NCBI GenBank assembly: GCA_017936665.1
Contig: JAGBFB010000039.1
Span: 1-60,025 of the forward strand
DNA length: 60,025 nucleotides
Reading direction: 5' to 3'
From: Spirochaetaceae bacterium
GTDB lineage: Bacteria; Spirochaetota; Spirochaetia; Treponematales; Treponemataceae
The notes under the pieces are model-generated. The model was not told the DNA's origin and did not search any database. It saw only the letters and a list, made by a program, of their open reading frames with translations. Made by a program: the position numbers and the translations under genes. Shown here one piece after another: positions 1-60,025 of the stretch (within the stretch, counting starts at the first letter, position 1; each line of letters opens with the position of its first letter).

Positions 1-1
1 C

Positions 2-679
2 ATAGAACATCAGTCAACCATCAACGAAAATATGCCTTTTCGCTTTCTTGAATACATCGCAAGAATCTACGAAAAAATCGTAAACCCAAAAGAAAAATTT
101 GAGCGTAAACTAGTTAAAATTCCTGTTCCAGAATTTTATGTTTTCTACAACGGAAAAGAAGATTTTCCATCGGAAAGCGAAATGAAATTATCCGATGCCT
201 TCATAAAACTTGATGAAAATAAAAACTTTCCCCTTGAAATATCTGTAAAAGTGATTAATATTAATGTAGATAAAGAAAATCCTGTTTTAAATCGTTGTGA
301 GGCACTAAAAGAATATTCAGAATTTATGGAGCAAGTGAAATTCAACATCGAAAACGAAATTCCAGAGGCACTTACAGTCGCAATTAAGCAATCTATAAAA
401 CAAGGCTTTCTTTCAGATTATCTTAGCCGAAAATCCACGGAGGTTGAAAATATGTTACTAACAGAATACGATTACGATACAGATATCGCTGTTCAAAGAC
501 AGGAAGCCTACGAAGATGGCGTAGAAAAAGGTATCTCACAAGGTATCTCACAAGGTGCTCAACAAAAAGCCATCGAAACTGCTAAAAATATGCTTTCTGC
601 TTCTTTGGGGACACTAGAACAAATTGCTCAAATAACAAATCTTCCTTTACAAACTATAAAAGAACTGGCTAATAAATAA
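2..679 (+). CDS. Rpn family / PD-(D/E)XK nuclease transposase-like protein, 5' end outside window
   Basis: The frame is open to the left edge: codons before the first ATG read IEHQSTINEN, which with the following MPFRFLEYIARIYE matches the conserved centre of the PF12784/Rpn recombination-promoting nuclease family. The N-terminal nuclease motifs therefore lie outside the window. The visible part has the usual family tail: an acidic linker, a short direct repeat GISQGISQG coded by two identical GGTATCTCACAA units, then a helical C-terminus ending in TNLPLQTIKELANK. Family members promote RecA-independent recombination or are degenerate transposase relatives and are often multicopy in treponemes. 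Family identity is fairly secure; activity cannot be judged without the N-terminus. Confidence 0.8.
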   Translation: MEHQSTINENMPFRFLEYIARIYEKIVNPKEKFERKLVKIPVPEFYVFYNGKEDFPSESEMKLSDAFIKLDENKNFPLEISVKVININVDKENPVLNRCEALKEYSEFMEQVKFNIENEIPEALTVAIKQSIKQGFLSDYLSRKSTEVENMLLTEYDYDTDIAVQRQEAYEDGVEKGISQGISQGAQQKAIETAKNMLSASLGTLEQIAQITNLPLQTIKELANK

Positions 680-780
680 TCACTTTGCAAAAAAACAAAG
701 TTCAAAAGCCCTTTGCAAAGTTGAAAAATTTTTCTTTTATATAATCTAGAGTTGTAATCTATAAATTAACAATGAAAAAT

Positions 781-830
781 AAAAAAATCCCTTAAAGCAC
801 AGTTTTTAATTCTTGCCCTAAGGGATTTAT
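781..830 (-). terminator. Rho-independent terminator of the InlB-repeat lipoprotein gene
   Basis: On the minus strand an AAATCCCTTA arm pairs with TAAGGGATTT and is followed by a run of seven T. It lies about 30 bp past the stop codon of the reverse-strand lipoprotein gene. Confidence 0.75.
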
Positions 831-861
831 TTAGATGTTTATTTTAGATATGGATTATATC

Positions 862-2736
862 TTAATTTAATTCAGGCACAGTTTCAGGGGTTGTTACCGC
901 TGTAGTATAAAAACCACCTGCACACCCATCTCCCCATTCCATACTTGAAGTTAAATCTATCACAACGAATCCATCAGGAGCTGCTATAGCAGGATTGTCT
1001 TGATTATTACCAGCTCTTTGATATTTAACAGACTCTCCTTGAACCAAACGTAACTGATATGTAGTGGAAGAATTCAAATCATGAATATTTGTTGCTTCGT
1101 ATTTAAACCAAGAATTTCCACAATCTTCCATTTCAAACTCATCCCAATTATAACCATTATCGGCAATGGCAATTTTTACAGGTGTAATAGCAGGATCCCA
1201 AGTTGGAATTTTTACATAAAATGTTACAGTACTAACATCAGGAAGAGCAACTGTAGTTGTACCAGTGAAATCTAAATCATCAGTTTGTAACAGTTTATAG
1301 TCCCATATATCAGGTCCATTTTCATCAGATGTTGGAGACAAACCATCTATGGAAGTTCCATTAGGTACTGTAATTACAACTGCAGTAGAAAATTCCTCAT
1401 CGGTACTAAATGAAACAACACCATCTTCATAACTAGCACCAAATAAGTAATCCTTTTGAACATCATCTTCAGTTGCAGCAGCAGGTAAATAAGCATAAAC
1501 CACAACATCGTTATCACCAACCCATGATGCTTTTACATTTGTTATTGTATATGTTGTTTTACTTGGTTCTTCTTCTGCAATAACACTAAATTTAGCTACG
1601 ATTGTAACATCAGCATCTACTGTGTGTTGTGAAACACATTCATCGTTAATATACCAACCGTCAAAAACATATCCTTCTGGTTCTTCAAGAGGACTAAGAT
1701 TAAGAACTATATCCTTATTTACACTTCCTGTTTCAGGTAAACCTGTAACTAAATTAGCGTCAATTCCTTCTACAGTATAAGTAACTAAGAATGTTTCTAC
1801 TGGATCTGGATCTGGTTTTAACACGGCTTCTCCGCCTTCGCTACTTGGGTTATCAACTTTTGTGTATGTAATAACCATATCTTCTGATGCGTATGGATTA
1901 AACATTTTGCAAATTTCTACTGGATATGTAACACTAAAACTATCATTAGCTAAGGCTGTTGTTTTAATTTCAATTGCAGAATAATCTTCTTCTTCACTTA
2001 TTTTTTCACCTGTAATTGTTGCAACATTATCAGCTACTGTATATGTTGCAGGAACTTCACTTTCAACAAATACTACACAATCTGTTTCAGTTGTAAATTC
2101 GATGTATCCCATATCACCTGCATAGTAATTTCCTTCGAAATTATTTGTAGTATCAGGTGTTGGTTCTGGCTCTGGTGTTGAGCTGCCTTCATCACCGCCT
2201 GCTGGTGGTGTTGTGCTGCCTTCTTCACCGCCTGCTGGTGGTGTTGTACTGCCTTCTTCACCGCCTGCTGGTGGTGTCGTGCTGCCTTCATCACCGCCTG
2301 CTGGTGGTGTTGTACTGCCTTCTTCACCGCCTGCTGGTGGTGTTGTACTACCTTCTTCACCGCCTGCTGGTAAACTAGGAGCTACATTTTCAACAAACTT
2401 AGCAGTAATTGTTATATTAGACTTTACAGTATAATCACTTGTAAAAGGTTCTTCTCCGATATACCAACCTTCAAAAGACCAACCTTCTGGTGCTGTTAAA
2501 GTAGGCAAATCAGCAGCTTTTAAAACTGTCCCATCTTCAACAGTTTTTGTTTCTGGAAGTCCAGTTACAGAATCACCCCCCCCCTCAACAGCATATGTAA
2601 CTGTATACATAACAGGAGATGGCTCTGGTTCAGGTTCTGGTTCTTGTTCTTTACAACCAACAAACAATGTAGAAGCTAAAAATAATACTGTAATTAAAAG
2701 TGTAAAAATTTTAGCTACATTCCAATTTTTTTTCAT
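862..2736 (-). CDS. Surface lipoprotein with InlB (Listeria-Bacteroides) repeats and an 11-residue tandem repeat
   Basis: 624 residues. The N-terminus is a lipoprotein signal peptide ending in the lipobox FVGC (Cys28), followed by a proline-glutamate spacer. An InlB/PF09479-type module spans about residues 43-115 (GWSFEGWYIGEEPF), then six tandem 11-residue units PPAGGEEGSTT (about 122-187), a middle region, and a second InlB module at about 313-385 (GYVFDGWYINDE). The C-terminal third is beta-rich (VTFYVKIPTWDP, GNSWFKYEATNI) and could be a carbohydrate-binding-like fold; I cannot name it. The Shine-Dalgarno AAGGAGG lies 7 nt before the ATG. A run of nine G in codons of E52-G55 makes the frame prone to slippage. 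An outer-surface adhesin or substrate-binding role is inference. Confidence 0.8.
   Translation of the reverse strand: MKKNWNVAKIFTLLITVLFLASTLFVGCKEQEPEPEPEPSPVMYTVTYAVEGGGDSVTGLPETKTVEDGTVLKAADLPTLTAPEGWSFEGWYIGEEPFTSDYTVKSNITITAKFVENVAPSLPAGGEEGSTTPPAGGEEGSTTPPAGGDEGSTTPPAGGEEGSTTPPAGGEEGSTTPPAGGDEGSSTPEPEPTPDTTNNFEGNYYAGDMGYIEFTTETDCVVFVESEVPATYTVADNVATITGEKISEEEDYSAIEIKTTALANDSFSVTYPVEICKMFNPYASEDMVITYTKVDNPSSEGGEAVLKPDPDPVETFLVTYTVEGIDANLVTGLPETGSVNKDIVLNLSPLEEPEGYVFDGWYINDECVSQHTVDADVTIVAKFSVIAEEEPSKTTYTITNVKASWVGDNDVVVYAYLPAAATEDDVQKDYLFGASYEDGVVSFSTDEEFSTAVVITVPNGTSIDGLSPTSDENGPDIWDYKLLQTDDLDFTGTTTVALPDVSTVTFYVKIPTWDPAITPVKIAIADNGYNWDEFEMEDCGNSWFKYEATNIHDLNSSTTYQLRLVQGESVKYQRAGNNQDNPAIAAPDGFVVIDLTSSMEWGDGCAGGFYTTAVTTPETVPELN
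2176..2373 (-). repeat. Six tandem 33-bp units coding PPAGG(E/D)EGSTT
   Basis: The units are nearly identical at DNA level; differences are mainly GAA/GAT at the sixth codon and small changes in the last unit. The array lies between the two InlB modules and probably forms an extended proline-rich linker whose length can vary by recombination or slippage. Confidence 0.9.
2576..2584 (-). repeat. Intragenic 9-G homopolymer tract
   Basis: Nine consecutive C on the plus strand (nine G in the coding sense) sit near codon 53 of the InlB-repeat lipoprotein. In this AT-rich window runs of this length occur only at three places, all tied to lipoprotein genes. A one-base change would truncate the protein shortly after the signal peptide. 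Confidence 0.85.
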
Positions 2737-2775
2737 ATAATTTCCTCCTTATTATTTACACTTTACAAAACATAC

Positions 2776-2804
2776 ATTATATTAAGAAGTTTTTTTAGTG
2801 TAAA
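2776..2804 (-). promoter_or_regulatory. Sigma-70-type promoter of the 624-residue lipoprotein gene
   Basis: TTTACA, 17-nt spacer, TATAAT on the minus strand, about 40 nt before the start codon. The spacer contains no G tract, unlike the promoter of the next lipoprotein gene. Confidence 0.6.
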
Positions 2805-3012
2805 TATTCTTCAGTACATTATAGCACTGATATTTTATAAAGCAAGAAAAAATTTTTTAAATGCAAAAATTGATACAAAAATCCCATAGAAATTGTTTAA
2901 AAGCAGATTCGTACAAGAAAACACTAGTTCACATCTTGCTATGATTTTTCACTGAATTTTGATTTTAACGCAATGTTTATTGCTTTGTATTATGGATAGC
3001 ACTTTTAAACGT
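2805..3012. other. Intergenic stretch with no recognised feature
   Basis: Between the promoter of the large lipoprotein gene and the terminator of the upstream one there is about 200 bp of AT-rich DNA. I see no open frame with a ribosome binding site, no strong dyad and no RNA motif. Confidence 0.5.
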
Positions 3013-3068
3013 AAAAAAAAAAGAAGTAAGAATATCATGATTGTTTTTCATAATAGTTCTTACTTCTT
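3013..3068 (-). terminator. Rho-independent terminator of the 208-residue lipoprotein gene
   Basis: A 12-bp perfect stem AAGAAGTAAGAA / TTCTTACTTCTT with a 24-nt loop is followed on the minus strand by a run of eight T. Confidence 0.8.
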
Positions 3069-3092
3069 ATACGAAACTATATTTTTTATTTT

Positions 3093-3719
3093 TTAATTTT
3101 GTTCCCACATTGCATAAAGAATAACATCCTTTGATAGCATATAGTCAACGTTTTGTGTTCCATTTTTTGTTTCTGACCAACCTACTAAAGTATAACCTTC
3201 TTTTTCTGCTGCTGGAGGAGCAAATTCTTCACCAACAAATTTAAAATAATCTGGAACCCATTTTTTTACTGCAGCAGTATTTCCATCAACATTACCACCA
3301 TTTAAATCAAATGTTACTTGATAATATTTTGAATAATCAGATGTAAGAGTGATTGATTCTGTTAAAACGTCATCATCATAATAATACTCACCATCTGCAT
3401 CAACGAACATTCCAGATTGACGATAAAAACTATCTCCTTCTTTGTAAGAATATTTTAGACCTTTTTCTCTATCAGGGAAAGCAGAATAACCTGGAAAATT
3501 GTTTTTTTCTAGAATTTCCCCTAAGGTTTGACCTGGTGTAAACTCACAAACAAATTCTTTAATTCCATCTTCATTTTCATCCTCTACATAAAACCATCCT
3601 TTTCCAGAATTCAATGTTAAAGTTTGTTTTAAACCACAAGAAGTAAAATTAAATAAACAACAAATAACAATAAAGCCCACTAAGACTTTACAACTAAGTT
3701 TTGAAAAATTAGTTTTCAT
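3093..3719 (-). CDS. Lipoprotein with one C-terminal InlB repeat, G-tract promoter
   Basis: 208 residues. The signal peptide ends at the lipobox FTSC (Cys28). An acidic, tyrosine-rich middle region (DADGEYYYDDDV) is followed by one InlB-type module (about 132-206) with the typical VTFDLNGGNVDGN start, GYTLVGWSE core and VILYAMW end. The Shine-Dalgarno GGAGG is 8 nt before the ATG. It shares its module family with the neighbouring 624-residue lipoprotein, so the two look like a small surface-protein locus. Its promoter contains a run of nine G between the -35 and -10 boxes, which suggests phase-variable transcription. Lipoprotein and module calls are secure; function is unknown. Confidence 0.82.
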   Translation of the reverse strand: MKTNFSKLSCKVLVGFIVICCLFNFTSCGLKQTLTLNSGKGWFYVEDENEDGIKEFVCEFTPGQTLGEILEKNNFPGYSAFPDREKGLKYSYKEGDSFYRQSGMFVDADGEYYYDDDVLTESITLTSDYSKYYQVTFDLNGGNVDGNTAAVKKWVPDYFKFVGEEFAPPAAEKEGYTLVGWSETKNGTQNVDYMLSKDVILYAMWEQN

Positions 3720-3755
3720 AAACTACCTCCAATAAAAAAATTATTTTGTTAATTT

Positions 3756-3784
3756 AGTCTATAAGAATTACCCCCCCCCGTCAA
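3756..3784 (-). promoter_or_regulatory. Promoter with G tract in the -35/-10 spacer (candidate phase-variable)
   Basis: On the minus strand ACTTGACG runs into a G tract (nine G in all, the first being the last base of TTGACG), then TAATTCTTA and TAGACT. With TAGACT as -10 the spacer is 17 nt; the overlapping TATAGA gives 15. Changing the G count would change the spacer directly. The same design occurs at 58015-58042. Confidence 0.65.
3771..3779 (-). repeat. 9-G homopolymer tract in promoter
   Basis: Nine C on the plus strand, about 52 bp before the start codon of the 208-residue lipoprotein gene and inside its presumed promoter spacer. Confidence 0.85.
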
Positions 3785-3864
3785 GTAGTAAATTAGTAAT
3801 TATAAATTTTACCAAACAGAAAACTATAAGTTTTGTAAAAATGAATCACCATAAAGAGTGCGTG

Positions 3865-3960
3865 AGGGACAGCCCCTTTGACCGCACAGCAACCTGCAAA
3901 AAGCAAGGTGCTAAAGGCTGAACGATGGGCTAATAATTACGCATTTTTTAACTCATCGTT
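3865..3960 (+). other. Structured noncoding leader of the cassette-like gene
   Basis: Two dyads follow each other. The first is an imperfect hairpin whose arms AGCAACCTGC and GCAAGGTGCT pair apart from unpaired A residues, enclosed by CAGCC / GGCTG. The second is AACGATGGG / CTCATCGTT (a 9-bp stem with one G-T pair and a 22-nt loop), followed some 14 nt later by a T-rich run. The second could be a terminator or attenuator. No gene with a credible start lies here. Confidence 0.45.
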
Positions 3961-4039
3961 GTCGATGGGTTTTTCTTTTTTAAAGTCATTATGGCTACGC
4001 ATCTTTGTGGAAAATATTTTTATTTTTTGGAGGCATTCT

Positions 4040-4384
4040 ATGCAAAACTACAAAGATGTATGTGGAAACGAAGAAAAAGTTTGGTTTGAAATTTCTGAAA
4101 CCGAAGGTCAAGAATTTTTACAATGGGCAAAAGATTTAGGTTGCTCATGGCTAAATGGAAATGAAATCATTCCAGAAAACGGCACAGATGGTCGTCATTT
4201 TTCAATACACAATGACGGGAAAATTGCCCATGTTGCAATGTTTATTTGGACGGACAAAAGAACTGAAAATATAATTCGATATTCATTTTCAGAATACATA
4301 AAAGGCAACAAAACACCGATACAAAACCAATGTAAATTAACAAAATTCATAATTGAAAATGAATGGACGGTTCGTTGCAAATAA
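4040..4384 (+). CDS. Small orphan protein, cassette-like gene
   Basis: 114 residues, no family recognised. I chose the ATG with GGAGG 7 nt upstream, although the frame stays open further back through structured noncoding DNA. The protein is soluble, tryptophan-rich and mildly acidic: FEISETEGQEFLQWAKDLGC near residues 16-35, then WLNGNEIIPENGTDGRHFS, then a beta-rich end with VAMFIWTD. There is no signal peptide. The compact unit of one small orphan gene immediately followed by a dyad repeat shared with another place in this window is the layout seen in integron gene cassettes, but no integrase is present here. Confidence 0.6.
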   Translation: MQNYKDVCGNEEKVWFEISETEGQEFLQWAKDLGCSWLNGNEIIPENGTDGRHFSIHNDGKIAHVAMFIWTDKRTENIIRYSFSEYIKGNKTPIQNQCKLTKFIIENEWTVRCK

Positions 4385-4393
4385 TAAAACAGC

Positions 4394-4449
4394 GAAGTCT
4401 TGCAAGCGCAGCGCAACACTAACGAGCTGGGCAATTTTGGGTGAGAGCC
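4394..4449 (+). repeat. Dispersed dyad element, copy B (attC-like)
   Basis: Aligns over its whole length with the element at 40142-40198: both read GAAG, two variable bases, TTGCAAG, then CGCA, CACTA, AG(C/T)T(G)GG, AATTTT and finally GAGAGCC. It begins 9 bp behind the stop codon of the small orphan gene. Local pairing (CAGC/GCTG and TTGC/GCAA) gives an imperfect hairpin, weaker than in copy A. A strict integron GTTRRRY/RYYYAAC pair is not convincingly present. Confidence 0.55.
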
Positions 4450-4514
4450 TTTTTTGTTAAATTTTTGTATATAAATATTATTTTATCAAAGATATTTCTG
4501 GTTTCAATATTATT

Positions 4515-4543
4515 TTGCAAAATTTTGCTGATTGTGATATAAT
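4515..4543 (+). promoter_or_regulatory. Promoter of the RRM gene
   Basis: TTGCAA, 17-nt spacer, perfect TATAAT, ending 33 bp before the ATG, which has its own AAGGA Shine-Dalgarno. Confidence 0.75.
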
Positions 4544-4576
4544 TCTGAAACTTGCATAAAATTTTAAGGAAAAAAT

Positions 4577-4855
4577 ATGAAACGAATATATATCGGAAAT
4601 ATGAATTTTAGCACCACAGAAGAAAGTATTAAAAATCTTTTTTCAAAATATGGGGATGTTGATTCTGTAGAAATTATAAAAGATAAATACACAGAACAAT
4701 CTAAAGGTTTTGGATTTGTTGAAATGAGTGATGATGACGCAGAAAAAGCAATTTCAGCATTAAATGGCAAAGACTTTGAAGGAAGAAGAATCAGAGTTAA
4801 TTTTGCTCAAGAAATGCCACCTCGTAATGATGCTAGAAAATTTTTGAAAAAATAA
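4577..4855 (+). CDS. RNA recognition motif (RRM) RNA-binding protein
   Basis: 92 residues forming a single RRM fold. RNP2 is IYIGNM (residues 4-9) and RNP1 is KGFGFVEM (about 43-50), both with the aromatic residues that stack on RNA bases. The short C-terminal tail is basic and lacks the glycine-rich extension of cyanobacterial Rbp proteins. Bacterial single-RRM proteins bind single-stranded RNA and are often linked to stress or post-transcriptional control. It is the first gene of a likely two-gene unit, with the peptidase gene starting 5 bp behind its stop. Assignment of the fold is secure; RNA targets are unknown. Confidence 0.93.
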   Translation: MKRIYIGNMNFSTTEESIKNLFSKYGDVDSVEIIKDKYTEQSKGFGFVEMSDDDAEKAISALNGKDFEGRRIRVNFAQEMPPRNDARKFLKK

Positions 4856-4860
4856 ATTCA

Positions 4861-5724
4861 ATGACAAATTACTACCAAAGTGATGAATTTAAAGAATTTT
4901 TAGAACCTCAAACTGACAGAACAGAATGGATTCAAAAAAAACTTTTAGATTCAGGCATTGATTCTTGCGTTTTAAAACTTGGTGAACAAAAGCATATTTA
5001 TGTAAAATTTCCACTTTCATCATATAATCCTTTATTTAAAATAAAAACAATTTTGGTGCATTACGATAGAATTGGAATTGGTGCAAATGATAATAGCGCT
5101 GCAGTTTACCAAGTGATAAAATGGGCGCAAAAATTAAACACCCAATTAGATTTTCATAATATCAGAATTATTTTTACAGATGGAGAGGAAATCGGATTTG
5201 ATTCTGAAAATAAAAATTTTCAAGGCGCATTAGGAATTGCTTCCATCTTTAAAAGATTAGGTTTAACTAATGATGATATTTATGCTATTGATAGTTGTGG
5301 CCGTGGAGATGTTTTGGTAGTTTCTTCAACAGGAAAAAATTCTGGCTCAAAAGATTTTACAAAAAAATTTAACAATCTTTACGAAAACACAATTGAATTA
5401 GCAAAAAAATCTTGCCCAGAAAAATGGGTTACAATTCCTGTTCCTTACAGTGACAATGCAAGTTTTGTTGCCATGGGAATTCCAGCTATCGCTATTACTT
5501 TGTTGCCCAAAACAGAAGCAACATCTTATATGAGAGAATTACAAAAAAATCATAATTTAAACAATGATGTGGTAAACCGAAGTGAAACTTCAAAAGACAT
5601 TTTACCATTAACATGGAAAATGATGCACACAGACCAAGACTGTATAGAAAACTTAACTATAGAATCTTGGTCTGTTATGGAAAACTTTTTAGATGCCCTT
5701 GCTAAAGATAAATCCTTAGCATAA
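4861..5724 (+). CDS. M28-type zinc aminopeptidase-like protein
   Basis: 287 residues, cytoplasmic. Motifs expected of the M28/MH clan di-zinc peptidases appear in order: VHYDR (first His-Asp, about 61-65), GANDNSAA (bridging Asp), TDGEEIGFD (catalytic Glu and zinc Glu), DSCGRGD (zinc Asp) and a late MMHTDQD (zinc His). No Shine-Dalgarno is visible, so translation is probably coupled to the RRM gene just upstream. The N-terminus starts directly with the catalytic domain and there is no signal peptide, which differs from exported M28 aminopeptidases. Substrate is unknown. Confidence 0.75.
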   Translation: MTNYYQSDEFKEFLEPQTDRTEWIQKKLLDSGIDSCVLKLGEQKHIYVKFPLSSYNPLFKIKTILVHYDRIGIGANDNSAAVYQVIKWAQKLNTQLDFHNIRIIFTDGEEIGFDSENKNFQGALGIASIFKRLGLTNDDIYAIDSCGRGDVLVVSSTGKNSGSKDFTKKFNNLYENTIELAKKSCPEKWVTIPVPYSDNASFVAMGIPAIAITLLPKTEATSYMRELQKNHNLNNDVVNRSETSKDILPLTWKMMHTDQDCIENLTIESWSVMENFLDALAKDKSLA

Positions 5725-5726
5725 GG

Positions 5727-6611
5727 TTAACTGTTTTTTGAAGACAAATAAGAAGTAAAAAATCCTACAACGCAGCACAATAAACCTACAAGCAATGCTC
5801 CTAGGGAAGCTGTAAAGGTATCTCCTGAAAGTTCAGTACATCTAGTAATTAGCAAGCCCAAGGGGAATACTGTAAATATTGAGCCAATAATTAATCCTAA
5901 AATAGCACCGTAGGTTTGGCAAGGTACTTTTTCCATTAAAGTTCTAACTAGATAAGCCCCAACCAATAAACCAAGCAAAATTCCAATTGCAGTTGGAATC
6001 ATTAAAGGAATATTAAAATCAGAAACAGAACCAATTACAGTTGCGTAAGTTCCAATAGCAAGCAATAAAAAAGAACCAGAAATTCCAGGAATTATCATTG
6101 CAATTGCACCTAAAGCACCAGAAACTAATAGCAAGAAAAATAAAGGTAATGAAAGTTCTGTATAAATTACAGTTGAAGTTGAAACGTCTTTGAAAACTGT
6201 CATTATTATCATTATACCTAAAAAAATAACACAACAAAGAATAGTTGTAAAAAATTGAACCTTTTTATTTTTTTCTGAAACTTCTTTCATTGAAGATTTT
6301 ATTTTTCTATATATTAAAGGAATACTTCCTGCAATAATTCCTACAAAAAACAAATTAGTTTGCATTGGATAATGTTCAAAAAGGAATGTAAGTATTTTAC
6401 TAAAACCAATTATCCCTGCTACCATTCCTAAGCCCAAGGGCAAAATGAATTTCCATTCTGATAAAATCTTTTTTATTTTGATTGTAATTACACCAATCAA
6501 TCTATCATATACATTAAACACAACAGCGATTGTTCCGCCAGAAACCCCAGGAATTACATTTGCAACACCAAGAATAATTCCAATAAAAAAAAGTTTTATC
6601 GCTCCTATCAT
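5727..6611 (-). CDS. DUF368 (PopT-type) polyprenyl-phosphate translocase family membrane protein
   Basis: 294 residues with about eight hydrophobic segments. The N-terminal signature GVANVIPGVSGGTIAVVFNVYDRL and a second inverted-repeat copy MIIPGISGSFLLLAIGTYATV are diagnostic of DUF368 (PF04018). Members of this family have been reported to recycle undecaprenyl phosphate across the cytoplasmic membrane, serving cell-wall and glycan synthesis. AAGGA lies 5-6 nt before the ATG. It converges on the peptidase gene with 2 bp between the stops. Family is secure; the substrate in a spirochaete is inferred. Confidence 0.88.
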   Translation of the reverse strand: MIGAIKLFFIGIILGVANVIPGVSGGTIAVVFNVYDRLIGVITIKIKKILSEWKFILPLGLGMVAGIIGFSKILTFLFEHYPMQTNLFFVGIIAGSIPLIYRKIKSSMKEVSEKNKKVQFFTTILCCVIFLGIMIIMTVFKDVSTSTVIYTELSLPLFFLLLVSGALGAIAMIIPGISGSFLLLAIGTYATVIGSVSDFNIPLMIPTAIGILLGLLVGAYLVRTLMEKVPCQTYGAILGLIIGSIFTVFPLGLLITRCTELSGDTFTASLGALLVGLLCCVVGFFTSYLSSKNS

Positions 6612-6636
6612 AAAAATCCTTCACTTTATTTAGAAA

Positions 6637-6677
6637 ATAAAAATTTAGCCGAAAGAAAAATCTCTCCTTCGGCTAAA
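6637..6677 (-). terminator. Rho-independent terminator of pgi
   Basis: A 10-bp perfect stem TTTAGCCGAA / TTCGGCTAAA with a 14-nt loop, then TTTTTATTTT on the minus strand, just past the pgi stop codon. Confidence 0.85.
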
Positions 6678-6699
6678 ACAAAGTATATTAAATTTTCAA

Positions 6700-8271
6700 T
6701 TAAATATCAAAAATTTCAGAATAAGCTTTTAATGCTCCGTCAACTTGACCAGCTAAAACTTGTTTTGTAAGTTTTTTTCCAAGTTGAACACCTTCTTGGT
6801 CAAAACTATTTAAGTTCCACAAGAAACCTTGGAACATAATCTTGTTCTCAAAATGAGCTAACAAAGCTCCCATTGATTCAGGATTTAATTGTTTTCCATG
6901 GATAAGACTTGAAGGTCGTTCTCCATCAAAAGTTTTATTTGGGTCTTCATCAGATTTTCCACATGCAAAAGCTACAATTTGAGCAACAAGATTTGCACAA
7001 AGTTTTTTCTGACTTGTAGAACCATCAACTTCAATATCTTCGCCTCGTTGATTATCAATAAAGCCAACAAATTGAAGTGGAATAATATCAGTTCCTTGGT
7101 GTAAAAGTTGATAGAATGAGTGTTGACCGTTTGTTCCTGGTTCACCTAATAAAACAGGTCCTGTAACATAATCTACCTTATCACCAAAACGGTTTACATG
7201 TTTACCGTTTGATTCCATGTCAGCTTGTTGAAGATGAGCAGGAAATCTGCTTAGAGCCTGGCTATATGGTAAAACAACTGTTGATGGATATTCTTGTACA
7301 TTTCTTTCATATAAACCGATAAGAGCATCCAACAATGCAGGGTTTTTCATAATATCTTTTTCAGTAGCAAGTTTATCTGCTTCGTGAGCACCTTTTAAGA
7401 AATCTGCAAAAACATCTGCACCAAATGCTAAACTTAAAATTGCGCCCCCTACAGCTGATGAAGATGAATATCTACCACCAATGTAATCATCAATATAGAA
7501 AGAAGCAAGATATGCAGGATTATTTGCAAGAGGGCTTGTTTCTGAAGTTACAGCAATCATGTGTTTTGAAGGATCTAAACCTGCTTTTGTTAAAAATCCT
7601 TTTACAAAAAGTTCATTTGCTAAAGTTTCTTGTGTTGTTCCTGATTTTGAAACTAATACAAAAAGTGAGTGGGCTAAATCCAAAGAAAGAGCAACTCCTG
7701 CACCATCGTCAGGATCAACATTTGAAATAAATTTTGCTTCCATCTTTAGTTTGTTGTTTTTTCTGGCCCATTGTTCCAATGCAAGATAAATTGCTCTTGG
7801 ACCTAAATCTGAACCACCAATACCAATTTGAACAACTGTTGTAAATTTTTCGCCATTAGCGTTAGTGATTTTTCCAGAGTGAACTTTTTCAACAAATTCT
7901 GCAATAGCATCTTGTTGTGATTTATAAAAATCTCTTTTATTTTTTCCTTCTGAAATTACATCTTTACCAAGTTGACCTCTTGTAAGATGATGAAGAACAA
8001 GTCTTTTTTCTCCAGTGTTAATCATTGCACCTTCGTACAATTCTTGAAATTTTTCTGTTGTTTGCATTTCATCAGACAAAGATTGTAAAACACTAAGAAT
8101 TTGTTCATTTACCTGTTTTGCTGCGTAATTATAAGTTAATCCACCTGCCATTGGAACAGAACATTTTTTTACTCTTTCTGCATTTAATACATCTTTTAAA
8201 ATTACTTGTCCTTTTAAAGACATAAGTTTTTTGTATGATTCTTGTTTATCAAGATTTTCCCAAGTTACCAT
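6700..8271 (-). CDS. pgi: Glucose-6-phosphate isomerase
   Basis: 523 residues from the ATG with AGGAGG 5 nt upstream (MVTWENLDKQ). The frame continues upstream into a leader starting with TTG, which I regard as untranslated or minor. Family landmarks in order are GIGGSDLGPRAIYLAL, SKSGTTQETLAN (phosphate binding), GGRYSSSSAVGGA and GQHSFYQLLHQGTD. The enzyme interconverts glucose 6-phosphate and fructose 6-phosphate in the cytoplasm. argR ends 54 bp upstream in the same direction. The gap between them carries a 17-bp palindrome also found before pfp. Confidence 0.97.
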   Translation of the reverse strand: MVTWENLDKQESYKKLMSLKGQVILKDVLNAERVKKCSVPMAGGLTYNYAAKQVNEQILSVLQSLSDEMQTTEKFQELYEGAMINTGEKRLVLHHLTRGQLGKDVISEGKNKRDFYKSQQDAIAEFVEKVHSGKITNANGEKFTTVVQIGIGGSDLGPRAIYLALEQWARKNNKLKMEAKFISNVDPDDGAGVALSLDLAHSLFVLVSKSGTTQETLANELFVKGFLTKAGLDPSKHMIAVTSETSPLANNPAYLASFYIDDYIGGRYSSSSAVGGAILSLAFGADVFADFLKGAHEADKLATEKDIMKNPALLDALIGLYERNVQEYPSTVVLPYSQALSRFPAHLQQADMESNGKHVNRFGDKVDYVTGPVLLGEPGTNGQHSFYQLLHQGTDIIPLQFVGFIDNQRGEDIEVDGSTSQKKLCANLVAQIVAFACGKSDEDPNKTFDGERPSSLIHGKQLNPESMGALLAHFENKIMFQGFLWNLNSFDQEGVQLGKKLTKQVLAGQVDGALKAYSEIFDI

Positions 8272-8291
8272 TGTAACCTCCTGTATATTAT

Positions 8292-8308
8292 AAAGTTTGC
8301 AACGCAAA
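8292..8308 (-). repeat. Palindromic leader element shared with pfp
   Basis: The minus strand reads TTTGCGTTGCAAACTTT, with TTTGC and GCAAA as inverted arms around GTT. The identical 17-mer lies in the leader of pfp at 40329-40345. Here it is 21 nt before the pgi start, close enough to affect ribosome loading if it folds or binds a regulator. Confidence 0.65.
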
Positions 8309-8325
8309 TCTTAGAAAATAAAATT

Positions 8326-8799
8326 TTATTCTTCTACTTCTGGAATTTTTTGTTTTAATGATGCTATAAATTGATTTCCTGTATAACCTTCTCGGATACA
8401 AGCAAAAACACAATTATCACCACCAGCAATTGTACCTATAACTTCATCCAATGCTAAAGAATCTAAAGCAGAAGCCACTACATCAGCATGCCCTGAATAA
8501 GTTTTTATTACAGCAATATTTCCTGAACATTCTATAGAAATATAACCTCTCAAAAAATCCTGTGCCATAGTTAATTCAGAATCTTGTCTATTTTCATCAT
8601 CTGGCAAAGTATACACATATCCATCATGACCATCAGAAACTTTACCAACTTTCAGTAATTTTAAATCTCTTGAAAGTGTTGCTTGAGTAACTTCGTATCC
8701 TTCTTGTTGAAGAAGTCCTAAAAGAGTTTCTTGTGATTCAATTCTACATGATTTTATCAACTTTTTTATACTTTTAAGTCTGACATTCCGGCCTTTCAC
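8326..8799 (-). CDS. argR: Arginine repressor
   Basis: 157 residues from a GTG start with GAGG 6 nt upstream. The N-terminal winged helix carries the ArgR signature (SQETLLGLLQQEGYEVTQAT followed by LSRDLKLLKV), and the C-terminal oligomerisation domain ends with VIGTIAGGDNCVFACIR, whose GTIAGGD binds arginine. It represses arginine biosynthesis and may activate catabolism. No arg gene is nearby. An ARG-box-like sequence covers its own promoter, which suggests autoregulation. Its position directly before pgi raises the possibility of cotranscription. Confidence 0.95.
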   Translation of the reverse strand: MKGRNVRLKSIKKLIKSCRIESQETLLGLLQQEGYEVTQATLSRDLKLLKVGKVSDGHDGYVYTLPDDENRQDSELTMAQDFLRGYISIECSGNIAVIKTYSGHADVVASALDSLALDEVIGTIAGGDNCVFACIREGYTGNQFIASLKQKIPEVEE

Positions 8800-8825
8800 T
8801 ATTTACCTCGTATATTTATGTAATT

Positions 8826-8854
8826 ACTATGTATAAAAATGCTTTAATTGTCAA
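8826..8854 (-). promoter_or_regulatory. argR promoter with overlapping ARG-box-like operator
   Basis: On the minus strand TTGACA, 17-nt spacer, CATAGT. On the plus strand, positions 8828-8845 read TATGTATAAAAATGCTTT, which matches 12 of 18 bases of the Bacillus ARG box as I recall it (CATGAATAAAAATTCAAG). The operator would sit inside the spacer and the -10 box. Confidence 0.5.
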
Positions 8855-8869
8855 GTCGTAATTTTATAC

Positions 8870-8898
8870 TTGAATCTAGTACAAATATCCAATATATT
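8870..8898 (+). promoter_or_regulatory. Promoter giving a leaderless transcript for the TPR gene
   Basis: TTGAAT, 17-nt spacer, TATATT, then 6 nt to the ATG. No Shine-Dalgarno is present, so transcription should begin at or next to the start codon. Confidence 0.5.
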
Positions 8899-8904
8899 TT
8901 ATCT

Positions 8905-9642
8905 ATGAAAAGAAAAATTTTTGTATTAGTTTTTTTATTCGCAGTTATAAGTTGTTTTTGTTTTGGGCAATTACCAAAAGAATATTATCAATTTAGAGAT
9001 GATATGTACAATTTTGCAAAATCTCCAGAAGAAATGGAAGTTACAGGAGCAGAACTTTTACAAAAGGCTGATAAAGAACTTTCTGGTTACGAAAAATACC
9101 TTGCAAAAGCTCGATATGAATTTATTCTTGGAAGAGTTTGGTTTTATCAAAATAATGATGAAAAAGCAGGTCAACATTACGATAAAGGAATTGAATACGC
9201 AGACCTTGCAATAAAAGAAAAAAGTGATGCTCAGTCTCAGTTAATTTATGCAGAAAATATAAGTGCAAACTGCGCTGTAAAACCTGTTAGCTATGTTTTA
9301 ATTTGGGGTGTAAAAATTTCGCCTTTAACAAAAAAAGTTTTAGATATGGATTCTAAAAATGGAGCAGCTTTTTATATGCAAAATGCACAAGATGTTTATG
9401 CACCTGCACCATTTAATAACCACAAGCGTGGAATCAAAAAAATGGCTAGCTTACTAGATAATCCAAATGTAGTTTTAGATAAGGATGATAAATTTAATGT
9501 TTTAAGTTCTATTGGATATGCCAATATGCAACTAAAAAAATATTCTGAAGCAATAAAATGGCTAGAAGATTCATTAAAAATTTATCCTGGTAATAAATAT
9601 GTTCAATCTTTAATTGAAGAATGTAAAAAATTACAAAATTAG
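8905..9642 (+). CDS. Exported TPR-like protein
   Basis: 245 residues from the ATG that begins a clear signal peptide (MKRKIFVLVFLFAVISCFCFG, cleavage after about residue 21). Upstream in-frame codons overlap the argR promoter and are not credible as coding. The mature protein is helical with degenerate TPR units; the clearest is the last one (SIGYANMQLKKYSEAIKWLE). It resembles periplasmic TPR partners of transport systems in treponemes, but no transporter gene adjoins it. It leads a forward unit with plsC 18 bp downstream. Function is not known. Confidence 0.75.
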   Translation: MKRKIFVLVFLFAVISCFCFGQLPKEYYQFRDDMYNFAKSPEEMEVTGAELLQKADKELSGYEKYLAKARYEFILGRVWFYQNNDEKAGQHYDKGIEYADLAIKEKSDAQSQLIYAENISANCAVKPVSYVLIWGVKISPLTKKVLDMDSKNGAAFYMQNAQDVYAPAPFNNHKRGIKKMASLLDNPNVVLDKDDKFNVLSSIGYANMQLKKYSEAIKWLEDSLKIYPGNKYVQSLIEECKKLQN

Positions 9643-9660
9643 AAAAAATAGGAATACATT

Positions 9661-10398
9661 ATGGCGTATAAAAAAGGCGACTCACTAATTAAGAAAAATC
9701 CTCTGTTTGTTTTAGCTTGTCATATGACATTTTATTTTGTTATTCCAATTGCTTGGGTTTTGTTTTTTTCTCTATACAGAGCAAGTATCAAAGGTCGTTC
9801 TAAAATAAAAACCTTTTTAAAATCAAAGAAAAATGCTAGAGCAATTATTGTATCTAATCACACAACTTTTTTTGACCCAATTCTTACAAGTGCTGCAATA
9901 CTACCTTACTGTATGTATCATACTTTATTAGAAGCAACTGTTTGTACTCCAGTATTAGGAACATTTATTCAACTTCTAGGAGGGATGCCAGTTCCTAGAG
10001 GAAAAAACAGCACAGAACGATTTACCCAAGGAATTAAATTAGCTTTAACAAAGCGGCCTTTTGTTCATGTTTACCCAGAAGGAGAATGTTTTGTTCACAA
10101 CCAAAATGTTCAAAAATTTCATCGAGGAGCATTTTTAGTATCCAAAGAATTAGATATTCCCGTAATTCCAACTGCGACAGTTTTTAAAGAACCAATTTCA
10201 ATTTTAGGATGGAAAAGCCGAAGACCAAGAGCAGAATTTCACATTCTTTCCCCAATCTATCCTAGTGAATTTGAAAACGAAAAAGATTTTGCAACATTTG
10301 TACAAAATAAAATTCAAGAAGAAATAAACAAAAATGGTGGAATTAATACATATTTTAAAGGTAAAATGGAACGCATTGGCGGAATTAACGCAGAATAG
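9661..10398 (+). CDS. plsC: 1-acyl-sn-glycerol-3-phosphate acyltransferase family protein
   Basis: 245 residues. After one N-terminal membrane segment (about 19-40) come the acyltransferase blocks: NHTTFFDP (the HX4D catalytic box), GGMPVPRG, and VYPEGE, with IPVIPTATVF as the fourth block. PlsC adds the second acyl chain to lysophosphatidic acid at the inner membrane in phospholipid synthesis. Acyltransferases acting on other lipids share these motifs, so the exact acceptor is inferred. The gene is 18 bp behind the TPR gene and 13 bp before the helicase gene. Confidence 0.88.
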   Translation: MAYKKGDSLIKKNPLFVLACHMTFYFVIPIAWVLFFSLYRASIKGRSKIKTFLKSKKNARAIIVSNHTTFFDPILTSAAILPYCMYHTLLEATVCTPVLGTFIQLLGGMPVPRGKNSTERFTQGIKLALTKRPFVHVYPEGECFVHNQNVQKFHRGAFLVSKELDIPVIPTATVFKEPISILGWKSRRPRAEFHILSPIYPSEFENEKDFATFVQNKIQEEINKNGGINTYFKGKMERIGGINAE

Positions 10399-10411
10399 GT
10401 AAAATAACAAT

Positions 10412-12412
10412 ATGCAAATAGATGAACTAAAAAAAGAACTCAACAAAGAACAATTTGAAGCAGTTACTACTCTCGAGGGGCCACTTCTAATTATTGCAGG
10501 AGCAGGAAGTGGAAAAACTCGTGTTATCACTTATAGAATTGCACATATGCTAGAAAGTGGTATTCCTCAAAGTCAAATTTTAGCCCTAACTTTTACAAAT
10601 AAAGCCGCTAAAGAAATGGAAGAACGAGTAAAAGCCTTAACTGGTAAAAAATTACAAAACTTAACTGTTTCTACTTTTCATGCCTTTGGAGTAAAAATTT
10701 TACGGCAAGATATAAATAGATTAGGTTGGCGAGAAAATTTTTCAATTTATGATGATGTTGACCGCAATCAGTTAATAAAAGAAACAGGAAAAGAACTAGG
10801 TTTTACTGCCGACGCTTTAGATGTTTTCAAAATAGGAAACTTATTTTCAAATATAAAAATCGGAAGATGGGATTGGCAATCTGCAAACGATATGTACAAG
10901 CCACTTTACGAAGGTTATCAGGAAGGTTTAAAACTTTTTAACGCTGTAGACTTTGATGATTTGATTGGACTTCCTATAAAACTTTTTCATGAACATCCTG
11001 ATGTGTTAGAAAAATACAGAAATCGATACAAATATATAATGGTGGATGAATTTCAAGATACAAGTTTACAACAATATGAATTTATGCACCTTTTAGCAGA
11101 CAAAAATGTTGCAGTTGTAGGTGATGATGACCAATCAATTTATAGTTGGCGTGGAGCAAACTACGAAAACATACTTCAGTTTGAAAAAGATTTTCCTGAT
11201 GTAAAAGAAATTCGTCTGGAACAAAACTATCGCTCAACAGAAACAATTTTAGCTGCTGCCAATGGTGTTATTTCCCATAACACAAACCGAAAAGATAAAT
11301 CTCTTTGGTCTGGAAATGGTTCAGGTAAACCTATCGAAATTTATATGCCAGAAAATGAAGCCGCAGAAGCAGATTTTATCGTTGAAAGTATTCAAGGCAT
11401 TGCAATGAACGAAAAACGAAAATATGATGATTTTGGCGTTTTAATCAGAGCAAATACACTTTCAAGAGCTATTGAAGAAGCATTTTTGCAATCAAATATT
11501 CCTTACACAATGTCTGGAGGAACAAGTTTTTTTCAGCGTAAAGAAATTAAAGATATAATCAGCTATTTACGAGTAATTGCAAATCACGATGACGATATAA
11601 ATCTATTGCGAATTATAAATACACCTCGCAGAGGAATTGGACGAAAAACAATCGAGCAAATAAATGAAATAGCTAATTCACAAGGATGTTCTCTTTGGAC
11701 AAGTATTACAGCACTTTTATCAGCCCAAGAAAGTCCTCTAGGTGAAAAAACAAAACAAGATTTGCAAGATTTTGTAAATTTAATTACAACTCAAAGAGCA
11801 TCTCTTCTGGGAGGGAAAGGTCTTGCAAAAAAAGTAAAAGCAATGGTTGAAGAAATAAACTATTGGGACTACTTAATTACAGAATATCAAAAAAATGAAA
11901 AAGCAGCCCGTTTTAAATTTTTAAATATTGAAAGTCTGATAAATTCAATTGAAACTTGGGAGAACAATCCCGATAACTTTGATTCTGGACTTTACGCTTA
12001 CCTTAACAGAATTACACTTCTTTCACGAGATGATATGGAAGATGCTAACTTAAAAGGAAAAGTAAACTTAATGACAATTCACGCTTCAAAAGGATTGGAA
12101 TTTCCTATTGTATTTATTGCAGGAGCTGAAGAAGGAATTATCCCCCACGCAAGATGTCTCGAAGAAGATCCAAATAATATTGAAGAAGAAAGAAGACTTT
12201 TCTATGTTGCAATTACAAGAGCCCAAGATAAATTATTTATTTCATCATGTCAAAAAAGAAGAAAGATGCAAAACGTGGTTGAATGTGTACCTTCTCCATT
12301 TTTAGATGAAATTCCAGCAAACCTAGTTGAATATCATCAACCTGAAACAGAAGTTTCTTGTGATAGAGCAATTGAAATTTTAGAAATGATGAAAAATAAA
12401 TTTACAATTTAA
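10412..12412 (+). CDS. UvrD/PcrA/Rep superfamily 1 DNA helicase
   Basis: 666 residues. Motifs in order: Q motif LNKEQFEAV, Walker A AGAGSGKT (about 30-37), Ia TFTNKAAKEM, II VDEFQDTS, III GDDDQSIYSWRGA, IV LEQNYRSTETIL, V MTIHASKGLEFPIVFIAG and VI EERRLFYVAITRAQ. It unwinds DNA 3' to 5' in repair and in removal of RecA or stalled complexes. The length is shorter than PcrA (about 720) because the C-terminal extension is reduced, which is closer to Rep. I leave the symbol open for that reason. Confidence 0.92.
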   Translation: MQIDELKKELNKEQFEAVTTLEGPLLIIAGAGSGKTRVITYRIAHMLESGIPQSQILALTFTNKAAKEMEERVKALTGKKLQNLTVSTFHAFGVKILRQDINRLGWRENFSIYDDVDRNQLIKETGKELGFTADALDVFKIGNLFSNIKIGRWDWQSANDMYKPLYEGYQEGLKLFNAVDFDDLIGLPIKLFHEHPDVLEKYRNRYKYIMVDEFQDTSLQQYEFMHLLADKNVAVVGDDDQSIYSWRGANYENILQFEKDFPDVKEIRLEQNYRSTETILAAANGVISHNTNRKDKSLWSGNGSGKPIEIYMPENEAAEADFIVESIQGIAMNEKRKYDDFGVLIRANTLSRAIEEAFLQSNIPYTMSGGTSFFQRKEIKDIISYLRVIANHDDDINLLRIINTPRRGIGRKTIEQINEIANSQGCSLWTSITALLSAQESPLGEKTKQDLQDFVNLITTQRASLLGGKGLAKKVKAMVEEINYWDYLITEYQKNEKAARFKFLNIESLINSIETWENNPDNFDSGLYAYLNRITLLSRDDMEDANLKGKVNLMTIHASKGLEFPIVFIAGAEEGIIPHARCLEEDPNNIEEERRLFYVAITRAQDKLFISSCQKRRKMQNVVECVPSPFLDEIPANLVEYHQPETEVSCDRAIEILEMMKNKFTI

Positions 12413-12413
12413 C

Positions 12414-13172
12414 TTACTTGTGCCTACGAATACCATCGTAGGAAACGCTCCACAAAAATAAACCTTGTGGAGGAGCAGTAAAACCTGCAAGTTTTCTATT
12501 TTTAGATTCTAAAACTTGTCTAAAATAATTTTCATCATAACCTTTTTTTTCAAACTCAAGTAAAGAGCCTGTTAAAGAACGTACCATTTTCCACAAAAAA
12601 GCATTTGCAGTAATTTCAAAAACTAAATAATCTCCATCAGGATAAAAAACTGCATTTTCAATATATCTAAATTTTGAAACACTTTTATCTACAGAAGAAG
12701 CAAAAGTTGTACAATCAATTTCGCCATGTAAAACTCTTGCCATTTTATTAAGAGTTTCGATATTTGGTCTTCTTCTTATTGCCCAAGAAAAAGGCATTTG
12801 ATGAGCCATTGGTGTTTCTGAACAATTTATAAAGTATCTATAAGTTCTTGAAGTTGCATTAAATCTTGCACTAAAATCCATAGGAACTTCTTTTGCATCA
12901 ATAATTCGTATATCTTGAGGAAGTAAAGAATTCATTGCAGGAATGTAATTTTCGGCTTTCATATTATCTATAGGTGAAATAAATGTTACTGTTTGCCCTA
13001 TAGCGTGAACTCCCGAATCAGTTCTTCCTGAACCTTGTGCATTGGTTTGCTGTTTGTGGATTTTTTCTAAAGCATTTTCAATTTCACCTTGAACAGTTCT
13101 TGTGTTTTCTTGCCGTTGCCAGCCACAAAAATTAGTTCCATCATAAGAAACTGTAAGTAAAATATTCTTCAT
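12414..13172 (-). CDS. truA: tRNA pseudouridine(38-40) synthase
   Basis: 252 residues. The start VSYDGTNFCGWQ and the catalytic block AQGSGRTDSGVHAIGQ, with the nucleophilic Asp, are typical of TruA; SRTYRYFI and AFLWKMVRSLTG are the further conserved blocks. The enzyme converts uridines 38-40 in the anticodon arm of many tRNAs. Its ATG overlaps the stop of the preceding DUF2225 gene by one base (TAATG), so it is translationally coupled. It converges on the helicase gene with one base between stops. Confidence 0.96.
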   Translation of the reverse strand: MKNILLTVSYDGTNFCGWQRQENTRTVQGEIENALEKIHKQQTNAQGSGRTDSGVHAIGQTVTFISPIDNMKAENYIPAMNSLLPQDIRIIDAKEVPMDFSARFNATSRTYRYFINCSETPMAHQMPFSWAIRRRPNIETLNKMARVLHGEIDCTTFASSVDKSVSKFRYIENAVFYPDGDYLVFEITANAFLWKMVRSLTGSLLEFEKKGYDENYFRQVLESKNRKLAGFTAPPQGLFLWSVSYDGIRRHK

Positions 13173-14176
13173 TAAAAATCATCCATTGAAAAATCTGGTA
13201 AATCATCAAGTGAAAGATTATCTAAAGATAAATCATTTGTATCACTAGAAAAACTATCCAAATTAGATAAATCTTCTTGATTTATTTCAAAATCATCTGA
13301 ACTTTCTGAAAAATCTATATTTTGAGCATCTTTTAATACAGCTGTTAAATTATCATATAAAGCTCTAGAATGTTCTAGTAAAGGTCCTGGTTTTGCTTTT
13401 GAAGATTTACCTAGTCCAAAAATTCTTGCAATGGAATGTTTACAAGTTTCAAGTTTTTTTAGTCTTGCATTTATATCTTTTTGCTGTCCATATTTATATT
13501 CTAACAAACAAGATAAATAAATAACTCCATCATATCCATAATTTTTATCCAAGTCAGGTCCAAAACTAGAAATATTTGTAATATTTTCTCTATGTTCCAT
13601 TTCTAAGTTCAAAGCTTCTTGATATAAAAACAATGCTTTTTTATAAAATGAATCTCTAATAAAATCATAATTTTTATCAGGATAAAGTTTGTTCATATCG
13701 TCGCACATCCAAGCAAGTCGTAAACAAATTTGAGCTTTTTTTATGGTTGGTGAATATTGAGCTGGCATTTTTTCATAACAAAGCAAAGCTAAATAGTATC
13801 CAGCACAACCTTCTAATAAAGTTCTGTCTCTTTTAAAATCATAATGAGGGAAAATATTCTTTACAGTTTCAATTCTTTCAGGAGCTGTGTCTAGCAAAAT
13901 ATCTGCTGTTTTTGAGTCATTAAAACTTGTCATATCGTTCCATAACATAGCCGTATTACAATTTGAACAAACGGCAACAGAATATATCAATGGATAAACA
14001 GTTCCATACTTTGAAGATGGCTCATAAGTTCTGCGTAATTCATCAGTTAATCCACCTGCGATTAAACGACCACCACCAGAAAGCAATTCTTCTCTTGGAA
14101 AAGGCTTTTTACAAATAGGACAAATAACACTTTGTTTTGTATAATAAGTTATTGCAAGTGATTTTTCTTTCTTCAT
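13172..14176 (-). CDS. DUF2225 zinc-ribbon and TPR-like protein
   Basis: 334 residues. The N-terminus has two CxxC pairs (CPICKKPF and CSNCNTAMLW) expected to bind zinc. A helical central part holds the DUF2225 (PF09986) core DTAPERIETVKNIFPHYDFKRD in two blocks, KAQICLRLAWMCDDM and KKALFLYQEAL. The C-terminus is very acidic and aspartate/serine-rich (DLSLDNLSLDDLPDFSMDDF), which may form a flexible tail. GGAG lies 6 nt before the ATG and a TATAAT box about 20 nt further up suggests its own promoter. The role of the family is unknown. Confidence 0.8.
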   Translation of the reverse strand: MKKEKSLAITYYTKQSVICPICKKPFPREELLSGGGRLIAGGLTDELRRTYEPSSKYGTVYPLIYSVAVCSNCNTAMLWNDMTSFNDSKTADILLDTAPERIETVKNIFPHYDFKRDRTLLEGCAGYYLALLCYEKMPAQYSPTIKKAQICLRLAWMCDDMNKLYPDKNYDFIRDSFYKKALFLYQEALNLEMEHRENITNISSFGPDLDKNYGYDGVIYLSCLLEYKYGQQKDINARLKKLETCKHSIARIFGLGKSSKAKPGPLLEHSRALYDNLTAVLKDAQNIDFSESSDDFEINQEDLSNLDSFSSDTNDLSLDNLSLDDLPDFSMDDF

Positions 14177-14230
14177 TTTATCTCCAATGACTATATTATA
14201 TACTCTTATTTAACAACTGGTAAAGAAAAT

Positions 14231-15250
14231 TTATTCAGACAAAGAATTTTCTTCTATCTCGTTTTCTGTTTTACTTTCTTCAACTTCGGTTGCTTCATTT
14301 ACAATTGGCACAAAATCTATAACAGAAACTTTTACTTTTTCTGGTTCAATTTTGTCTAAAATTATATTTTCAGGCAAAATAACAGATAAAGGTAATTCAT
14401 AAGTTCCACTTGTTGTTATTGAACTACAATCTACTTGAACAGACAATGGAGATAAAACAAATTTATCTAAATCATTTTTATTCCCAGAAATATTTATAGT
14501 ATAGGGTATTTTAGGGTTTTCTACACTTAAAGTTTCATCCAACGAATTAAAAAACACTACAGAACTATCAATTTTTTTTGAAGTTTTTATTGGTTTAATT
14601 TTTACTGTTGCGATAAAATTTTCATTACCTGTCAATTCAATTCTTTTGTTACGATTTAATACTTCAATTTTTTGAGTAAAATCAGAGGACTTTCCACTTA
14701 CATTTACAGAACTAGTATCTAAAAAAGGAGTTTTTTCAACCAAAGATGCTCCACCTGTAATCTGTACTAAATTTGGAACCACATCAAAAGAAGAAATTTC
14801 ATATCCAGAAGCAACGGTACCAGAAATATTTGTTTTAATCGGAATTAAAGCTGTAATTTTTGGTTCTAGGTGAAGATTAACAACAGTAGGTTTTGTTTCA
14901 ATTTCAATTGTATTTATTATAGTTGCATTTTCTGAAAGTTGAAGGCGTAAAGGAACTTTATATTCCCCTTCTTCTGTGTAATCACTTAAATCTATAAACA
15001 CATCAAAATCTTTTTCTTGAAGTAATGCAATATCGCTAGTTTCGCCACGAACTGAAACTCTTACAAAGCGTGGTATTTCATTAGAATATGTTAAATTACT
15101 ATCATTTTTTACATGAAGAGGAACAGCAAAAAACTTTCTTTCTAAAAATGCGATTTGACAAATTACATAAATTATGATTGCTCCCAAAATGCAAAAAATT
15201 TTAACTTTCCAATTTTCTGTAATTTTTTGAATAAAAGTTTCATTCATCAT
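14231..15250 (-). CDS. cdaR: YbbR-domain protein, CdaA regulator
   Basis: 339 residues. One N-terminal transmembrane helix (about 15-35) is followed by several extracytoplasmic YbbR repeats of roughly 80 residues, recognisable by blocks such as PRFVRVSVRGE, YEISSFDVVPNLVQITG and IPYTINISG. The C-terminus is glutamate-rich. In other bacteria CdaR sits next to CdaA and modulates its diadenylate cyclase activity across the membrane. Here it overlaps the 3' end of cdaA by 11 bases, which fits that partnership. Confidence 0.85.
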   Translation of the reverse strand: MMNETFIQKITENWKVKIFCILGAIIIYVICQIAFLERKFFAVPLHVKNDSNLTYSNEIPRFVRVSVRGETSDIALLQEKDFDVFIDLSDYTEEGEYKVPLRLQLSENATIINTIEIETKPTVVNLHLEPKITALIPIKTNISGTVASGYEISSFDVVPNLVQITGGASLVEKTPFLDTSSVNVSGKSSDFTQKIEVLNRNKRIELTGNENFIATVKIKPIKTSKKIDSSVVFFNSLDETLSVENPKIPYTINISGNKNDLDKFVLSPLSVQVDCSSITTSGTYELPLSVILPENIILDKIEPEKVKVSVIDFVPIVNEATEVEESKTENEIEENSLSE

Positions 15251-16046
15251 TTCTTGTATCCTCTGTTAAAGGCTTTTTTTCATCGATAGGAAGTTCTTTG
15301 TTAAGAATTTCTACTATTTGTTCTTCTGTTAAATCGTAATGTAATTTTGAATCATATGCTAAACTGATAGCTCCTGTTTCTTCAGAAACAGTAAGAATTA
15401 TAGCATCTGTAACTTCTGCAAGTCCTAAGGCAGCTCTGTGTCTGGTTCCAAAAATCTTTTTTATATCATATTGCCCAGAAAGAGGAAGGTAACATCCTGC
15501 TAATAATATTTTTCCACCTTGAATAATTGTAGCTCCATCATGTAAAGGAGAATCATGTTTAAATATTGTAGTCAACAAACTAGAACTTAAATCTGCATTT
15601 AAAGGAGTTCCATCTGTTGCATAATCTTTTAAAGGTGTGTTTCTTGTAAAAACAACTAACATTCCTCGTTTTAATTTAGAAAGTTCAACTGCAGAACTTA
15701 GTACAGCATCGATGGAAGAAATTGCTTCCTTTTTTTTATCCATATTTAGCCAGTCTTTTTGACCGATACGTAAAATAATTTTTCTTAATTCTGGTTGAAA
15801 AATTACTGCAAATCCAACAAGAATACCAGGTGCAATAATGGACAATATCCACAAAATTGTTTTTAAATTTAATAAAATAGCAACTAAATATATACAAGAA
15901 ATAATAATAATTGCTCTAATAATTTGTATACCTTGAGTTTTAATTACGATGTCATAGGCTTTGTATAAAAGAAATGCCAACACAGCAATATCAATTATTG
16001 GGCGAATACTGTTATAAATGTAAATCAAATTATCGTAAGCGTTCAC
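15240..16046 (-). CDS. cdaA: Membrane-bound diadenylate cyclase
   Basis: 268 residues from a GTG start. Three N-terminal membrane segments precede the DAC domain, which shows SPLHDGATIIQ (DGA motif) and GTRHRAALGLAE (RHR motif), the two ATP-binding signatures. It makes cyclic di-AMP from two ATP. Two bases separate its start from the folP stop and it overlaps cdaR, so all three are probably one transcript with dxs. The C-terminal tail past EEQIVEILNKEL is short and charged. Confidence 0.95.
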   Translation of the reverse strand: MNAYDNLIYIYNSIRPIIDIAVLAFLLYKAYDIVIKTQGIQIIRAIIIISCIYLVAILLNLKTILWILSIIAPGILVGFAVIFQPELRKIILRIGQKDWLNMDKKKEAISSIDAVLSSAVELSKLKRGMLVVFTRNTPLKDYATDGTPLNADLSSSLLTTIFKHDSPLHDGATIIQGGKILLAGCYLPLSGQYDIKKIFGTRHRAALGLAEVTDAIILTVSEETGAISLAYDSKLHYDLTEEQIVEILNKELPIDEKKPLTEDTRNDE

Positions 16047-16047
16047 T

Positions 16048-16908
16048 TTACCCTCTTTTCAAAAGTGCATCTAACACTTTTATAGAATCTACAGTTTCTT
16101 TTACGTCATGAACACGTAAGATAGAACAGCCTTTTAGAACACTAAAAATATTTGCTGCTAAAGTTCCTGCTAATCTTTCTTCCACAGGCTTTCCTGTTAT
16201 TTCACCAATACAAGTTTTTCTTGATAAAGCCATTAATATAGGAATTCCATCTTTAGGATGATTTTTCCAACAAGTTTTAAAATAGTTACAATTCGTAATT
16301 AAGTCTAAATTTGCATTCAAATCTTTTCCAAAACCAATGCCTACATCAAAAATTATTTTATCACTTTTTATTCCTTTTGATAAAGCAAAATCAGCTCGAT
16401 TACAAAGATATTCAGAAACTTCTTTTATAACATCGGCATATTCTGTATTTTTCTGCATTGTTAATGGAATCCCTTTTTTGTGCATCAAAATTACTGGAAT
16501 ATTTGAATCTGCTACAAATTCAGCAATTTTTTCACCATCTTCTAATGCTGAAACATCATTTAAAATATCTGCACCACTTTTTACAGATTGTTTTATTACA
16601 TTAGTTTTTCGTGTATCAATTGAAATTGCAACTTTTTTATTATATTTTCTTATTCCTTCCACAACTGGAATAATTTTATCAATTTCTTCATTTTCGCAAA
16701 TATATTGACTGCCAGGTCTTGTGGATTCTGCACCAATATCTAAAATATCAGCACCATCTTCTATCATTTTTAAAGATGCTTCTATTGCTTTTTGATAATC
16801 TGAAACTCTACTCTTTGAAAAAAAAGAATCAGAAGTTAGATTGATGATTCCCATAACAAAAACTGAATATAAAGAAGTAATATTTCTATCCGCTAAGAAT
16901 AATTTCAT
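16048..16908 (-). CDS. folP: Dihydropteroate synthase
   Basis: 286 residues. The two family signatures are present: GIINLTSDSFF near residue 20, with Ser in place of the more usual Pro-Asp, and DGADILDIGAESTRPGS, which binds the pterin and pyrophosphate. Later blocks are ISIDTRK, ILNDVSAL and FDVGIGFGKD, with RVHDVKET at the end. It condenses p-aminobenzoate with hydroxymethyl-dihydropterin pyrophosphate. The ATG overlaps the dxs stop by four bases. Confidence 0.95.
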   Translation of the reverse strand: MKLFLADRNITSLYSVFVMGIINLTSDSFFSKSRVSDYQKAIEASLKMIEDGADILDIGAESTRPGSQYICENEEIDKIIPVVEGIRKYNKKVAISIDTRKTNVIKQSVKSGADILNDVSALEDGEKIAEFVADSNIPVILMHKKGIPLTMQKNTEYADVIKEVSEYLCNRADFALSKGIKSDKIIFDVGIGFGKDLNANLDLITNCNYFKTCWKNHPKDGIPILMALSRKTCIGEITGKPVEERLAGTLAANIFSVLKGCSILRVHDVKETVDSIKVLDALLKRG

Positions 16909-18836
16909 TTATTCCAACCATTTTGATTAAAAGAAGTATCTTCTCGTAAACGAATAACTTTTTTTGCAAGATAATCTGGACTAAGATGAGCATTTTCTAA
17001 AATATCATTTCGTTTTCCTTGAGGAATAAATTTATCAGGAAAACCACAAACCGCTGTTTTTTTACCTACGTAAGAACGCTGTAATAAAGATTCAAGATAA
17101 GTTCCAATACCACCAATTCTAATTCCATCTTCTACAAAAATAATATTTTTATATGGTTTTACAATTTCAAGAAAATAATTTTTATCTAATGGTTTTAAAA
17201 ATCTTAAATTGTAAATATGACAATTTACAACTTGATTATCTATTCCATTATGTAAAATTTCAACAGCTTCTTTTACTTCTCTAAAAATTCCACCAGTACA
17301 AACAAATAAAGTATCACAATTTTCTGTATCTTTAGCAAAGGATTTTAGCAAAACTCCACGACCAATTTCTACAGGAAGACTAAATTCATCTTCTTCAGGA
17401 GGACATGATGATTTTGGATAACGAACAACAACTGGTAAATTTTGATTTACAGCCCATTCTAAAAATAAATATAATTCATTAGCACTTGCAGGAGCCAACA
17501 AAGAAAGATTAGGAACAGGTCGCATCATAGCAATATCAAACATACCTTGATGTGTTTCTCCATCATCAGGAACAGCCCCTGCTCTATCTAAAGCAAAAAC
17601 TGCTGGAATGTTTTGTAAAGCAATATCATGAACTAATTGGTCAATGGCTCGTTGCATAAATGTAGAATAAATTGCAACTACAGGTTTTAATCCTCCAGCA
17701 GCCAATCCACCTGCAAAGGTTACTGCATGTTGCTCTGCAATTCCCACATCAAAAAATCTTTTAGGATAACGATGAGCAAAAGTTGTAAGACCTGTACCTT
17801 TCATCATTGCCGCAGTGATTGCTACAATTTTTTCATCTTTTTCGGCAAGTTTTTCTAGGGAATTTGAAAAACATTCAGTAAAACTTAAAGTATCATATTT
17901 TTCAACAGTACCATCTGAAGTACAAAAAGGACCAATTCCATGAAAGGTTACTGGGTCGTTTTCTGCAGGACTATATCCATATCCTTTTTTTGTAATAACA
18001 TGAACAACAACAGGTCTGTCTAAATTTTTTATTCGATTAAAAATTCTTTCTAATTCAGGTAAATTATGACCATCTAAAGGTCCAACATATTCATAACCTA
18101 AATCAGCAAAAAGATTATTTGAAAATACAACTCCTTTTAATCCACGCTTCATTCTGAAAACAAAATTAGAAATTGATTTTCCTACAAAAGGAATTTTGCT
18201 TACAGCTTTATCAAATTTTCGTCTAAAAGTTTGATAATGAGATGTCATTGTAAGTCGACTTAAATATCTAGAAAGTGAACCCGTATTTTTTCCTATAGAC
18301 ATCTGATTATCGTTTAAAACTACAATCAAATTTTTGGCAATTTGTCCACCATGGGATAAGGCTTCAAATGCCATTCCTCCTGTTAGAGCACCATCACCGA
18401 TAACAGCAATAACTTTTCCATCTTGTTGTTGTAATTTTCTACTTGTTAATAATCCTAATGCAGAAGAAATTGAAGTGGATGAATGTCCTACATCAAAAAA
18501 ATCATGAGGGCTTTCTTGGTGTTTTGTAAAACCTGAAATTCCATCTTTTTTTCTTATAGTAGATAATTTATCATATCTTCCTGTAAGAATTTTGTGCGTA
18601 TAACACTGATGACTTACATCCCAAATAATTGCGTCTTTTGGACTTTCAAAAACACGATGTAAAGCAATCGTAAGTTCAACCACACCTAAATTACTAGATA
18701 AATGACCTCCATTTTTACCAACCACATCAATAATTGTTTTTCTGATTTCTGTTGATAAATCTGAAAGTTCTTTGTATGAGAGATTTTTTATATCTTTAGG
18801 TGATTTTATTTCTGATAATAACGTAAGAAACTCCAA
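16905..18836 (-). CDS. dxs: 1-deoxy-D-xylulose-5-phosphate synthase
   Basis: About 640 residues. Thiamine diphosphate motif GDGALTGG, VLNDNQMSIGKNTGSLS, the transketolase core IAEQHAVTFAGGLA, and the C-terminal EDGIRIGGIG region all fit Dxs, the first enzyme of the MEP isoprenoid pathway. The start is unclear. The GTG giving the longest frame falls inside the terminator of the upstream gene, so it is not credible. I give the TTG at 18836; twelve bases on, an ACG codon has GGAG 6 nt before it and would give an N-terminus (LLSEIKSPKDIKNLS) of usual length. There is no clear promoter of its own. Confidence 0.9.
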   Translation of the reverse strand: MEFLTLLSEIKSPKDIKNLSYKELSDLSTEIRKTIIDVVGKNGGHLSSNLGVVELTIALHRVFESPKDAIIWDVSHQCYTHKILTGRYDKLSTIRKKDGISGFTKHQESPHDFFDVGHSSTSISSALGLLTSRKLQQQDGKVIAVIGDGALTGGMAFEALSHGGQIAKNLIVVLNDNQMSIGKNTGSLSRYLSRLTMTSHYQTFRRKFDKAVSKIPFVGKSISNFVFRMKRGLKGVVFSNNLFADLGYEYVGPLDGHNLPELERIFNRIKNLDRPVVVHVITKKGYGYSPAENDPVTFHGIGPFCTSDGTVEKYDTLSFTECFSNSLEKLAEKDEKIVAITAAMMKGTGLTTFAHRYPKRFFDVGIAEQHAVTFAGGLAAGGLKPVVAIYSTFMQRAIDQLVHDIALQNIPAVFALDRAGAVPDDGETHQGMFDIAMMRPVPNLSLLAPASANELYLFLEWAVNQNLPVVVRYPKSSCPPEEDEFSLPVEIGRGVLLKSFAKDTENCDTLFVCTGGIFREVKEAVEILHNGIDNQVVNCHIYNLRFLKPLDKNYFLEIVKPYKNIIFVEDGIRIGGIGTYLESLLQRSYVGKKTAVCGFPDKFIPQGKRNDILENAHLSPDYLAKKVIRLREDTSFNQNGWNK

Positions 18837-18846
18837 TAAAAAATAT

Positions 18847-18892
18847 AAAAAAAAGGTCACGGAAAAAAACAGGTAAACCTATATCCGCGACC
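18847..18892 (-). terminator. Terminator between the bS22-type gene and dxs
   Basis: GGTCGCGG pairs with CCGTGACC (one G-T pair) around a loop that itself contains AGGT/ACCT, followed by TTTTTTTT on the minus strand. The U-run ends about 11-23 bp before the possible dxs starts, so it may act as an attenuator. Confidence 0.8.
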
Positions 18893-18905
18893 TTATCTGT
18901 CATAA

Positions 18906-18995
18906 TTATTTACTCTTATGACGATTTCTTCTAAGCTTCTTCTTACGCTTATGTGTAGCGATCTTTTGTCGCTTTCTTTTTTTTCCACAGGGCAC
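18906..18995 (-). CDS. bS22/mS38-type small ribosomal protein (AURKAIP1/COX24 domain)
   Basis: 29 residues from a GTG start with AAGGAG 7 nt upstream. The peptide begins MPCGKKRKRQK and continues with ATHKRKKKLRRNRHK; more than half the residues are Lys, Arg or His. This is the pattern of the AURKAIP1/COX24 family, related to mitochondrial mS38 and actinobacterial bS22, which sits in the small subunit near the decoding region. The gene has its own promoter overlapping the end of miaA and its own terminator, as expected of an abundant product. It is easily missed because of its length and start codon. Confidence 0.85.
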   Translation of the reverse strand: MPCGKKRKRQKIATHKRKKKLRRNRHKSK

Positions 18996-19024
18996 AATAG
19001 CACTCCTTAATGCAATTTAATAAT

Positions 19025-19053
19025 ATTATGTACAAAACTTGTCTTTAAGTCAA
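19025..19053 (-). promoter_or_regulatory. Promoter of the bS22-type gene
   Basis: TTGACT, 17-nt spacer, CATAAT on the minus strand; the -35 box overlaps the last codons of miaA. It lies 30 nt before the GTG start. Confidence 0.65.
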
Positions 19054-20079
19054 GTAAACAGATGTAAAATCCTTTATTTTTTGGCTTATTAATTCAAAAT
19101 TATCTGCATCAATTTTAAAAACATCTGCTAATGGTTCAAAAAAAGTTATTTGTCTTTTTGCATAGTGTCGAGTATTTCGTTGAATTTGCCTTTTTATCTC
19201 TGACACCCAAACTAAAAATCTATCAGAATTTGTAAAATCTGAATTTTCTTCATGTTCAAGTAACATTTCGTAGGGATTTTCTCCAGAAGTAAAAAATTCT
19301 TTATAACCAATAGCTTGTAAACCAGGATGTTCTTGGGTTAAACCTTGTTTTAATAAAGCTCGCATTTCAGGAATAAGACCAGAATCAAACATTTCTAAGA
19401 CTCTTTTGTTTATTCTTGAATAAAGTTCTTCTCGCTCTCTATAAAGCCAAATTGTTAAAAACTTGTAGCCAGTTCTTGCTTTTGAAGGAAGTTCAAAAGA
19501 ACTTAAAGGCTTTCCACTAGCATAATAAACTTCTAAAGCACGTAAAATTCTATATTCATCATTTATATGAATTTTTGATGCAGAAACTTTATCCACAGAT
19601 TTAAGCTCTTCATACAAAGTTTTTGCACCAACTTGTTTTATTTTATCTTGAAGAAGTTTTCGTGTTTCTTCATCAGCAGTAGGTGTTATAGGAAGTCCAT
19701 AGATAAAATTTTTTATATAAAATGCAGTTCCACCACAAATTACAGGTAATTTTCCTTTGGAAAATATTTCTTTGCAAGCTAAATCTGCCAATCGTACAAA
19801 ATCCCCAGAACCAAATTGTTCTTTTGGTGAACAAACATCAATAATGTGATGTGGTAAATGGGATAAAAATTCACCAGAGGCTTTTGCAGTTCCAATATCT
19901 AATCCTTTGTAAACTTGCATTGAGTCTGCATTGATAATTTCTGCTTTACCTGAAAAAAAAGAAGGCACATTGTCCGAAAACAAGTGCCCTACTGTAGCAG
20001 TTTTTCCAGTAGCAGTAGGAGCAAAAATTATTAAAACAGGAATTTCGCCACTACCACTAGAAATAAACGCTGTATTCAT
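19045..20079 (-). CDS. miaA: tRNA dimethylallyltransferase
   Basis: 344 residues. The P-loop FAPTATGKTATVG is near residue 20, with NADSMQVYKGLDIGTAKAS as the substrate loop, then HHIIDVC, GGTAFYIKNFIYGLP and LQAIGYKEF. The enzyme transfers a dimethylallyl group to A37 of tRNAs reading UNN codons. It is about 30 residues longer than the E. coli enzyme. Its start overlaps the rpoZ stop by one base, and the isoprenoid donor ultimately comes from the nearby dxs pathway. Confidence 0.95.
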   Translation of the reverse strand: MNTAFISSGSGEIPVLIIFAPTATGKTATVGHLFSDNVPSFFSGKAEIINADSMQVYKGLDIGTAKASGEFLSHLPHHIIDVCSPKEQFGSGDFVRLADLACKEIFSKGKLPVICGGTAFYIKNFIYGLPITPTADEETRKLLQDKIKQVGAKTLYEELKSVDKVSASKIHINDEYRILRALEVYYASGKPLSSFELPSKARTGYKFLTIWLYREREELYSRINKRVLEMFDSGLIPEMRALLKQGLTQEHPGLQAIGYKEFFTSGENPYEMLLEHEENSDFTNSDRFLVWVSEIKRQIQRNTRHYAKRQITFFEPLADVFKIDADNFELISQKIKDFTSVYLT

Positions 20080-20273
20080 TATTCTTGTTCAATTCTATAT
20101 TTAATCTGATTTGTAAAAACTTGTTTTGCTGCTAAAGAAACAACCTTTCCGTCGTTTTCTTCAATTATAGGATCTTTTACCATCGAAAGCTGAAAAGCAC
20201 GACGACTTGCAGCACTAGTAATTTCATAAATGTTATCTTTGAACTGAATCAATTGTTCCAGTGGAAAAATCAT
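20079..20273 (-). CDS. rpoZ: RNA polymerase omega subunit
   Basis: 64 residues. IYEITSAASRRAFQLS matches the conserved helix of omega (usually VxxATxRARQL) and NDGKVVSLAAKQV covers the second conserved block (KPVxxALxEI). AGAGG lies 6 nt before the ATG. Omega helps fold and stabilise the beta' subunit. The short length and lack of a C-terminal tail fit spirochaete omegas. It leads the rpoZ-miaA unit. Confidence 0.85.
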   Translation of the reverse strand: MIFPLEQLIQFKDNIYEITSAASRRAFQLSMVKDPIIEENDGKVVSLAAKQVFTNQIKYRIEQE

Positions 20274-20300
20274 TTTTAACCTCTATAAAAGTAAAATAAT

Positions 20301-20348
20301 ATAACACCTTGAATTTAACATAAAAAATTAAAAAATTCAAGATGCTAT
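20301..20348 (-). terminator. Hairpin after the beta-barrel/Lcl gene
   Basis: A 16-bp stem with two G-T pairs (arms ATAGCATCTTGAATTT and AAATTCAAGGTGTTAT on the minus strand) closes a 16-nt loop. The U-run after it is poor, so termination strength is uncertain. It also lies upstream of rpoZ. Confidence 0.5.
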
Positions 20349-20373
20349 AAGAGTATATTTGTTTGTAACAAAA

Positions 20374-21771
20374 TTATTTTGAAACATCTAAAAAAGGTCT
20401 AACTTTTCTAGTTGTATTTGTATCTATTTGTTCAACTCCGTAGAATCCAACATCATACCATTGCCAAACTTGGTCTTCATCATACTGATATTGTGTAGAA
20501 GTCCAATAACGACCATCAATTAATGTTGCATCTTTTTTTTCTAATCTTTTATTGATGATTTTTTGGTTTAACATTACAGAATACCATTCGTCAATAGCAG
20601 GAAGATACCATTTATCTCCAAGAGATTTACAATATTCAACAGCAGGATAATAAATTTGCCAACTAACAGTATCAGTTATCTTTTTAGTATTTTCTTTTCC
20701 ATCGTCGATAGAAAAAATTTGTGGATTAACTGAATTATCGTTTCGCCATTGTACAGGATTTTCTGTTTCTACAGCAGACACAATTTTTGATGGACGATTT
20801 TTGCTATCAACATCACAAACTACACCTTGAATTTCTCGTTTTTTATCGTTGTACCATTTTCCAATTTTTCGGCTTACTAAAACTTGAGTTAATGCTGAAT
20901 AAACAACATTTCCTTCTTCGCCCTTCTTTTGGATTGCTAGACAATACCAATATCTACCTGAACGATTTGCTTTAATATCTATGTGAGATTCATTTGCACC
21001 TTCAATTGGTTTCCATTTTCTACCTGTATAACGCAACCATTGAAAGTCATAATTTCTGTAATCATCAAGGGTCATTCTAACTTCAAGATGCACTTTTTCT
21101 TTTGTTTTTGGAGATACAACAATTTTTCTTGCAGAATCTTTCCAAAGTTCAACATCAGGATTTTCTGCTTGTTCAGATGGATAATCTGGAATTTTTGAAG
21201 CTGCTTGATAATCGTAATGCATATCTCTAGTTGAATATCCAAATCCAAGTCTAAATCCAACCTGATGTAAAGGTTCTGTTTTTTCAAAAATCAATGTATA
21301 AAGAGGAGCAAGTGAAATCATGAAACTTCCATTTGACCATTCAAAAGGTAAAGCAACTTGCAAAACTTGATCAAGTTGAAAATGCTTACCAGAATCTACC
21401 TTGGCAGTATTCAATGAATGAGTCCAAATTCCGTATTCAACGGTTGGTTTTATCATAAATCCACTAGGTAAGAAAAAACGATAATGTAACGCACCTAAGG
21501 CTGCCATGTTCCAATATTTTTCGATTGAATCATTTTTTTCAAAGTTATATCCAGCTTGAGCTCTTAAACCAATTCCCAAAGGAAATTTGCTAGAAAATTG
21601 GAAATCAAAATTTAATCCACCACCTAAAGCAACATTGGAATAATCTTTATAATTTCCGAGAGCGTATTCATTGTAGCCATACACACCAAACTCCACAGCA
21701 AAGATTGGAGCAACAACAACCAAAATACAAAGTAAAACCAAAAGTTTTTTATTAAAATTTGCACATTTCAT
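20374..21771 (-). CDS. Outer-membrane beta-barrel fused to a DUF1566/Lcl domain
   Basis: 465 residues from the ATG that begins a signal peptide (KKLLVLLCILVVVAPIFA). Residues about 25-195 alternate in the manner of a small beta-barrel (VYGYNEYALGNY, FPLGIGLRAQAGYNF, VGFRLGFGYS). A middle Ig-like part (about 215-310) is followed by a C-terminal Lcl_C/DUF1566 module: WYLPAIDEWYSVM, GRYWTSTQY, QWYDVGFYG and VRPF. The module is common in bacterial surface proteins. The order barrel, Ig-like, Lcl suggests an outer-membrane anchor presenting an external domain, which is inference. No good Shine-Dalgarno is visible. Confidence 0.65.
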   Translation of the reverse strand: MKCANFNKKLLVLLCILVVVAPIFAVEFGVYGYNEYALGNYKDYSNVALGGGLNFDFQFSSKFPLGIGLRAQAGYNFEKNDSIEKYWNMAALGALHYRFFLPSGFMIKPTVEYGIWTHSLNTAKVDSGKHFQLDQVLQVALPFEWSNGSFMISLAPLYTLIFEKTEPLHQVGFRLGFGYSTRDMHYDYQAASKIPDYPSEQAENPDVELWKDSARKIVVSPKTKEKVHLEVRMTLDDYRNYDFQWLRYTGRKWKPIEGANESHIDIKANRSGRYWYCLAIQKKGEEGNVVYSALTQVLVSRKIGKWYNDKKREIQGVVCDVDSKNRPSKIVSAVETENPVQWRNDNSVNPQIFSIDDGKENTKKITDTVSWQIYYPAVEYCKSLGDKWYLPAIDEWYSVMLNQKIINKRLEKKDATLIDGRYWTSTQYQYDEDQVWQWYDVGFYGVEQIDTNTTRKVRPFLDVSK

Positions 21772-21833
21772 AGATAAAACTTTATCACGATGTAGCGGTA
21801 TTTGCAAGTAAAATTTTGCTATAAAACATCTTT

Positions 21834-21869
21834 ACAAAAAATACAGCCCCGAAATTTTGAGGCTGTATT
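21834..21869 (-). terminator. Rho-independent terminator of the SUMF1-like lipoprotein gene
   Basis: AATACAGCC / GGCTGTATT, a 9-bp perfect stem with a 12-nt loop, followed by TTTTT on the minus strand. It lies about 100 bp past the stop. Confidence 0.75.
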
Positions 21870-21968
21870 GATTATTCAAACTCTAAAAAGCGTTTATTTC
21901 TTTTTATGAAACTTTACCTTACACAATAAAAATTGTTTGTAAATTTTTCTTTGTTTATATATAAATTA

Positions 21969-23189
21969 TTATTCATTTGAAGTATAGCGAACAACTCTAA
22001 ACCCTTTACCATAGTAAGATCTATATGGAAAATTTGATGAAGATGATCTATATCTTACATTACAACATTCTGCATTAGAGTAAAAATGACCTCCTCTACA
22101 AACTTTATGAGTTCCAGATTCTTCTCCTGTAGGATTTGTTACACTCTCCTCTTTTATGCTACCATAAAAATCATAACACCATTCATCCACATTTCCACAC
22201 ATATCATACAATTCAAGTCTATTTGGATTTTTTCTTCCTACTTGATGAGTTTCAAATTCTTGCGCATCCTCAGTAGTTTCTCCTGTTTCATTATTGTATT
22301 TATACCATCCAACAGAATCTAAACTAGGATTTCTTATATCGTCACTACTTGTATCGTCATTATAACAACCTTCTGATCCACTAAAAGAATAATTCCAATC
22401 TACTGCTGTAGGATCTCCTCCTCTCGCAGCATATTCCCATTCAGCTTCTGTTGGTAAACGATATCCTGTTGCACCTTCATTTAATGTCACTACTGCACCA
22501 GTTATGTTATAACCTATATCTGCTGAAATTTGTGTTACATCATTAATTTCAATATTATACACAGGAATTAAACCTTCTTTTTTACTTAATGCATTACAAT
22601 AATAAACAGCGTCATACCAAGTCACAAATTCTACTGGGCGTTTTTCTTGTATTTCGTCTGAAAATGGAGGATAAAATTTCTCTCCGTTACATTTAGATGG
22701 ATTACTAGCCAATGTATAAGTCTCTGAATTTATAGTAACTTTTTGATTTTCCATTACACTTTCATATTCTTCTTGCGTTACTTCATACTTACCCATATAA
22801 AAATCAGTTAATGTTACTGTTCTTCCTGTTATAAATACTCCAGCATAGTCACTTGTTGATGAATCGCCTTCAATCGTGCTACCTTTTACTAACACCATTT
22901 CGGGAATTATTGCTGGGGTAGATTCAATTAATTCTGTTTCTGTGTAACCACATACTGAACATAATCTTTCATCACAAGAACCATCTTCGTTTTCTTGCCA
23001 TTCGCAAAAAATATGCTCTGCTTTTTCTCTTGTTTCACCACAATCACAAAGATAATAATGATATTGCTCATTATAAGTCAATTTTGATAAAAAAGAATGA
23101 GTATGAGTTTCAGGCTCATCACAACCGAAAATAAAAATACAAAAGATTAGTGTAATCATTGTTAAGATATATTTAATTTTATTTTCCAT
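21969..23189 (-). CDS. SUMF1/FGE-like lipoprotein
   Basis: 406 residues from the ATG with AAAGGAG 9 nt upstream. The lipobox is IFGC (Cys23). A His/Cys-rich stretch (HTHSFL, YLCDCGETREKAEH, CSVCGYTET; about 29-90) looks like a zinc-binding or disulphide module seen in gut surface proteins. The rest is a formylglycine-generating-enzyme (PF03781) fold: MGKYEVTQEEYE, PVEFVTWYDAVYYCNALS, YRLPTEAEWEYAARGG, DMCGNVDEWCYD and RGGHFYS. Of the two catalytic cysteines of true FGE the first aligns with Ser, so sulfatase activation is unlikely. A binding or carbohydrate-related role is possible. Confidence 0.82.
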   Translation of the reverse strand: MENKIKYILTMITLIFCIFIFGCDEPETHTHSFLSKLTYNEQYHYYLCDCGETREKAEHIFCEWQENEDGSCDERLCSVCGYTETELIESTPAIIPEMVLVKGSTIEGDSSTSDYAGVFITGRTVTLTDFYMGKYEVTQEEYESVMENQKVTINSETYTLASNPSKCNGEKFYPPFSDEIQEKRPVEFVTWYDAVYYCNALSKKEGLIPVYNIEINDVTQISADIGYNITGAVVTLNEGATGYRLPTEAEWEYAARGGDPTAVDWNYSFSGSEGCYNDDTSSDDIRNPSLDSVGWYKYNNETGETTEDAQEFETHQVGRKNPNRLELYDMCGNVDEWCYDFYGSIKEESVTNPTGEESGTHKVCRGGHFYSNAECCNVRYRSSSSNFPYRSYYGKGFRVVRYTSNE

Positions 23190-23360
23190 AAAGTTATTCT
23201 CCTTTAAGTACAGTTGACTTGAGGTCAATTGTAAAATAATTTTTTCTTTGTGTCCATAATACGATCTCTTCCAAAATAAGTTTTCAATTCCCCTTTCTTT
23301 TCAAGAATATTTCCATCATCTCTACCTACTGAAAGAAATTTGCAAAATAAATTAAATCAA

Positions 23361-23426
23361 AAAAAAACAAACTGTAGTGCAACCGTCTAGCAAAGCGTCA
23401 AGGAAGCAATGCAGTTTGTTTTTTTT
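23361..23426 (-). terminator. Terminator-like hairpin with a long loop
   Basis: AAACAAACTG and CAGTTTGTTT form a strong stem flanked by A and T runs on both sides, so it could terminate either strand. The loop is 37 nt with short internal matches. It follows the stop of the lysine-tail gene by about 40 bp. Confidence 0.6.
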
Positions 23427-23464
23427 AGAATAACATATTTCTGATACTAATTATTTTGCAAAGT

Positions 23465-24400
23465 TTATTTCTTCTTTTTTGTGGCAACTACAGTTTTATC
23501 ATCATCAGTTGATTTTTTGGATGTTGATTTTTTTGCATTAGTATCTTTTTTTGCAGTAGTTTTCTTTGTAGAACTTGCAGTTTTTGTAGACTTTGCACCA
23601 GATTTTGCTGTAGAAGATTTTTTTGCTGTACTAGTTTTCTTTTCAGCTGTAGCTTTGGCTGTTGTTTTTTTAGAAGAACTTGTCTTTGCCTCAGTTTTTT
23701 TTGCAGAACTAGATTTTTTTTCAGTTGTCTTTGCTTTTGCTGTAGATTTTGAGTCAGTTTTTTTTGCAGTTGATTTTTTTGAAGAAGTTGTTTTTTCTTC
23801 TTTTGCTGAAGTTTTTTCTACAGACTTCTTAGCCTTTTTATTAGTTTTTTTGTTTGGCCAACAAAGTTTTGTAACAATCATTTCAGCTAAATCTTCACCA
23901 ATAACTTTAGAATCGTTCATTGGAACATTTGATTCATTATGCAAAGCAGATTGAAACAATCTTGAAAGTGTTTGTTGAATATCATCTTGTTGGAAAACAA
24001 TCAAAGAAAAGTTATTTCCTGATGGTTTTAAAACTGTAAAAGAAGTCATAACCATTTGAGGTTCTTTGTTATACATAACTTTGTATTGATTTTTACAAGT
24101 ATAGATGTTCAAATCATTAAACCGTAAAGGAATTTGATATTTTGATGGTCGAACATAAGGCTCTTGAGATTTATGATTATAAGATGATGGTTCTACCAAA
24201 ATATAAATTTTCTTTCCATTAGACTGGAATGTCAAAGAATCATTAGAAGCAAAAAAGTTTTTTACTTCAGAATAAGAAATAACCTCCAAAATACTATATG
24301 GTGTATCAGGTAAATAAAATGCAGAAATTACATATCCTTCATCTTTTGGTAACATATTTTTTTCGTATGCTTCATATAATTCCATTGCTCTTAATGCCAT
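23465..24400 (-). CDS. Protein with a histone H1-like lysine/alanine tail
   Basis: 311 residues. Residues 1 to about 180 form a globular domain I do not recognise (DEGYVISAFYLPDTPYSILE, FSLIVFQQDD). From about residue 185 the sequence is a low-complexity tail of Lys, Ala, Ser and Thr with repeated AKK, TAKK and SSKK units, ending in KKKK. Such tails occur in bacterial histone-like and AlgP-type proteins and bind DNA or other polyanions. No signal peptide is present. AAGGGG lies about 13 nt before the ATG. A nucleic-acid-associated role is inferred from the tail only. Confidence 0.65.
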   Translation of the reverse strand: MALRAMELYEAYEKNMLPKDEGYVISAFYLPDTPYSILEVISYSEVKNFFASNDSLTFQSNGKKIYILVEPSSYNHKSQEPYVRPSKYQIPLRFNDLNIYTCKNQYKVMYNKEPQMVMTSFTVLKPSGNNFSLIVFQQDDIQQTLSRLFQSALHNESNVPMNDSKVIGEDLAEMIVTKLCWPNKKTNKKAKKSVEKTSAKEEKTTSSKKSTAKKTDSKSTAKAKTTEKKSSSAKKTEAKTSSSKKTTAKATAEKKTSTAKKSSTAKSGAKSTKTASSTKKTTAKKDTNAKKSTSKKSTDDDKTVVATKKKK

Positions 24401-24458
24401 AATTTATCAATTCCCCTTAAAAATTTATTTATCAATTACAGATTATAAAGCCTAGTAT

Positions 24459-25019
24459 CTAAAAAAGCAAACATTTTTTTACAAGAGAATCAAAAAGACC
24501 TTTTATTTCTATGGATTTTTTGCCTTGTTCAACAGATAAAATTCCGTAGCATTTGCCGTCTTCACTTTTAGGAATTGAAATTGAACCTGGATTCACAAAA
24601 ATTAAAGAATTTTCTTCTTGTATTTTTGGAATATGAGTATGCCCCGAAAGAACTACAGTTTTTGCAGGAAGAAATTTTGACAATTCTTCAGGTGTGTTTT
24701 TATGTCCATGATGAAGATAAACTGAAATATCATCCATAAAAATTCTACAGGAAGATTCTAAAACAGGAAATTCCAACATCATTTGGTCCACTTCACTATC
24801 ACAATTTCCTCTAATTCCAATTATTTTTTTCTTGTATTCGTTTAATAAGGATGCACTTTGTTTTGTGTCATAACCTTCGGGTAAAGGATTTCTAGGACCA
24901 TGATTTAAGTAGTCACCTAGAATAATCAATTTTTCAGCTTTTTCTGATTCAAAAACCTTTATTGCTTGTTGCAAATCTAAAAAACTTCCATGAATATCGG
25001 AAATAAACATAAATTTCAT
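24459..25019 (-). CDS. YfcE/MJ0936-type metallophosphoesterase
   Basis: 186 residues. All five calcineurin-like motifs are present: SDIHGS (9-14 area), LGDYLNHGP, GNCDSEV, LHHGHK and SGHTHIP. YfcE-like enzymes are cytoplasmic phosphodiesterases active on artificial substrates; the natural substrate is unsettled. AAGGA lies 7 nt before the ATG. The TPR gene upstream ends 16 bp away, so pta, TPR and this gene may form one transcript. Confidence 0.9.
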   Translation of the reverse strand: MKFMFISDIHGSFLDLQQAIKVFESEKAEKLIILGDYLNHGPRNPLPEGYDTKQSASLLNEYKKKIIGIRGNCDSEVDQMMLEFPVLESSCRIFMDDISVYLHHGHKNTPEELSKFLPAKTVVLSGHTHIPKIQEENSLIFVNPGSISIPKSEDGKCYGILSVEQGKKSIEIKGLFDSLVKKCLLF

Positions 25020-25035
25020 ATAAAATTCCTTAAAG

Positions 25036-26955
25036 TTAAGATTTTCGCATTTTTATTACATAATCTGGATCAAATTGATATGCCATATCATCATTACCAA
25101 TTTCGAAATAGGCTTGAGCAAGTTTTGTTTTTATCCTTGGATTTTCTTTGAATTTTTGAAATCCACTACGCAAAATTGAAATTGCATAATCATAATTTTT
25201 TTGCCGAAGAGCAAGACCTGCTTCAATCAAAACTCCATCCACATCAATTCCGTAATTTTGATGCCACAATTTTGCAAAGTTTGCAGCATTTTCAATCAAA
25301 TCTAATTTTATCAAACAGTAAATGTAATTTTGCATTAAATTTCTATCGTCAGTGTTTTCTTGAAGTAAAGTTCTATATGCCATGGCACTTTTTTGATAAT
25401 CCCCTGCTCTACGACGATAAGTTGCTAAATTTCTAGTTAACATAAGTGGATGTTTTGAATAAGGAATGAATAATTCAACTTGGTCAGCAGCTTTTTTCCA
25501 TTTTTTAAGGGATGTAAGATATTTTATAAATTCTTTTCTGATAGAATTATTTTGTGGCCATTTTTTTAAGTAAGTTTCGTAAGATTTTATAAGTTTTGAT
25601 TTATCATTTAAATCTTCGTAGCAATCAATTAAAAATAGATGAGAATTTTCATCCTGAGGATTTATTTCTATCAATCGATTAAACCAACCACAAGCTAAAT
25701 CTGGTAAATCCGAATCTAAATATGCTTGAGCTAAAATTGACATTAAAACAGTATCAGCAGGATTTTTTGCATAAACATCTTGTACTTTTTTTAATATTTG
25801 AGAACTATCTTTGTTTAGTTTTGCGTCACAAATTACAGAATAATATTCTAAAGTTTCAGAATCAATAATTTTTGAAAAAGAACTGTTTAACGCAGAATCA
25901 AGTTTTTCCCAATCTTCCATTGCAAGATAGGTCATTAAAATTCCGTATATTGCACCTTTATTTTGAGAATCTAAATTTCTTGCTTTTGTAAAATGATTTA
26001 AGGCTTCTTGATATTTACCTAAATTTCGAGAGGCTTCTCCCATAAAACAATGAACAATTCCATCTGAAGAAAATTTTGTAATATAAACTTTTCCTGTTTG
26101 AATTACATTTTTCCATTTTTCATTAAAAAGACTGGTTTTCATCATATTTATAGCAGTTGCTCTTTCGTCTTGAAAAATGTCTTTGCTTTCAAAGCCTGAA
26201 TTTGGAAATTTCTTATTCAATTCTTTGGCAAGTTTTTGTGCTTCTTCATTTTTTCCCATGGAAACAAGAATAGAAATTTCGTACCAACGCAAAGAGGCAT
26301 CTTCTGGTTCTAATTGAATTGCTTTTTGATATGAATTTAATGCTTCTTGTAAAAATCCTAAATCTCTAAAAGAATGTCCTTGATAAACATAAAGCATAAC
26401 TGCTTCCATTCCGTTATCAATTAAAAAATTAAACATTTTTGCAGAAAGTTCTGGATTTCCTTCGTTGTAAGTTCTAACTGCTTTTACTAAAAGTGAATTT
26501 TGATAGCCTTGATTCAGTCTTTCATCCTCTGGGGCGATATAAAGAGCCGCTTCAAAAGTTGATAAGGCTAAATCTATTTGTTTGGATTTAAAATATGCTG
26601 TTCCTAGTAAAGCTAAGGTTGTATCTGAATTTGGTTTTAGTTCTAGACTTTTTTTTAAGCAAGAAATTGATAAATTCCAAGATTCCATTGCAAGATAACT
26701 TCTTCCTAGAAAAAACCAACCGTTCCAATCTCCACTTTTTATACTTAAAAAATAGTTTAAGGCCGCCACCGCCAAGGAATATTCTCCAATAGCGTGATAT
26801 GAACGGCCAAGATAAACTAAAATTTCGGGTTTCCAAGCAACTCCGTCAACAACTAAGGATTCTAAAAGATTTATTGCCTTTTTATAATCTCGTTTTTGAC
26901 CAGCTTTAACTGCTAATTGAAAGACTTGTTCCCTATCCACCCGATAATTTGCCAT
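25036..26955 (-). CDS. Large cytoplasmic TPR protein
   Basis: 639 residues made up of tetratricopeptide repeats almost end to end, for example YLGRSYHAIGEYSLAVAALN, GRSYLAMESWNLSISCLKKS and QGHSFRDLGFLQEALNSYQK. No signal peptide or membrane helix is visible, so it is probably a cytoplasmic scaffold. Its ATG directly follows the pta stop, so it must be translated from the pta transcript with its ribosome binding site inside pta. From memory, a pta-TPR pair is also found in other treponemes. No partner can be named. Confidence 0.85.
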   Translation of the reverse strand: MANYRVDREQVFQLAVKAGQKRDYKKAINLLESLVVDGVAWKPEILVYLGRSYHAIGEYSLAVAALNYFLSIKSGDWNGWFFLGRSYLAMESWNLSISCLKKSLELKPNSDTTLALLGTAYFKSKQIDLALSTFEAALYIAPEDERLNQGYQNSLLVKAVRTYNEGNPELSAKMFNFLIDNGMEAVMLYVYQGHSFRDLGFLQEALNSYQKAIQLEPEDASLRWYEISILVSMGKNEEAQKLAKELNKKFPNSGFESKDIFQDERATAINMMKTSLFNEKWKNVIQTGKVYITKFSSDGIVHCFMGEASRNLGKYQEALNHFTKARNLDSQNKGAIYGILMTYLAMEDWEKLDSALNSSFSKIIDSETLEYYSVICDAKLNKDSSQILKKVQDVYAKNPADTVLMSILAQAYLDSDLPDLACGWFNRLIEINPQDENSHLFLIDCYEDLNDKSKLIKSYETYLKKWPQNNSIRKEFIKYLTSLKKWKKAADQVELFIPYSKHPLMLTRNLATYRRRAGDYQKSAMAYRTLLQENTDDRNLMQNYIYCLIKLDLIENAANFAKLWHQNYGIDVDGVLIEAGLALRQKNYDYAISILRSGFQKFKENPRIKTKLAQAYFEIGNDDMAYQFDPDYVIKMRKS

Positions 26956-27963
26956 TTATTTTTTTCCTGCTTGTACCAAAGTAATAGCAGAAGTTGTTAC
27001 GATATCTTCAACAGAACATCCACGAGAAAGATCGCTAATAGGTTTTGCAAATCCTTGCAAGATTGGTCCAAAAGCATCTGCACCAGCTAAGCGTTGAACA
27101 AGTTTGTAACCGATATTTCCAGCTCCTAAATCTGGGAAAATCAATGTATTTACTTTTCCTGTAATTGGGCTTCCTGGAGCTTTCTTTTCTGTTACAGATG
27201 GAACTAAGGCTGCATCTGCTTGAAGTTCTCCATCAAGACAGATTTCTGGGAATTTTTCTTTTGCAAGTCTAACACCTTCTTGTACACGAAGGATGTTTTC
27301 ATCTTTGTTTCCGCCAGAACCTTTTGTAGAATAAGACATCATTGCAACAACTGGTTCAGCACCAAGCATTACTTTACAAGAATTAGCTGCAGCTCCTGCA
27401 ATATCAGCAAGTTGTTCTGAACTTGGAGTTGGAATAACAGCACAGTCTGAGAAAATCAAAACACCATCTGCACCCCATTTAGGATTATGTGTATCCATAA
27501 CAAAACATGAAGAAGCTGTTTTCATTCCAGGGGCAGTTCCAATAATTGTAAGTCCTGCTCTAAGAACATCGGCTGTAGCAGAAAGAGCACCAGCAACGAT
27601 TGCATCAGCTTTCCCCATACGAACCATCATTGCACCAAAACGTAAAACATCTTTAATATCGATAGCTGCTTGTTCAGGAGTCATTCCTTTCTTTTTGCGA
27701 AGCTCATAATATTCATTTGCAAATTCTTCACACCAAGAAGATGAAGCAGGATCTAAAACTTCAACATTTGAAAGGTCAATTCCTTTTTCATTTGCAATTT
27801 TTTTAATTTCATCAACATTTCCTAACAAAGTTACTGACTTTGCTAGTTTTTCTGCCATAATTTGACTAGCTGCTTGAATTGTTCGTTCTTCGTTTCCTTC
27901 TGGAAGCACAAGACTATTTTGAAATTCACTAGCTTTAGCTTTCATTTCTTCTACAAAATTCAT
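26956..27963 (-). CDS. pta: Phosphate acetyltransferase
   Basis: 335 residues from the second in-frame ATG (MNFVEEMKAKASEF); AAGG is 9 nt before it but touches the first ATG, three codons up. Conserved blocks are LPEGNEERTIQAA, FGAMMVRMGKADAIVAGALSATADVLRAG, and PDLGAGNIGYKLVQRL near the end. This is the short single-domain Pta that interconverts acetyl-CoA and acetyl phosphate. No ackA is in the window. Acetate formation fits a fermentative lifestyle. Confidence 0.95.
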   Translation of the reverse strand: MNFVEEMKAKASEFQNSLVLPEGNEERTIQAASQIMAEKLAKSVTLLGNVDEIKKIANEKGIDLSNVEVLDPASSSWCEEFANEYYELRKKKGMTPEQAAIDIKDVLRFGAMMVRMGKADAIVAGALSATADVLRAGLTIIGTAPGMKTASSCFVMDTHNPKWGADGVLIFSDCAVIPTPSSEQLADIAGAAANSCKVMLGAEPVVAMMSYSTKGSGGNKDENILRVQEGVRLAKEKFPEICLDGELQADAALVPSVTEKKAPGSPITGKVNTLIFPDLGAGNIGYKLVQRLAGADAFGPILQGFAKPISDLSRGCSVEDIVTTSAITLVQAGKK

Positions 27964-28065
27964 AATATCCATCCTTAAAAAATTTTAAAACTAAGTTACT
28001 GTAAATAATACTCTTCAATGTAAAAAGGTGCAAGTATTTTTATAAGTTTCATATAATTGAAACGC

Positions 28066-28094
28066 TTGACGGCAATCCTAAATAATTGTAGAGT
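28066..28094 (+). promoter_or_regulatory. Promoter giving a leaderless bactofilin transcript
   Basis: TTGACG, 17-nt spacer, TAGAGT, then 6 nt to the ATG; no Shine-Dalgarno. Confidence 0.55.
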
Positions 28095-28100
28095 ATAAAT

Positions 28101-28466
28101 ATGTTTGAAACAAAAGATGCAGACTTTTTTGAGTTAGATGAAGAAGATTTTGATACAATACTTTCTGATGATATTTCATTCAGAGGAACTATAAAATTTA
28201 CAAAACCATTTATGATTAGAGGTTGCGTTACAGGAACAATCGACGCTACTGGTGACTTATTTATAGACACAGAAGCCGTTGTTTGTGCAAACATTACAGC
28301 AAGTAGAGTTCTTGTTCGTGGAAAAGTTGAAGGTAATATCACTGCACAAAATATGGTATTTGTGGCAAAAGATGGTTCTGTAACAGGAGATATTTCAGCT
28401 AGTCAAGTAGTTCTAGAGCCAGGAAGTGCTTTTACTGGTCGATGCAGTATGACTGGTCAAAAATAA
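28101..28466 (+). CDS. Bactofilin
   Basis: 121 residues. An acidic, Phe-rich N-terminal stretch (about 1-25) leads into a beta-helix of six-residue periodicity (GTIKFTKPFMIRGCVTGTID, then DGSVTGDISASQVVLEPGS) typical of the polymer-forming cytoskeletal family PF04519. Bactofilins form filaments at the inner membrane and influence cell shape and wall synthesis. It is followed by a TPR gene after 21 bp and by mtaB, and the three are probably cotranscribed. Transcription apparently starts at the ATG. Confidence 0.9.
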   Translation: MFETKDADFFELDEEDFDTILSDDISFRGTIKFTKPFMIRGCVTGTIDATGDLFIDTEAVVCANITASRVLVRGKVEGNITAQNMVFVAKDGSVTGDISASQVVLEPGSAFTGRCSMTGQK

Positions 28467-28487
28467 TTTTTGCAAAAGGCCTTTTCT

Positions 28488-29123
28488 ATGCAACTAACCA
28501 CAAAGAAATTTATTCTTACAATTTTGATTTTCACACTAGCAATAACAGGCGTTTTCTCTCAAGGAAAAAAAGATGCTCTAAAACTTTATCGTAACGGAGA
28601 TTATGCAGAAGCAATAAAAGTGTGTCTACAAGAAATAGAAGAAAAACCAAACAACATGGATTCTTACGTAGTGCTTTGTTGGTCTTTGGTAAAAAACAAG
28701 CAATATTCAGAGGCTGAACTTTGGGCAAAAAAAGGTAGAGAAATTTCTTCTTACGACCAAAGAATTATAGAAATTCTAGGTGAGGCAAAATACTACTTAG
28801 GAAAGAATTCAGAAGCTTTATCACTTTTTCAGGAATACATTTCTTTAGTTCCTGCAAATGGTTCTAGAGTTGGAACTGCATATTATTTTATGGCTGAAAT
28901 TTATGTAAGAATGGGTAAATTTAACCATGCCGATATTGCATTTTCTCAAGCAGTAAAAACAGAACCATTAAATGATACATGGTGGACACGACTTGGATAT
29001 GTTAGAGAGATGACTAAAAATTACAAATTGTCTGCTATCGCTTACGACAAAGCAATTTCTCTAAACAATTTAAATGCAGAAGCAAAACGCGGAAAAGACC
29101 GTGTAATGAAAAATATTAGATAA
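28488..29123 (+). CDS. Exported TPR protein
   Basis: 211 residues from the ATG that begins a signal peptide (KKFILTILIFTLAITGVFSQ). The mature part has about five TPRs, for example ALKLYRNGDYAEAIKVCLQE, AYYFMAEIYVRMGKFNHADI and AYDKAISLNNLNAEAKRGKD. Periplasmic location is expected. Its stop overlaps the mtaB start (TAATG). The pairing with bactofilin suggests an envelope or morphogenesis role, by inference only. Confidence 0.78.
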   Translation: MQLTTKKFILTILIFTLAITGVFSQGKKDALKLYRNGDYAEAIKVCLQEIEEKPNNMDSYVVLCWSLVKNKQYSEAELWAKKGREISSYDQRIIEILGEAKYYLGKNSEALSLFQEYISLVPANGSRVGTAYYFMAEIYVRMGKFNHADIAFSQAVKTEPLNDTWWTRLGYVREMTKNYKLSAIAYDKAISLNNLNAEAKRGKDRVMKNIR

Positions 29124-30526
29124 TGATTGCTCATTTTGAAACTTTAGGTTGTAAATTAAACCAAATTGAAAGCGAAAGTGCCTGTAAATCCTTTAGCGAT
29201 TTTGGTTTTGAAGTTACAACCAATCCTACCACAGCTTCAGAAAATTTTTCGCAGGAAGAACTTAACAAAACTAGAATTTGTATTGTAAACACTTGTACGG
29301 TTACAGCAAAAGCAGAACAAAAATGCCGACGAGTTATAAATCTCTTATTAAAAACTTTTGAAAAATCGGCAATCATTGTTACAGGTTGTTATGCTGAAGT
29401 TGAAAAAGAATTCATAAGTAAAATAAATCCACGTATTGTAGTAATTCCAGGAACACAAAAAGATATTCTTACTAAAATTCCAGAATTACTAAACTCTGCT
29501 TTTAATGAAAATCCTGAATTAGCAGAAATTTCTTTAGCAAATTTTATTAAATCAAATCTTGTAAACGAAAAACTAAAATTTTTACCACAAGATAGATTCA
29601 AACTTTCTACAGATACATTTTTTAATCATTCCCGTTCTTCAATAAAAATTCAAGATGGATGTGCAAATTCCTGTACTTTTTGTAGAATCCACATTGCAAG
29701 AGGAAATCCTTTTTCTTTAGACGCAAAAGAAGTTTTATCAAGAGTTCAAAGTTTAGAAAATTCAGAGCAAATGGAAGTAGTTCTTACTGGCGTAAATCTT
29801 TCGCAATACAGAAGTTCAATAGATGGAATAACTGTTGATTTTGCCTGTTTATTAGAATACTTAAACGAAAATACTTCAAAAATCAATTTTAGAATTTCTA
29901 GCCTTTATCCAGAACGAGTTGATGAAGAATTAGGAAGAGTTTTACAAAAAGCGAGAGTTCGCCCACATTTTCATCTTTCTGTTCAATCTGGAAGTGACAG
30001 AATTTTGTCTTTAATGAATAGACCTTATAAAGCAATTCAAATTGAACAAGCCGTAAATCGCCTTAGACAAATTTACGAAAATCCATTTATTGCCTGTGAT
30101 ATAATTGCAGGTTTTCCAGGTGAAACTGATGAAGATTTTGAACTAACAATGGAACTTTGCAAAAAATGTAATTTTACTTGGATTCATGCTTTTCCTTTTT
30201 CGCCTCGCCCAGGAACAAAAGCTTTTACTATGAAACCAATTATCCCTCAGTATATTGTAAAAAAAAGAATAGAGAAATTAACAAATCTTGCCGAAAATAA
30301 TAAAAATCTGTACATACAAAATTTTATTGGAAAAACTGTAAAAGCCATAGTTGAAAAGCGTCAAGATAAATTGGTAAGATGTGTAACCGAGAATTTTTTG
30401 CATGCACATTTAAATTTACCAGAAAATATAGATTCAAAAGAACTTGGTGGAAGAGAAATTTGTGTTACAATAAAAGGTACATCAGAAGTACCAGAATGTG
30501 AATGCGAATGTGTTTATAATATATGA
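29123..30526 (+). CDS. mtaB: tRNA t6A37 methylthiotransferase
   Basis: 467 residues. The N-terminal UPF0004 domain has FETLGCKLNQIES, NTCTVTAKAEQKC and VTGCYAEV, providing three cysteines for the auxiliary cluster. The radical SAM motif is CANSCTFC, followed by VVLTGVNLSQY and HFHLSVQSGSD. The CKLNQ motif places it in the MtaB branch rather than MiaB or RimO. It converts t6A37 to ms2t6A37 in tRNAs reading ANN codons. The C-terminal TRAM-like part is about 60 residues. Confidence 0.93.
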   Translation: MIAHFETLGCKLNQIESESACKSFSDFGFEVTTNPTTASENFSQEELNKTRICIVNTCTVTAKAEQKCRRVINLLLKTFEKSAIIVTGCYAEVEKEFISKINPRIVVIPGTQKDILTKIPELLNSAFNENPELAEISLANFIKSNLVNEKLKFLPQDRFKLSTDTFFNHSRSSIKIQDGCANSCTFCRIHIARGNPFSLDAKEVLSRVQSLENSEQMEVVLTGVNLSQYRSSIDGITVDFACLLEYLNENTSKINFRISSLYPERVDEELGRVLQKARVRPHFHLSVQSGSDRILSLMNRPYKAIQIEQAVNRLRQIYENPFIACDIIAGFPGETDEDFELTMELCKKCNFTWIHAFPFSPRPGTKAFTMKPIIPQYIVKKRIEKLTNLAENNKNLYIQNFIGKTVKAIVEKRQDKLVRCVTENFLHAHLNLPENIDSKELGGREICVTIKGTSEVPECECECVYNI

Positions 30527-30556
30527 TATAGATTTTTTCTATAGGAGTGTTTATTT

Positions 30557-31714
30557 ATGAAAAAAATAATTTCTTGTACATTGTTAATTTTTACGTTGTG
30601 CTTAATATCAGCAGAAACGTTTACATATACACCAAATTTTCCAGAAATTTATACTTCAAGGGAAGTTGCCTTAACGGACAATTATGTGGCAGATTATTCT
30701 ACATATTTTTCTGTATGGGCTAATCCAGCAAATGCAGGAATTACAGGTGATAAATTTTTATTACCTTTTTTAAGTTTTGATATGTACTCAGACTTCAAAA
30801 AATCATTTCCATTGATTTTATCTGCTTTTGATGCTACTGAAGATATCATAAATGAATACATAAATCAAAACGATACAGCCCCATTAAATATGAATGTTAC
30901 AGGACCTTTATGCATTGGGGCTGTAAAAAATAACTTCTTTTGGGGAATTTTTAACAACACATACACATCTACGGATGTAAAAACTGTAGACGAAGGGATT
31001 GTTACAGGTGGAGAGCAAACAGTTTTTACAACTGGATATGCTTATCCTATAAAGCTACCATTAAAAACAGTTATCTCTCTTGGATTATCAGCAAAAGGAT
31101 TTATTGATATTCAAGGATTAAGCGAAAATCAACCAGCAAAAGGACTTATCGCCCTTTCTAAACTTAATTTTGAAGAAATTCCATTATTTACAACTTTTGG
31201 ATTTGGATTTGATGTAGGTCTTACAATTTCATTATTTGACATTTTTACAGCAAGTGCTTCTTGGAACAATTTTTTTGCAGGTTCATACACACAAAAATAT
31301 GATACATTACTAGATTTGCGTTCTTTTGCAAAGAAATATGACACATTAGCAACAATGCCCTTGGAAGATAATTTAATTTTGGGAGCCGCAGTTAAAATCC
31401 CTTTAGAGAAGATTACCAAAGGATTAATTTCTAAATTTAATGTTTATGCAAATTATGAACATTTTTTAATGATTTTTGATAAAGAAGTACAAATTGAAAA
31501 CTATATGGATTTTTTAACAGTGGGAACCGAACTAGAATTATTAAGTACAATTTGCTTGCGTGCAGGATTAAATTCAGAACATCTTGCTTTTGGAGTTGGA
31601 TTAAAAATGGGTGTAATCAAAATGGATGTAGGTCTTTATTCAAAAGCTTGGGGATTAAATAAGGTTGATACAAAAGAACTTGGAATATCTTTTTCTTTTG
31701 GAACATATAAATAA
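30557..31714 (+). CDS. Putative outer-membrane beta-barrel protein
   Basis: 385 residues with a signal peptide (KKIISCTLLIFTLCLISAE). The region after it (YSTYFSVWANPANAG) resembles the start of FadL/PorV-like treponemal envelope proteins, and the rest alternates polar and non-polar residues with glycine-rich turns, ending in GISFSFGTYK with an aromatic-rich last strand. AGGAG lies 9 nt before the ATG. No exact family is recognised. Location in the outer membrane is a moderate inference. Confidence 0.6.
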   Translation: MKKIISCTLLIFTLCLISAETFTYTPNFPEIYTSREVALTDNYVADYSTYFSVWANPANAGITGDKFLLPFLSFDMYSDFKKSFPLILSAFDATEDIINEYINQNDTAPLNMNVTGPLCIGAVKNNFFWGIFNNTYTSTDVKTVDEGIVTGGEQTVFTTGYAYPIKLPLKTVISLGLSAKGFIDIQGLSENQPAKGLIALSKLNFEEIPLFTTFGFGFDVGLTISLFDIFTASASWNNFFAGSYTQKYDTLLDLRSFAKKYDTLATMPLEDNLILGAAVKIPLEKITKGLISKFNVYANYEHFLMIFDKEVQIENYMDFLTVGTELELLSTICLRAGLNSEHLAFGVGLKMGVIKMDVGLYSKAWGLNKVDTKELGISFSFGTYK

Positions 31715-31745
31715 TTTTTTTTTTAGATTTTTTTATAAAAATCTA

Positions 31746-31774
31746 TTGACAAAATTTTAATAAAGATGTATTTT
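31746..31774 (+). promoter_or_regulatory. Promoter of tRNA-Lys
   Basis: TTGACA, 17-nt spacer, TATTTT, 42 bp before the mature 5' end. Confidence 0.65.
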
Positions 31775-31816
31775 ATTAAAGCATTCAGCAATGAATGTTA
31801 CATCTAAAAGATGTTT

Positions 31817-31889
31817 GGGCTACTAGCTCAGTAGGTAGAGCAACGCCCTTTTAAGGCGTGGGTCACTGGTTCGAATCCAGTGTAGCTCA
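31817..31889 (+). tRNA. tRNA-Lys (anticodon TTT)
   Basis: A 73-nt cloverleaf: acceptor GGGCTAC with GTAGCTC, D-arm TAGCTCAGTAGGTAGAGCA, anticodon stem ACGCC/GGCGT around the loop CTTTTAA, and T-arm CACTGGTTCGAATCCAGTG. The 3' CCA is not encoded. A terminator follows directly. Confidence 0.95.
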
Positions 31890-31896
31890 AGAAAAA

Positions 31897-31929
31897 GGAC
31901 TGACTTTTATAGTCAGTCTTTTTTTTATT
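31897..31929 (+). terminator. Terminator of tRNA-Lys
   Basis: GACTGAC / GTCAGTC stem with a 7-nt loop and a run of nine T. Confidence 0.85.
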
Positions 31930-31953
31930 CAAATTACACATTATCATAAATAT

Positions 31954-32946
31954 ATGAACGCCTTACTATTTTCAATTAATGCAGTTTTTCCTCTCATACT
32001 TCTTTCTGCCTTTGGATTTTACATAAAAAGTAACGGAACAGTTTCTGAACAATTTGTCAAAGATGGAAATAAATTTTGTTTCAAATATGCCTTTATGGCA
32101 ATGATGTTTATCACTATTTACAAAATAGAATCTTTTGCACAAATAAGATGGCAAGTTATTTTCTTTGCTCTTGCTGTAGTCTTGGTTTTATTTTTTATCG
32201 GATTGATTTATATCATCTTTTTTGTAAAAGACCCAAAACAAAAAGGTGTAATTCATCAGGCTTTTTATCGTTCAAATTATGCCACAATAGGATTGCCTCT
32301 TTCATTCAATATTTTTGGAGAAGAAGGCTTAGTAGTAGCATCTTTAGTTTCAGCATTTTCTGTACCTCTGTACAATATTTTAGGTGTAATTTCTTTATCT
32401 GCTTTTAATGAACAAAAAGAAAAACACTTAGTAATTCATATAATTAAACAAATTGTAAAAAATCCTTTAATACAAGGGGTTGCTCTTGGAATGATTTGTT
32501 TGCTTATCAGACCATACACAAATGGCTGGAGACTTTCTACAAGTAATTTTAGATTTATCTATAAAGCAATAGATGCCTTAGGTCAAATTGCACCTTGGCT
32601 TTCATTAATTATTTTGGGAGCACAATTTAAGTTTTCTTCTGTAAAAAAATTAATAAAACAAATTTCAGTAAGCGTAATTGCAAGACTTGTTCTTGCTCCG
32701 TCAGTTGGAATGATAATAGTAATTTTTGTACCTAAATTAATTGGATTGCAAAGTTTTACAGGATCAGAGTACGCTGCCCTATTTGCCTTGTTTGCATCTC
32801 CTCAGGCAGTTGCAAGTGTTTCGATGGCAGATCAGATGAACGGAGATTCTGAACTTGCAGGTCAAATTCTTGTATGGACAGCAGTTTTTTCAATGTTTAC
32901 ACTTTTTTTATTTACAGCCTTTTTTAAAACAATTGGAATTTTTTAG
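31954..32946 (+). CDS. AEC (auxin efflux carrier) family transporter
   Basis: 330 residues from the ATG behind the tRNA terminator; codons further upstream lie inside the tRNA and cannot be coding. About ten membrane segments occur in two halves, with YRSNYATIGLPLSFNIFGEEGL and LFASPQAVASVSMADQMNGD as the conserved AEC (PF03547) stretches around helix breaks. Bacterial members carry organic acids such as malate. TATCAT lies 6 nt before the ATG with no Shine-Dalgarno, so the transcript may be leaderless. Substrate unknown. Confidence 0.85.
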   Translation: MNALLFSINAVFPLILLSAFGFYIKSNGTVSEQFVKDGNKFCFKYAFMAMMFITIYKIESFAQIRWQVIFFALAVVLVLFFIGLIYIIFFVKDPKQKGVIHQAFYRSNYATIGLPLSFNIFGEEGLVVASLVSAFSVPLYNILGVISLSAFNEQKEKHLVIHIIKQIVKNPLIQGVALGMICLLIRPYTNGWRLSTSNFRFIYKAIDALGQIAPWLSLIILGAQFKFSSVKKLIKQISVSVIARLVLAPSVGMIIVIFVPKLIGLQSFTGSEYAALFALFASPQAVASVSMADQMNGDSELAGQILVWTAVFSMFTLFLFTAFFKTIGIF

Positions 32947-32959
32947 AAAAACTTAAGAT

Positions 32960-33032
32960 ATAAAAAAGCCATGTAGAAATTGTTTTTTGACCAAAATTTT
33001 TTTACAGACAAAAACAATTCAACATGGCTATT
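32960..33032 (-). terminator. Terminator between the AEC carrier and the symporter gene
   Basis: On the minus strand AGCCATGT plus an adjoining AATTGTTTTT pair with AAAAACAATT and ACATGGCT across one small internal bulge, followed by TTTTTT. It serves the reverse-strand symporter and may also stop forward transcription. Confidence 0.75.
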
Positions 33033-33051
33033 TTAGATTTATCAAAACTGA

Positions 33052-34515
33052 TTAAAAATCTTTAAATGCTTTATCAATTACAGATTTATCAAGTTTTGGT
33101 GTAAAAAGACTAACTACTGGAACAACAATAAAAGGTACAACCATAGCAATACAAGATGCTAATGGAGCATTAGAACTTCCAAGCACAAAAGTTAAAATAA
33201 TTGCACTACTAGCCCCCACAAATAATCCTGCGTAAGCACCAGCTTTTGTAATTTTTTTACTGAAAATTCCTAAGATGTATGGAGCCATAAAAGCACCTGA
33301 TAAAACACCCCAAGAAAGGGACATTAAAGTTACAATAAATCCGATTTGAAGTTTTGAAATAACATAAGATGCAAGAATAAACACAGCTGATAAAATTCTC
33401 ATCATTAAAACCGAAGTTTTTTCACTAACATCTTTTTTGAGATATCCTTTGTACAAATCGATTGTGATTGCAGAACTAGAAACCAAAATCATTGATGCTA
33501 AAGTTGACATAGATGCTGACAAAACCAAAATCATAATTATTGCTAATAATAACTCAGGTAAATAAGTTGTTAATAAAGTTGGAACAATTAAATCGTAGTT
33601 TATTCCACCATCTGCAAGCCGAGGAACTGTTTCTAAATCAAAGAAAACATGGCTTAAAATTCCTGTAAAATATGCACAAACTCCAATCACAAGGGCAAAA
33701 ATAGTTGTAATAATTGCTGCTTTATTAATTACATTTTCATCTTTTACAGCATAAAATTTTTGTACCATTTGAGGCATTCCCCAAGTTCCAAAACTTGTCA
33801 TAAAAATAAGGGATGCAATCGTTAAAAATGATGGACGTTGTTCAACTGGAACATGAAGCTGATAATTTTCTTGTACAACAAATATTGCCTCTTTAAAACC
33901 ACCTGCTTTATTTACAACAACAAAAACCATTGCTATTGTTCCAAACAACATGATAAAACCTTGAATAAAATCTGTTACTGTAACAGCCGAATATCCCCCA
34001 AGAACAAGATAAATACCTGTAATTCCAACAAGAATAATCAAGGCAAATTCAAAACTAATATGAAAAGTTGCTTCAAAAAGATGACCTAATCCTTTAAAAA
34101 CGGATGCAGAATATGGTAATAGAAAGATAAAAATCAATACAGCGGCAATCATTTTTATATGTTCAGATGCATATCTAGCTTCCAAAAATTCTGGCATTGT
34201 CATAGTATCAAGATTTTGTGTCATTCTACGGGTACGTTTTGCTAGTAAAAACCAAGCTAACATTGCTCCTAAAATTGCATTTCCAACACCAATCCACAGA
34301 GCATTAAATCCGAAACCCCAACCTTGTTTTCCTGCAAATCCGATAAACACAACTGCCGAAAAATAGGTTGTTCCATAAGCAAAAGCAGACATCCAAGGTC
34401 CACAAGAACGACCACCTAGAAAAAAATCGTTGAGGGTAGAAGTTTTTCGCATTCCCCAAACACCAACAGCTACCATTACAACTAAAAATGCTAGCAACAA
34501 AATTAAACTGTACAT
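33052..34515 (-). CDS. Sodium:solute symporter (SSS) family protein
   Basis: 487 residues from the ATG with AAGGA about 6 nt upstream. There are about 13 membrane segments. SSS features are DFFLGGRSCGPWMSAFAYGT near residues 30-50, GFAGKQGWGFG, GYSAVTVTDFIQG and the LSASMSTLASMILVSSSA stretch that in this family helps form the sodium site. Substrates of relatives include proline, sugars and pantothenate. It stands alone between two terminators, so context does not help to pick one. Confidence 0.92.
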   Translation of the reverse strand: MYSLILLLAFLVVMVAVGVWGMRKTSTLNDFFLGGRSCGPWMSAFAYGTTYFSAVVFIGFAGKQGWGFGFNALWIGVGNAILGAMLAWFLLAKRTRRMTQNLDTMTMPEFLEARYASEHIKMIAAVLIFIFLLPYSASVFKGLGHLFEATFHISFEFALIILVGITGIYLVLGGYSAVTVTDFIQGFIMLFGTIAMVFVVVNKAGGFKEAIFVVQENYQLHVPVEQRPSFLTIASLIFMTSFGTWGMPQMVQKFYAVKDENVINKAAIITTIFALVIGVCAYFTGILSHVFFDLETVPRLADGGINYDLIVPTLLTTYLPELLLAIIMILVLSASMSTLASMILVSSSAITIDLYKGYLKKDVSEKTSVLMMRILSAVFILASYVISKLQIGFIVTLMSLSWGVLSGAFMAPYILGIFSKKITKAGAYAGLFVGASSAIILTFVLGSSNAPLASCIAMVVPFIVVPVVSLFTPKLDKSVIDKAFKDF

Positions 34516-34611
34516 AAAATTCCTTTTAAAAAAAATAATTCTTCTTATAGTAACAAAATTATACAAAAGTTGATTATCTTTGACAATATAAACATATCAT
34601 TATCTTTCGTA

Positions 34612-34640
34612 TTGAAAAAAAAACAAATTTACTGTATCTT
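34612..34640 (+). promoter_or_regulatory. Promoter of tRNA-Arg
   Basis: TTGAAA, 17-nt spacer, TATCTT, 20 bp before the mature 5' end. Confidence 0.5.
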
Positions 34641-34660
34641 TTTGAAAGTAATTTTTTTTA

Positions 34661-34734
34661 GGTCCATTAGCTCAGCTGGATAGAGCGGCTCCCTCCTAAG
34701 GAGCAGGTCGCACGTTCGACTCGTGTATGGGCCA
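34661..34734 (+). tRNA. tRNA-Arg (anticodon CCT)
   Basis: A 74-nt cloverleaf: acceptor GGTCCAT with ATGGGCC, D-arm TAGCTCAGCTGGATAGAGC, anticodon stem GCTCC/GGAGC around the loop CTCCTAA, and T-arm GCACG TTCGACT CGTGT. CCA is not encoded. It reads AGG codons. Confidence 0.95.
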
Positions 34735-34812
34735 TTTTTTTTACTTTTTTACTTTGACATTTACACAAAGTATGGTAAAATTAAATAAATCTTAATTAAC
34801 GAGGAGTGTTGT

Positions 34813-35268
34813 ATGGCAAAAGGTGCAACATCAATGTGGAAAACAGTTCTTCAAATCGCATTAGCAGTAATGTTTATTATTGGTGGTTTGAATGTTTTCA
34901 TGAATGCTGGAAAAGGTTTCAACCAATTAGTTGGAGCAACAGGAGATCCACTTGTAACAGCAGTTTCTAACTTATTTAACAGAGGAACATTACGCGACAT
35001 TATCGTTTATGTTCTTGCTGCAGTAGAATTAATCGCAGGTGTTCTTTTAATCTTGGATTTCTTCAACATCAAATCTCTTGATAAACTTGATGATATCTTC
35101 CTTGCAATCATTATGATTTGTTGGGTTGTTGTTTTTATCGTTCTTGGAGACATTGTTGGACTTTTCAAAAATGGAATCGAAGGAAACAAAATTCTTCCTT
35201 TCCTTGTTTCTCTTGCAAAGAACTGTATCATGGTTTCAGCAATGGGAATTGTAAAAGCAAAAATCTAA
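34813..35268 (+). CDS. Small four-helix membrane protein
   Basis: 151 residues with GAGGAG 7 nt before the ATG. Four hydrophobic segments lie at about 11-30, 60-82, 92-112 and 128-147, joined by short loops (GKGFNQLVGATGDPLV, FNIKSLDKLDD). Codon use is rich in preferred codons and a strong terminator follows, which suggests good expression. I do not recognise a family; it is broadly DoxX-like in size. Function unknown. Confidence 0.7.
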   Translation: MAKGATSMWKTVLQIALAVMFIIGGLNVFMNAGKGFNQLVGATGDPLVTAVSNLFNRGTLRDIIVYVLAAVELIAGVLLILDFFNIKSLDKLDDIFLAIIMICWVVVFIVLGDIVGLFKNGIEGNKILPFLVSLAKNCIMVSAMGIVKAKI

Positions 35269-35293
35269 GTTTAAGTTATTAACTTGATTTTCA

Positions 35294-35335
35294 AAACTGT
35301 TCATTATGAAATTTTCATGGTGAGCAGTTTTTTTT
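35294..35335 (+). terminator. Terminator of the small membrane protein gene
   Basis: AAACTGTTCA pairs with TGAGCAGTTT (one G-T pair), followed by a T run; it ends directly at the murI stop codon of the opposite strand. Confidence 0.8.
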
Positions 35336-35337
35336 GT

Positions 35338-36135
35338 TTAAATGTATCCACCCCAAGGAATATCAAATTTTTTTGCAATATCTTGATAATCCTTATCACA
35401 AGAATCTTTGGGAGTTCCTGTTATAAAAAATGTTTTATTTTTAACTTCCTTTGGAAGAGAACCGTCTACCTGTCCAAGTTGTTTTAAGGCTTGTTTTACC
35501 ACGCCTTCCCTAGAATCAATTACAGAAATTTTTTCACCTGCTACTTTTTGAATTTCTGGAGCAAAGTGAATAAAATGAGTACAACCTAAAATAATTGTAT
35601 CTACATCATTTTCTTTAAAATAATCTACAGCAGGTTTTACAGCAATTAATTTTTCAGATTCCATTGCAGTAGTTAAATTGTGTTCGATAAAAGAAATAAG
35701 TTTTCCATCCCCACGAGAAAAAACTTTGCAATCAGAGGCAAAATCTTTGATAAGTTGTAAAGTATAATCTTGCGAAACTGACCTTTGAGTTGCAAGCAAT
35801 CCTATTCGTTTATTTTTTGACAATTTTGCAGCTAATTTTATTGCAGGAACTGTTCCAATAAATGGAACAGAAAATTTTTGTCTTACATCAGATAAGGCTG
35901 TAACAGACATTGTATTACAGGCAAGAACAATTACCTTAGGATTAAATTTTTCAATTATTTTTTTACATACATTTATAACGCACTCAGAAATTTCTAAACT
36001 AGATTTTTCACCGTAAGGAAAATTTTGAGCATCAGCAACATAGATACAACTTGCTTCAGGACATTTTTCGTTTAGATAACACATGTAAGGAAGTCCACCT
36101 GTTCCTGAATCAAGAAAAGCAAAATCAACACTCAT
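35338..36135 (-). CDS. murI: Glutamate racemase
   Basis: 265 residues. FLDSGTGGLPYMCYL at the start, VLACNTMSVTAL with the first catalytic Cys, and ILGCTHFIHFAPEIQ with the second are all present; YGEKS replaces the usual PYG(E/T)K context closely. It supplies D-glutamate for peptidoglycan. The zinc-ribbon gene ends 2 bp upstream, so the two are cotranscribed. Confidence 0.95.
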   Translation of the reverse strand: MSVDFAFLDSGTGGLPYMCYLNEKCPEASCIYVADAQNFPYGEKSSLEISECVINVCKKIIEKFNPKVIVLACNTMSVTALSDVRQKFSVPFIGTVPAIKLAAKLSKNKRIGLLATQRSVSQDYTLQLIKDFASDCKVFSRGDGKLISFIEHNLTTAMESEKLIAVKPAVDYFKENDVDTIILGCTHFIHFAPEIQKVAGEKISVIDSREGVVKQALKQLGQVDGSLPKEVKNKTFFITGTPKDSCDKDYQDIAKKFDIPWGGYI

Positions 36136-36137
36136 TA

Positions 36138-36416
36138 TTAGGCATCTCCAAAAAGACTATTAAAAGCATCTCTAGCAGATTTTGTTGATTTAGCAGAATC
36201 AATTACATCATATTTTTTTTCTACAAAGTAATCACAAAAATTTCTGCTCTCTTTATCTTTTACATATTCACTTATGGGTTCTCTACATTCATGATGAGAA
36301 TTTTCATCATAAAATTTGCAATTCAAACAAGAATGTAAATCTGTTGAACACACAGGACATTCGGAATTTCTATAAATTGAAGTACTAACTGTATTTTTTT
36401 TGCATTTCCAACACAT
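36138..36416 (-). CDS. Small cysteine-rich zinc-ribbon protein
   Basis: 92 residues from the ATG at MCWKCKKN. Eight cysteines occur: CWKC, CPVC, CLNC and later single residues in HHECRE and NFCDY, enough for two zinc sites. The C-terminal third is helical and charged. There is no Shine-Dalgarno, and a TATAGT box lies 6 nt before the ATG, so the message is probably leaderless. It precedes murI in the same unit. Function is unknown. Confidence 0.7.
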   Translation of the reverse strand: MCWKCKKNTVSTSIYRNSECPVCSTDLHSCLNCKFYDENSHHECREPISEYVKDKESRNFCDYFVEKKYDVIDSAKSTKSARDAFNSLFGDA

Positions 36417-36422
36417 ACTTAT

Positions 36423-36452
36423 ACTATAATCTATTTGACTAATTCTTTGCAA
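36423..36452 (-). promoter_or_regulatory. Promoter of the zinc-ribbon/murI unit
   Basis: TTGCAA, 18-nt spacer, TATAGT, then 6 nt to the ATG. It overlaps the divergent promoter region of the pentapeptide-repeat gene (54 bp between the two start codons). Confidence 0.5.
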
Positions 36453-36469
36453 TGGCTTAACATAATACT

Positions 36470-37096
36470 ATGTTCAAACTTAATATTTGTTCAAATCCAA
36501 CTTGTAAACACAATGCAGTATCTCTTATAGAAAATGGAATTATTTTAGAAAATCAAGGATATTGTATAGATCATCATCCTGATAAAGAAAGAATAGAGCA
36601 AGAAATTTTTGAATACATTCTTAAGAATGAAAAAATCGTTGGTTTAAATGCTGCTGGAATAAATTTTTATGATTTAAGTTTTTCTGGAAAAAAATTTTAT
36701 GGCTGCAATTTTCAACGATGTTCTTTTACAAATATAAACACAGAAGGCTGTCGACATAGAATGTCTTTTTTTGATTTTGCAGTTTTTTCAGATTGTAATC
36801 TGATAGAATCAAATATTCAATTTTCTTCTTTTGCTGGAGCAACGCTTTCTCATGTTTTATACACAAATTCAGATTTGGTTCATAATAATTTTTGTGGTAT
36901 AACTACTTATCAATCTTCTTTTGATGATTCAGATTTATATAATTCTAGATTCATTGGTGCAAATTTATATAATACATCTTTTAGAAACTGTAATATCAAA
37001 AATACAAATTTCATGAATATAACACAAGAAAATGTTTCATTTAAATTATCAAATACTAGGGCAGCTTTTTTTTCTGAAATGGAGGTTGAATCATGA
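36470..37096 (+). CDS. Pentapeptide-repeat protein with an N-terminal Cys/His motif
   Basis: 208 residues. The first 40 residues have CSNPTCKHNAVS and a CIDHH, suggesting a zinc-binding head. Residues about 65-200 follow the A(N/D)LXX pattern of a right-handed quadrilateral beta-helix (FYDLSFSGKKFYGCNFQRCS, DLYNSRFIGANLYNTSFRNC). Such proteins act as structural scaffolds or DNA mimics. There is no Shine-Dalgarno. The stop overlaps the start of the next gene by 4 bases. Function unknown. Confidence 0.82.
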   Translation: MFKLNICSNPTCKHNAVSLIENGIILENQGYCIDHHPDKERIEQEIFEYILKNEKIVGLNAAGINFYDLSFSGKKFYGCNFQRCSFTNINTEGCRHRMSFFDFAVFSDCNLIESNIQFSSFAGATLSHVLYTNSDLVHNNFCGITTYQSSFDDSDLYNSRFIGANLYNTSFRNCNIKNTNFMNITQENVSFKLSNTRAAFFSEMEVES

Positions 37097-37653
37097 AAGT
37101 GTATTTTCATCTTTCAATCGACGGATTTTCAAATTGCTACGTTATTACAAATGAAACAACAAAAGAAGCAATTATTATCGACCCAGGTGTAGTAACAAAA
37201 GAAATAATAGAACAAATTGAAAGGGAAAAATACAAATTAGTAGGAGTTTTAATAACTCATAATCATAGTAGTCATGTTAGAGGATTACGCACTTTAAGAA
37301 AAATTTATTCACCTGTAATTTATGCAGCCGATTACGATGTAGCAGGTTCTGACACTTTCTTGCTAAAAGGTGATGGAATTATCCGAGTTGCAGGTTTGTC
37401 TGTAGGTTATATGTCTATTACAGGACACACTAACAATTCCCTTGTATATAAAATAGGTCAAATTCTTTTTACAGGAGATGTACTTACAGCAGGATTAGTA
37501 GGAAGTACAAACAGTTCCTATTCAAAAAAATCCTTATTATCAAATATTCGTTCAAAAATATTAAGTCAGCAAACTGATATTTTAGTTATGCCTGGACACG
37601 GACCTCCAACAACAGTTGTGGCAGAACGAAATTTCAATAAAAATTTTAATTAA
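37093..37653 (+). CDS. Metallo-beta-lactamase-fold hydrolase (glyoxalase II-like)
   Basis: 186 residues, GGAGG 7 nt before the ATG. The fold is shown by NCYVITNETTKEAIIIDPG, the metal block THNHSSHVRGL, GHTNNSLVY, FTGDVL and MPGHGPPTT. The usual THxHxDH motif has Ser in place of Asp, so the second metal site may be altered. It overlaps the pentapeptide-repeat gene and converges on the HExxH lipoprotein gene, overlapping its 3' end by 8 bases. Substrate unknown. Confidence 0.85.
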   Translation: MKVYFHLSIDGFSNCYVITNETTKEAIIIDPGVVTKEIIEQIEREKYKLVGVLITHNHSSHVRGLRTLRKIYSPVIYAADYDVAGSDTFLLKGDGIIRVAGLSVGYMSITGHTNNSLVYKIGQILFTGDVLTAGLVGSTNSSYSKKSLLSNIRSKILSQQTDILVMPGHGPPTTVVAERNFNKNFN

Positions 37654-39448
37654 TATAAACAGTCCATTCTCTTCCAGTTTGCATTCCCCAGCGATTGTAA
37701 AGGTATTCGTCAAGGTGCATTGCTGATTCTACAAATCCTTGAGCCTTTGTCTTTTTGATGTATCTACATAATTCTGGGAATTTTTCGTTTACTCCTTTTC
37801 TTGTAGCTAAGTTGTTTGCAAAATAATTTGAAGTAAAACTCACTCCTTGTTGCACAAGATATCCCATAAATTCATTTTTTAATAGATAATCATCGTTAAT
37901 ATCATAATTCAAAGTTGGAGTTGCTGTAAAATATGCTTTTAAGAATTCTACGCTATTTTTATCAGTTGAATTAAATAATTCATTAATGTAAATTCTGTAA
38001 TCTTCATCAATAAAGAAAACGCCGTGCATTCCTTCGTGGCACAAAAAAGAATTTCTTAAATAATTTGCAGATTGTTTGCTTAAAGAAATTATTGCCCCAT
38101 TACCTGGAAGAATTTTATTTCCTTCAGATTTGATAATTCCATTTTCTAATAAAATGTGTCGTAACAAAAGTTCACTTTGATTTAACTGAAAATTTTGTTT
38201 TTGTGCAGTATCAAAAAACGAAGCAAGACTTTCGGCTTTGTAATCATGTGCATTGTATCCATGTTGATTTGCAATTTCTTCGTCAGTCATCAGAGTTCCA
38301 ACATATCCACTTTTTTCAACAAAGAAAGCGAGGCGTTTTAAGAAATCATCTTGAATTTTGTAGTCAGCAAAATCAAAAATCAAAATTGATGGAAAATATT
38401 CCCAAGAAAAAAGTTCAAAATCAGTATGACGCCATTTTGATTGAGGCCAAAATCTGATTAAACCTGGATCTGCAACAATCGGTTTCATTTTGTGTAAAAT
38501 TTGTTCATTTTGTAATTTTAATAAATCTTTATGTGAAAGATTTTCAGTTGCAGGAGCAAGTGGACCTAAAACAATTCCATCAACAAAATTTTTATTTGCA
38601 GTTAATTCAATATATGAAATTGGATTTTCAAATTGTAAAGTATTTAACGTAACTTTATATGAAGTTGGTCTTGGATAAATTTCAATTTCTTTTTTTGCTA
38701 ATTCTAATTTGATAATTGAATTATTTTCTTTTGTAGAAGTTTGATAAGGCAACAAAGGATTTGAAACAGAAATTTCAAAAGAAGGTTTTTCAGTTAAGTT
38801 GTATTTCATTTCAGTTTCAAAATTCCACATTGTACTCTGTGCAAAATTTTTGTCTTTTGGTAAATTTCCACCAACAGAACTAAAACCAAACCAAGGAATT
38901 GTAGATTCAAAAGCCCAACCAGTTTTTGCAGGAACTAAATTTGCTTTTTCAATTTCAAGATATTGTTCTGAGTAAATTACAAATCCACGAATATTTGAAA
39001 GTTGTTTTGGCTCAACAGCAAAAGAAACCCTAAATAGATTTGAACCTAAATCTTTGCTATTAGGAAATCCATAAATCATTGGTCTAGAATCTAATTGTGA
39101 TTTTAATTTTCCATTTGAGTAATCATTTTCATAAAGAAAGCCAAATGCAAATCCTGATAAATCTTTTTTTGATGAAACATCATTTATTGCAACAGTTACT
39201 TCGATTGCAGGTAAAAATTCTCTTGCTTTGTTTGTAAGAGTTTTCAAAAAAGAAGAAGAAAATCCGTAGTAAATGTAGGAAGATTCAGTTGGATTGGAAA
39301 TCTTATTTGACAAGGCTGTGTTATTACAAGCGATTAAAGAAAAATCCTTTTGTTCACAAGAAATTGATAAAGTTGAATGAGGCTGAACTGAACAAGAAAA
39401 ACAAAAAAATACTACAAAAAATATAAATAAATAAGTTCTTATCTTCAT
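37646..39448 (-). CDS. Lipoprotein with an HEGMH metallopeptidase-like motif
   Basis: 600 residues. Lipobox FSCS at about residues 17-20, Cys19. The first 280 residues are beta-rich (IEVTVAINDVS, FRVSFAVEP, FEISVSNPLLPYQ). The C-terminal half is helical and contains SFLCHEGMHGVFFIDEDYRI, an HExxH zinc motif, and LLKNEFMGYLVQQGV about 65 residues on, which could supply a Glu ligand as in gluzincins. No family is recognised. TAGTAT lies 6 nt before the ATG without a Shine-Dalgarno. A surface or periplasmic peptidase is plausible but unproven. Confidence 0.65.
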   Translation of the reverse strand: MKIRTYLFIFFVVFFCFSCSVQPHSTLSISCEQKDFSLIACNNTALSNKISNPTESSYIYYGFSSSFLKTLTNKAREFLPAIEVTVAINDVSSKKDLSGFAFGFLYENDYSNGKLKSQLDSRPMIYGFPNSKDLGSNLFRVSFAVEPKQLSNIRGFVIYSEQYLEIEKANLVPAKTGWAFESTIPWFGFSSVGGNLPKDKNFAQSTMWNFETEMKYNLTEKPSFEISVSNPLLPYQTSTKENNSIIKLELAKKEIEIYPRPTSYKVTLNTLQFENPISYIELTANKNFVDGIVLGPLAPATENLSHKDLLKLQNEQILHKMKPIVADPGLIRFWPQSKWRHTDFELFSWEYFPSILIFDFADYKIQDDFLKRLAFFVEKSGYVGTLMTDEEIANQHGYNAHDYKAESLASFFDTAQKQNFQLNQSELLLRHILLENGIIKSEGNKILPGNGAIISLSKQSANYLRNSFLCHEGMHGVFFIDEDYRIYINELFNSTDKNSVEFLKAYFTATPTLNYDINDDYLLKNEFMGYLVQQGVSFTSNYFANNLATRKGVNEKFPELCRYIKKTKAQGFVESAMHLDEYLYNRWGMQTGREWTVYIN

Positions 39449-39494
39449 ATTTTAATACTACACTTTTTTGAAAAAAAACGCTATAGTGTTTCGT

Positions 39495-40049
39495 ATGGAA
39501 TCCTTTGCTCTTTTTCCTCACGGAAATATTATTTCTGAAATTTCTCTTTTACGCAAAGAATTGATAAAATCTTTTTTTGAAGCAAAATTTAATTATGAAC
39601 TAAAAAAAATATTTAAAATAACTCCTTTATTTTCCACTTTTGCTATTTTAGATTTTTGCAAAGATTTTAATATAGAAAATCAAAATGAAATTTCAAAACT
39701 TTTTGTAAATTCAAAAATAAAACCCACAATCTCAGACTTACAATTTGATGAAAAATATTTTTTCCTTAAAATTTCTCATCCAATTTTATGTGAACCCCAA
39801 AAAACTGATTTAGAATTTTTACCATTTACAAACAGATTTAATCTAGCAAAAATTGATTTAATAAATATTGATGTAAAGAATAATTTTTTTGAAAATGAAA
39901 ATTTAGAAACTTTTATAAATTCAATTAATTGGCAAGAAAAATCTTTACGAGTTTTTCAGATTGCAAAAATTTTACAAGAAAGTATTTTTGAAAATAAAAT
40001 TTTGCTAGAACTTCAAACCAAAAACAAAAAATGGGTAAAGATAAATTAA
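39495..40049 (+). CDS. Unknown soluble protein
   Basis: 184 residues from the ATG at MESFALFPHGN. TATAGT lies 7 nt upstream and no Shine-Dalgarno is present; codons further upstream would overlap this promoter. The protein is rich in Asn, Lys, Phe and Ile, with no signal peptide, membrane helix or recognised motif. The SHPILCEP and FLPFTNRFNLAKIDL stretches suggest a two-domain fold of the 2'-5' RNA ligase size class, but I see no paired HxT motifs, so I do not assign it. It is divergent from the HExxH lipoprotein gene. Confidence 0.55.
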   Translation: MESFALFPHGNIISEISLLRKELIKSFFEAKFNYELKKIFKITPLFSTFAILDFCKDFNIENQNEISKLFVNSKIKPTISDLQFDEKYFFLKISHPILCEPQKTDLEFLPFTNRFNLAKIDLINIDVKNNFFENENLETFINSINWQEKSLRVFQIAKILQESIFENKILLELQTKNKKWVKIN

Positions 40050-40106
40050 AAAATTTCTAACCATATACCTAAGTAAAAAAAGAGTGTAAAATTTCACAAT
40101 GCCTAC

Positions 40107-40209
40107 AGGATAAAATAGGCGTAGACGAAAAAGAACCAAACGAAGCATTGCAAGTGAAACGCAGCACTAGCAAGTTTGGGAATTTTTCGTCGAGAGCCTA
40201 TTTTATCCT
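40107..40209. repeat. Long imperfect palindrome, dyad element copy A (attC-like)
   Basis: A 103-bp dyad. The outer arms AGGATAAAATAGGC and GCCTATTTTATCCT are perfect, inner arms GACGAAAAA/TTTTTCGTC and CAAAC/GTTTG follow, and the tip pairs TTGCAAGTG with CACTAGCAA around a short loop, with a few unpaired bases. The segment 40142-40198 aligns with the element at 4394-4449. Single-stranded folding with extrahelical bases is the hallmark of integron attC sites, but the GTTRRRY core is not clear. It lies alone, with no cassette gene. Confidence 0.6.
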
Positions 40210-40440
40210 GATATCAATTTTGCATTTTGCATTTTGTATATTTTTTTTCCAACCTTGAAATTATTAAATCTTTTTAGTAGAATAATGAAAATTCATTTTT
40301 ATAATAATTTTTTTTAGGAGTTAATAAGTTTGCGTTGCAAACTTTCCTATCTATTGTTGTTTCTCACTGCGTTGCGAAACAACACAAAAAAATTATTCGT
40401 AAATCTGATGATTTACTCACAATTTTTTTTAGGAGAAATT
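40210..40440 (+). other. Leader of pfp with duplicated ribosome binding site
   Basis: The 15-mer AATTTTTTTTAGGAG occurs at 40306-40320 and again at 40421-40435. Between the copies lie the 17-bp palindrome shared with pgi (40329-40345) and a 9-bp stem TGTTGTTTC/GAAACAACA (40355-40384). A TTG 9 nt behind the first copy opens a frame continuous with pfp ([10 protein letters not shown]). The second copy is 5 nt before the ATG I take as the start. Confidence 0.6.
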
Positions 40441-42195
40441 ATGGCAAAGGTATCTGCATTGCAAACCGCAAGGTACGCTTACACACCAAAAAAACCTGGT
40501 GTTCTAAATTTAAAACCAGAATCAATTCAACTTGAATTTGGTAAACCAACAAAAGCAGTTTCTGATCAAAAAGAACTTTCAGAACTTTTCAAAAACACTT
40601 ACGGAAAGCCAGAAGCTACTTTCGTAAAAGGAAAAAATCCAGAAGTAAAAAATCAAATTCGTGTAGGAGTAATTCTTTCTGGTGGTCAAGCTCCTGGTGG
40701 ACACAATGTAATCGCAGGGCTTTTTGATGGAATTAAAGCAGGAAACCCTAATTCAAAACTTTTTGGTTTCTTAAACGGACCTTCTGGTTTAACTGACAAT
40801 GAATACATTGAAATAAAAGATAAATACATGGACGAATTCCGTAACACAGGAGGATTCGACATGATTGGTTCAGGAAGAACAAAAATTGAAACACCTGAAC
40901 AATATGCAGCTGCAATGGACACAGCAAAAAAATTAAAATTAGACGCTATCGTTATCATCGGTGGTGACGATTCAAATACAAACGCAGCATTACTTGCAGA
41001 AACATTTGTTGCAGCAGGAATGAAAACTCGTGTTATCGGTGTTCCAAAAACAATCGATGGAGATTTAAAAAATGACCAAATCGAAACAAGTTTTGGATTT
41101 GATACAGCTTGTAAAACATATTCAGAACTTATCGGAAACATCGAACGAGATGCAAACTCAGCAAAAAAATACTGGCACTTCATCAAACTTATGGGACGTT
41201 CTGCCAGTCACATCGCACTTGAATGTGCATTACAAACACAACCTAACATTTGTTTAATCTCTGAAGAAGTTGAAGCAAAAAAAATGACTCTAAAACAAAT
41301 CACAGATTACATTTGTGAATCAATTGTTGCTAGAGCACAAAACAACGAAAACTTTGGTGTTGTTCTTGTTCCAGAAGGATTAGTTGAATTTATTCCAGAA
41401 ATGAAATCATTGATTGCTGAACTTAACGACACAATGGCTCACAAAGCAGATGAATTTAACAAACTTGTTTCATTTGAAGACAAAAAAGCATGGTTAAAAG
41501 ATAACTTAAAACCTGCTTCATATAAAACATTTGATTCTTTACCAGACGCAATCGCTGCACAATTCCTTGCAGACCGCGACCCACACGGAAACGTACAAGT
41601 TTCAAGAATCGAAACAGAAAAACTTCTTGTAACAATGGTAGAAAATCAACTTGCTGCTCTTAAAAAATCAAAAAAATACACAGGAAAATTCAGTGCATAT
41701 ACACACTTCTTTGGATATGAAGGAAGATGTGCATTCCCATCAAACTTTGATGCAGATTACTGTTATGCACTTGGATACACAGCATTCCTTTTGATTGCTT
41801 CTGGAGTTACAGGATATCTTTCATCAGTTAGAAATCTTACTGCTCCTGCAAAAGAATGGACAGCAGGTGGTATTCCATTAACAATGATGATGAACATGGA
41901 ACAACGCCATGGAACAAAAAAACCTGTTATCAAAAAAGCATTGGTTGAACTTGAAGGAAAACCTTTCAAAGAATTTGCAAAAAATCGTGACACTTGGAAA
42001 GTAAAAACAAGTTACACATATCCTGGAGCAATCCAATATTTTGGACCAGCTGAAGTTGCAGACCAAACAACAAAAACAATTCTTTTAGAAAGAGGAAAAG
42101 GTAAAGTTACATCTGCTGCAAAAACATCAGCAAAAACTGAAAAAGCAAGTGCAGCAAAAAAAGAACCTGCAAAAAAAGCAAAAGCTAAAAAATAA
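40441..42195 (+). CDS. pfp: Pyrophosphate-dependent 6-phosphofructokinase
   Basis: 584 residues from the ATG with AGGAG 5 nt upstream. [16 protein letters not shown] is the PPi/ATP loop; GGDDSNTNA, with Asp after GGD in place of the Gly of ATP-PFK, indicates PPi use; [10 protein letters not shown] is the catalytic loop; and [11 protein letters not shown] follows. It belongs to the long PFP group of spirochaetes and plants. The last 30 residues are a Lys/Ala tail ([20 protein letters not shown]) unusual for the family. Preferred codons are common throughout, as for a highly expressed gene. A strong terminator follows. Confidence 0.95.
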
Positions 42196-42220
42196 TTTTT
42201 TTAGTAAATAATATTTTTAC

Positions 42221-42261
42221 AAAACTGTCTTGAGTAAAATTTATTCAAGGCAGTTTTTTTT
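42221..42261 (+). terminator. Terminator of pfp
   Basis: AAAACTGTCTTGA pairs with TCAAGGCAGTTTT (one G-T pair), then a T run. Confidence 0.85.
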
Positions 42262-42282
42262 TATTTTAATAGTACAAAAGTG

Positions 42283-42311
42283 TAGTCATTTATCAAGTAA
42301 TTTTGTATATT
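42283..42311 (+). promoter_or_regulatory. Promoter giving a leaderless htrA transcript
   Basis: TAGTCA, 17-nt spacer, TATATT, then 6 nt to the ATG; no Shine-Dalgarno. Confidence 0.5.
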
Positions 42312-42317
42312 CTATTT

Positions 42318-43577
42318 ATGAAACTTTATTCTAGAACTCAAGTAGTTATAATTTCTGTTATTTGTGTTGTGATTGCAGTTTTTGCAACTTATTTCTTTAT
42401 AAACAATTTTTCTAACAGTAAAAATGATAACATAGAACAATCAACTTCATCAATTAATGAAAATGTTGAAGACGAAAATTCAAATATCCTTTCAACAGAA
42501 ACAAATCCAGAAAATGACTATTACGCTTTTCAGACTAATTTTAAGCAAACTAGATATTCTTCTGATTTAGACGAAACTTATACTCAAGATGAAATTCAAA
42601 ATATTAGCGTGTATGAAAAATGTTCTGATGCAGTTGTAAACATTAGTACAAAAGTAATTTCGTATTCATGGTTTTACGAACCTTATCCAACAGATGGAGG
42701 TTCAGGCTCAGGTTCTATAATTGATAAAAGAGGATATGTTGTAACAAATCGTCATGTAATAAAAGATGCTTACAAAATTTATATTTCACTTTCAGATGGA
42801 ACTCAATACGAAGGAACCTTAGTTGGAGAAGACGAACAAACAGATTTAGCTGTTGTAAAATTCACTCCACCAGAAAATATTGAACTTACAACCATCGGAT
42901 TTTCTGACTCAAACAAATTGCGTGTTGGACAAAAAGTTATTGCAATCGGAAATCCTTTTGGTTTTGACAGAACAATGACCACAGGAATTATTTCAAGTTT
43001 AGGCCGTCCAATTCAATCTAACGATACGATTTTTAGAGATATGATTCAAACTGATACAGCAATCAATCCGGGAAATTCAGGAGGACCTCTTTTTGATACC
43101 CAAGGAAGAATGATTGGAATTAACACAATGATTTATTCCACATCAGGAAGTTCTGCTGGAGTTGGATTTGCAATTCCTGTAAATACAGCAAAAAGAATTG
43201 TATCAGATTTAATGAAATACGGAAAAGTAAAACGAGGTTCAATGAACATCTCTGCAATCCAAATTAATTCTACATTAAGTCGATATATTGATTTACCTGT
43301 AAAAGAAGGTCTTTTAGTTTCTCAAGTTGAAAAAAACAGCAACGCAGCAAAAGCTGGATTAAAAGGCGGAACAGAAGCTGTTAGATTTACCCGTAACTCA
43401 CAAATTTTTTACATTGGTGGAGATATAATTACTGCAATAAACGGAACTCCAGTTTCATCTTCTTCAGATTACAACTCAGTTTTAGAAAATACAAAACCAG
43501 GAGACACTGCAATTGTTTCTATTATCCGAGGAAGCGAAAGAATCGATTTAAAAATCATTTTGGAAGAAAAAAAATAA
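42318..43577 (+). CDS. HtrA/DegP-family serine protease with one PDZ domain
   Basis: 419 residues from the ATG at MKLYSRTQVV. One N-terminal membrane anchor (about 9-30) and a low-complexity spacer precede the trypsin-like domain, with catalytic His146 (TNRHVIKDA), Asp176 (EQTDLAVVKF) and Ser254 (NPGNSGGPL). A single PDZ domain spans about 310-415 (LLVSQVEKNSNAAKAGLKGG). It degrades or refolds misfolded proteins in the periplasm. uvrB begins one base after its stop, so the two share a transcript. Confidence 0.93.
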   Translation: MKLYSRTQVVIISVICVVIAVFATYFFINNFSNSKNDNIEQSTSSINENVEDENSNILSTETNPENDYYAFQTNFKQTRYSSDLDETYTQDEIQNISVYEKCSDAVVNISTKVISYSWFYEPYPTDGGSGSGSIIDKRGYVVTNRHVIKDAYKIYISLSDGTQYEGTLVGEDEQTDLAVVKFTPPENIELTTIGFSDSNKLRVGQKVIAIGNPFGFDRTMTTGIISSLGRPIQSNDTIFRDMIQTDTAINPGNSGGPLFDTQGRMIGINTMIYSTSGSSAGVGFAIPVNTAKRIVSDLMKYGKVKRGSMNISAIQINSTLSRYIDLPVKEGLLVSQVEKNSNAAKAGLKGGTEAVRFTRNSQIFYIGGDIITAINGTPVSSSSDYNSVLENTKPGDTAIVSIIRGSERIDLKIILEEKK

Positions 43578-43578
43578 T

Positions 43579-45576
43579 ATGCGAAAGTTACAAGTAGTTT
43601 CACCTTACGAACCAGCAGGGGACCAAGGAAATGCAATAAAAGAACTTTCTCAAGGAATTATAAAGGGCGAAAAGTTTTTAACTCTAAAAGGAGTTACAGG
43701 CTCTGGAAAAACTTTCACAATGGCAAAAATTATTGAAGAAGTACAAAAACCAACTTTGGTAATTAGCCACAACAAAACTTTGGCAGCCCAACTTTATAAA
43801 GAATTTAAGAATTTTTTTCCTAACAACGCAGTTGAATATTTTGTTTCTTATTACGACTATTATCAGCCAGAAGCCTATGTTCCTGCAAGAGATTTATATA
43901 TCGAAAAAGATGCATCCATAAATGATGAAATTGATAGAATGCGACTTTCTGCAACCTACAGTCTGATGGAACGAAAAGATGTAATTGTAATTGCAACAGT
44001 TTCTTGCATTTACGGTTTGGGAATGCCTGACCTTTACAAAGAGATGCGACTTCACATTGACAAAGGGGAAGAACTTTCTACAACAGAAATTTCAAAACAA
44101 CTAGTAAATCTTCAATATCAAAGAAACGACATGGTTTTAGAGCGTGGTAGATTTAGAATTCGTGGAGATGTAATCGAAGTTTATCCTGCTTACATGGAAA
44201 CAGACGAAGCCTACAGAATCGAATTAGACTGGGATGAAGTTTCTCGAATCAGAAGATACAATGTAATCACAGGTGAAACAATCGAAGAATTGGACGAAAC
44301 AACAATTTATCCAGCTAAGCACTTTGTTGTTCCTGCTGATATGTTAAAAAAAGCAACTGATAGAATAAAAGAAGAACTTGAAGAACAAATTCAGTTTTTA
44401 GAATCTACAGGAAAATTAATTGAAGCACAAAGATTAAAAACCAGAACAAATTACGATATCGACATGATGAACGAAATGGGATATTGCTCTGGAATTGAAA
44501 ACTATTCAGGTCCAATTTCAGGCAGAAAAAAAGGAGAACCTCCTGCTACCCTACTTCATTATTTTCCTGACGATTTTTTATGTTTGATTGATGAATCCCA
44601 TGTTACTCTTTCTCAAATTGGTGCAATGTACGAAGGAGATAGAAGCAGGAAGCAAAACCTAATCGACTTTGGTTTTAGACTTCCAAGTGCATTGGATAAT
44701 CGTCCTTTGAAGTTTGCAGAATTTGAAGCAAAACTTAATCAAACAATATTTGTTTCGGCAACTCCTCGACAAGAAGAAATCCGACGTAGTACAAGAATTG
44801 TCGAGCAATTAATTCGTCCTACAGGTTTGCTAGATCCAGAAATTGAAGTAAGAAAAAGTGAAGGACAAATGCAAGACATTTACAACGAAATTAAAATTCG
44901 TCTTGAAAGAAATGAACGCAGTTTGCTTTTGACCCTTACAAAAAAGATGGCAGAAGATTTAACTGATTATCTTACAAATCTAAATTTAAAAGTAAAATAC
45001 ATTCACTCAGAAGTTGAAACCATAGAACGAGTAGAAATTCTAAAAGGTTTGCGTGCAGGTGAATTTGATGTTCTTGTGGGAATAAATCTTTTGCGTGAAG
45101 GAATTGACTTGCCAGAAGTTTCTTTTATCGCCATTTTAGATGCGGATAAAATTGGATTTTTGCGATCTAGCACAAGTTTGATTCAGATAATTGGACGAGC
45201 TGCCCGAAACGCAAACGGAAAAGTTGTTATGTACGCAGATAGAATGAGTGACGCCATGAAAGAAGCAATCACAGAAACTGAGCGCCGTCGTCAACTTCAA
45301 ATTGCTTACAACCAAGAATATGGAATAACTCCAAAAACAATTTCTAAAGCTATTGATGATATTTTGGTTCGCCAAAATGAAGAGAAAAAAGAAACTGTAA
45401 AAATTGAATTAGATGTTCTTAAGAAAAGCACAAATCTTATGATAAAAGATCAGCGTAGAAAACTTTTAAAAGCAATGGAAGAACAAATGATTGAATATGC
45501 AGATTGTTTAGACTTTGAATCTGCCGCAATTATTCGTGATGAAATCCAAGCCATAAAAGACACCTACGAAAAATAA
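43579..45576 (+). CDS. uvrB: UvrABC excinuclease subunit B
   Basis: 665 residues. Walker A GVTGSGKTFTMA, the beta-hairpin YYDYYQPEAY used for damage checking, DESHVTLSQ, helicase motifs VGINLLREGIDLPEV and IQIIGRAARN, and a C-terminal UVR domain (LKAMEEQMIEYADCLDFESA) that contacts UvrC. It carries out nucleotide excision repair with UvrA and UvrC, neither of which is here. No LexA-like box is evident upstream; expression presumably follows the htrA promoter. Confidence 0.98.
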   Translation: MRKLQVVSPYEPAGDQGNAIKELSQGIIKGEKFLTLKGVTGSGKTFTMAKIIEEVQKPTLVISHNKTLAAQLYKEFKNFFPNNAVEYFVSYYDYYQPEAYVPARDLYIEKDASINDEIDRMRLSATYSLMERKDVIVIATVSCIYGLGMPDLYKEMRLHIDKGEELSTTEISKQLVNLQYQRNDMVLERGRFRIRGDVIEVYPAYMETDEAYRIELDWDEVSRIRRYNVITGETIEELDETTIYPAKHFVVPADMLKKATDRIKEELEEQIQFLESTGKLIEAQRLKTRTNYDIDMMNEMGYCSGIENYSGPISGRKKGEPPATLLHYFPDDFLCLIDESHVTLSQIGAMYEGDRSRKQNLIDFGFRLPSALDNRPLKFAEFEAKLNQTIFVSATPRQEEIRRSTRIVEQLIRPTGLLDPEIEVRKSEGQMQDIYNEIKIRLERNERSLLLTLTKKMAEDLTDYLTNLNLKVKYIHSEVETIERVEILKGLRAGEFDVLVGINLLREGIDLPEVSFIAILDADKIGFLRSSTSLIQIIGRAARNANGKVVMYADRMSDAMKEAITETERRRQLQIAYNQEYGITPKTISKAIDDILVRQNEEKKETVKIELDVLKKSTNLMIKDQRRKLLKAMEEQMIEYADCLDFESAAIIRDEIQAIKDTYEK

Positions 45577-45595
45577 AACTTTTTTTAACAACTCG

Positions 45596-46198
45596 TCATT
45601 TGCCTAACAACATCAGTAAGGCTTGTTGAAAAACTTCCCCGGAAATTTCTTGCTTTAAATAAGAGCGAATCAAAGATTGCAAACTTTCAGGAAAAGATTG
45701 CCAGTAACTTCTAGACCAATCTCCCAAAGCATTACACAAGGCTCGTTCTTGCTCAGGGGGAAGAGTTCCGTTACTAAAACTGATAAACTGCAAAACCATA
45801 TCAAGCATAGCATCTACAGGCACACCGTTTACTTTTCCGTCAACTACCAAAGATTTTCCACTGCGTAAAACTTCTGCGGCACTTGATTGTTTTTTTGAGG
45901 CTAGAATATCAGGAATCATTGCGTCAACAATGTGATTAAGTTCATCTTCTGTTAAATTGGGATTTTCCTTTTGAACTAAATCCCAAGCAAAATCTTTTAA
46001 AGATTCTTGCAAACCAGAAATACTTGTGTTTATAGAATCGCTAACAGTTCTAGATAATTTCTTTGCAAATTCCTGAGGATTTACCATTCCAGAACCTAAA
46101 TCACTTTTTCTGCGTTTTACGGCAGCATCAATAGCATCCATTTCTTTTGCCGAACATCTATTGAGAATAAAATCTAAAACTTCCATTAACTCTGCCAT
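45596..46198 (-). CDS. Conserved-looking helical protein of unknown function
   Basis: 200 residues, AAAGGG about 7 nt before the ATG. It is all-helical and soluble, with no recognised domain: DFILNRCSAKEMDAIDAAVK at the start, then SISGLQESLKDFAWDLVQK, and EQERALCNALGDWSRSYWQS towards the end. Divergent from the PhnP-like gene with 73 bp between the starts. I cannot suggest a function. Confidence 0.65.
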   Translation of the reverse strand: MAELMEVLDFILNRCSAKEMDAIDAAVKRRKSDLGSGMVNPQEFAKKLSRTVSDSINTSISGLQESLKDFAWDLVQKENPNLTEDELNHIVDAMIPDILASKKQSSAAEVLRSGKSLVVDGKVNGVPVDAMLDMVLQFISFSNGTLPPEQERALCNALGDWSRSYWQSFPESLQSLIRSYLKQEISGEVFQQALLMLLGK

Positions 46199-46236
46199 AA
46201 AATTTTCCCTTTACAGAATACAGTTTTTATCTACTC

Positions 46237-46264
46237 TTGACAAGAATAAACTACAGATTATTAT
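46237..46264 (+). promoter_or_regulatory. Promoter giving a leaderless transcript for the PhnP-like gene
   Basis: Perfect TTGACA, 16-nt spacer, TATTAT, then 7 nt to the ATG; no Shine-Dalgarno. Confidence 0.6.
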
Positions 46265-46271
46265 ATTTGAT

Positions 46272-47126
46272 ATGATTATCACTTTTTTAGGAACAGGAAC
46301 AAGCCATGGAATTCCTGTAATTGGTTGCGATTGCGACTGTTGTACTTCATCCGACACAAGAAATCAACGCTTTAGAACAAGCATAGTTGTAGAAAGTTCA
46401 GACGGTAAACAAGTTCTCGTAGATACCTCCCCTGAGTTTAGACTTCAGGCGATAAAATATAAAATCAAAAAACCAAAATGCGTTTTATTAACCCACAGTC
46501 ATGCAGACCATCTTCATGGATTAGATGATTTAAGAATTTTTGCCCACACATTCACCCCTTGTTCATCAAATAATCCTGAAAAAATAAAGCCTTTAAAAAT
46601 ATTTGCCAATAAAAATACAGTAAAAGATGTTAAATCTAGATTTTCATACGTTTTCAAAAAAACTCAACTTGGAGGAGGAAAACCTCTTTTAAAATTAATT
46701 CCCTGTGAAGAATTTTCAGAAAAAAATCCTTTAAAAATTGGAAATTTAGAAATAATTCCAATCCCAATGTATCATGGAAAATTAAAAGTTTCTGGCTGGA
46801 TGTTTAAAGATAAAAACACAAAAAATTCTTTTGCATATCTTACAGATTGTAGTTTCATTCCTGAATCTTCACTTGAGTTAGTAAAAAATTGTACATACAT
46901 TGTACTTGATGCTTTAAGAGAAAAAATTCACACAACTCATTTTAATTTTGAACAAGCAATGGAGTTTGTTTCAAAAACTGAAAGCAAAGAAATTTACTTT
47001 ACACACATAAGTCATGAAACAACCCACGAAGAAATTATTCAAATAATCAAAGAATTGAAAGTAAAATTTAGTATTGAAGATAAAAACATAAATCCTGCTT
47101 GGGACGGATTAGTTTTATCAATTTGA
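46272..47126 (+). CDS. PhnP-like metallo-beta-lactamase-fold phosphodiesterase
   Basis: 284 residues from the ATG at MIITFLGTGTSHGIPVIGC. Codons further upstream would run through the promoter and an antisense gene. The N-terminal CDCDCC cluster and the intact THSHADHLHGLDDL motif fit the PhnP/COG1235 group; YLTDCSFIPES and ALREKIHTTHFNFEQAMEF are later blocks. PhnP hydrolyses cyclic phosphate esters. No phn genes are near, so the role may be more general. TTGACA promoter and ATG spacing suggest a leaderless message. Confidence 0.88.
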   Translation: MIITFLGTGTSHGIPVIGCDCDCCTSSDTRNQRFRTSIVVESSDGKQVLVDTSPEFRLQAIKYKIKKPKCVLLTHSHADHLHGLDDLRIFAHTFTPCSSNNPEKIKPLKIFANKNTVKDVKSRFSYVFKKTQLGGGKPLLKLIPCEEFSEKNPLKIGNLEIIPIPMYHGKLKVSGWMFKDKNTKNSFAYLTDCSFIPESSLELVKNCTYIVLDALREKIHTTHFNFEQAMEFVSKTESKEIYFTHISHETTHEEIIQIIKELKVKFSIEDKNINPAWDGLVLSI

Positions 47127-47132
47127 TAAAAA

Positions 47133-47969
47133 CTACAATTCTAATTCTAAGCCTGTAGAAATAGGAACTACCCTTTCTCCTAAATTTTTACGAAGATAAT
47201 CAAAGGCTCCGTTTCCAGTACAATGTCCTGTGTAAAATTTGATTGAACTTTGAATTTTTGCATAATCAATAAGTTCATCTAAATTACGCATATCTTCTGG
47301 CTTAATTTTATCAACTGAAGAATAAGGAAAATGAAATCCTCCGACATAACTTCTGATTTTTTTGTTTGGAAAAAATGCTCTTACACTTTCGATAGAATTT
47401 ATTACTCCATTATGAGAACAAGAATTAAAAATAACTAATTCACCTTTATCATCATAAATTAAAATTCCTTCATGTTTGAAATTATCTTTAACATAAGATT
47501 TTCCAAGTTTTTTGTACAAAGATTCATTTTTGTTTGGTTTTCCGTAAAAATCTACAGAACAAGGAATAAACCAACAATGAGCAGAAATCTGCAAAGGATT
47601 TTGTAAATATTTCATTCGCTTTTGTGTTCTTGAAGAAAACTTATATCCAATAAAGTGATAACCAAACTTAGATTTTCCGTAGTATTTTTCGTTATAAGGT
47701 GAAAACATCAAAATTTGAGCTTTTTCATTTAATTTGCAAAATTTATTTACACCACCTGTATGGTCATAATGGGCATGAGAAAGAACTAATGAATCAACTT
47801 TAGATAAATCAATCCCCATTTTTTTTGCATTTTTGTAAAATTTGGAATCTGGTCCAGTATCTAACAAAATGTGTTGTTCTGGTGTCTTAATTAAAAGTGA
47901 AAGTCCATGTGCTTTTTTCAAATTTCTGTTGTAAAGTGAATTTTCTAATAAAACTGTAGTGTTTATCAT
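47133..47969 (-). CDS. Metallo-beta-lactamase-fold protein, COG1237 type
   Basis: 278 residues. LIKTPEQHILLDTGPDSKFY leads into LSHAHYDHTGGVNKF, the intact HxHxDH metal motif, then FNSCSHNGVINSIESV, GGFHFPYS and FYTGHCTGNGAF. This pattern matches the COG1237 group, which includes enzymes annotated as dihydropterin-linked phosphate synthases. The N-terminus (VLLENSLYNRNLKKAHGLSL) is typical of that group. Natural substrate uncertain. It converges on the PhnP-like gene. Confidence 0.82.
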   Translation of the reverse strand: MINTTVLLENSLYNRNLKKAHGLSLLIKTPEQHILLDTGPDSKFYKNAKKMGIDLSKVDSLVLSHAHYDHTGGVNKFCKLNEKAQILMFSPYNEKYYGKSKFGYHFIGYKFSSRTQKRMKYLQNPLQISAHCWFIPCSVDFYGKPNKNESLYKKLGKSYVKDNFKHEGILIYDDKGELVIFNSCSHNGVINSIESVRAFFPNKKIRSYVGGFHFPYSSVDKIKPEDMRNLDELIDYAKIQSSIKFYTGHCTGNGAFDYLRKNLGERVVPISTGLELEL

Positions 47970-47996
47970 AATTTTTCAAAAAAAAGTAATTTAAAC

Positions 47997-48041
47997 TAAA
48001 AAAGCTGGTCAGTACATACAAACAATGTAAAGCCAGCTTCT
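47997..48041 (-). terminator. Terminator of rpmB
   Basis: AAGCTGG / CCAGCTT stem with a long loop and a T run on the minus strand, about 20 bp past the stop. Confidence 0.75.
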
Positions 48042-48060
48042 TTAACAAAACTAAACTAGA

Positions 48061-48252
48061 TTAAACCTTCTTTACGATATATCCGCTTCGAAGACAACGT
48101 GTACATAGTTTTACAGTTGTAGTTGTACCGTCAATTTCAGTTTTTACCTCAACAAGGTTAGGTTTCCATGTGCGGCGTTGATGATTTCTTGACTTACTAA
48201 CTGTGTTACCTGACATTGTACCTTTTCCACAAATTTCACATCTTCTTGACAT
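48061..48252 (-). CDS. rpmB: Large-subunit ribosomal protein bL28
   Basis: 63 residues from the ATG at MSRRCEICGKGTMSGN; longer frames upstream read through promoter-like DNA. RNHQRRTWKPNL is the conserved core and CTRCLRSGYIVKKV the end. Two Cys pairs (CEIC and CTRC) mark it as the zinc-binding form of bL28, which lets zinc status influence ribosome composition in organisms with both forms. Confidence 0.96.
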   Translation of the reverse strand: MSRRCEICGKGTMSGNTVSKSRNHQRRTWKPNLVEVKTEIDGTTTTVKLCTRCLRSGYIVKKV

Positions 48253-48385
48253 ATTTTCCCTACCTAAAAAATTACATAATAAAAAAACTAGTAAACTGCC
48301 TAGCATCATACAGAATAACTAGTTAAAATATACTAACAAATACATTAAAAAAAGTCAACAAACAAAACAAACAAAGCACAAAGAT

Positions 48386-48414
48386 TGCTATATTTTTAAA
48401 CTTATTATATACTT
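48386..48414 (+). promoter_or_regulatory. Promoter giving a leaderless dus transcript
   Basis: TTGCTA, 17-nt spacer, TATACT, then 7 nt to the ATG; no Shine-Dalgarno. Confidence 0.6.
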
Positions 48415-48421
48415 TTTTCAA

Positions 48422-49423
48422 ATGAAACTCTTACTAGCACCAATGGCAACACTTTCTCATGAAGCATTACGAAACCTAATTTTTAGATTTGGAGGATGCG
48501 ACGAATATTACTGCGAAATGATTCATGCAACTTCCCTTGTTTCAGGTGGAAAATTTGAAGAATATTACATACGAACTCAACCAGAGCCAGACAAAATGGT
48601 TTGGCAACTTACTGATTACAGAGAAGAAGCCTTAAAAGAAGCAAGTAAAATAGTTAGTGAACTTGGTGGTATTGGAATTGATATCAACATGGGATGTCCT
48701 GCTCCAGACATTTACAGAACTGGTGCAGGTTGTGCTTGGATGAGTAAATCGCTACAAGAAGTATCTTCAATGTTAAGTAAAGTAAAATCAGTTTTAGATA
48801 GTTCTATTACATCTTGTAAACGATTAAGTTGTAAAATTCGTTTAGGAGAAGAAGATTTTACCATAGAAAAACTTTTTACTTACTGCGATATGTTAGTTTC
48901 TGAAGGTGTTACTCAAATTACACTTCATCCAAGAACTAGAAAAGAAAAATACACAAGAAAAGCCCGCTGGGAATATGTAAATCAACTTTGTGAATATCTA
49001 AAAACAAAATATAGTTCTTTAAATTTACAGATTATAGGAAACGGAAGTATTTTTTCTGTAGAAGATGCAATTTCTAGCATAAAAAAAGCTCCAAATATCG
49101 ACGGAATTATGCTTGGTCGTAGTGCTATTCAAAAACCATGGCTTTTTAAGCAAATTTCATCAGCCTTATCAAATGAAGAATTTAAAACAGAAATTGATTT
49201 ATTTGAACTTGCTATTGATTTTATGAAGGATATTGAAAATTGTCAGCCACAAGAATTTTGGAAAACTCGCAAACAACGATTTTTTATTTATTTTTGCGAT
49301 AATTTTCAGTTTGGAAATTATCTAAAATCACAGTTGATAAATAACGATGGATTTGAAATACAAAAAAATATTTTGCAAGAATATTTTGAAAAAATGCCCT
49401 CCGAAAGATTTTTGACAATTTGA
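48422..49423 (+). CDS. tRNA-dihydrouridine synthase
   Basis: 333 residues. LAPMATLSHEALRNLI binds FMN, DINMGCPAPDIYRTGAG carries the catalytic Cys, ITLHPRTRKEKY and IGNGSIFSVEDA follow, and GIMLGRSAIQKPWLF is the C-terminal FMN block. The sequence fits the Dus family (PF01207) but I cannot assign it to DusA, B or C. It reduces uridines in the tRNA D-loop. Canonical promoter spacing places the transcription start at the ATG. Confidence 0.92.
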   Translation: MKLLLAPMATLSHEALRNLIFRFGGCDEYYCEMIHATSLVSGGKFEEYYIRTQPEPDKMVWQLTDYREEALKEASKIVSELGGIGIDINMGCPAPDIYRTGAGCAWMSKSLQEVSSMLSKVKSVLDSSITSCKRLSCKIRLGEEDFTIEKLFTYCDMLVSEGVTQITLHPRTRKEKYTRKARWEYVNQLCEYLKTKYSSLNLQIIGNGSIFSVEDAISSIKKAPNIDGIMLGRSAIQKPWLFKQISSALSNEEFKTEIDLFELAIDFMKDIENCQPQEFWKTRKQRFFIYFCDNFQFGNYLKSQLINNDGFEIQKNILQEYFEKMPSERFLTI

Positions 49424-49430
49424 AAAATGA

Positions 49431-50114
49431 TTAAAATTCATTTACAAAACCTTGCCAGATAATTTTACCTTTTTCCATTTTTATAACATAATCTCCAAGA
49501 AATTTTGCTTCTTCCTTATCGTGAGTAACTAAAACTGAAGTAAAGCCTAATTCTTCTTGGGATTTTTTTATATCTTGTGCAAGAGTTTTTGCCAAAGGTT
49601 TATCTAAAGCAGAAAAAGGCTCATCAAAAAGAATAAGACTTGGTTTTACAATTAAAGTACGAGCAAGACTTACGCGTTGGGCTTCTCCACCAGAAAGTGA
49701 AGTTACATCCCGAGTTGCAAAATCCTCTAAATTAAATTTTTGCAAAAATTCAGTCGCCATAATACGACTTTCTTTTTTTGAAAAACCTCTACAACGCAAA
49801 CCGTAGCCCACATTGTCATCCACACGCAAATGAGGAAACAAAACTGCATTCTGAAAAACCATTCCAATATCACGTTTTGCAGGATTTATTTTTGAACAAT
49901 CTTTTCCATCAATAAAAATCTTTGCAGGATTTTCTTTTGAATCAATATTATCTGGTTCAACAAGCCCCGAAATCATCTGTAAAACTGTGGATTTTCCACT
50001 ACCAGAATGTCCAAACAAAACTAAAGTTTTTCCTTTAGGAACAGAACATGAAAAATCAACTGAACAATTAGGCCAATATTTTTGCAAAGAATTACAAATT
50101 AAAAAATCATTCAT
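49431..50114 (-). CDS. thiQ: Thiamine ABC transporter ATP-binding protein
   Basis: 227 residues from the ATG with AAGGAAG 5-6 nt upstream; the longer frame lies inside the permease gene. Walker A GHSGSGKST, Q-loop GMVFQNAVLFPH, signature LSGGEAQRVSLAR, Walker B LILFDEPFSALD and the H-loop VTHDKEEA are all present. The assignment to thiamine rests on its place behind the binding-protein and permease genes under a TPP riboswitch. The ATG overlaps the permease stop by four bases. Confidence 0.88.
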   Translation of the reverse strand: MNDFLICNSLQKYWPNCSVDFSCSVPKGKTLVLFGHSGSGKSTVLQMISGLVEPDNIDSKENPAKIFIDGKDCSKINPAKRDIGMVFQNAVLFPHLRVDDNVGYGLRCRGFSKKESRIMATEFLQKFNLEDFATRDVTSLSGGEAQRVSLARTLIVKPSLILFDEPFSALDKPLAKTLAQDIKKSQEELGFTSVLVTHDKEEAKFLGDYVIKMEKGKIIWQGFVNEF

Positions 50115-51739
50115 AAAAACTTCCTTAAAAATTGATAAAATCCTTTTAAAATAAAACAACTTGAACCTACTATCATTAGAATAATTCCACAGACGCAAGA
50201 TGAATTAAACTGATAGGAAGAAGCCAATCTAAATGTATATAAGGAAAGAGGTGTGAAATTTTGAATTGATAAAATTAAGGGTAAAGTTGCATCACCACAA
50301 CTAATTGCAAAGCTAAAAGCAAAAGCTGAAAAAATGCTTTCTTTTACATTAGGAATATAAACCCAAAAAATTGATTTTGATTTATCTTCTGAAAAGATTT
50401 TACAAACATCATCTATTTGTAAAGAAATTTTATCAAGATTATTTGAAATCAACCTAAATGCAAAAGGAAACGCAACTACACTTTGAAAAATTGATAAAGT
50501 AAAAAAATTTGGTTCTAAATTAAATAATTGTGAAAAAATAATTATTCCGTATCCTGTGATTACAGAAGAAATTGTCAAAGGAACAAGAGGAAGTATTTTT
50601 ATCAAAATACTATTTCTGGATTTTTTATTTAATCTAAAAAACAAGGAACAAGTTAGAGCAAAAATAACAGTTAAAGTTGCAGTACATAAAGCAGTAATTA
50701 TAGAATCCTTAATTGATAAATACAAATTTTTGTTTGACAACACATCACCAAATTTTGCAAAAGAAGAAAAAATTAATGAAAGAAATGGCATTAAGAAAAA
50801 TACAAAAATTAATGTTATCAATATTGATAAAAAAACTTTTTCTGATAATTTTTTTATTTTTACACAAATAAATTCGTTACAAGAGTTTCGGTTTTTAGAA
50901 GATTTTTTTTCAAGAATCAACACTATTAAACACAATAAAGTTGCAGTAAAAGTTTCGATAATCCCTAAAACTGAAGCCATTTTATAATTCAATGTGTTTT
51001 TTACAGATTGATAAATTTCAACCTCGATAGTTGTGCAACCGATTGCACCAAAAAGCAAAACGATTATAAAACTAAAAAAACAGTACAAAAAAACCGTAAT
51101 TGCAGAAGAACAGATTGCTGTTGAAATTTGATAAATTGTTACCGAAAAAAAACGTCGTATCGGATTTGCACCTAAAATTAATGCAGCATTTTCTTGGCGA
51201 GAATCAATTTTTGACCAAACATCGCTACAAGTTTTCATCACTAGTGGAAAGTTGTAAAATCCTTGGGCAATAATTATTCCTGTAAAAGAATATAAAAAAG
51301 TGATTGGTGTCGTATTCAAGTTAAAAACTGATTTTATAAATTGATTCAAACTTCCATTCATTCCAAAAAATTGAACATAAGCAAGTGCAACTAACAGGGT
51401 AGGAACACAAAAAGGAATTGCTGATAATGAAACAAAAAACTTTTTTAAAGGAAATTCCCTATGAGATATAAAAAATCCCATAGGAACACCAATTAACATC
51501 GCAATTACTGTTGAGAAAAATGCTTGTTTTATCGTAAAAACAAGTGCATTAAAAATATATTTGAAAGAATAAATATTACTAGAACCAAAATTTATTGTTT
51601 CATTTTGAGAAAATATAGGAATTATTGAAAAAATTAGAGGAAGTACAAAGGCACAAATCAATAAAAAAGCAAGTAAAATTGCAATGCTTATAGAAACATA
51701 CCTAAGTATTCCTCCAAAATTGATTTTGTTATTCTGCAT
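50111..51739 (-). CDS. thiP: Thiamine ABC transporter permease
   Basis: 542 residues with about 12 membrane segments in two homologous halves, as in ThiP, where both permease units are fused. The first half has the EAA-type loop ENAALILGANPIRRFF near residue 185-200; the second has a weaker equivalent around DVCKIFSEDKSKSIFWVYIP. It overlaps the binding-protein gene by 11 bases. Together with ThiB and ThiQ it imports thiamine or its phosphates. Confidence 0.88.
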   Translation of the reverse strand: MQNNKINFGGILRYVSISIAILLAFLLICAFVLPLIFSIIPIFSQNETINFGSSNIYSFKYIFNALVFTIKQAFFSTVIAMLIGVPMGFFISHREFPLKKFFVSLSAIPFCVPTLLVALAYVQFFGMNGSLNQFIKSVFNLNTTPITFLYSFTGIIIAQGFYNFPLVMKTCSDVWSKIDSRQENAALILGANPIRRFFSVTIYQISTAICSSAITVFLYCFFSFIIVLLFGAIGCTTIEVEIYQSVKNTLNYKMASVLGIIETFTATLLCLIVLILEKKSSKNRNSCNEFICVKIKKLSEKVFLSILITLIFVFFLMPFLSLIFSSFAKFGDVLSNKNLYLSIKDSIITALCTATLTVIFALTCSLFFRLNKKSRNSILIKILPLVPLTISSVITGYGIIIFSQLFNLEPNFFTLSIFQSVVAFPFAFRLISNNLDKISLQIDDVCKIFSEDKSKSIFWVYIPNVKESIFSAFAFSFAISCGDATLPLILSIQNFTPLSLYTFRLASSYQFNSSCVCGIILMIVGSSCFILKGFYQFLRKFL

Positions 51740-52757
51740 TATTTAACATAAAAACTATATCATTTACAGTTCTATCTAAAGTTTGTGCATCAACAGATAA
51801 ATTCTTTTTTGCTTTAGGAGCTGCTTTGTAAGACTCTGGCAAAAGAACATTATCAGCAACTGGATACATCCACTGAGTTAAAGGAATTACAGATTGAGCT
51901 TCTTCTGAAATTAAAAAATCGATAAATTCTTTTGCTCCTTCAGGATTTTTACAGCGTTTTACAATTCCAGCACCTTCCACTTGATAAGGATGACCTTCAT
52001 CAAAAATAAGTGCTTTGAATTTATCAGTTTCTCCATATTCAACATGATATGCAGGACTTGTTGTGTAACTAATTACCAAAGGAGCTTCCCCAGAAGTAAA
52101 TAAACCATAACCAGTATCCCAACCTGGAGCCATAGTTAAAATATTTGGTCGTAAAGCATACCAGTAATTTACAGTTGCATCCCCAAATTGTGCTAAAGTC
52201 CAAGCAACAAAGCCAAGTCCAGGAGTTGATGTTCGTGGATCCATAAGAATAATTTTTTTGTTGTAAACTTCTTTTGTTAAGTCCATTAAAGATTTTGGCT
52301 CTGGAACATCAGATTGAGTATTGTAAATAAAAGCAAAATTACTCCAATCAAAAGGAGTTAATGTTCCTTTTTCATCAAAAAGCAAATGTTCTGGAATTTC
52401 TTTTAAGTTATGACTAACATAAGGTTCTAAAATGTTTGAATATTTAGCTTTTTCAAACAGATTGTTATCAATTCCAATCAGAACATCAGCCTTAGGATTA
52501 GCTCTTTCAACAGTTGCCTTTGAAAGCACTTGAGCAGCATCCCCTACTGACTGAAAAATCAAATCATAGTCAGAATGTTCTTCAAACAGCTTTTCTAAAA
52601 CAGGAGCTGGTCCCCATTCAGAAAGAAAAGAGTCGTAAGCATAAACTACAACTTGCTTTTTGCGTAATTCAGTTGCCTCTTTGTTACAGCCAACAAAAGA
52701 AACAACAGCCAAAACTAAAAAAATTGAAAAAAGAAAAGAGATGAGATTTTTGTTCAT
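51729..52757 (-). CDS. thiB: Thiamine-binding lipoprotein
   Basis: 342 residues. The lipobox SFVGC places the lipid on Cys24, so the protein is anchored rather than free as in E. coli. Conserved ThiB/TbpA blocks are VVYAYDSFLSEWGPAPVLEK, DVLIGIDNNLFEKA, TPFDWSNFAFIYNT and SYTTSPAYHVEY. GGAGG, 8 nt before the ATG, is the 3' end of the TPP riboswitch. It captures thiamine for ThiPQ. Confidence 0.93.
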   Translation of the reverse strand: MNKNLISFLFSIFLVLAVVSFVGCNKEATELRKKQVVVYAYDSFLSEWGPAPVLEKLFEEHSDYDLIFQSVGDAAQVLSKATVERANPKADVLIGIDNNLFEKAKYSNILEPYVSHNLKEIPEHLLFDEKGTLTPFDWSNFAFIYNTQSDVPEPKSLMDLTKEVYNKKIILMDPRTSTPGLGFVAWTLAQFGDATVNYWYALRPNILTMAPGWDTGYGLFTSGEAPLVISYTTSPAYHVEYGETDKFKALIFDEGHPYQVEGAGIVKRCKNPEGAKEFIDFLISEEAQSVIPLTQWMYPVADNVLLPESYKAAPKAKKNLSVDAQTLDRTVNDIVFMLNNAE

Positions 52758-52760
52758 CTT

Positions 52761-52892
52761 TACTTCCTCCGCCGGTATTATCCGGATCAGGTTAAACCTT
52801 TATACAAAGGTTCTTTACGGGTATAATCTCAGAAAGAAAGTTTTGGTTGAAAATCAAATTCAAATCAAAAACTTCTTACACCCCGGTAAATA
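52761..52892 (-). ncRNA. TPP riboswitch (THI element)
   Basis: On the minus strand the conserved parts occur in order: ACCGGGGTG, CTGAGA with ACCC, then AACCTGATCCGGATAATACC and GGCGGAGGAAG. The variable P3 arm is long: AAGAAGTTTT pairs with AAAACTTTCTT. P1 can form from TTTAC and GTAAA. The ribosome binding site of thiB lies within the last bases, so control is probably at translation initiation. No terminator hairpin separates it from thiB. Confidence 0.95.
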
Positions 52893-52913
52893 CAAAATTA
52901 AATATGTTTTATA

Positions 52914-53378
52914 TTACTGAAAAATCTGAGTTTTTACAACTTCTGGTAATTTATCATACATACTAGAACTAACATTTGCAGGAACAAGTACATTTGACTC
53001 TCCTTGCTCTAAAGTTATTGTAGTTGTACCAGATGATACATAAACATCTTCCTTTATACAATAATACCAATAATTGTCTTTCTTATAGTATGTAAACAAC
53101 CAAATATCATAAGAACCTGTGTCCCACTCATAAATAAAAGAAGAACCAACAGGTATATTACATTCTCCTACAATTCCAGAAGAATCCTTATAAGTATTAT
53201 CTATCCTATAATATTCTTCACCATCTTTGTACGCAACAATCGCTTTTATCGGATCTGAACCATTATTTACAACTTCTAATTTTCCCTCACTGTCTAAATC
53301 ACCAAAATTGATGTTAAAACATCCTGTTAAAACAAAAACAGATGCAATTATAAAAACTGATAATAAAATCTTTTTCAT
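52914..53378 (-). CDS. Small lipoprotein of unknown function
   Basis: 154 residues with lipobox LTGC (Cys20). The mature part is beta-rich and aromatic (GEEYYRIDNTY, WLFTYYKKDNYWYYC, TTTITLEQGES), which resembles small immunoglobulin-like lipoproteins. It ends 22 bp before the riboswitch, so the thiamine operon promoter must lie in or near its 3' end; TTGTAA-17-TAATAT on the minus strand across the stop is one candidate. Confidence 0.7.
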   Translation of the reverse strand: MKKILLSVFIIASVFVLTGCFNINFGDLDSEGKLEVVNNGSDPIKAIVAYKDGEEYYRIDNTYKDSSGIVGECNIPVGSSFIYEWDTGSYDIWLFTYYKKDNYWYYCIKEDVYVSSGTTTITLEQGESNVLVPANVSSSMYDKLPEVVKTQIFQ

Positions 53379-53464
53379 ATTGGAACCTTCCTAAATAAAA
53401 TATTCAACTACAGATTAAAACACATTTTGTAAAAAAATATGCTACCTAGTACAAAAAAATTTTA

Positions 53465-54382
53465 CTAAATGTCTTTTGCACATGCTCTATATAAAGTTTG
53501 TTCGTCTGCTGAATAAATTATACCTTCTTTGAATTTGTAACGAGTAGAATTTTCAAAATTGATATTTGTAATCTTTGACCAATCAACAAAATCATTGTCA
53601 AAATCAAGTTCGATATCAGAAAGGAAAGTTAATTCTGTTAATTCATCACAACCAAGGAACGCATCCTTACCGATTTTTTCCAAAGTTGAAGGAAATTTAA
53701 TTGATTTAATTGGTAAGCAATCAACAAAACTTTCTTCTACAATTTCTTTTACACCTTCAGGAATAACAAGTTCTTCAGGAATACGTTTTGTGTGACCAGC
53801 CAAGATAGTTTTTTCTGGATTACCATAAATCAAACTGTTAAAAGTATTTATTGGGGTAGAATATTTACCTCTAAGTTTTGCAGGATAAGAAACATCCACT
53901 TTTGAAGTAAAATCTACTGCTCCTAAATCTTCTTGTTGCTCTAAGTGTTCCCAAGTAAAAATTGTCTTTCCGCCGTAACCAATCACTGGCTCTAAAATAT
54001 AGATAGGATTATCACCGTAAACTTCAGGCATTTTACAATTTGTTAAAACTCTAGAAAATTTAAGTTTAGAAATATCAAATTCAGAAGGAAGATCAAATTC
54101 ATAAGACATAACAGCCCCTTCCCCTGATTCATATTCAACAGTAAAATCTGCTAAAGGAACGGCTTTTCCTCGTTTTTCCATCCAAGAATACTCAATATCA
54201 TCTTCAAAAGTCATTTTTTCTGTCACATCATCTATCTTGTATTCATCTATTAACTTTCCATCTTCGTAAACAGAAAAAGAATTTGAATTTAGAACAATTA
54301 ACATAATTTTATCGAATACTTCATCATTCAAAAAATGAGTAGACCTTATCCATCTTCCTGCTATTTTTACACAAATTCTCAT
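53465..54382 (-). CDS. BspA-type leucine-rich-repeat protein
   Basis: 305 residues, AAGGTGA 5 nt before the ATG, no signal peptide. The first 180 residues are an unrecognised beta-rich domain. Residues about 205-290 hold LRR_5 units: LVIPEGVKEIVEESFVDCLP, IKFPSTLEKIGKDAFLGCDE and LTFLSDIELD. Such repeats occur in treponemal and Bacteroides surface proteins, but the absence of a signal peptide points to a cytoplasmic location or an unusual export route. Confidence 0.75.
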   Translation of the reverse strand: MRICVKIAGRWIRSTHFLNDEVFDKIMLIVLNSNSFSVYEDGKLIDEYKIDDVTEKMTFEDDIEYSWMEKRGKAVPLADFTVEYESGEGAVMSYEFDLPSEFDISKLKFSRVLTNCKMPEVYGDNPIYILEPVIGYGGKTIFTWEHLEQQEDLGAVDFTSKVDVSYPAKLRGKYSTPINTFNSLIYGNPEKTILAGHTKRIPEELVIPEGVKEIVEESFVDCLPIKSIKFPSTLEKIGKDAFLGCDELTELTFLSDIELDFDNDFVDWSKITNINFENSTRYKFKEGIIYSADEQTLYRACAKDI

Positions 54383-54463
54383 AAAATCACCTTAAAATAC
54401 AATATATTCTTCAGATATTATACCACGACAGTGAAAAATTTGCTATAAAAAAAATCAAGATTT

Positions 54464-54874
54464 CTACATCTTTTCTTTTACAAAAGTAGCCCAAATTTTG
54501 TCAGCTTTTGCAATATGAGCAAGAATCCAATTTGCAATGTAATCATAGAAAAGCAAAACATCTTCTTGACTTCCCTCTGATAAATTTTTAATTTGTTGTG
54601 TTACTTCTGCAACAAAATTATCATGAGCAATTTTATGCATTGGTGCTCCCTGATAACCATATTTTTTCATAAATTCTTCTTCACTTGTAAAGTGATAAAC
54701 AGTGTAATCTGTAAGATTTTTTAAGATTTTTGACATTGTAATTTTTAAATTTACATCACCTTTTGTTGCTACATCATATAATTCATTAGAAATGCTAATT
54801 AATTTTTTATGTTGTAAGTCAATTTCTGGAATACCTAATTCATAAATTTCATTCCATTCAAATTTAACAGCCAT
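54464..54874 (-). CDS. Bacteriohemerythrin
   Basis: 136 residues. The di-iron ligands are visible in order: His in PEIDLQHKKL (about 22), His and Glu in VYHFTSEEEFM, His pair in PMHKIAHDNF, and His/Asp in LAHIAKADKIW. It binds oxygen reversibly and may deliver or sense it. The chemoreceptor gene on the other strand begins 180 bp away; hemerythrin and aerotaxis are often linked, though here only by proximity. Confidence 0.95.
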   Translation of the reverse strand: MAVKFEWNEIYELGIPEIDLQHKKLISISNELYDVATKGDVNLKITMSKILKNLTDYTVYHFTSEEEFMKKYGYQGAPMHKIAHDNFVAEVTQQIKNLSEGSQEDVLLFYDYIANWILAHIAKADKIWATFVKEKM

Positions 54875-54907
54875 AAATAACCTCTTATAAAATTAAAATC
54901 TAACTTT

Positions 54908-54936
54908 ATGCTACAAATATTTATTTTCTTTGTCAA
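54908..54936 (-). promoter_or_regulatory. Promoter of the bacteriohemerythrin gene
   Basis: TTGACA, 17-nt spacer, TAGCAT on the minus strand, about 34 nt before the ATG. Confidence 0.65.
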
Positions 54937-55054
54937 TAAAATGATATTTTTATAAATTAAATTTTTGGAGATAATTGATATTTCAATTTACAAAATCCCA
55001 AACCTATCATATAATTTAATGTGTCGGAAATATATTTATCTGGGAGAAACAAAA

Positions 55055-56929
55055 ATGAAGAAAAAAAATGAAATTGAAAACCCAATTTTAAAACCTTTTC
55101 CAACTAAGTTAGTTGGATACTTTATGTCAATATATTTGGTTCCTGTTTTTGCTGCAATTTTATTGATGATTTTTTATAAAATAATAAATCCTGCTACAAT
55201 GTTTAAGATTTTTATTCATCCAATTCCATTTATATGTGGAACTATAATTAGCATTGATTTAACTTATATTTACAGAAAATATACAAAAAAAATACTTGCT
55301 TATGACGGAACTCCTGAATCTTTAGAAATTGCAAATAAATCTATCAAACGATTTGAAACAGTTTCTATCATATTTGCAGTATTAGATGCTTTTATTGTTC
55401 CTATTATCATAAAAGTTACAGCAATGATGAAAGGAATTCCTATGGGACCTTTTCCAATCTTCACTTGTTGTGTAGGAACTGTATTTTCTTATTCATTATT
55501 CTTTTACATTTGTTTTATGCAAACACTAGAAGGTTCTTTAACAGAATTACCTTTACTTGAAAAACATAAATCAATGCCTTTTATTGCTAGAAATATTTTT
55601 GTAATGGTCTTTGGAGGAATTGGAGTTATCGCATATTCTTTAACACCAATCTTTGTTTCAGAATTAAATCATTTACCTATTATCAGATTGTTTTGGACAT
55701 ACATTTTGCCTTCTACAATATTTGGTATGATAATGCTGATTCTAGATTCCTTTATGCAAAGTAGAGGTACAGTTCAAAGAATCAGTGATATAAAAAACTT
55801 TTCACACTTAATTGCAGAAAAAGATTATTCTGGTAAAAAACTTAATGTAAGAAGTAGAGATGAATTTGGTCTTCTCGTAAATGATTTAAATGAATTTTAC
55901 ACAGTTACTCAGAATATTTTAAATCAAATAAACGGTGCAACAGAAAAATCTATTGAAAACGCAGAAAAATTATCTGTAAATATGAATGAAACCTCAAATA
56001 CAGTTGGAAAAATTATTACAAACGTAAATTCTGTAAAAGATAAAGTTGAAGCACAATCAATAATTGTAGATAAATCTTATTCAACTATTAACGAAATGAT
56101 TAAGAAAGTTGAAGAATTAAATTCTAGTGTTGAAGTTCAAGTTTCAGGTATTTCAAATTCTTCTGCAGCTGTTGAACAAATGGTAGCAAATATTCGCTCT
56201 GTTACAAAAATTCTTGATAATAACGCTGAAACTGTAGAATCTTTAAGTGTTGAATCAGAAACAGGTAGAACAAAAATCAACGATTCAGCACAGTTGGCAG
56301 AAAATGTTTTGGAACAATCAGCTGGTCTTTTAGAAGCAAGTTCAATTATTCAAAATATCGCTTCTCAAACAAACCTTTTGGCAATGAATGCCGCTATCGA
56401 AGCAGCCCACGCTGGTGAAGCAGGAAAAGGATTTGCCGTAGTTGCTGATGAAATTAGAAAATTAGCTGAGCAATCAAATACCCAAGGAAAAACAATTACA
56501 GGTCACTTAAAGAGCCTTCAAGAAATTATCCATAGAGTTGTAACAAATGTAACTGATGTAAAAAAACAATTTGAAGTTATTTTTGATTTGACAAATTCTG
56601 TAAAACAACAAGAAAATGTTATCAAAAATGCAATGGATGAACAAGCTGAAGGAAGTAGTCAAGTTTTACAATCAATTAGTGAAATCCACAGTTCTACAGA
56701 AATCGTAAAAAATAACACTTCTACCCTACTAGACGGTGGAAAAGAAATTGTATCTGAAATGGGACGCTTAGCAGAAGCTTCTTATGAAATTAGTAATGCA
56801 GTTAGTTTAATTACAGAAGAAAGTAATGCTATTTCAGAAGCTGTTGATAAGGTTTCTAAGGATTCAGAAGAAAATAAAGAAAGTTTAGACCAAGTTCATA
56901 CTAATGTAAGTGTATTCAAGTTGAAATAA
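55055..56929 (+). CDS. Methyl-accepting chemotaxis protein with a six-helix membrane domain
   Basis: 624 residues from the ATG with GGGAG about 7 nt upstream; in-frame codons further back lack a ribosome site. Six hydrophobic segments fill residues about 15-240 with only short loops, so there is no periplasmic sensor domain. A HAMP-like region ([20 protein letters not shown]) leads to the signalling domain, whose hairpin is [20 protein letters not shown]. No CheW-binding pentapeptide tail is obvious. The sensor may read a membrane-linked signal. Confidence 0.9.
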
Positions 56930-56949
56930 AAATATTTTTAAAACGAAAA

Positions 56950-56990
56950 AAGGTTTTGTGTGAAAAATTCAAGCACAAAACCTTTTTTTT
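56950..56990. terminator. Bidirectional terminator
   Basis: AAGGTTTTGTG / CACAAAACCTT, an 11-bp perfect stem flanked by A and T runs on both sides, between the convergent chemoreceptor and lipoprotein genes. Confidence 0.88.
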
Positions 56991-57002
56991 AACTAAATTA
57001 TT

Positions 57003-57413
57003 TTAGAAAGGTAATCCATCCAAAATTGAAGAATCATCTTCTACACGAGTCAGATAATAGATAATGCTATATCCATCCGAATCATAAGTTAATTCTAAGG
57101 AATCTCCATCAAAAACAACAGAATAGGTTCCATTATAATAAGGTGAATTTGTTTCAATACTCAAAATAGGCTCATCGTAGTTCCATGAACCTGTAATTGG
57201 CATAGAATCGTCCTTTTCTATCGAAAAATCTCCACTCTTATCAAAACGCCAAGTTTCGTCAGTAGACCTACTTGTTACGGACATCCCATCTGTTCCTGTA
57301 GAATATCTATAACAATTCCATTCAGTATCATCCAATGGATTTTTTCCAAAACCACATCCTAAAAAAACAAAAACAGAAAAAATAAGTAATACATAATAAA
57401 TGATTTTTTTCAT
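57003..57413 (-). CDS. Small lipoprotein of unknown function
   Basis: 136 residues from the ATG 6 nt behind GGAG. The lipobox is FLGC (Cys20). The mature part (DDTEWNCYRYS, TWRFDKSGDFSI, ITGSWNYDEPIL, LELTYDSDG) matches the general pattern of lipocalin-like beta-sheet lipoproteins. A terminator hairpin ends just before the ribosome binding site, leaving no room for a separate promoter, so expression probably depends on read-through from the upstream lipoprotein gene. Confidence 0.72.
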   Translation of the reverse strand: MKKIIYYVLLIFSVFVFLGCGFGKNPLDDTEWNCYRYSTGTDGMSVTSRSTDETWRFDKSGDFSIEKDDSMPITGSWNYDEPILSIETNSPYYNGTYSVVFDGDSLELTYDSDGYSIIYYLTRVEDDSSILDGLPF

Positions 57414-57424
57414 TTTTTTCTCCA

Positions 57425-57466
57425 TAAAAAACAACTACATTATTCTGCAAAAAACAAAATGTAGTT
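57425..57466 (-). terminator. Intergenic terminator or attenuator between two lipoprotein genes
   Basis: AACTACATT / AATGTAGTT, a 9-bp perfect stem, then GTTTTTT on the minus strand, directly before the Shine-Dalgarno of the next gene. Confidence 0.7.
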
Positions 57467-57479
57467 TTATAAATTTTTA

Positions 57480-57959
57480 TTAGAATAGTTTATCAATAAA
57501 AGAATCAGAAGGACCAGATACCTTTACTTCAACACTATCAGTGTTTGATGCAGATGTATTTGGTTGAGAATCTTTATATTTAATAGCAGTACCTGTGGCA
57601 ACATAAGTATATGTATTTTTTGAACCAAAAATAACATCAAAGATACTTGACTTTAAGTTGTCTTTTCTGTCAATTCTTACATTTACAACATCATCAGCAC
57701 CAAGTTCGATTGCTTTTTTCATTAAGTCTGTATATGTAATTCTAGAACCTGTAACACTTCTAGTTAGACTTAAAAAACCAACTTTTACTGTTTCAGTTGA
57801 TTCAAGAGTAATAACATCTACAATTTCAAAGTCTTTTGCAATAGTACCAATATAAGTTGAAGCACCTACTTGATTTGTTGCAAGATCTGTTGTAGAACAA
57901 GAACATACTAGCATCATGATTGCTAATACAACCACAGAAAAACAAATTTGTTTTTTCAT
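57480..57959 (-). CDS. Small lipoprotein with a G-tract promoter
   Basis: 159 residues with lipobox CSCS (Cys21 or Cys19). KKAIELGADDVVNVRIDRKD resembles the YbjQ/DUF4156-type fold of small exported proteins, and the end is Ser/Asp-rich (NTSASNTDSVEVKVSG). AAGGAG lies about 8 nt before the ATG, and the 5' leader can form the stem TGAACTGT / ACAGTTCA. Its promoter carries a G tract in the spacer, as for the 208-residue lipoprotein gene. Function unknown. Confidence 0.75.
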   Translation of the reverse strand: MKKQICFSVVVLAIMMLVCSCSTTDLATNQVGASTYIGTIAKDFEIVDVITLESTETVKVGFLSLTRSVTGSRITYTDLMKKAIELGADDVVNVRIDRKDNLKSSIFDVIFGSKNTYTYVATGTAIKYKDSQPNTSASNTDSVEVKVSGPSDSFIDKLF

Positions 57960-58014
57960 AAATAACTCCTTATGAACTGTCTATAGTTTCTTTTAACAGT
58001 TCAATACTAAAATC

Positions 58015-58042
58015 AGAATACTACAATTCCCCCCCCCGTCAA
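58015..58042 (-). promoter_or_regulatory. Promoter with G tract in the -35/-10 spacer (candidate phase-variable), second copy
   Basis: ACTTGACG followed by a G tract (nine G in all), AATTGTAG, then TATTCT: spacer 16 nt. The core ACTTGACG, G tract and AATT is the same as at 3756-3784. Confidence 0.65.
58029..58037 (-). repeat. 9-G homopolymer tract in promoter
   Basis: Nine C on the plus strand, 70 bp before the start of the 159-residue lipoprotein gene. Confidence 0.85.
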
Positions 58043-58088
58043 GTTGGTATTTATATAATTACTAGAAAAGTAAGAAAAAATCTTACTA

Positions 58089-58117
58089 TTGTAAAAGTAA
58101 AAAAAATCCTGTATATT
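58089..58117 (+). promoter_or_regulatory. Promoter of gpmI
   Basis: TTGTAA, 17-nt spacer, TATATT, about 40 bp before the ATG, which has GAGG upstream. Confidence 0.6.
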
Positions 58118-58156
58118 TGTTGAAGAAAATTGAATTTTTTTTAATGAGGTAAATAT

Positions 58157-59821
58157 ATGGCAGAAGTTAAGGCTTTGGAAAAAAATCCTAATTGGAAGGG
58201 ACGCCGTGGACCAGTTGTTTTGGTTATTATGGACGGTGTTGGTTACGGAAAATATGAAGAAGGCGATGCGGTTCGTGCTTCTAAGATGAAATATTTGGAC
58301 TGGTTTACTGCAAATTGTCCACACACTCAGCTTAAGGCTCACGGAACTGCTGTTGGGCTTCCAAGTGATGATGATATGGGGAACTCTGAAGTTGGTCACA
58401 ATGCTATTGGTTGTGGTCGTGTTTTTGCTCAGGGTGCTAAACTTGTTGGTGAATCTATTTCTAGCGGAAAAATGTTTACTGACGCTACTTGGCAAAAATT
58501 GAGCAAAAATGTTTTGGATAAAAACTCTTGTTTGCATTTTATTGGTCTTGTTTCTGACGGAAATGTTCACTCTCACATTGATCACTTAAAAGCTATGATT
58601 GCTCAGGCTAACAAAGACGGAATTAAAAAACTTCGTGTTCATGCTTTGCTTGATGGTCGTGATGTTGATCCAACTTCTGCTTTGAATTATATTAGCCCAC
58701 TTGAAGAATATTTGGCAGGTTTTGACGGATGCGATTATCGTATTGCTTCTGGTGGTGGTCGTATGTATATGACAATGGACCGCTACAATGCTGATTGGTC
58801 AATGGTTGATCGTGGTTGGAAAGCTCACGTTTTGGGTGAGGGTCGTCAATTTGCAAGTGCTACAGAAGCTATTGAAGTTTACCGTGCTGAAAATGCTGGG
58901 CTTTTGGATCAAGATATGCACGAATTTGTTATTGCAGAAAACGGAAAGGCTGTTGGTACAATTGAAGACGGAGACAGCGTAATTTACTTTAACTTCCGTG
59001 GGGACCGTGCTTTGGAAATGACAGCTGCATTTGAAACTCCAGCTAGTGCAGACTTCCCATATTTTGATAGAAAACGTGTTCCTGCTGTTGAATACGCTGG
59101 AATGATGGAATATGACGGAGATGCTCATGTACCTGCTCAATATTTGGTAAATCCACCAAGCATTGACAGAACAATGGGTGAATATCTTACAAAAACTGGG
59201 GTTCGCATTTTAGCAATTTCTGAAACTCAAAAATACGGACACGTAACATATTTCTTTAATGGAAACAAACAAGGTAAATTCGATGAAAAATTGGAAGATT
59301 ATGTTGAAGTTCCAAGTGATGTAGTTCCTTTTGAACAACGCCCATGGATGAAATGTGCTGAAATTACAGACAAAGTTATCGAAGCAATTAAATCTGGAAA
59401 ATATGACCACATCCGTTTGAACTATCCAAATGGGGACATGGTTGGACACACAGGTGTTTTCAACGCTGTAGTTTGTTCTATGGAAGGAATGGACTTGCAA
59501 CTTGGACGCTTAAAGGCAGCCGTTGAAGAAGCTGGCGGTATCCTTTGTTTAACAGCAGACCACGGAAACTCTGACGACATGTACGAACACGCAAAAGATG
59601 GCAGCGTTAAAAAAGGTGGCGACGGCGAACCAAAAGCAAAAACATCTCACAGCTTAAACCCAGTTCCTGGAATCATCTACGACCCAGAATACAAAGGGGA
59701 ATACGACACAGAAAAATTGAATGAAGGGCTTGGAATTAGTAGCTGGCCATCAACTTTGATGAATTTGATGGGATTTGTTCCACCTGCTGACTATGATAAG
59801 AGTATTATTAATTTGAAGTAG
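58157..59821 (+). CDS. gpmI: Cofactor-independent phosphoglycerate mutase
   Basis: 554 residues. VVLVIMDGVGYG binds the first metal, GNSEVGHNAIG carries the catalytic Ser, SDGNVHSHIDHL and LLDGRDVDPTSA line the substrate site, and CLTADHGNSDDM and KTSHSLNPVP give the late metal ligands. It interconverts 3- and 2-phosphoglycerate. The first 900 bases favour T-ending codons (GCT, GGT, CGT), while the remainder favours A-ending ones like its neighbours. Confidence 0.96.
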   Translation: MAEVKALEKNPNWKGRRGPVVLVIMDGVGYGKYEEGDAVRASKMKYLDWFTANCPHTQLKAHGTAVGLPSDDDMGNSEVGHNAIGCGRVFAQGAKLVGESISSGKMFTDATWQKLSKNVLDKNSCLHFIGLVSDGNVHSHIDHLKAMIAQANKDGIKKLRVHALLDGRDVDPTSALNYISPLEEYLAGFDGCDYRIASGGGRMYMTMDRYNADWSMVDRGWKAHVLGEGRQFASATEAIEVYRAENAGLLDQDMHEFVIAENGKAVGTIEDGDSVIYFNFRGDRALEMTAAFETPASADFPYFDRKRVPAVEYAGMMEYDGDAHVPAQYLVNPPSIDRTMGEYLTKTGVRILAISETQKYGHVTYFFNGNKQGKFDEKLEDYVEVPSDVVPFEQRPWMKCAEITDKVIEAIKSGKYDHIRLNYPNGDMVGHTGVFNAVVCSMEGMDLQLGRLKAAVEEAGGILCLTADHGNSDDMYEHAKDGSVKKGGDGEPKAKTSHSLNPVPGIIYDPEYKGEYDTEKLNEGLGISSWPSTLMNLMGFVPPADYDKSIINLK

Positions 59822-59824
59822 CTT

Positions 59825-59874
59825 CGACTACGCTCAGCTACCGATGACGACTTACGACTACGCTCAGCTACCGA
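59825..59874. repeat. Two direct copies of a 20-bp unit
   Basis: CGACTACGCTCAGCTACCGA occurs twice with a 30-bp period directly behind gpmI. The unit is GC-richer than its surroundings and looks like a dispersed intergenic repeat. Confidence 0.8.
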
Positions 59875-59885
59875 GATTGATGCGG

Positions 59886-60025
59886 TGAACTGCACCCAAT
59901 TTTTTGGACATTTTATGCTATCATATTTGTATATCGAACTTCAATTGGAGTTCGATAACAAAGAACACTTGAATCTCTTTCATAATTAAAATAATGAATA
60001 TAAGATTCAAGTTGTTCTAAAAATG
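59886..60025 (-). mobile_element. End of an IS3-family insertion sequence
   Basis: A terminal inverted-repeat-like sequence starting TGAACTGCACCC and ending TTGGACA marks the outer boundary, 3 bp inside which the transposase stop codon context begins. The element continues past the window, so the other end and target duplication cannot be seen. Confidence 0.75.
59913..60023 (-). CDS. IS3-family transposase, C-terminal end only
   Basis: 36 residues visible. LEQLESYIHYFNYER followed by YRTPIEVRY is the usual C-terminus of IS3-family OrfB (end of the integrase core, with the YxxxYNxxR pattern). The gene runs off the right edge. The stop is 3 bp from the inner side of the inverted repeat, the normal spacing for these elements. 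Confidence 0.75.
   Translation of the reverse strand, partial: FLEQLESYIHYFNYERDSSVLCYRTPIEVRYTNMIA

Follow-up and report, generated by a model that had tools for sequence, protein, structure and literature searches.

A poly-G promoter design shared by some 20 lipoprotein genes in a Spirochaetaceae genome

Two G-tract promoters and the genes behind them

The window, by which we mean the whole 60,025-nt stretch of DNA analysed, forms contig 29 among the 43 contigs of a Spirochaetaceae genome of 2.58 Mb. Near each of its ends lies a minus-strand promoter in which a run of nine G separates the -35 box from the -10 box; the -10 boxes in this study were called by sequence, and are thus predicted. 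The features discussed below are as follows.

3756..3784, minus strand: promoter read from the sequence, with TTGAC (3784-3780), G9 (3779-3771), the 9-nt filler TAATTCTTA and the predicted -10 box TAGACT (3761-3756)
3771..3779, minus strand: G9, putative slippage tract in the -35/-10 spacer
3093..3719, minus strand: lipoprotein ORF of 208 aa with an FNFTSC lipobox and a Flg_new / Listeria-Bacteroides repeat domain
862..2736, minus strand: lipoprotein ORF of 624 aa with Flg_new repeats and a PAGG(E/D)EGSTTP repeat array, downstream of 3093-3719
2576..2584, minus strand: G9 inside ORF 862-2736 at about codon 50, in frame in the assembly
58015..58042, minus strand: promoter with TTGAC (58042-58038), G9 (58037-58029), the 8-nt filler AATTGTAG and the predicted -10 box TATTCT (58020-58015)
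58029..58037, minus strand: G9, putative slippage tract in the -35/-10 spacer
57966..58003 (approximate), minus strand: predicted 5' UTR stem-loop (TGAACTGT...ACAGTTCA) just ahead of an AAGGAG Shine-Dalgarno sequence (z-score -1.8, weak)
57480..57959, minus strand: lipoprotein ORF of 159 aa with an MLVCSC lipobox and a match to DUF6567 (PF20205)
57003..57434, minus strand: second lipoprotein-like ORF, of a lipocalin-like family, 45 nt downstream of 57480-57959

Counted with TTGACG as the -35 box, the spacer is 17 nt at 3756-3784, where ACTAC directly precedes the -35, and 16 nt at 58015-58042, where CCAAC does. The original prediction had given both sites a G9 tract and these same spacers, and the sequence agrees, both reading ACTTGAC-G9. 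Each promoter is followed by an ATG (at 3719 and 57959, respectively) that opens an ORF starting with a lipoprotein signal peptide. The second of these ORFs is probably co-transcribed with 57003-57434. Tandem lipoprotein genes share one G-tract promoter both here (57003-57959) and at C31:920-2658 (the L047 region), which suggests that some G-tract promoters serve small lipoprotein operons. Orthologs of the 57480-57959 protein occur in five other genomes; in L172, the only one whose upstream sequence was read, there is no G tract upstream of the gene.

The tracts stand out from the base composition of the window. Overlapping matches to a G 7-mer number 9, where 0.54 are expected, and they come from just three tracts of at least 7 nt, each a C9 on the forward strand; C runs there have lengths of 1-5 and then 9, with none at 6-8. 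The third tract, 2576-2584, is a candidate translational switch. Further along the same gene, the PAGG(E/D)EGSTTP array is encoded at 2157-2380, and its copy number may vary. Other lipoprotein ORFs in the window have no G-tract promoter (e.g., 21969-23228 and 51729-52757); as only three tracts are found there, the promoters described here must serve a subset of lipoproteins. Among plasmids, no match to the window region 3600-4100 was found.

A promoter class for lipoprotein genes

The two window promoters, the only ones originally proposed, are both real but prove to be an under-count: a genome-wide search for the motif followed by at least seven G, as the original prediction had recommended, identified 20 promoters of the TTGAC-G-tract design across the 2.58 Mb. 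The reversed control motif gave 0 matches in the same searches. The consensus of the set is C-[C/A]-T-A-[C/G]-TTGAC-G7..10-(7-9 nt filler, often ending TGn)-TAnnnT, with a -10 box that is frequently extended (TGnTAnnnT). All 20 sites have a homopolymer tract between the -35 and the predicted -10; this pure G7-G10 run begins right at TTGAC and fills about half of the spacer, a proportion that had been predicted for the window sites and holds across the class. Genome-wide there are 35 tracts of at least 8 G, 19 of which stand behind TTGAC (two of them with one intervening nucleotide, TTGACC and TTGACT), and one further member of the class has G7 in this position. The composition-based chance of finding 20 of 36 G tracts behind TTGAC is below 1e-40. 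Non-promoter G tracts of the genome sit inside lipoprotein and other ORFs. We excluded from the class a TTGACG5 at C18:76785, where the G run is short and the sequence is coding-like.

The block that precedes TTGAC, which we refer to as CCTAS, is strongly conserved (A in 20/20, T in 19/20, and the first C in 18/20 promoters). There are 14 genomic copies of the string CCTASTTGAC, and a G tract follows every one except that at C22:7009. Downstream of each of the 20 promoters, the next ORF with a Shine-Dalgarno sequence, 29-120 nt past the tract, has a lipoprotein signal peptide. A lipobox was recognized in these ORFs by eye in 20/20 cases and by an automatic rule in 18/20, as compared to 7 of 56 non-overlapping window ORFs that pass the same rule (Fisher p 6e-10). 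Given 20 copies, lipoprotein targets in every instance, and a CCTAS block that hardly ever occurs unless a G tract follows, a promoter class dedicated to lipoproteins is strongly supported. That the targets are different lipoproteins, as had been claimed on the basis of two, is upheld as well, many of the 20 being mutually unrelated.

In addition, 5' UTR stem-loops are predicted behind several G-tract promoters (L016, L033, L036, L037, L045, L051, and window 58003-57966). They start near the inferred transcript start and end just before the Shine-Dalgarno sequence, and possibly stabilize the mRNA; their z-scores are mostly weak.

Tract length, spacing, and the case for slippage

When only spacers of 15-17 nt are allowed in calling the -10 boxes, the inferred spacer is 16 nt at 14 promoters, 15 nt at four, and 17 nt at two. 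Under the same restriction, G count and filler length compensate for one another (r -0.61, permutation p 0.007); when the scan for -10 boxes admits any spacer from 12 to 22 nt, two sites shift to 21 nt and the compensation is not significant (p 0.16). Because this test depends on the -10 calls, we regard tuning of the spacing by tract and filler length as likely only.

Tract length differs between related copies of the promoter. At C18:102897 and C18:103424, two paralogs in tandem have promoters with G8 and G9, respectively; apart from this one G, the 26 nt that lead up to the -35 and the first 91 nt past the tract are the same in both. Similarly, an orthologous lipoprotein promoter in two other Treponemataceae species representatives has G9 in one (G026) and G8 in the other (G058), although the two sequences match throughout about 65 nt upstream and differ at just three of 250 nt downstream; these comparisons use one genome per species, and single G lengths in an assembly could be off by one. 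Tracts of G8-G10 also interrupt coding sequence. The assembly has four of them out of frame, at C1:3875 (L009), C1:6880 (L011), C7:180557 (L024), and C13:5382 (L032), and these are flanked by long open frames on both sides, except that at C7:180557 a lipoprotein start is cut off after the tract. Those at C7:209760, C17:34425, and window 2576 are in frame. We consider the four out-of-frame tracts to be candidate translational switches that are off in the assembly, and they are consistent with active slippage. Taken with the purity of the tracts and the two one-G differences, they lend indirect support to slippage at the promoters, which may bring about switching within a population. Loss of mismatch repair is not supported as a cause: this genome and all 20 relatives searched have MutL, so that mismatch repair is not obviously lost.

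On the strength of these sequence patterns, our main reading, to which we give a probability of roughly 0.78, is that the two window sites are members of a group of some 20 sigma-70-like promoters that are dedicated to lipoprotein genes, tunable by slippage, and each switched independently. Each gain or loss of a G in the tract by strand slippage would bring the spacer closer to a length of about 16-17 nt or take it further off, and RNA polymerase binding would rise or fall accordingly at each promoter independently of the others. Surface lipoproteins would then form a mosaic that is combinatorial, heritable, and reversible, and to it G tracts inside lipoprotein and other frames could contribute additional on/off switching by frameshift.

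The same promoters might instead be static, the G-rich spacer being kept either for its structure or because CCTAS-TTGAC-Gn is recognized by a cognate sigma factor or regulator, with slippage incidental or rare. The conservation of CCTAS, its rarity without a G tract (13/14 carry one), and the clustering of spacers at 16 nt in the assembly all fit such an architecture, and the narrow range of tract lengths could reflect a tuned, mostly static promoter. A structural demand for G-richness would, however, allow interruptions, and no interrupted tract was found at the promoter motif, a search with two mismatches allowed yielding only three G/T-mixed matches behind TTGAC. Near-identical promoters, moreover, differ by just one G, and among clones of T. 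pallidum Nichols 24 of 46 G/C tracts of at least 8 nt vary in length, while shorter ones do not (PMC10013896). We therefore judge a static architecture unlikely. Doubtful, too, is the proposal that CCTAS-TTGAC-Gn constitutes a transferable promoter cassette with a recognition factor of its own, be it an activator or a specialized sigma factor; if it were true, a set of unrelated lipoproteins would be subject to co-regulation in trans, and slippage would tune each one in cis.

Two simpler accounts concern the existence of the class itself. The promoters might be alike merely because recent duplication gave the lipoprotein genes the same upstream DNA, and the targets do include about eight lipocalin-like paralogs, a second paralog pair (C40 and C41), and the C18 tandem duplicate. 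The remaining targets, however, resemble one another significantly in nothing but signal peptides or repeats, so that promoter sharing reaches beyond gene duplication, and the likeness of the promoters extends from CCTAS through the -10 box and no further. Comparison of the target proteins mostly refutes shared descent for about half of the set, and as a sole explanation we find it very improbable. Chance or an artefact of homopolymer assembly is harder still to credit: G homopolymers are error-prone in sequencing and individual lengths may be off by one, an uncertainty that stays for single G's, but the reversed motif had no matches, all 20 downstream ORFs encode lipoproteins, and TTGACG7 has 0 matches in two same-genus genomes (G001 and G002, both incomplete), which have G tracts, none of them behind TTGAC. 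For the class as a whole, this explanation is refuted.

Known poly-G switches and other genomes

The independently switched promoters of our main reading would have company in other bacteria. As precedent, the tpr promoters of T. pallidum had been put forward, and poly-G length does affect transcription of the surface-protein genes tprE/G/J and tprL, with lengths that vary in vivo (PMC7864442); a closer precedent is TP0126, an OmpW homolog, whose poly-G lies between -35 and -10, the same geometry as in the lipoprotein promoters, and which is best expressed when the tract gives a 17-nt spacer (PMC7864442, citing Giacani 2015). TP0126 is described as a single-gene promoter with an outer-membrane-protein target, whereas here 20 promoters share one consensus, the CCTAS block, and lipoprotein targets. 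The poly-G promoters of tpr and OMP genes in T. pallidum have Tpr or other outer-membrane beta-barrel proteins as targets, while all 20 targets here have lipoprotein signal peptides. The porA promoter of Neisseria meningitidis likewise has poly-G in its -35/-10 spacer, with an optimum at 17 nt (PMC7864442), but is a single porin promoter from an unrelated phylum. In Mycoplasma hyorhinis, each vlp lipoprotein gene has a homopolymer tract in its own promoter, and the resulting lipoprotein mosaic is combinatorial (PMC10502178). The 20 genes here resemble this arrangement in having one promoter tract apiece; the vlp tracts, however, are poly-A and serve one gene family, while those here are poly-G and precede about 20 genes on many contigs, from several unrelated families.

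By analogy, the treponeme module would, on the best reading, work in the manner of TP0126, of meningococcal porA, and of the vlp promoters of M. hyorhinis. The type of switch is already known. What is new, as far as we could find, is a standardized promoter module with a CCTAS block across about 20 partly unrelated lipoprotein genes; we found no earlier description of such a shared module in the open-licence literature. Poly-G switching in T. pallidum has been described gene by gene, whereas the present genome would have a standard slippage promoter common to about 20 lipoproteins, and surface variation would then be built in at the level of the promoter class. The same promoters form a natural set for measuring spacer length against output.

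With 18 matches to TTGACG7, the present genome ranks highest among 394 genomes of its order. The next highest, G136, belongs to another family of the order and has 10 matches, whose tracts are longer (G12-G17) and mostly follow a common AAAAAACTATTGAC-like block (also given as a AAAAAACTA/G block); this set is a separate design. Some of the tracts at the G136 sites (L107, L129-L137) are at contig ends. A third genome, G167, has three matches (L138-L140), in which G7-G9 occupies signal-peptide codons of paralogous lipoprotein genes, just before the lipobox Cys. In IMG/VR there was no copy of CCTAS-G7, and 11 looser matches were scattered.

A geometry-specific pattern run against 84,980 genomes returned 24 stretches, mostly from gut Bacilli and Clostridia and including one Treponema brennaborense MAG; as the pattern admits spacers only up to about 16 nt, these matches are uninformative on spacer preference. 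The look-alikes in gut Bacilli, Clostridia, and others have the local geometry of the treponeme promoters, but their genomes differ in having at most three matches each in the pattern scan and no CCTAS block. They probably represent independent origins, which would suggest that this solution has arisen repeatedly. Many of these TTGAC-G7..10-TGnTA promoter-like sites (L175-L198) precede secreted-looking ORFs, and one genome, BP7.bin34, has three sites, all ahead of related leader sequences.
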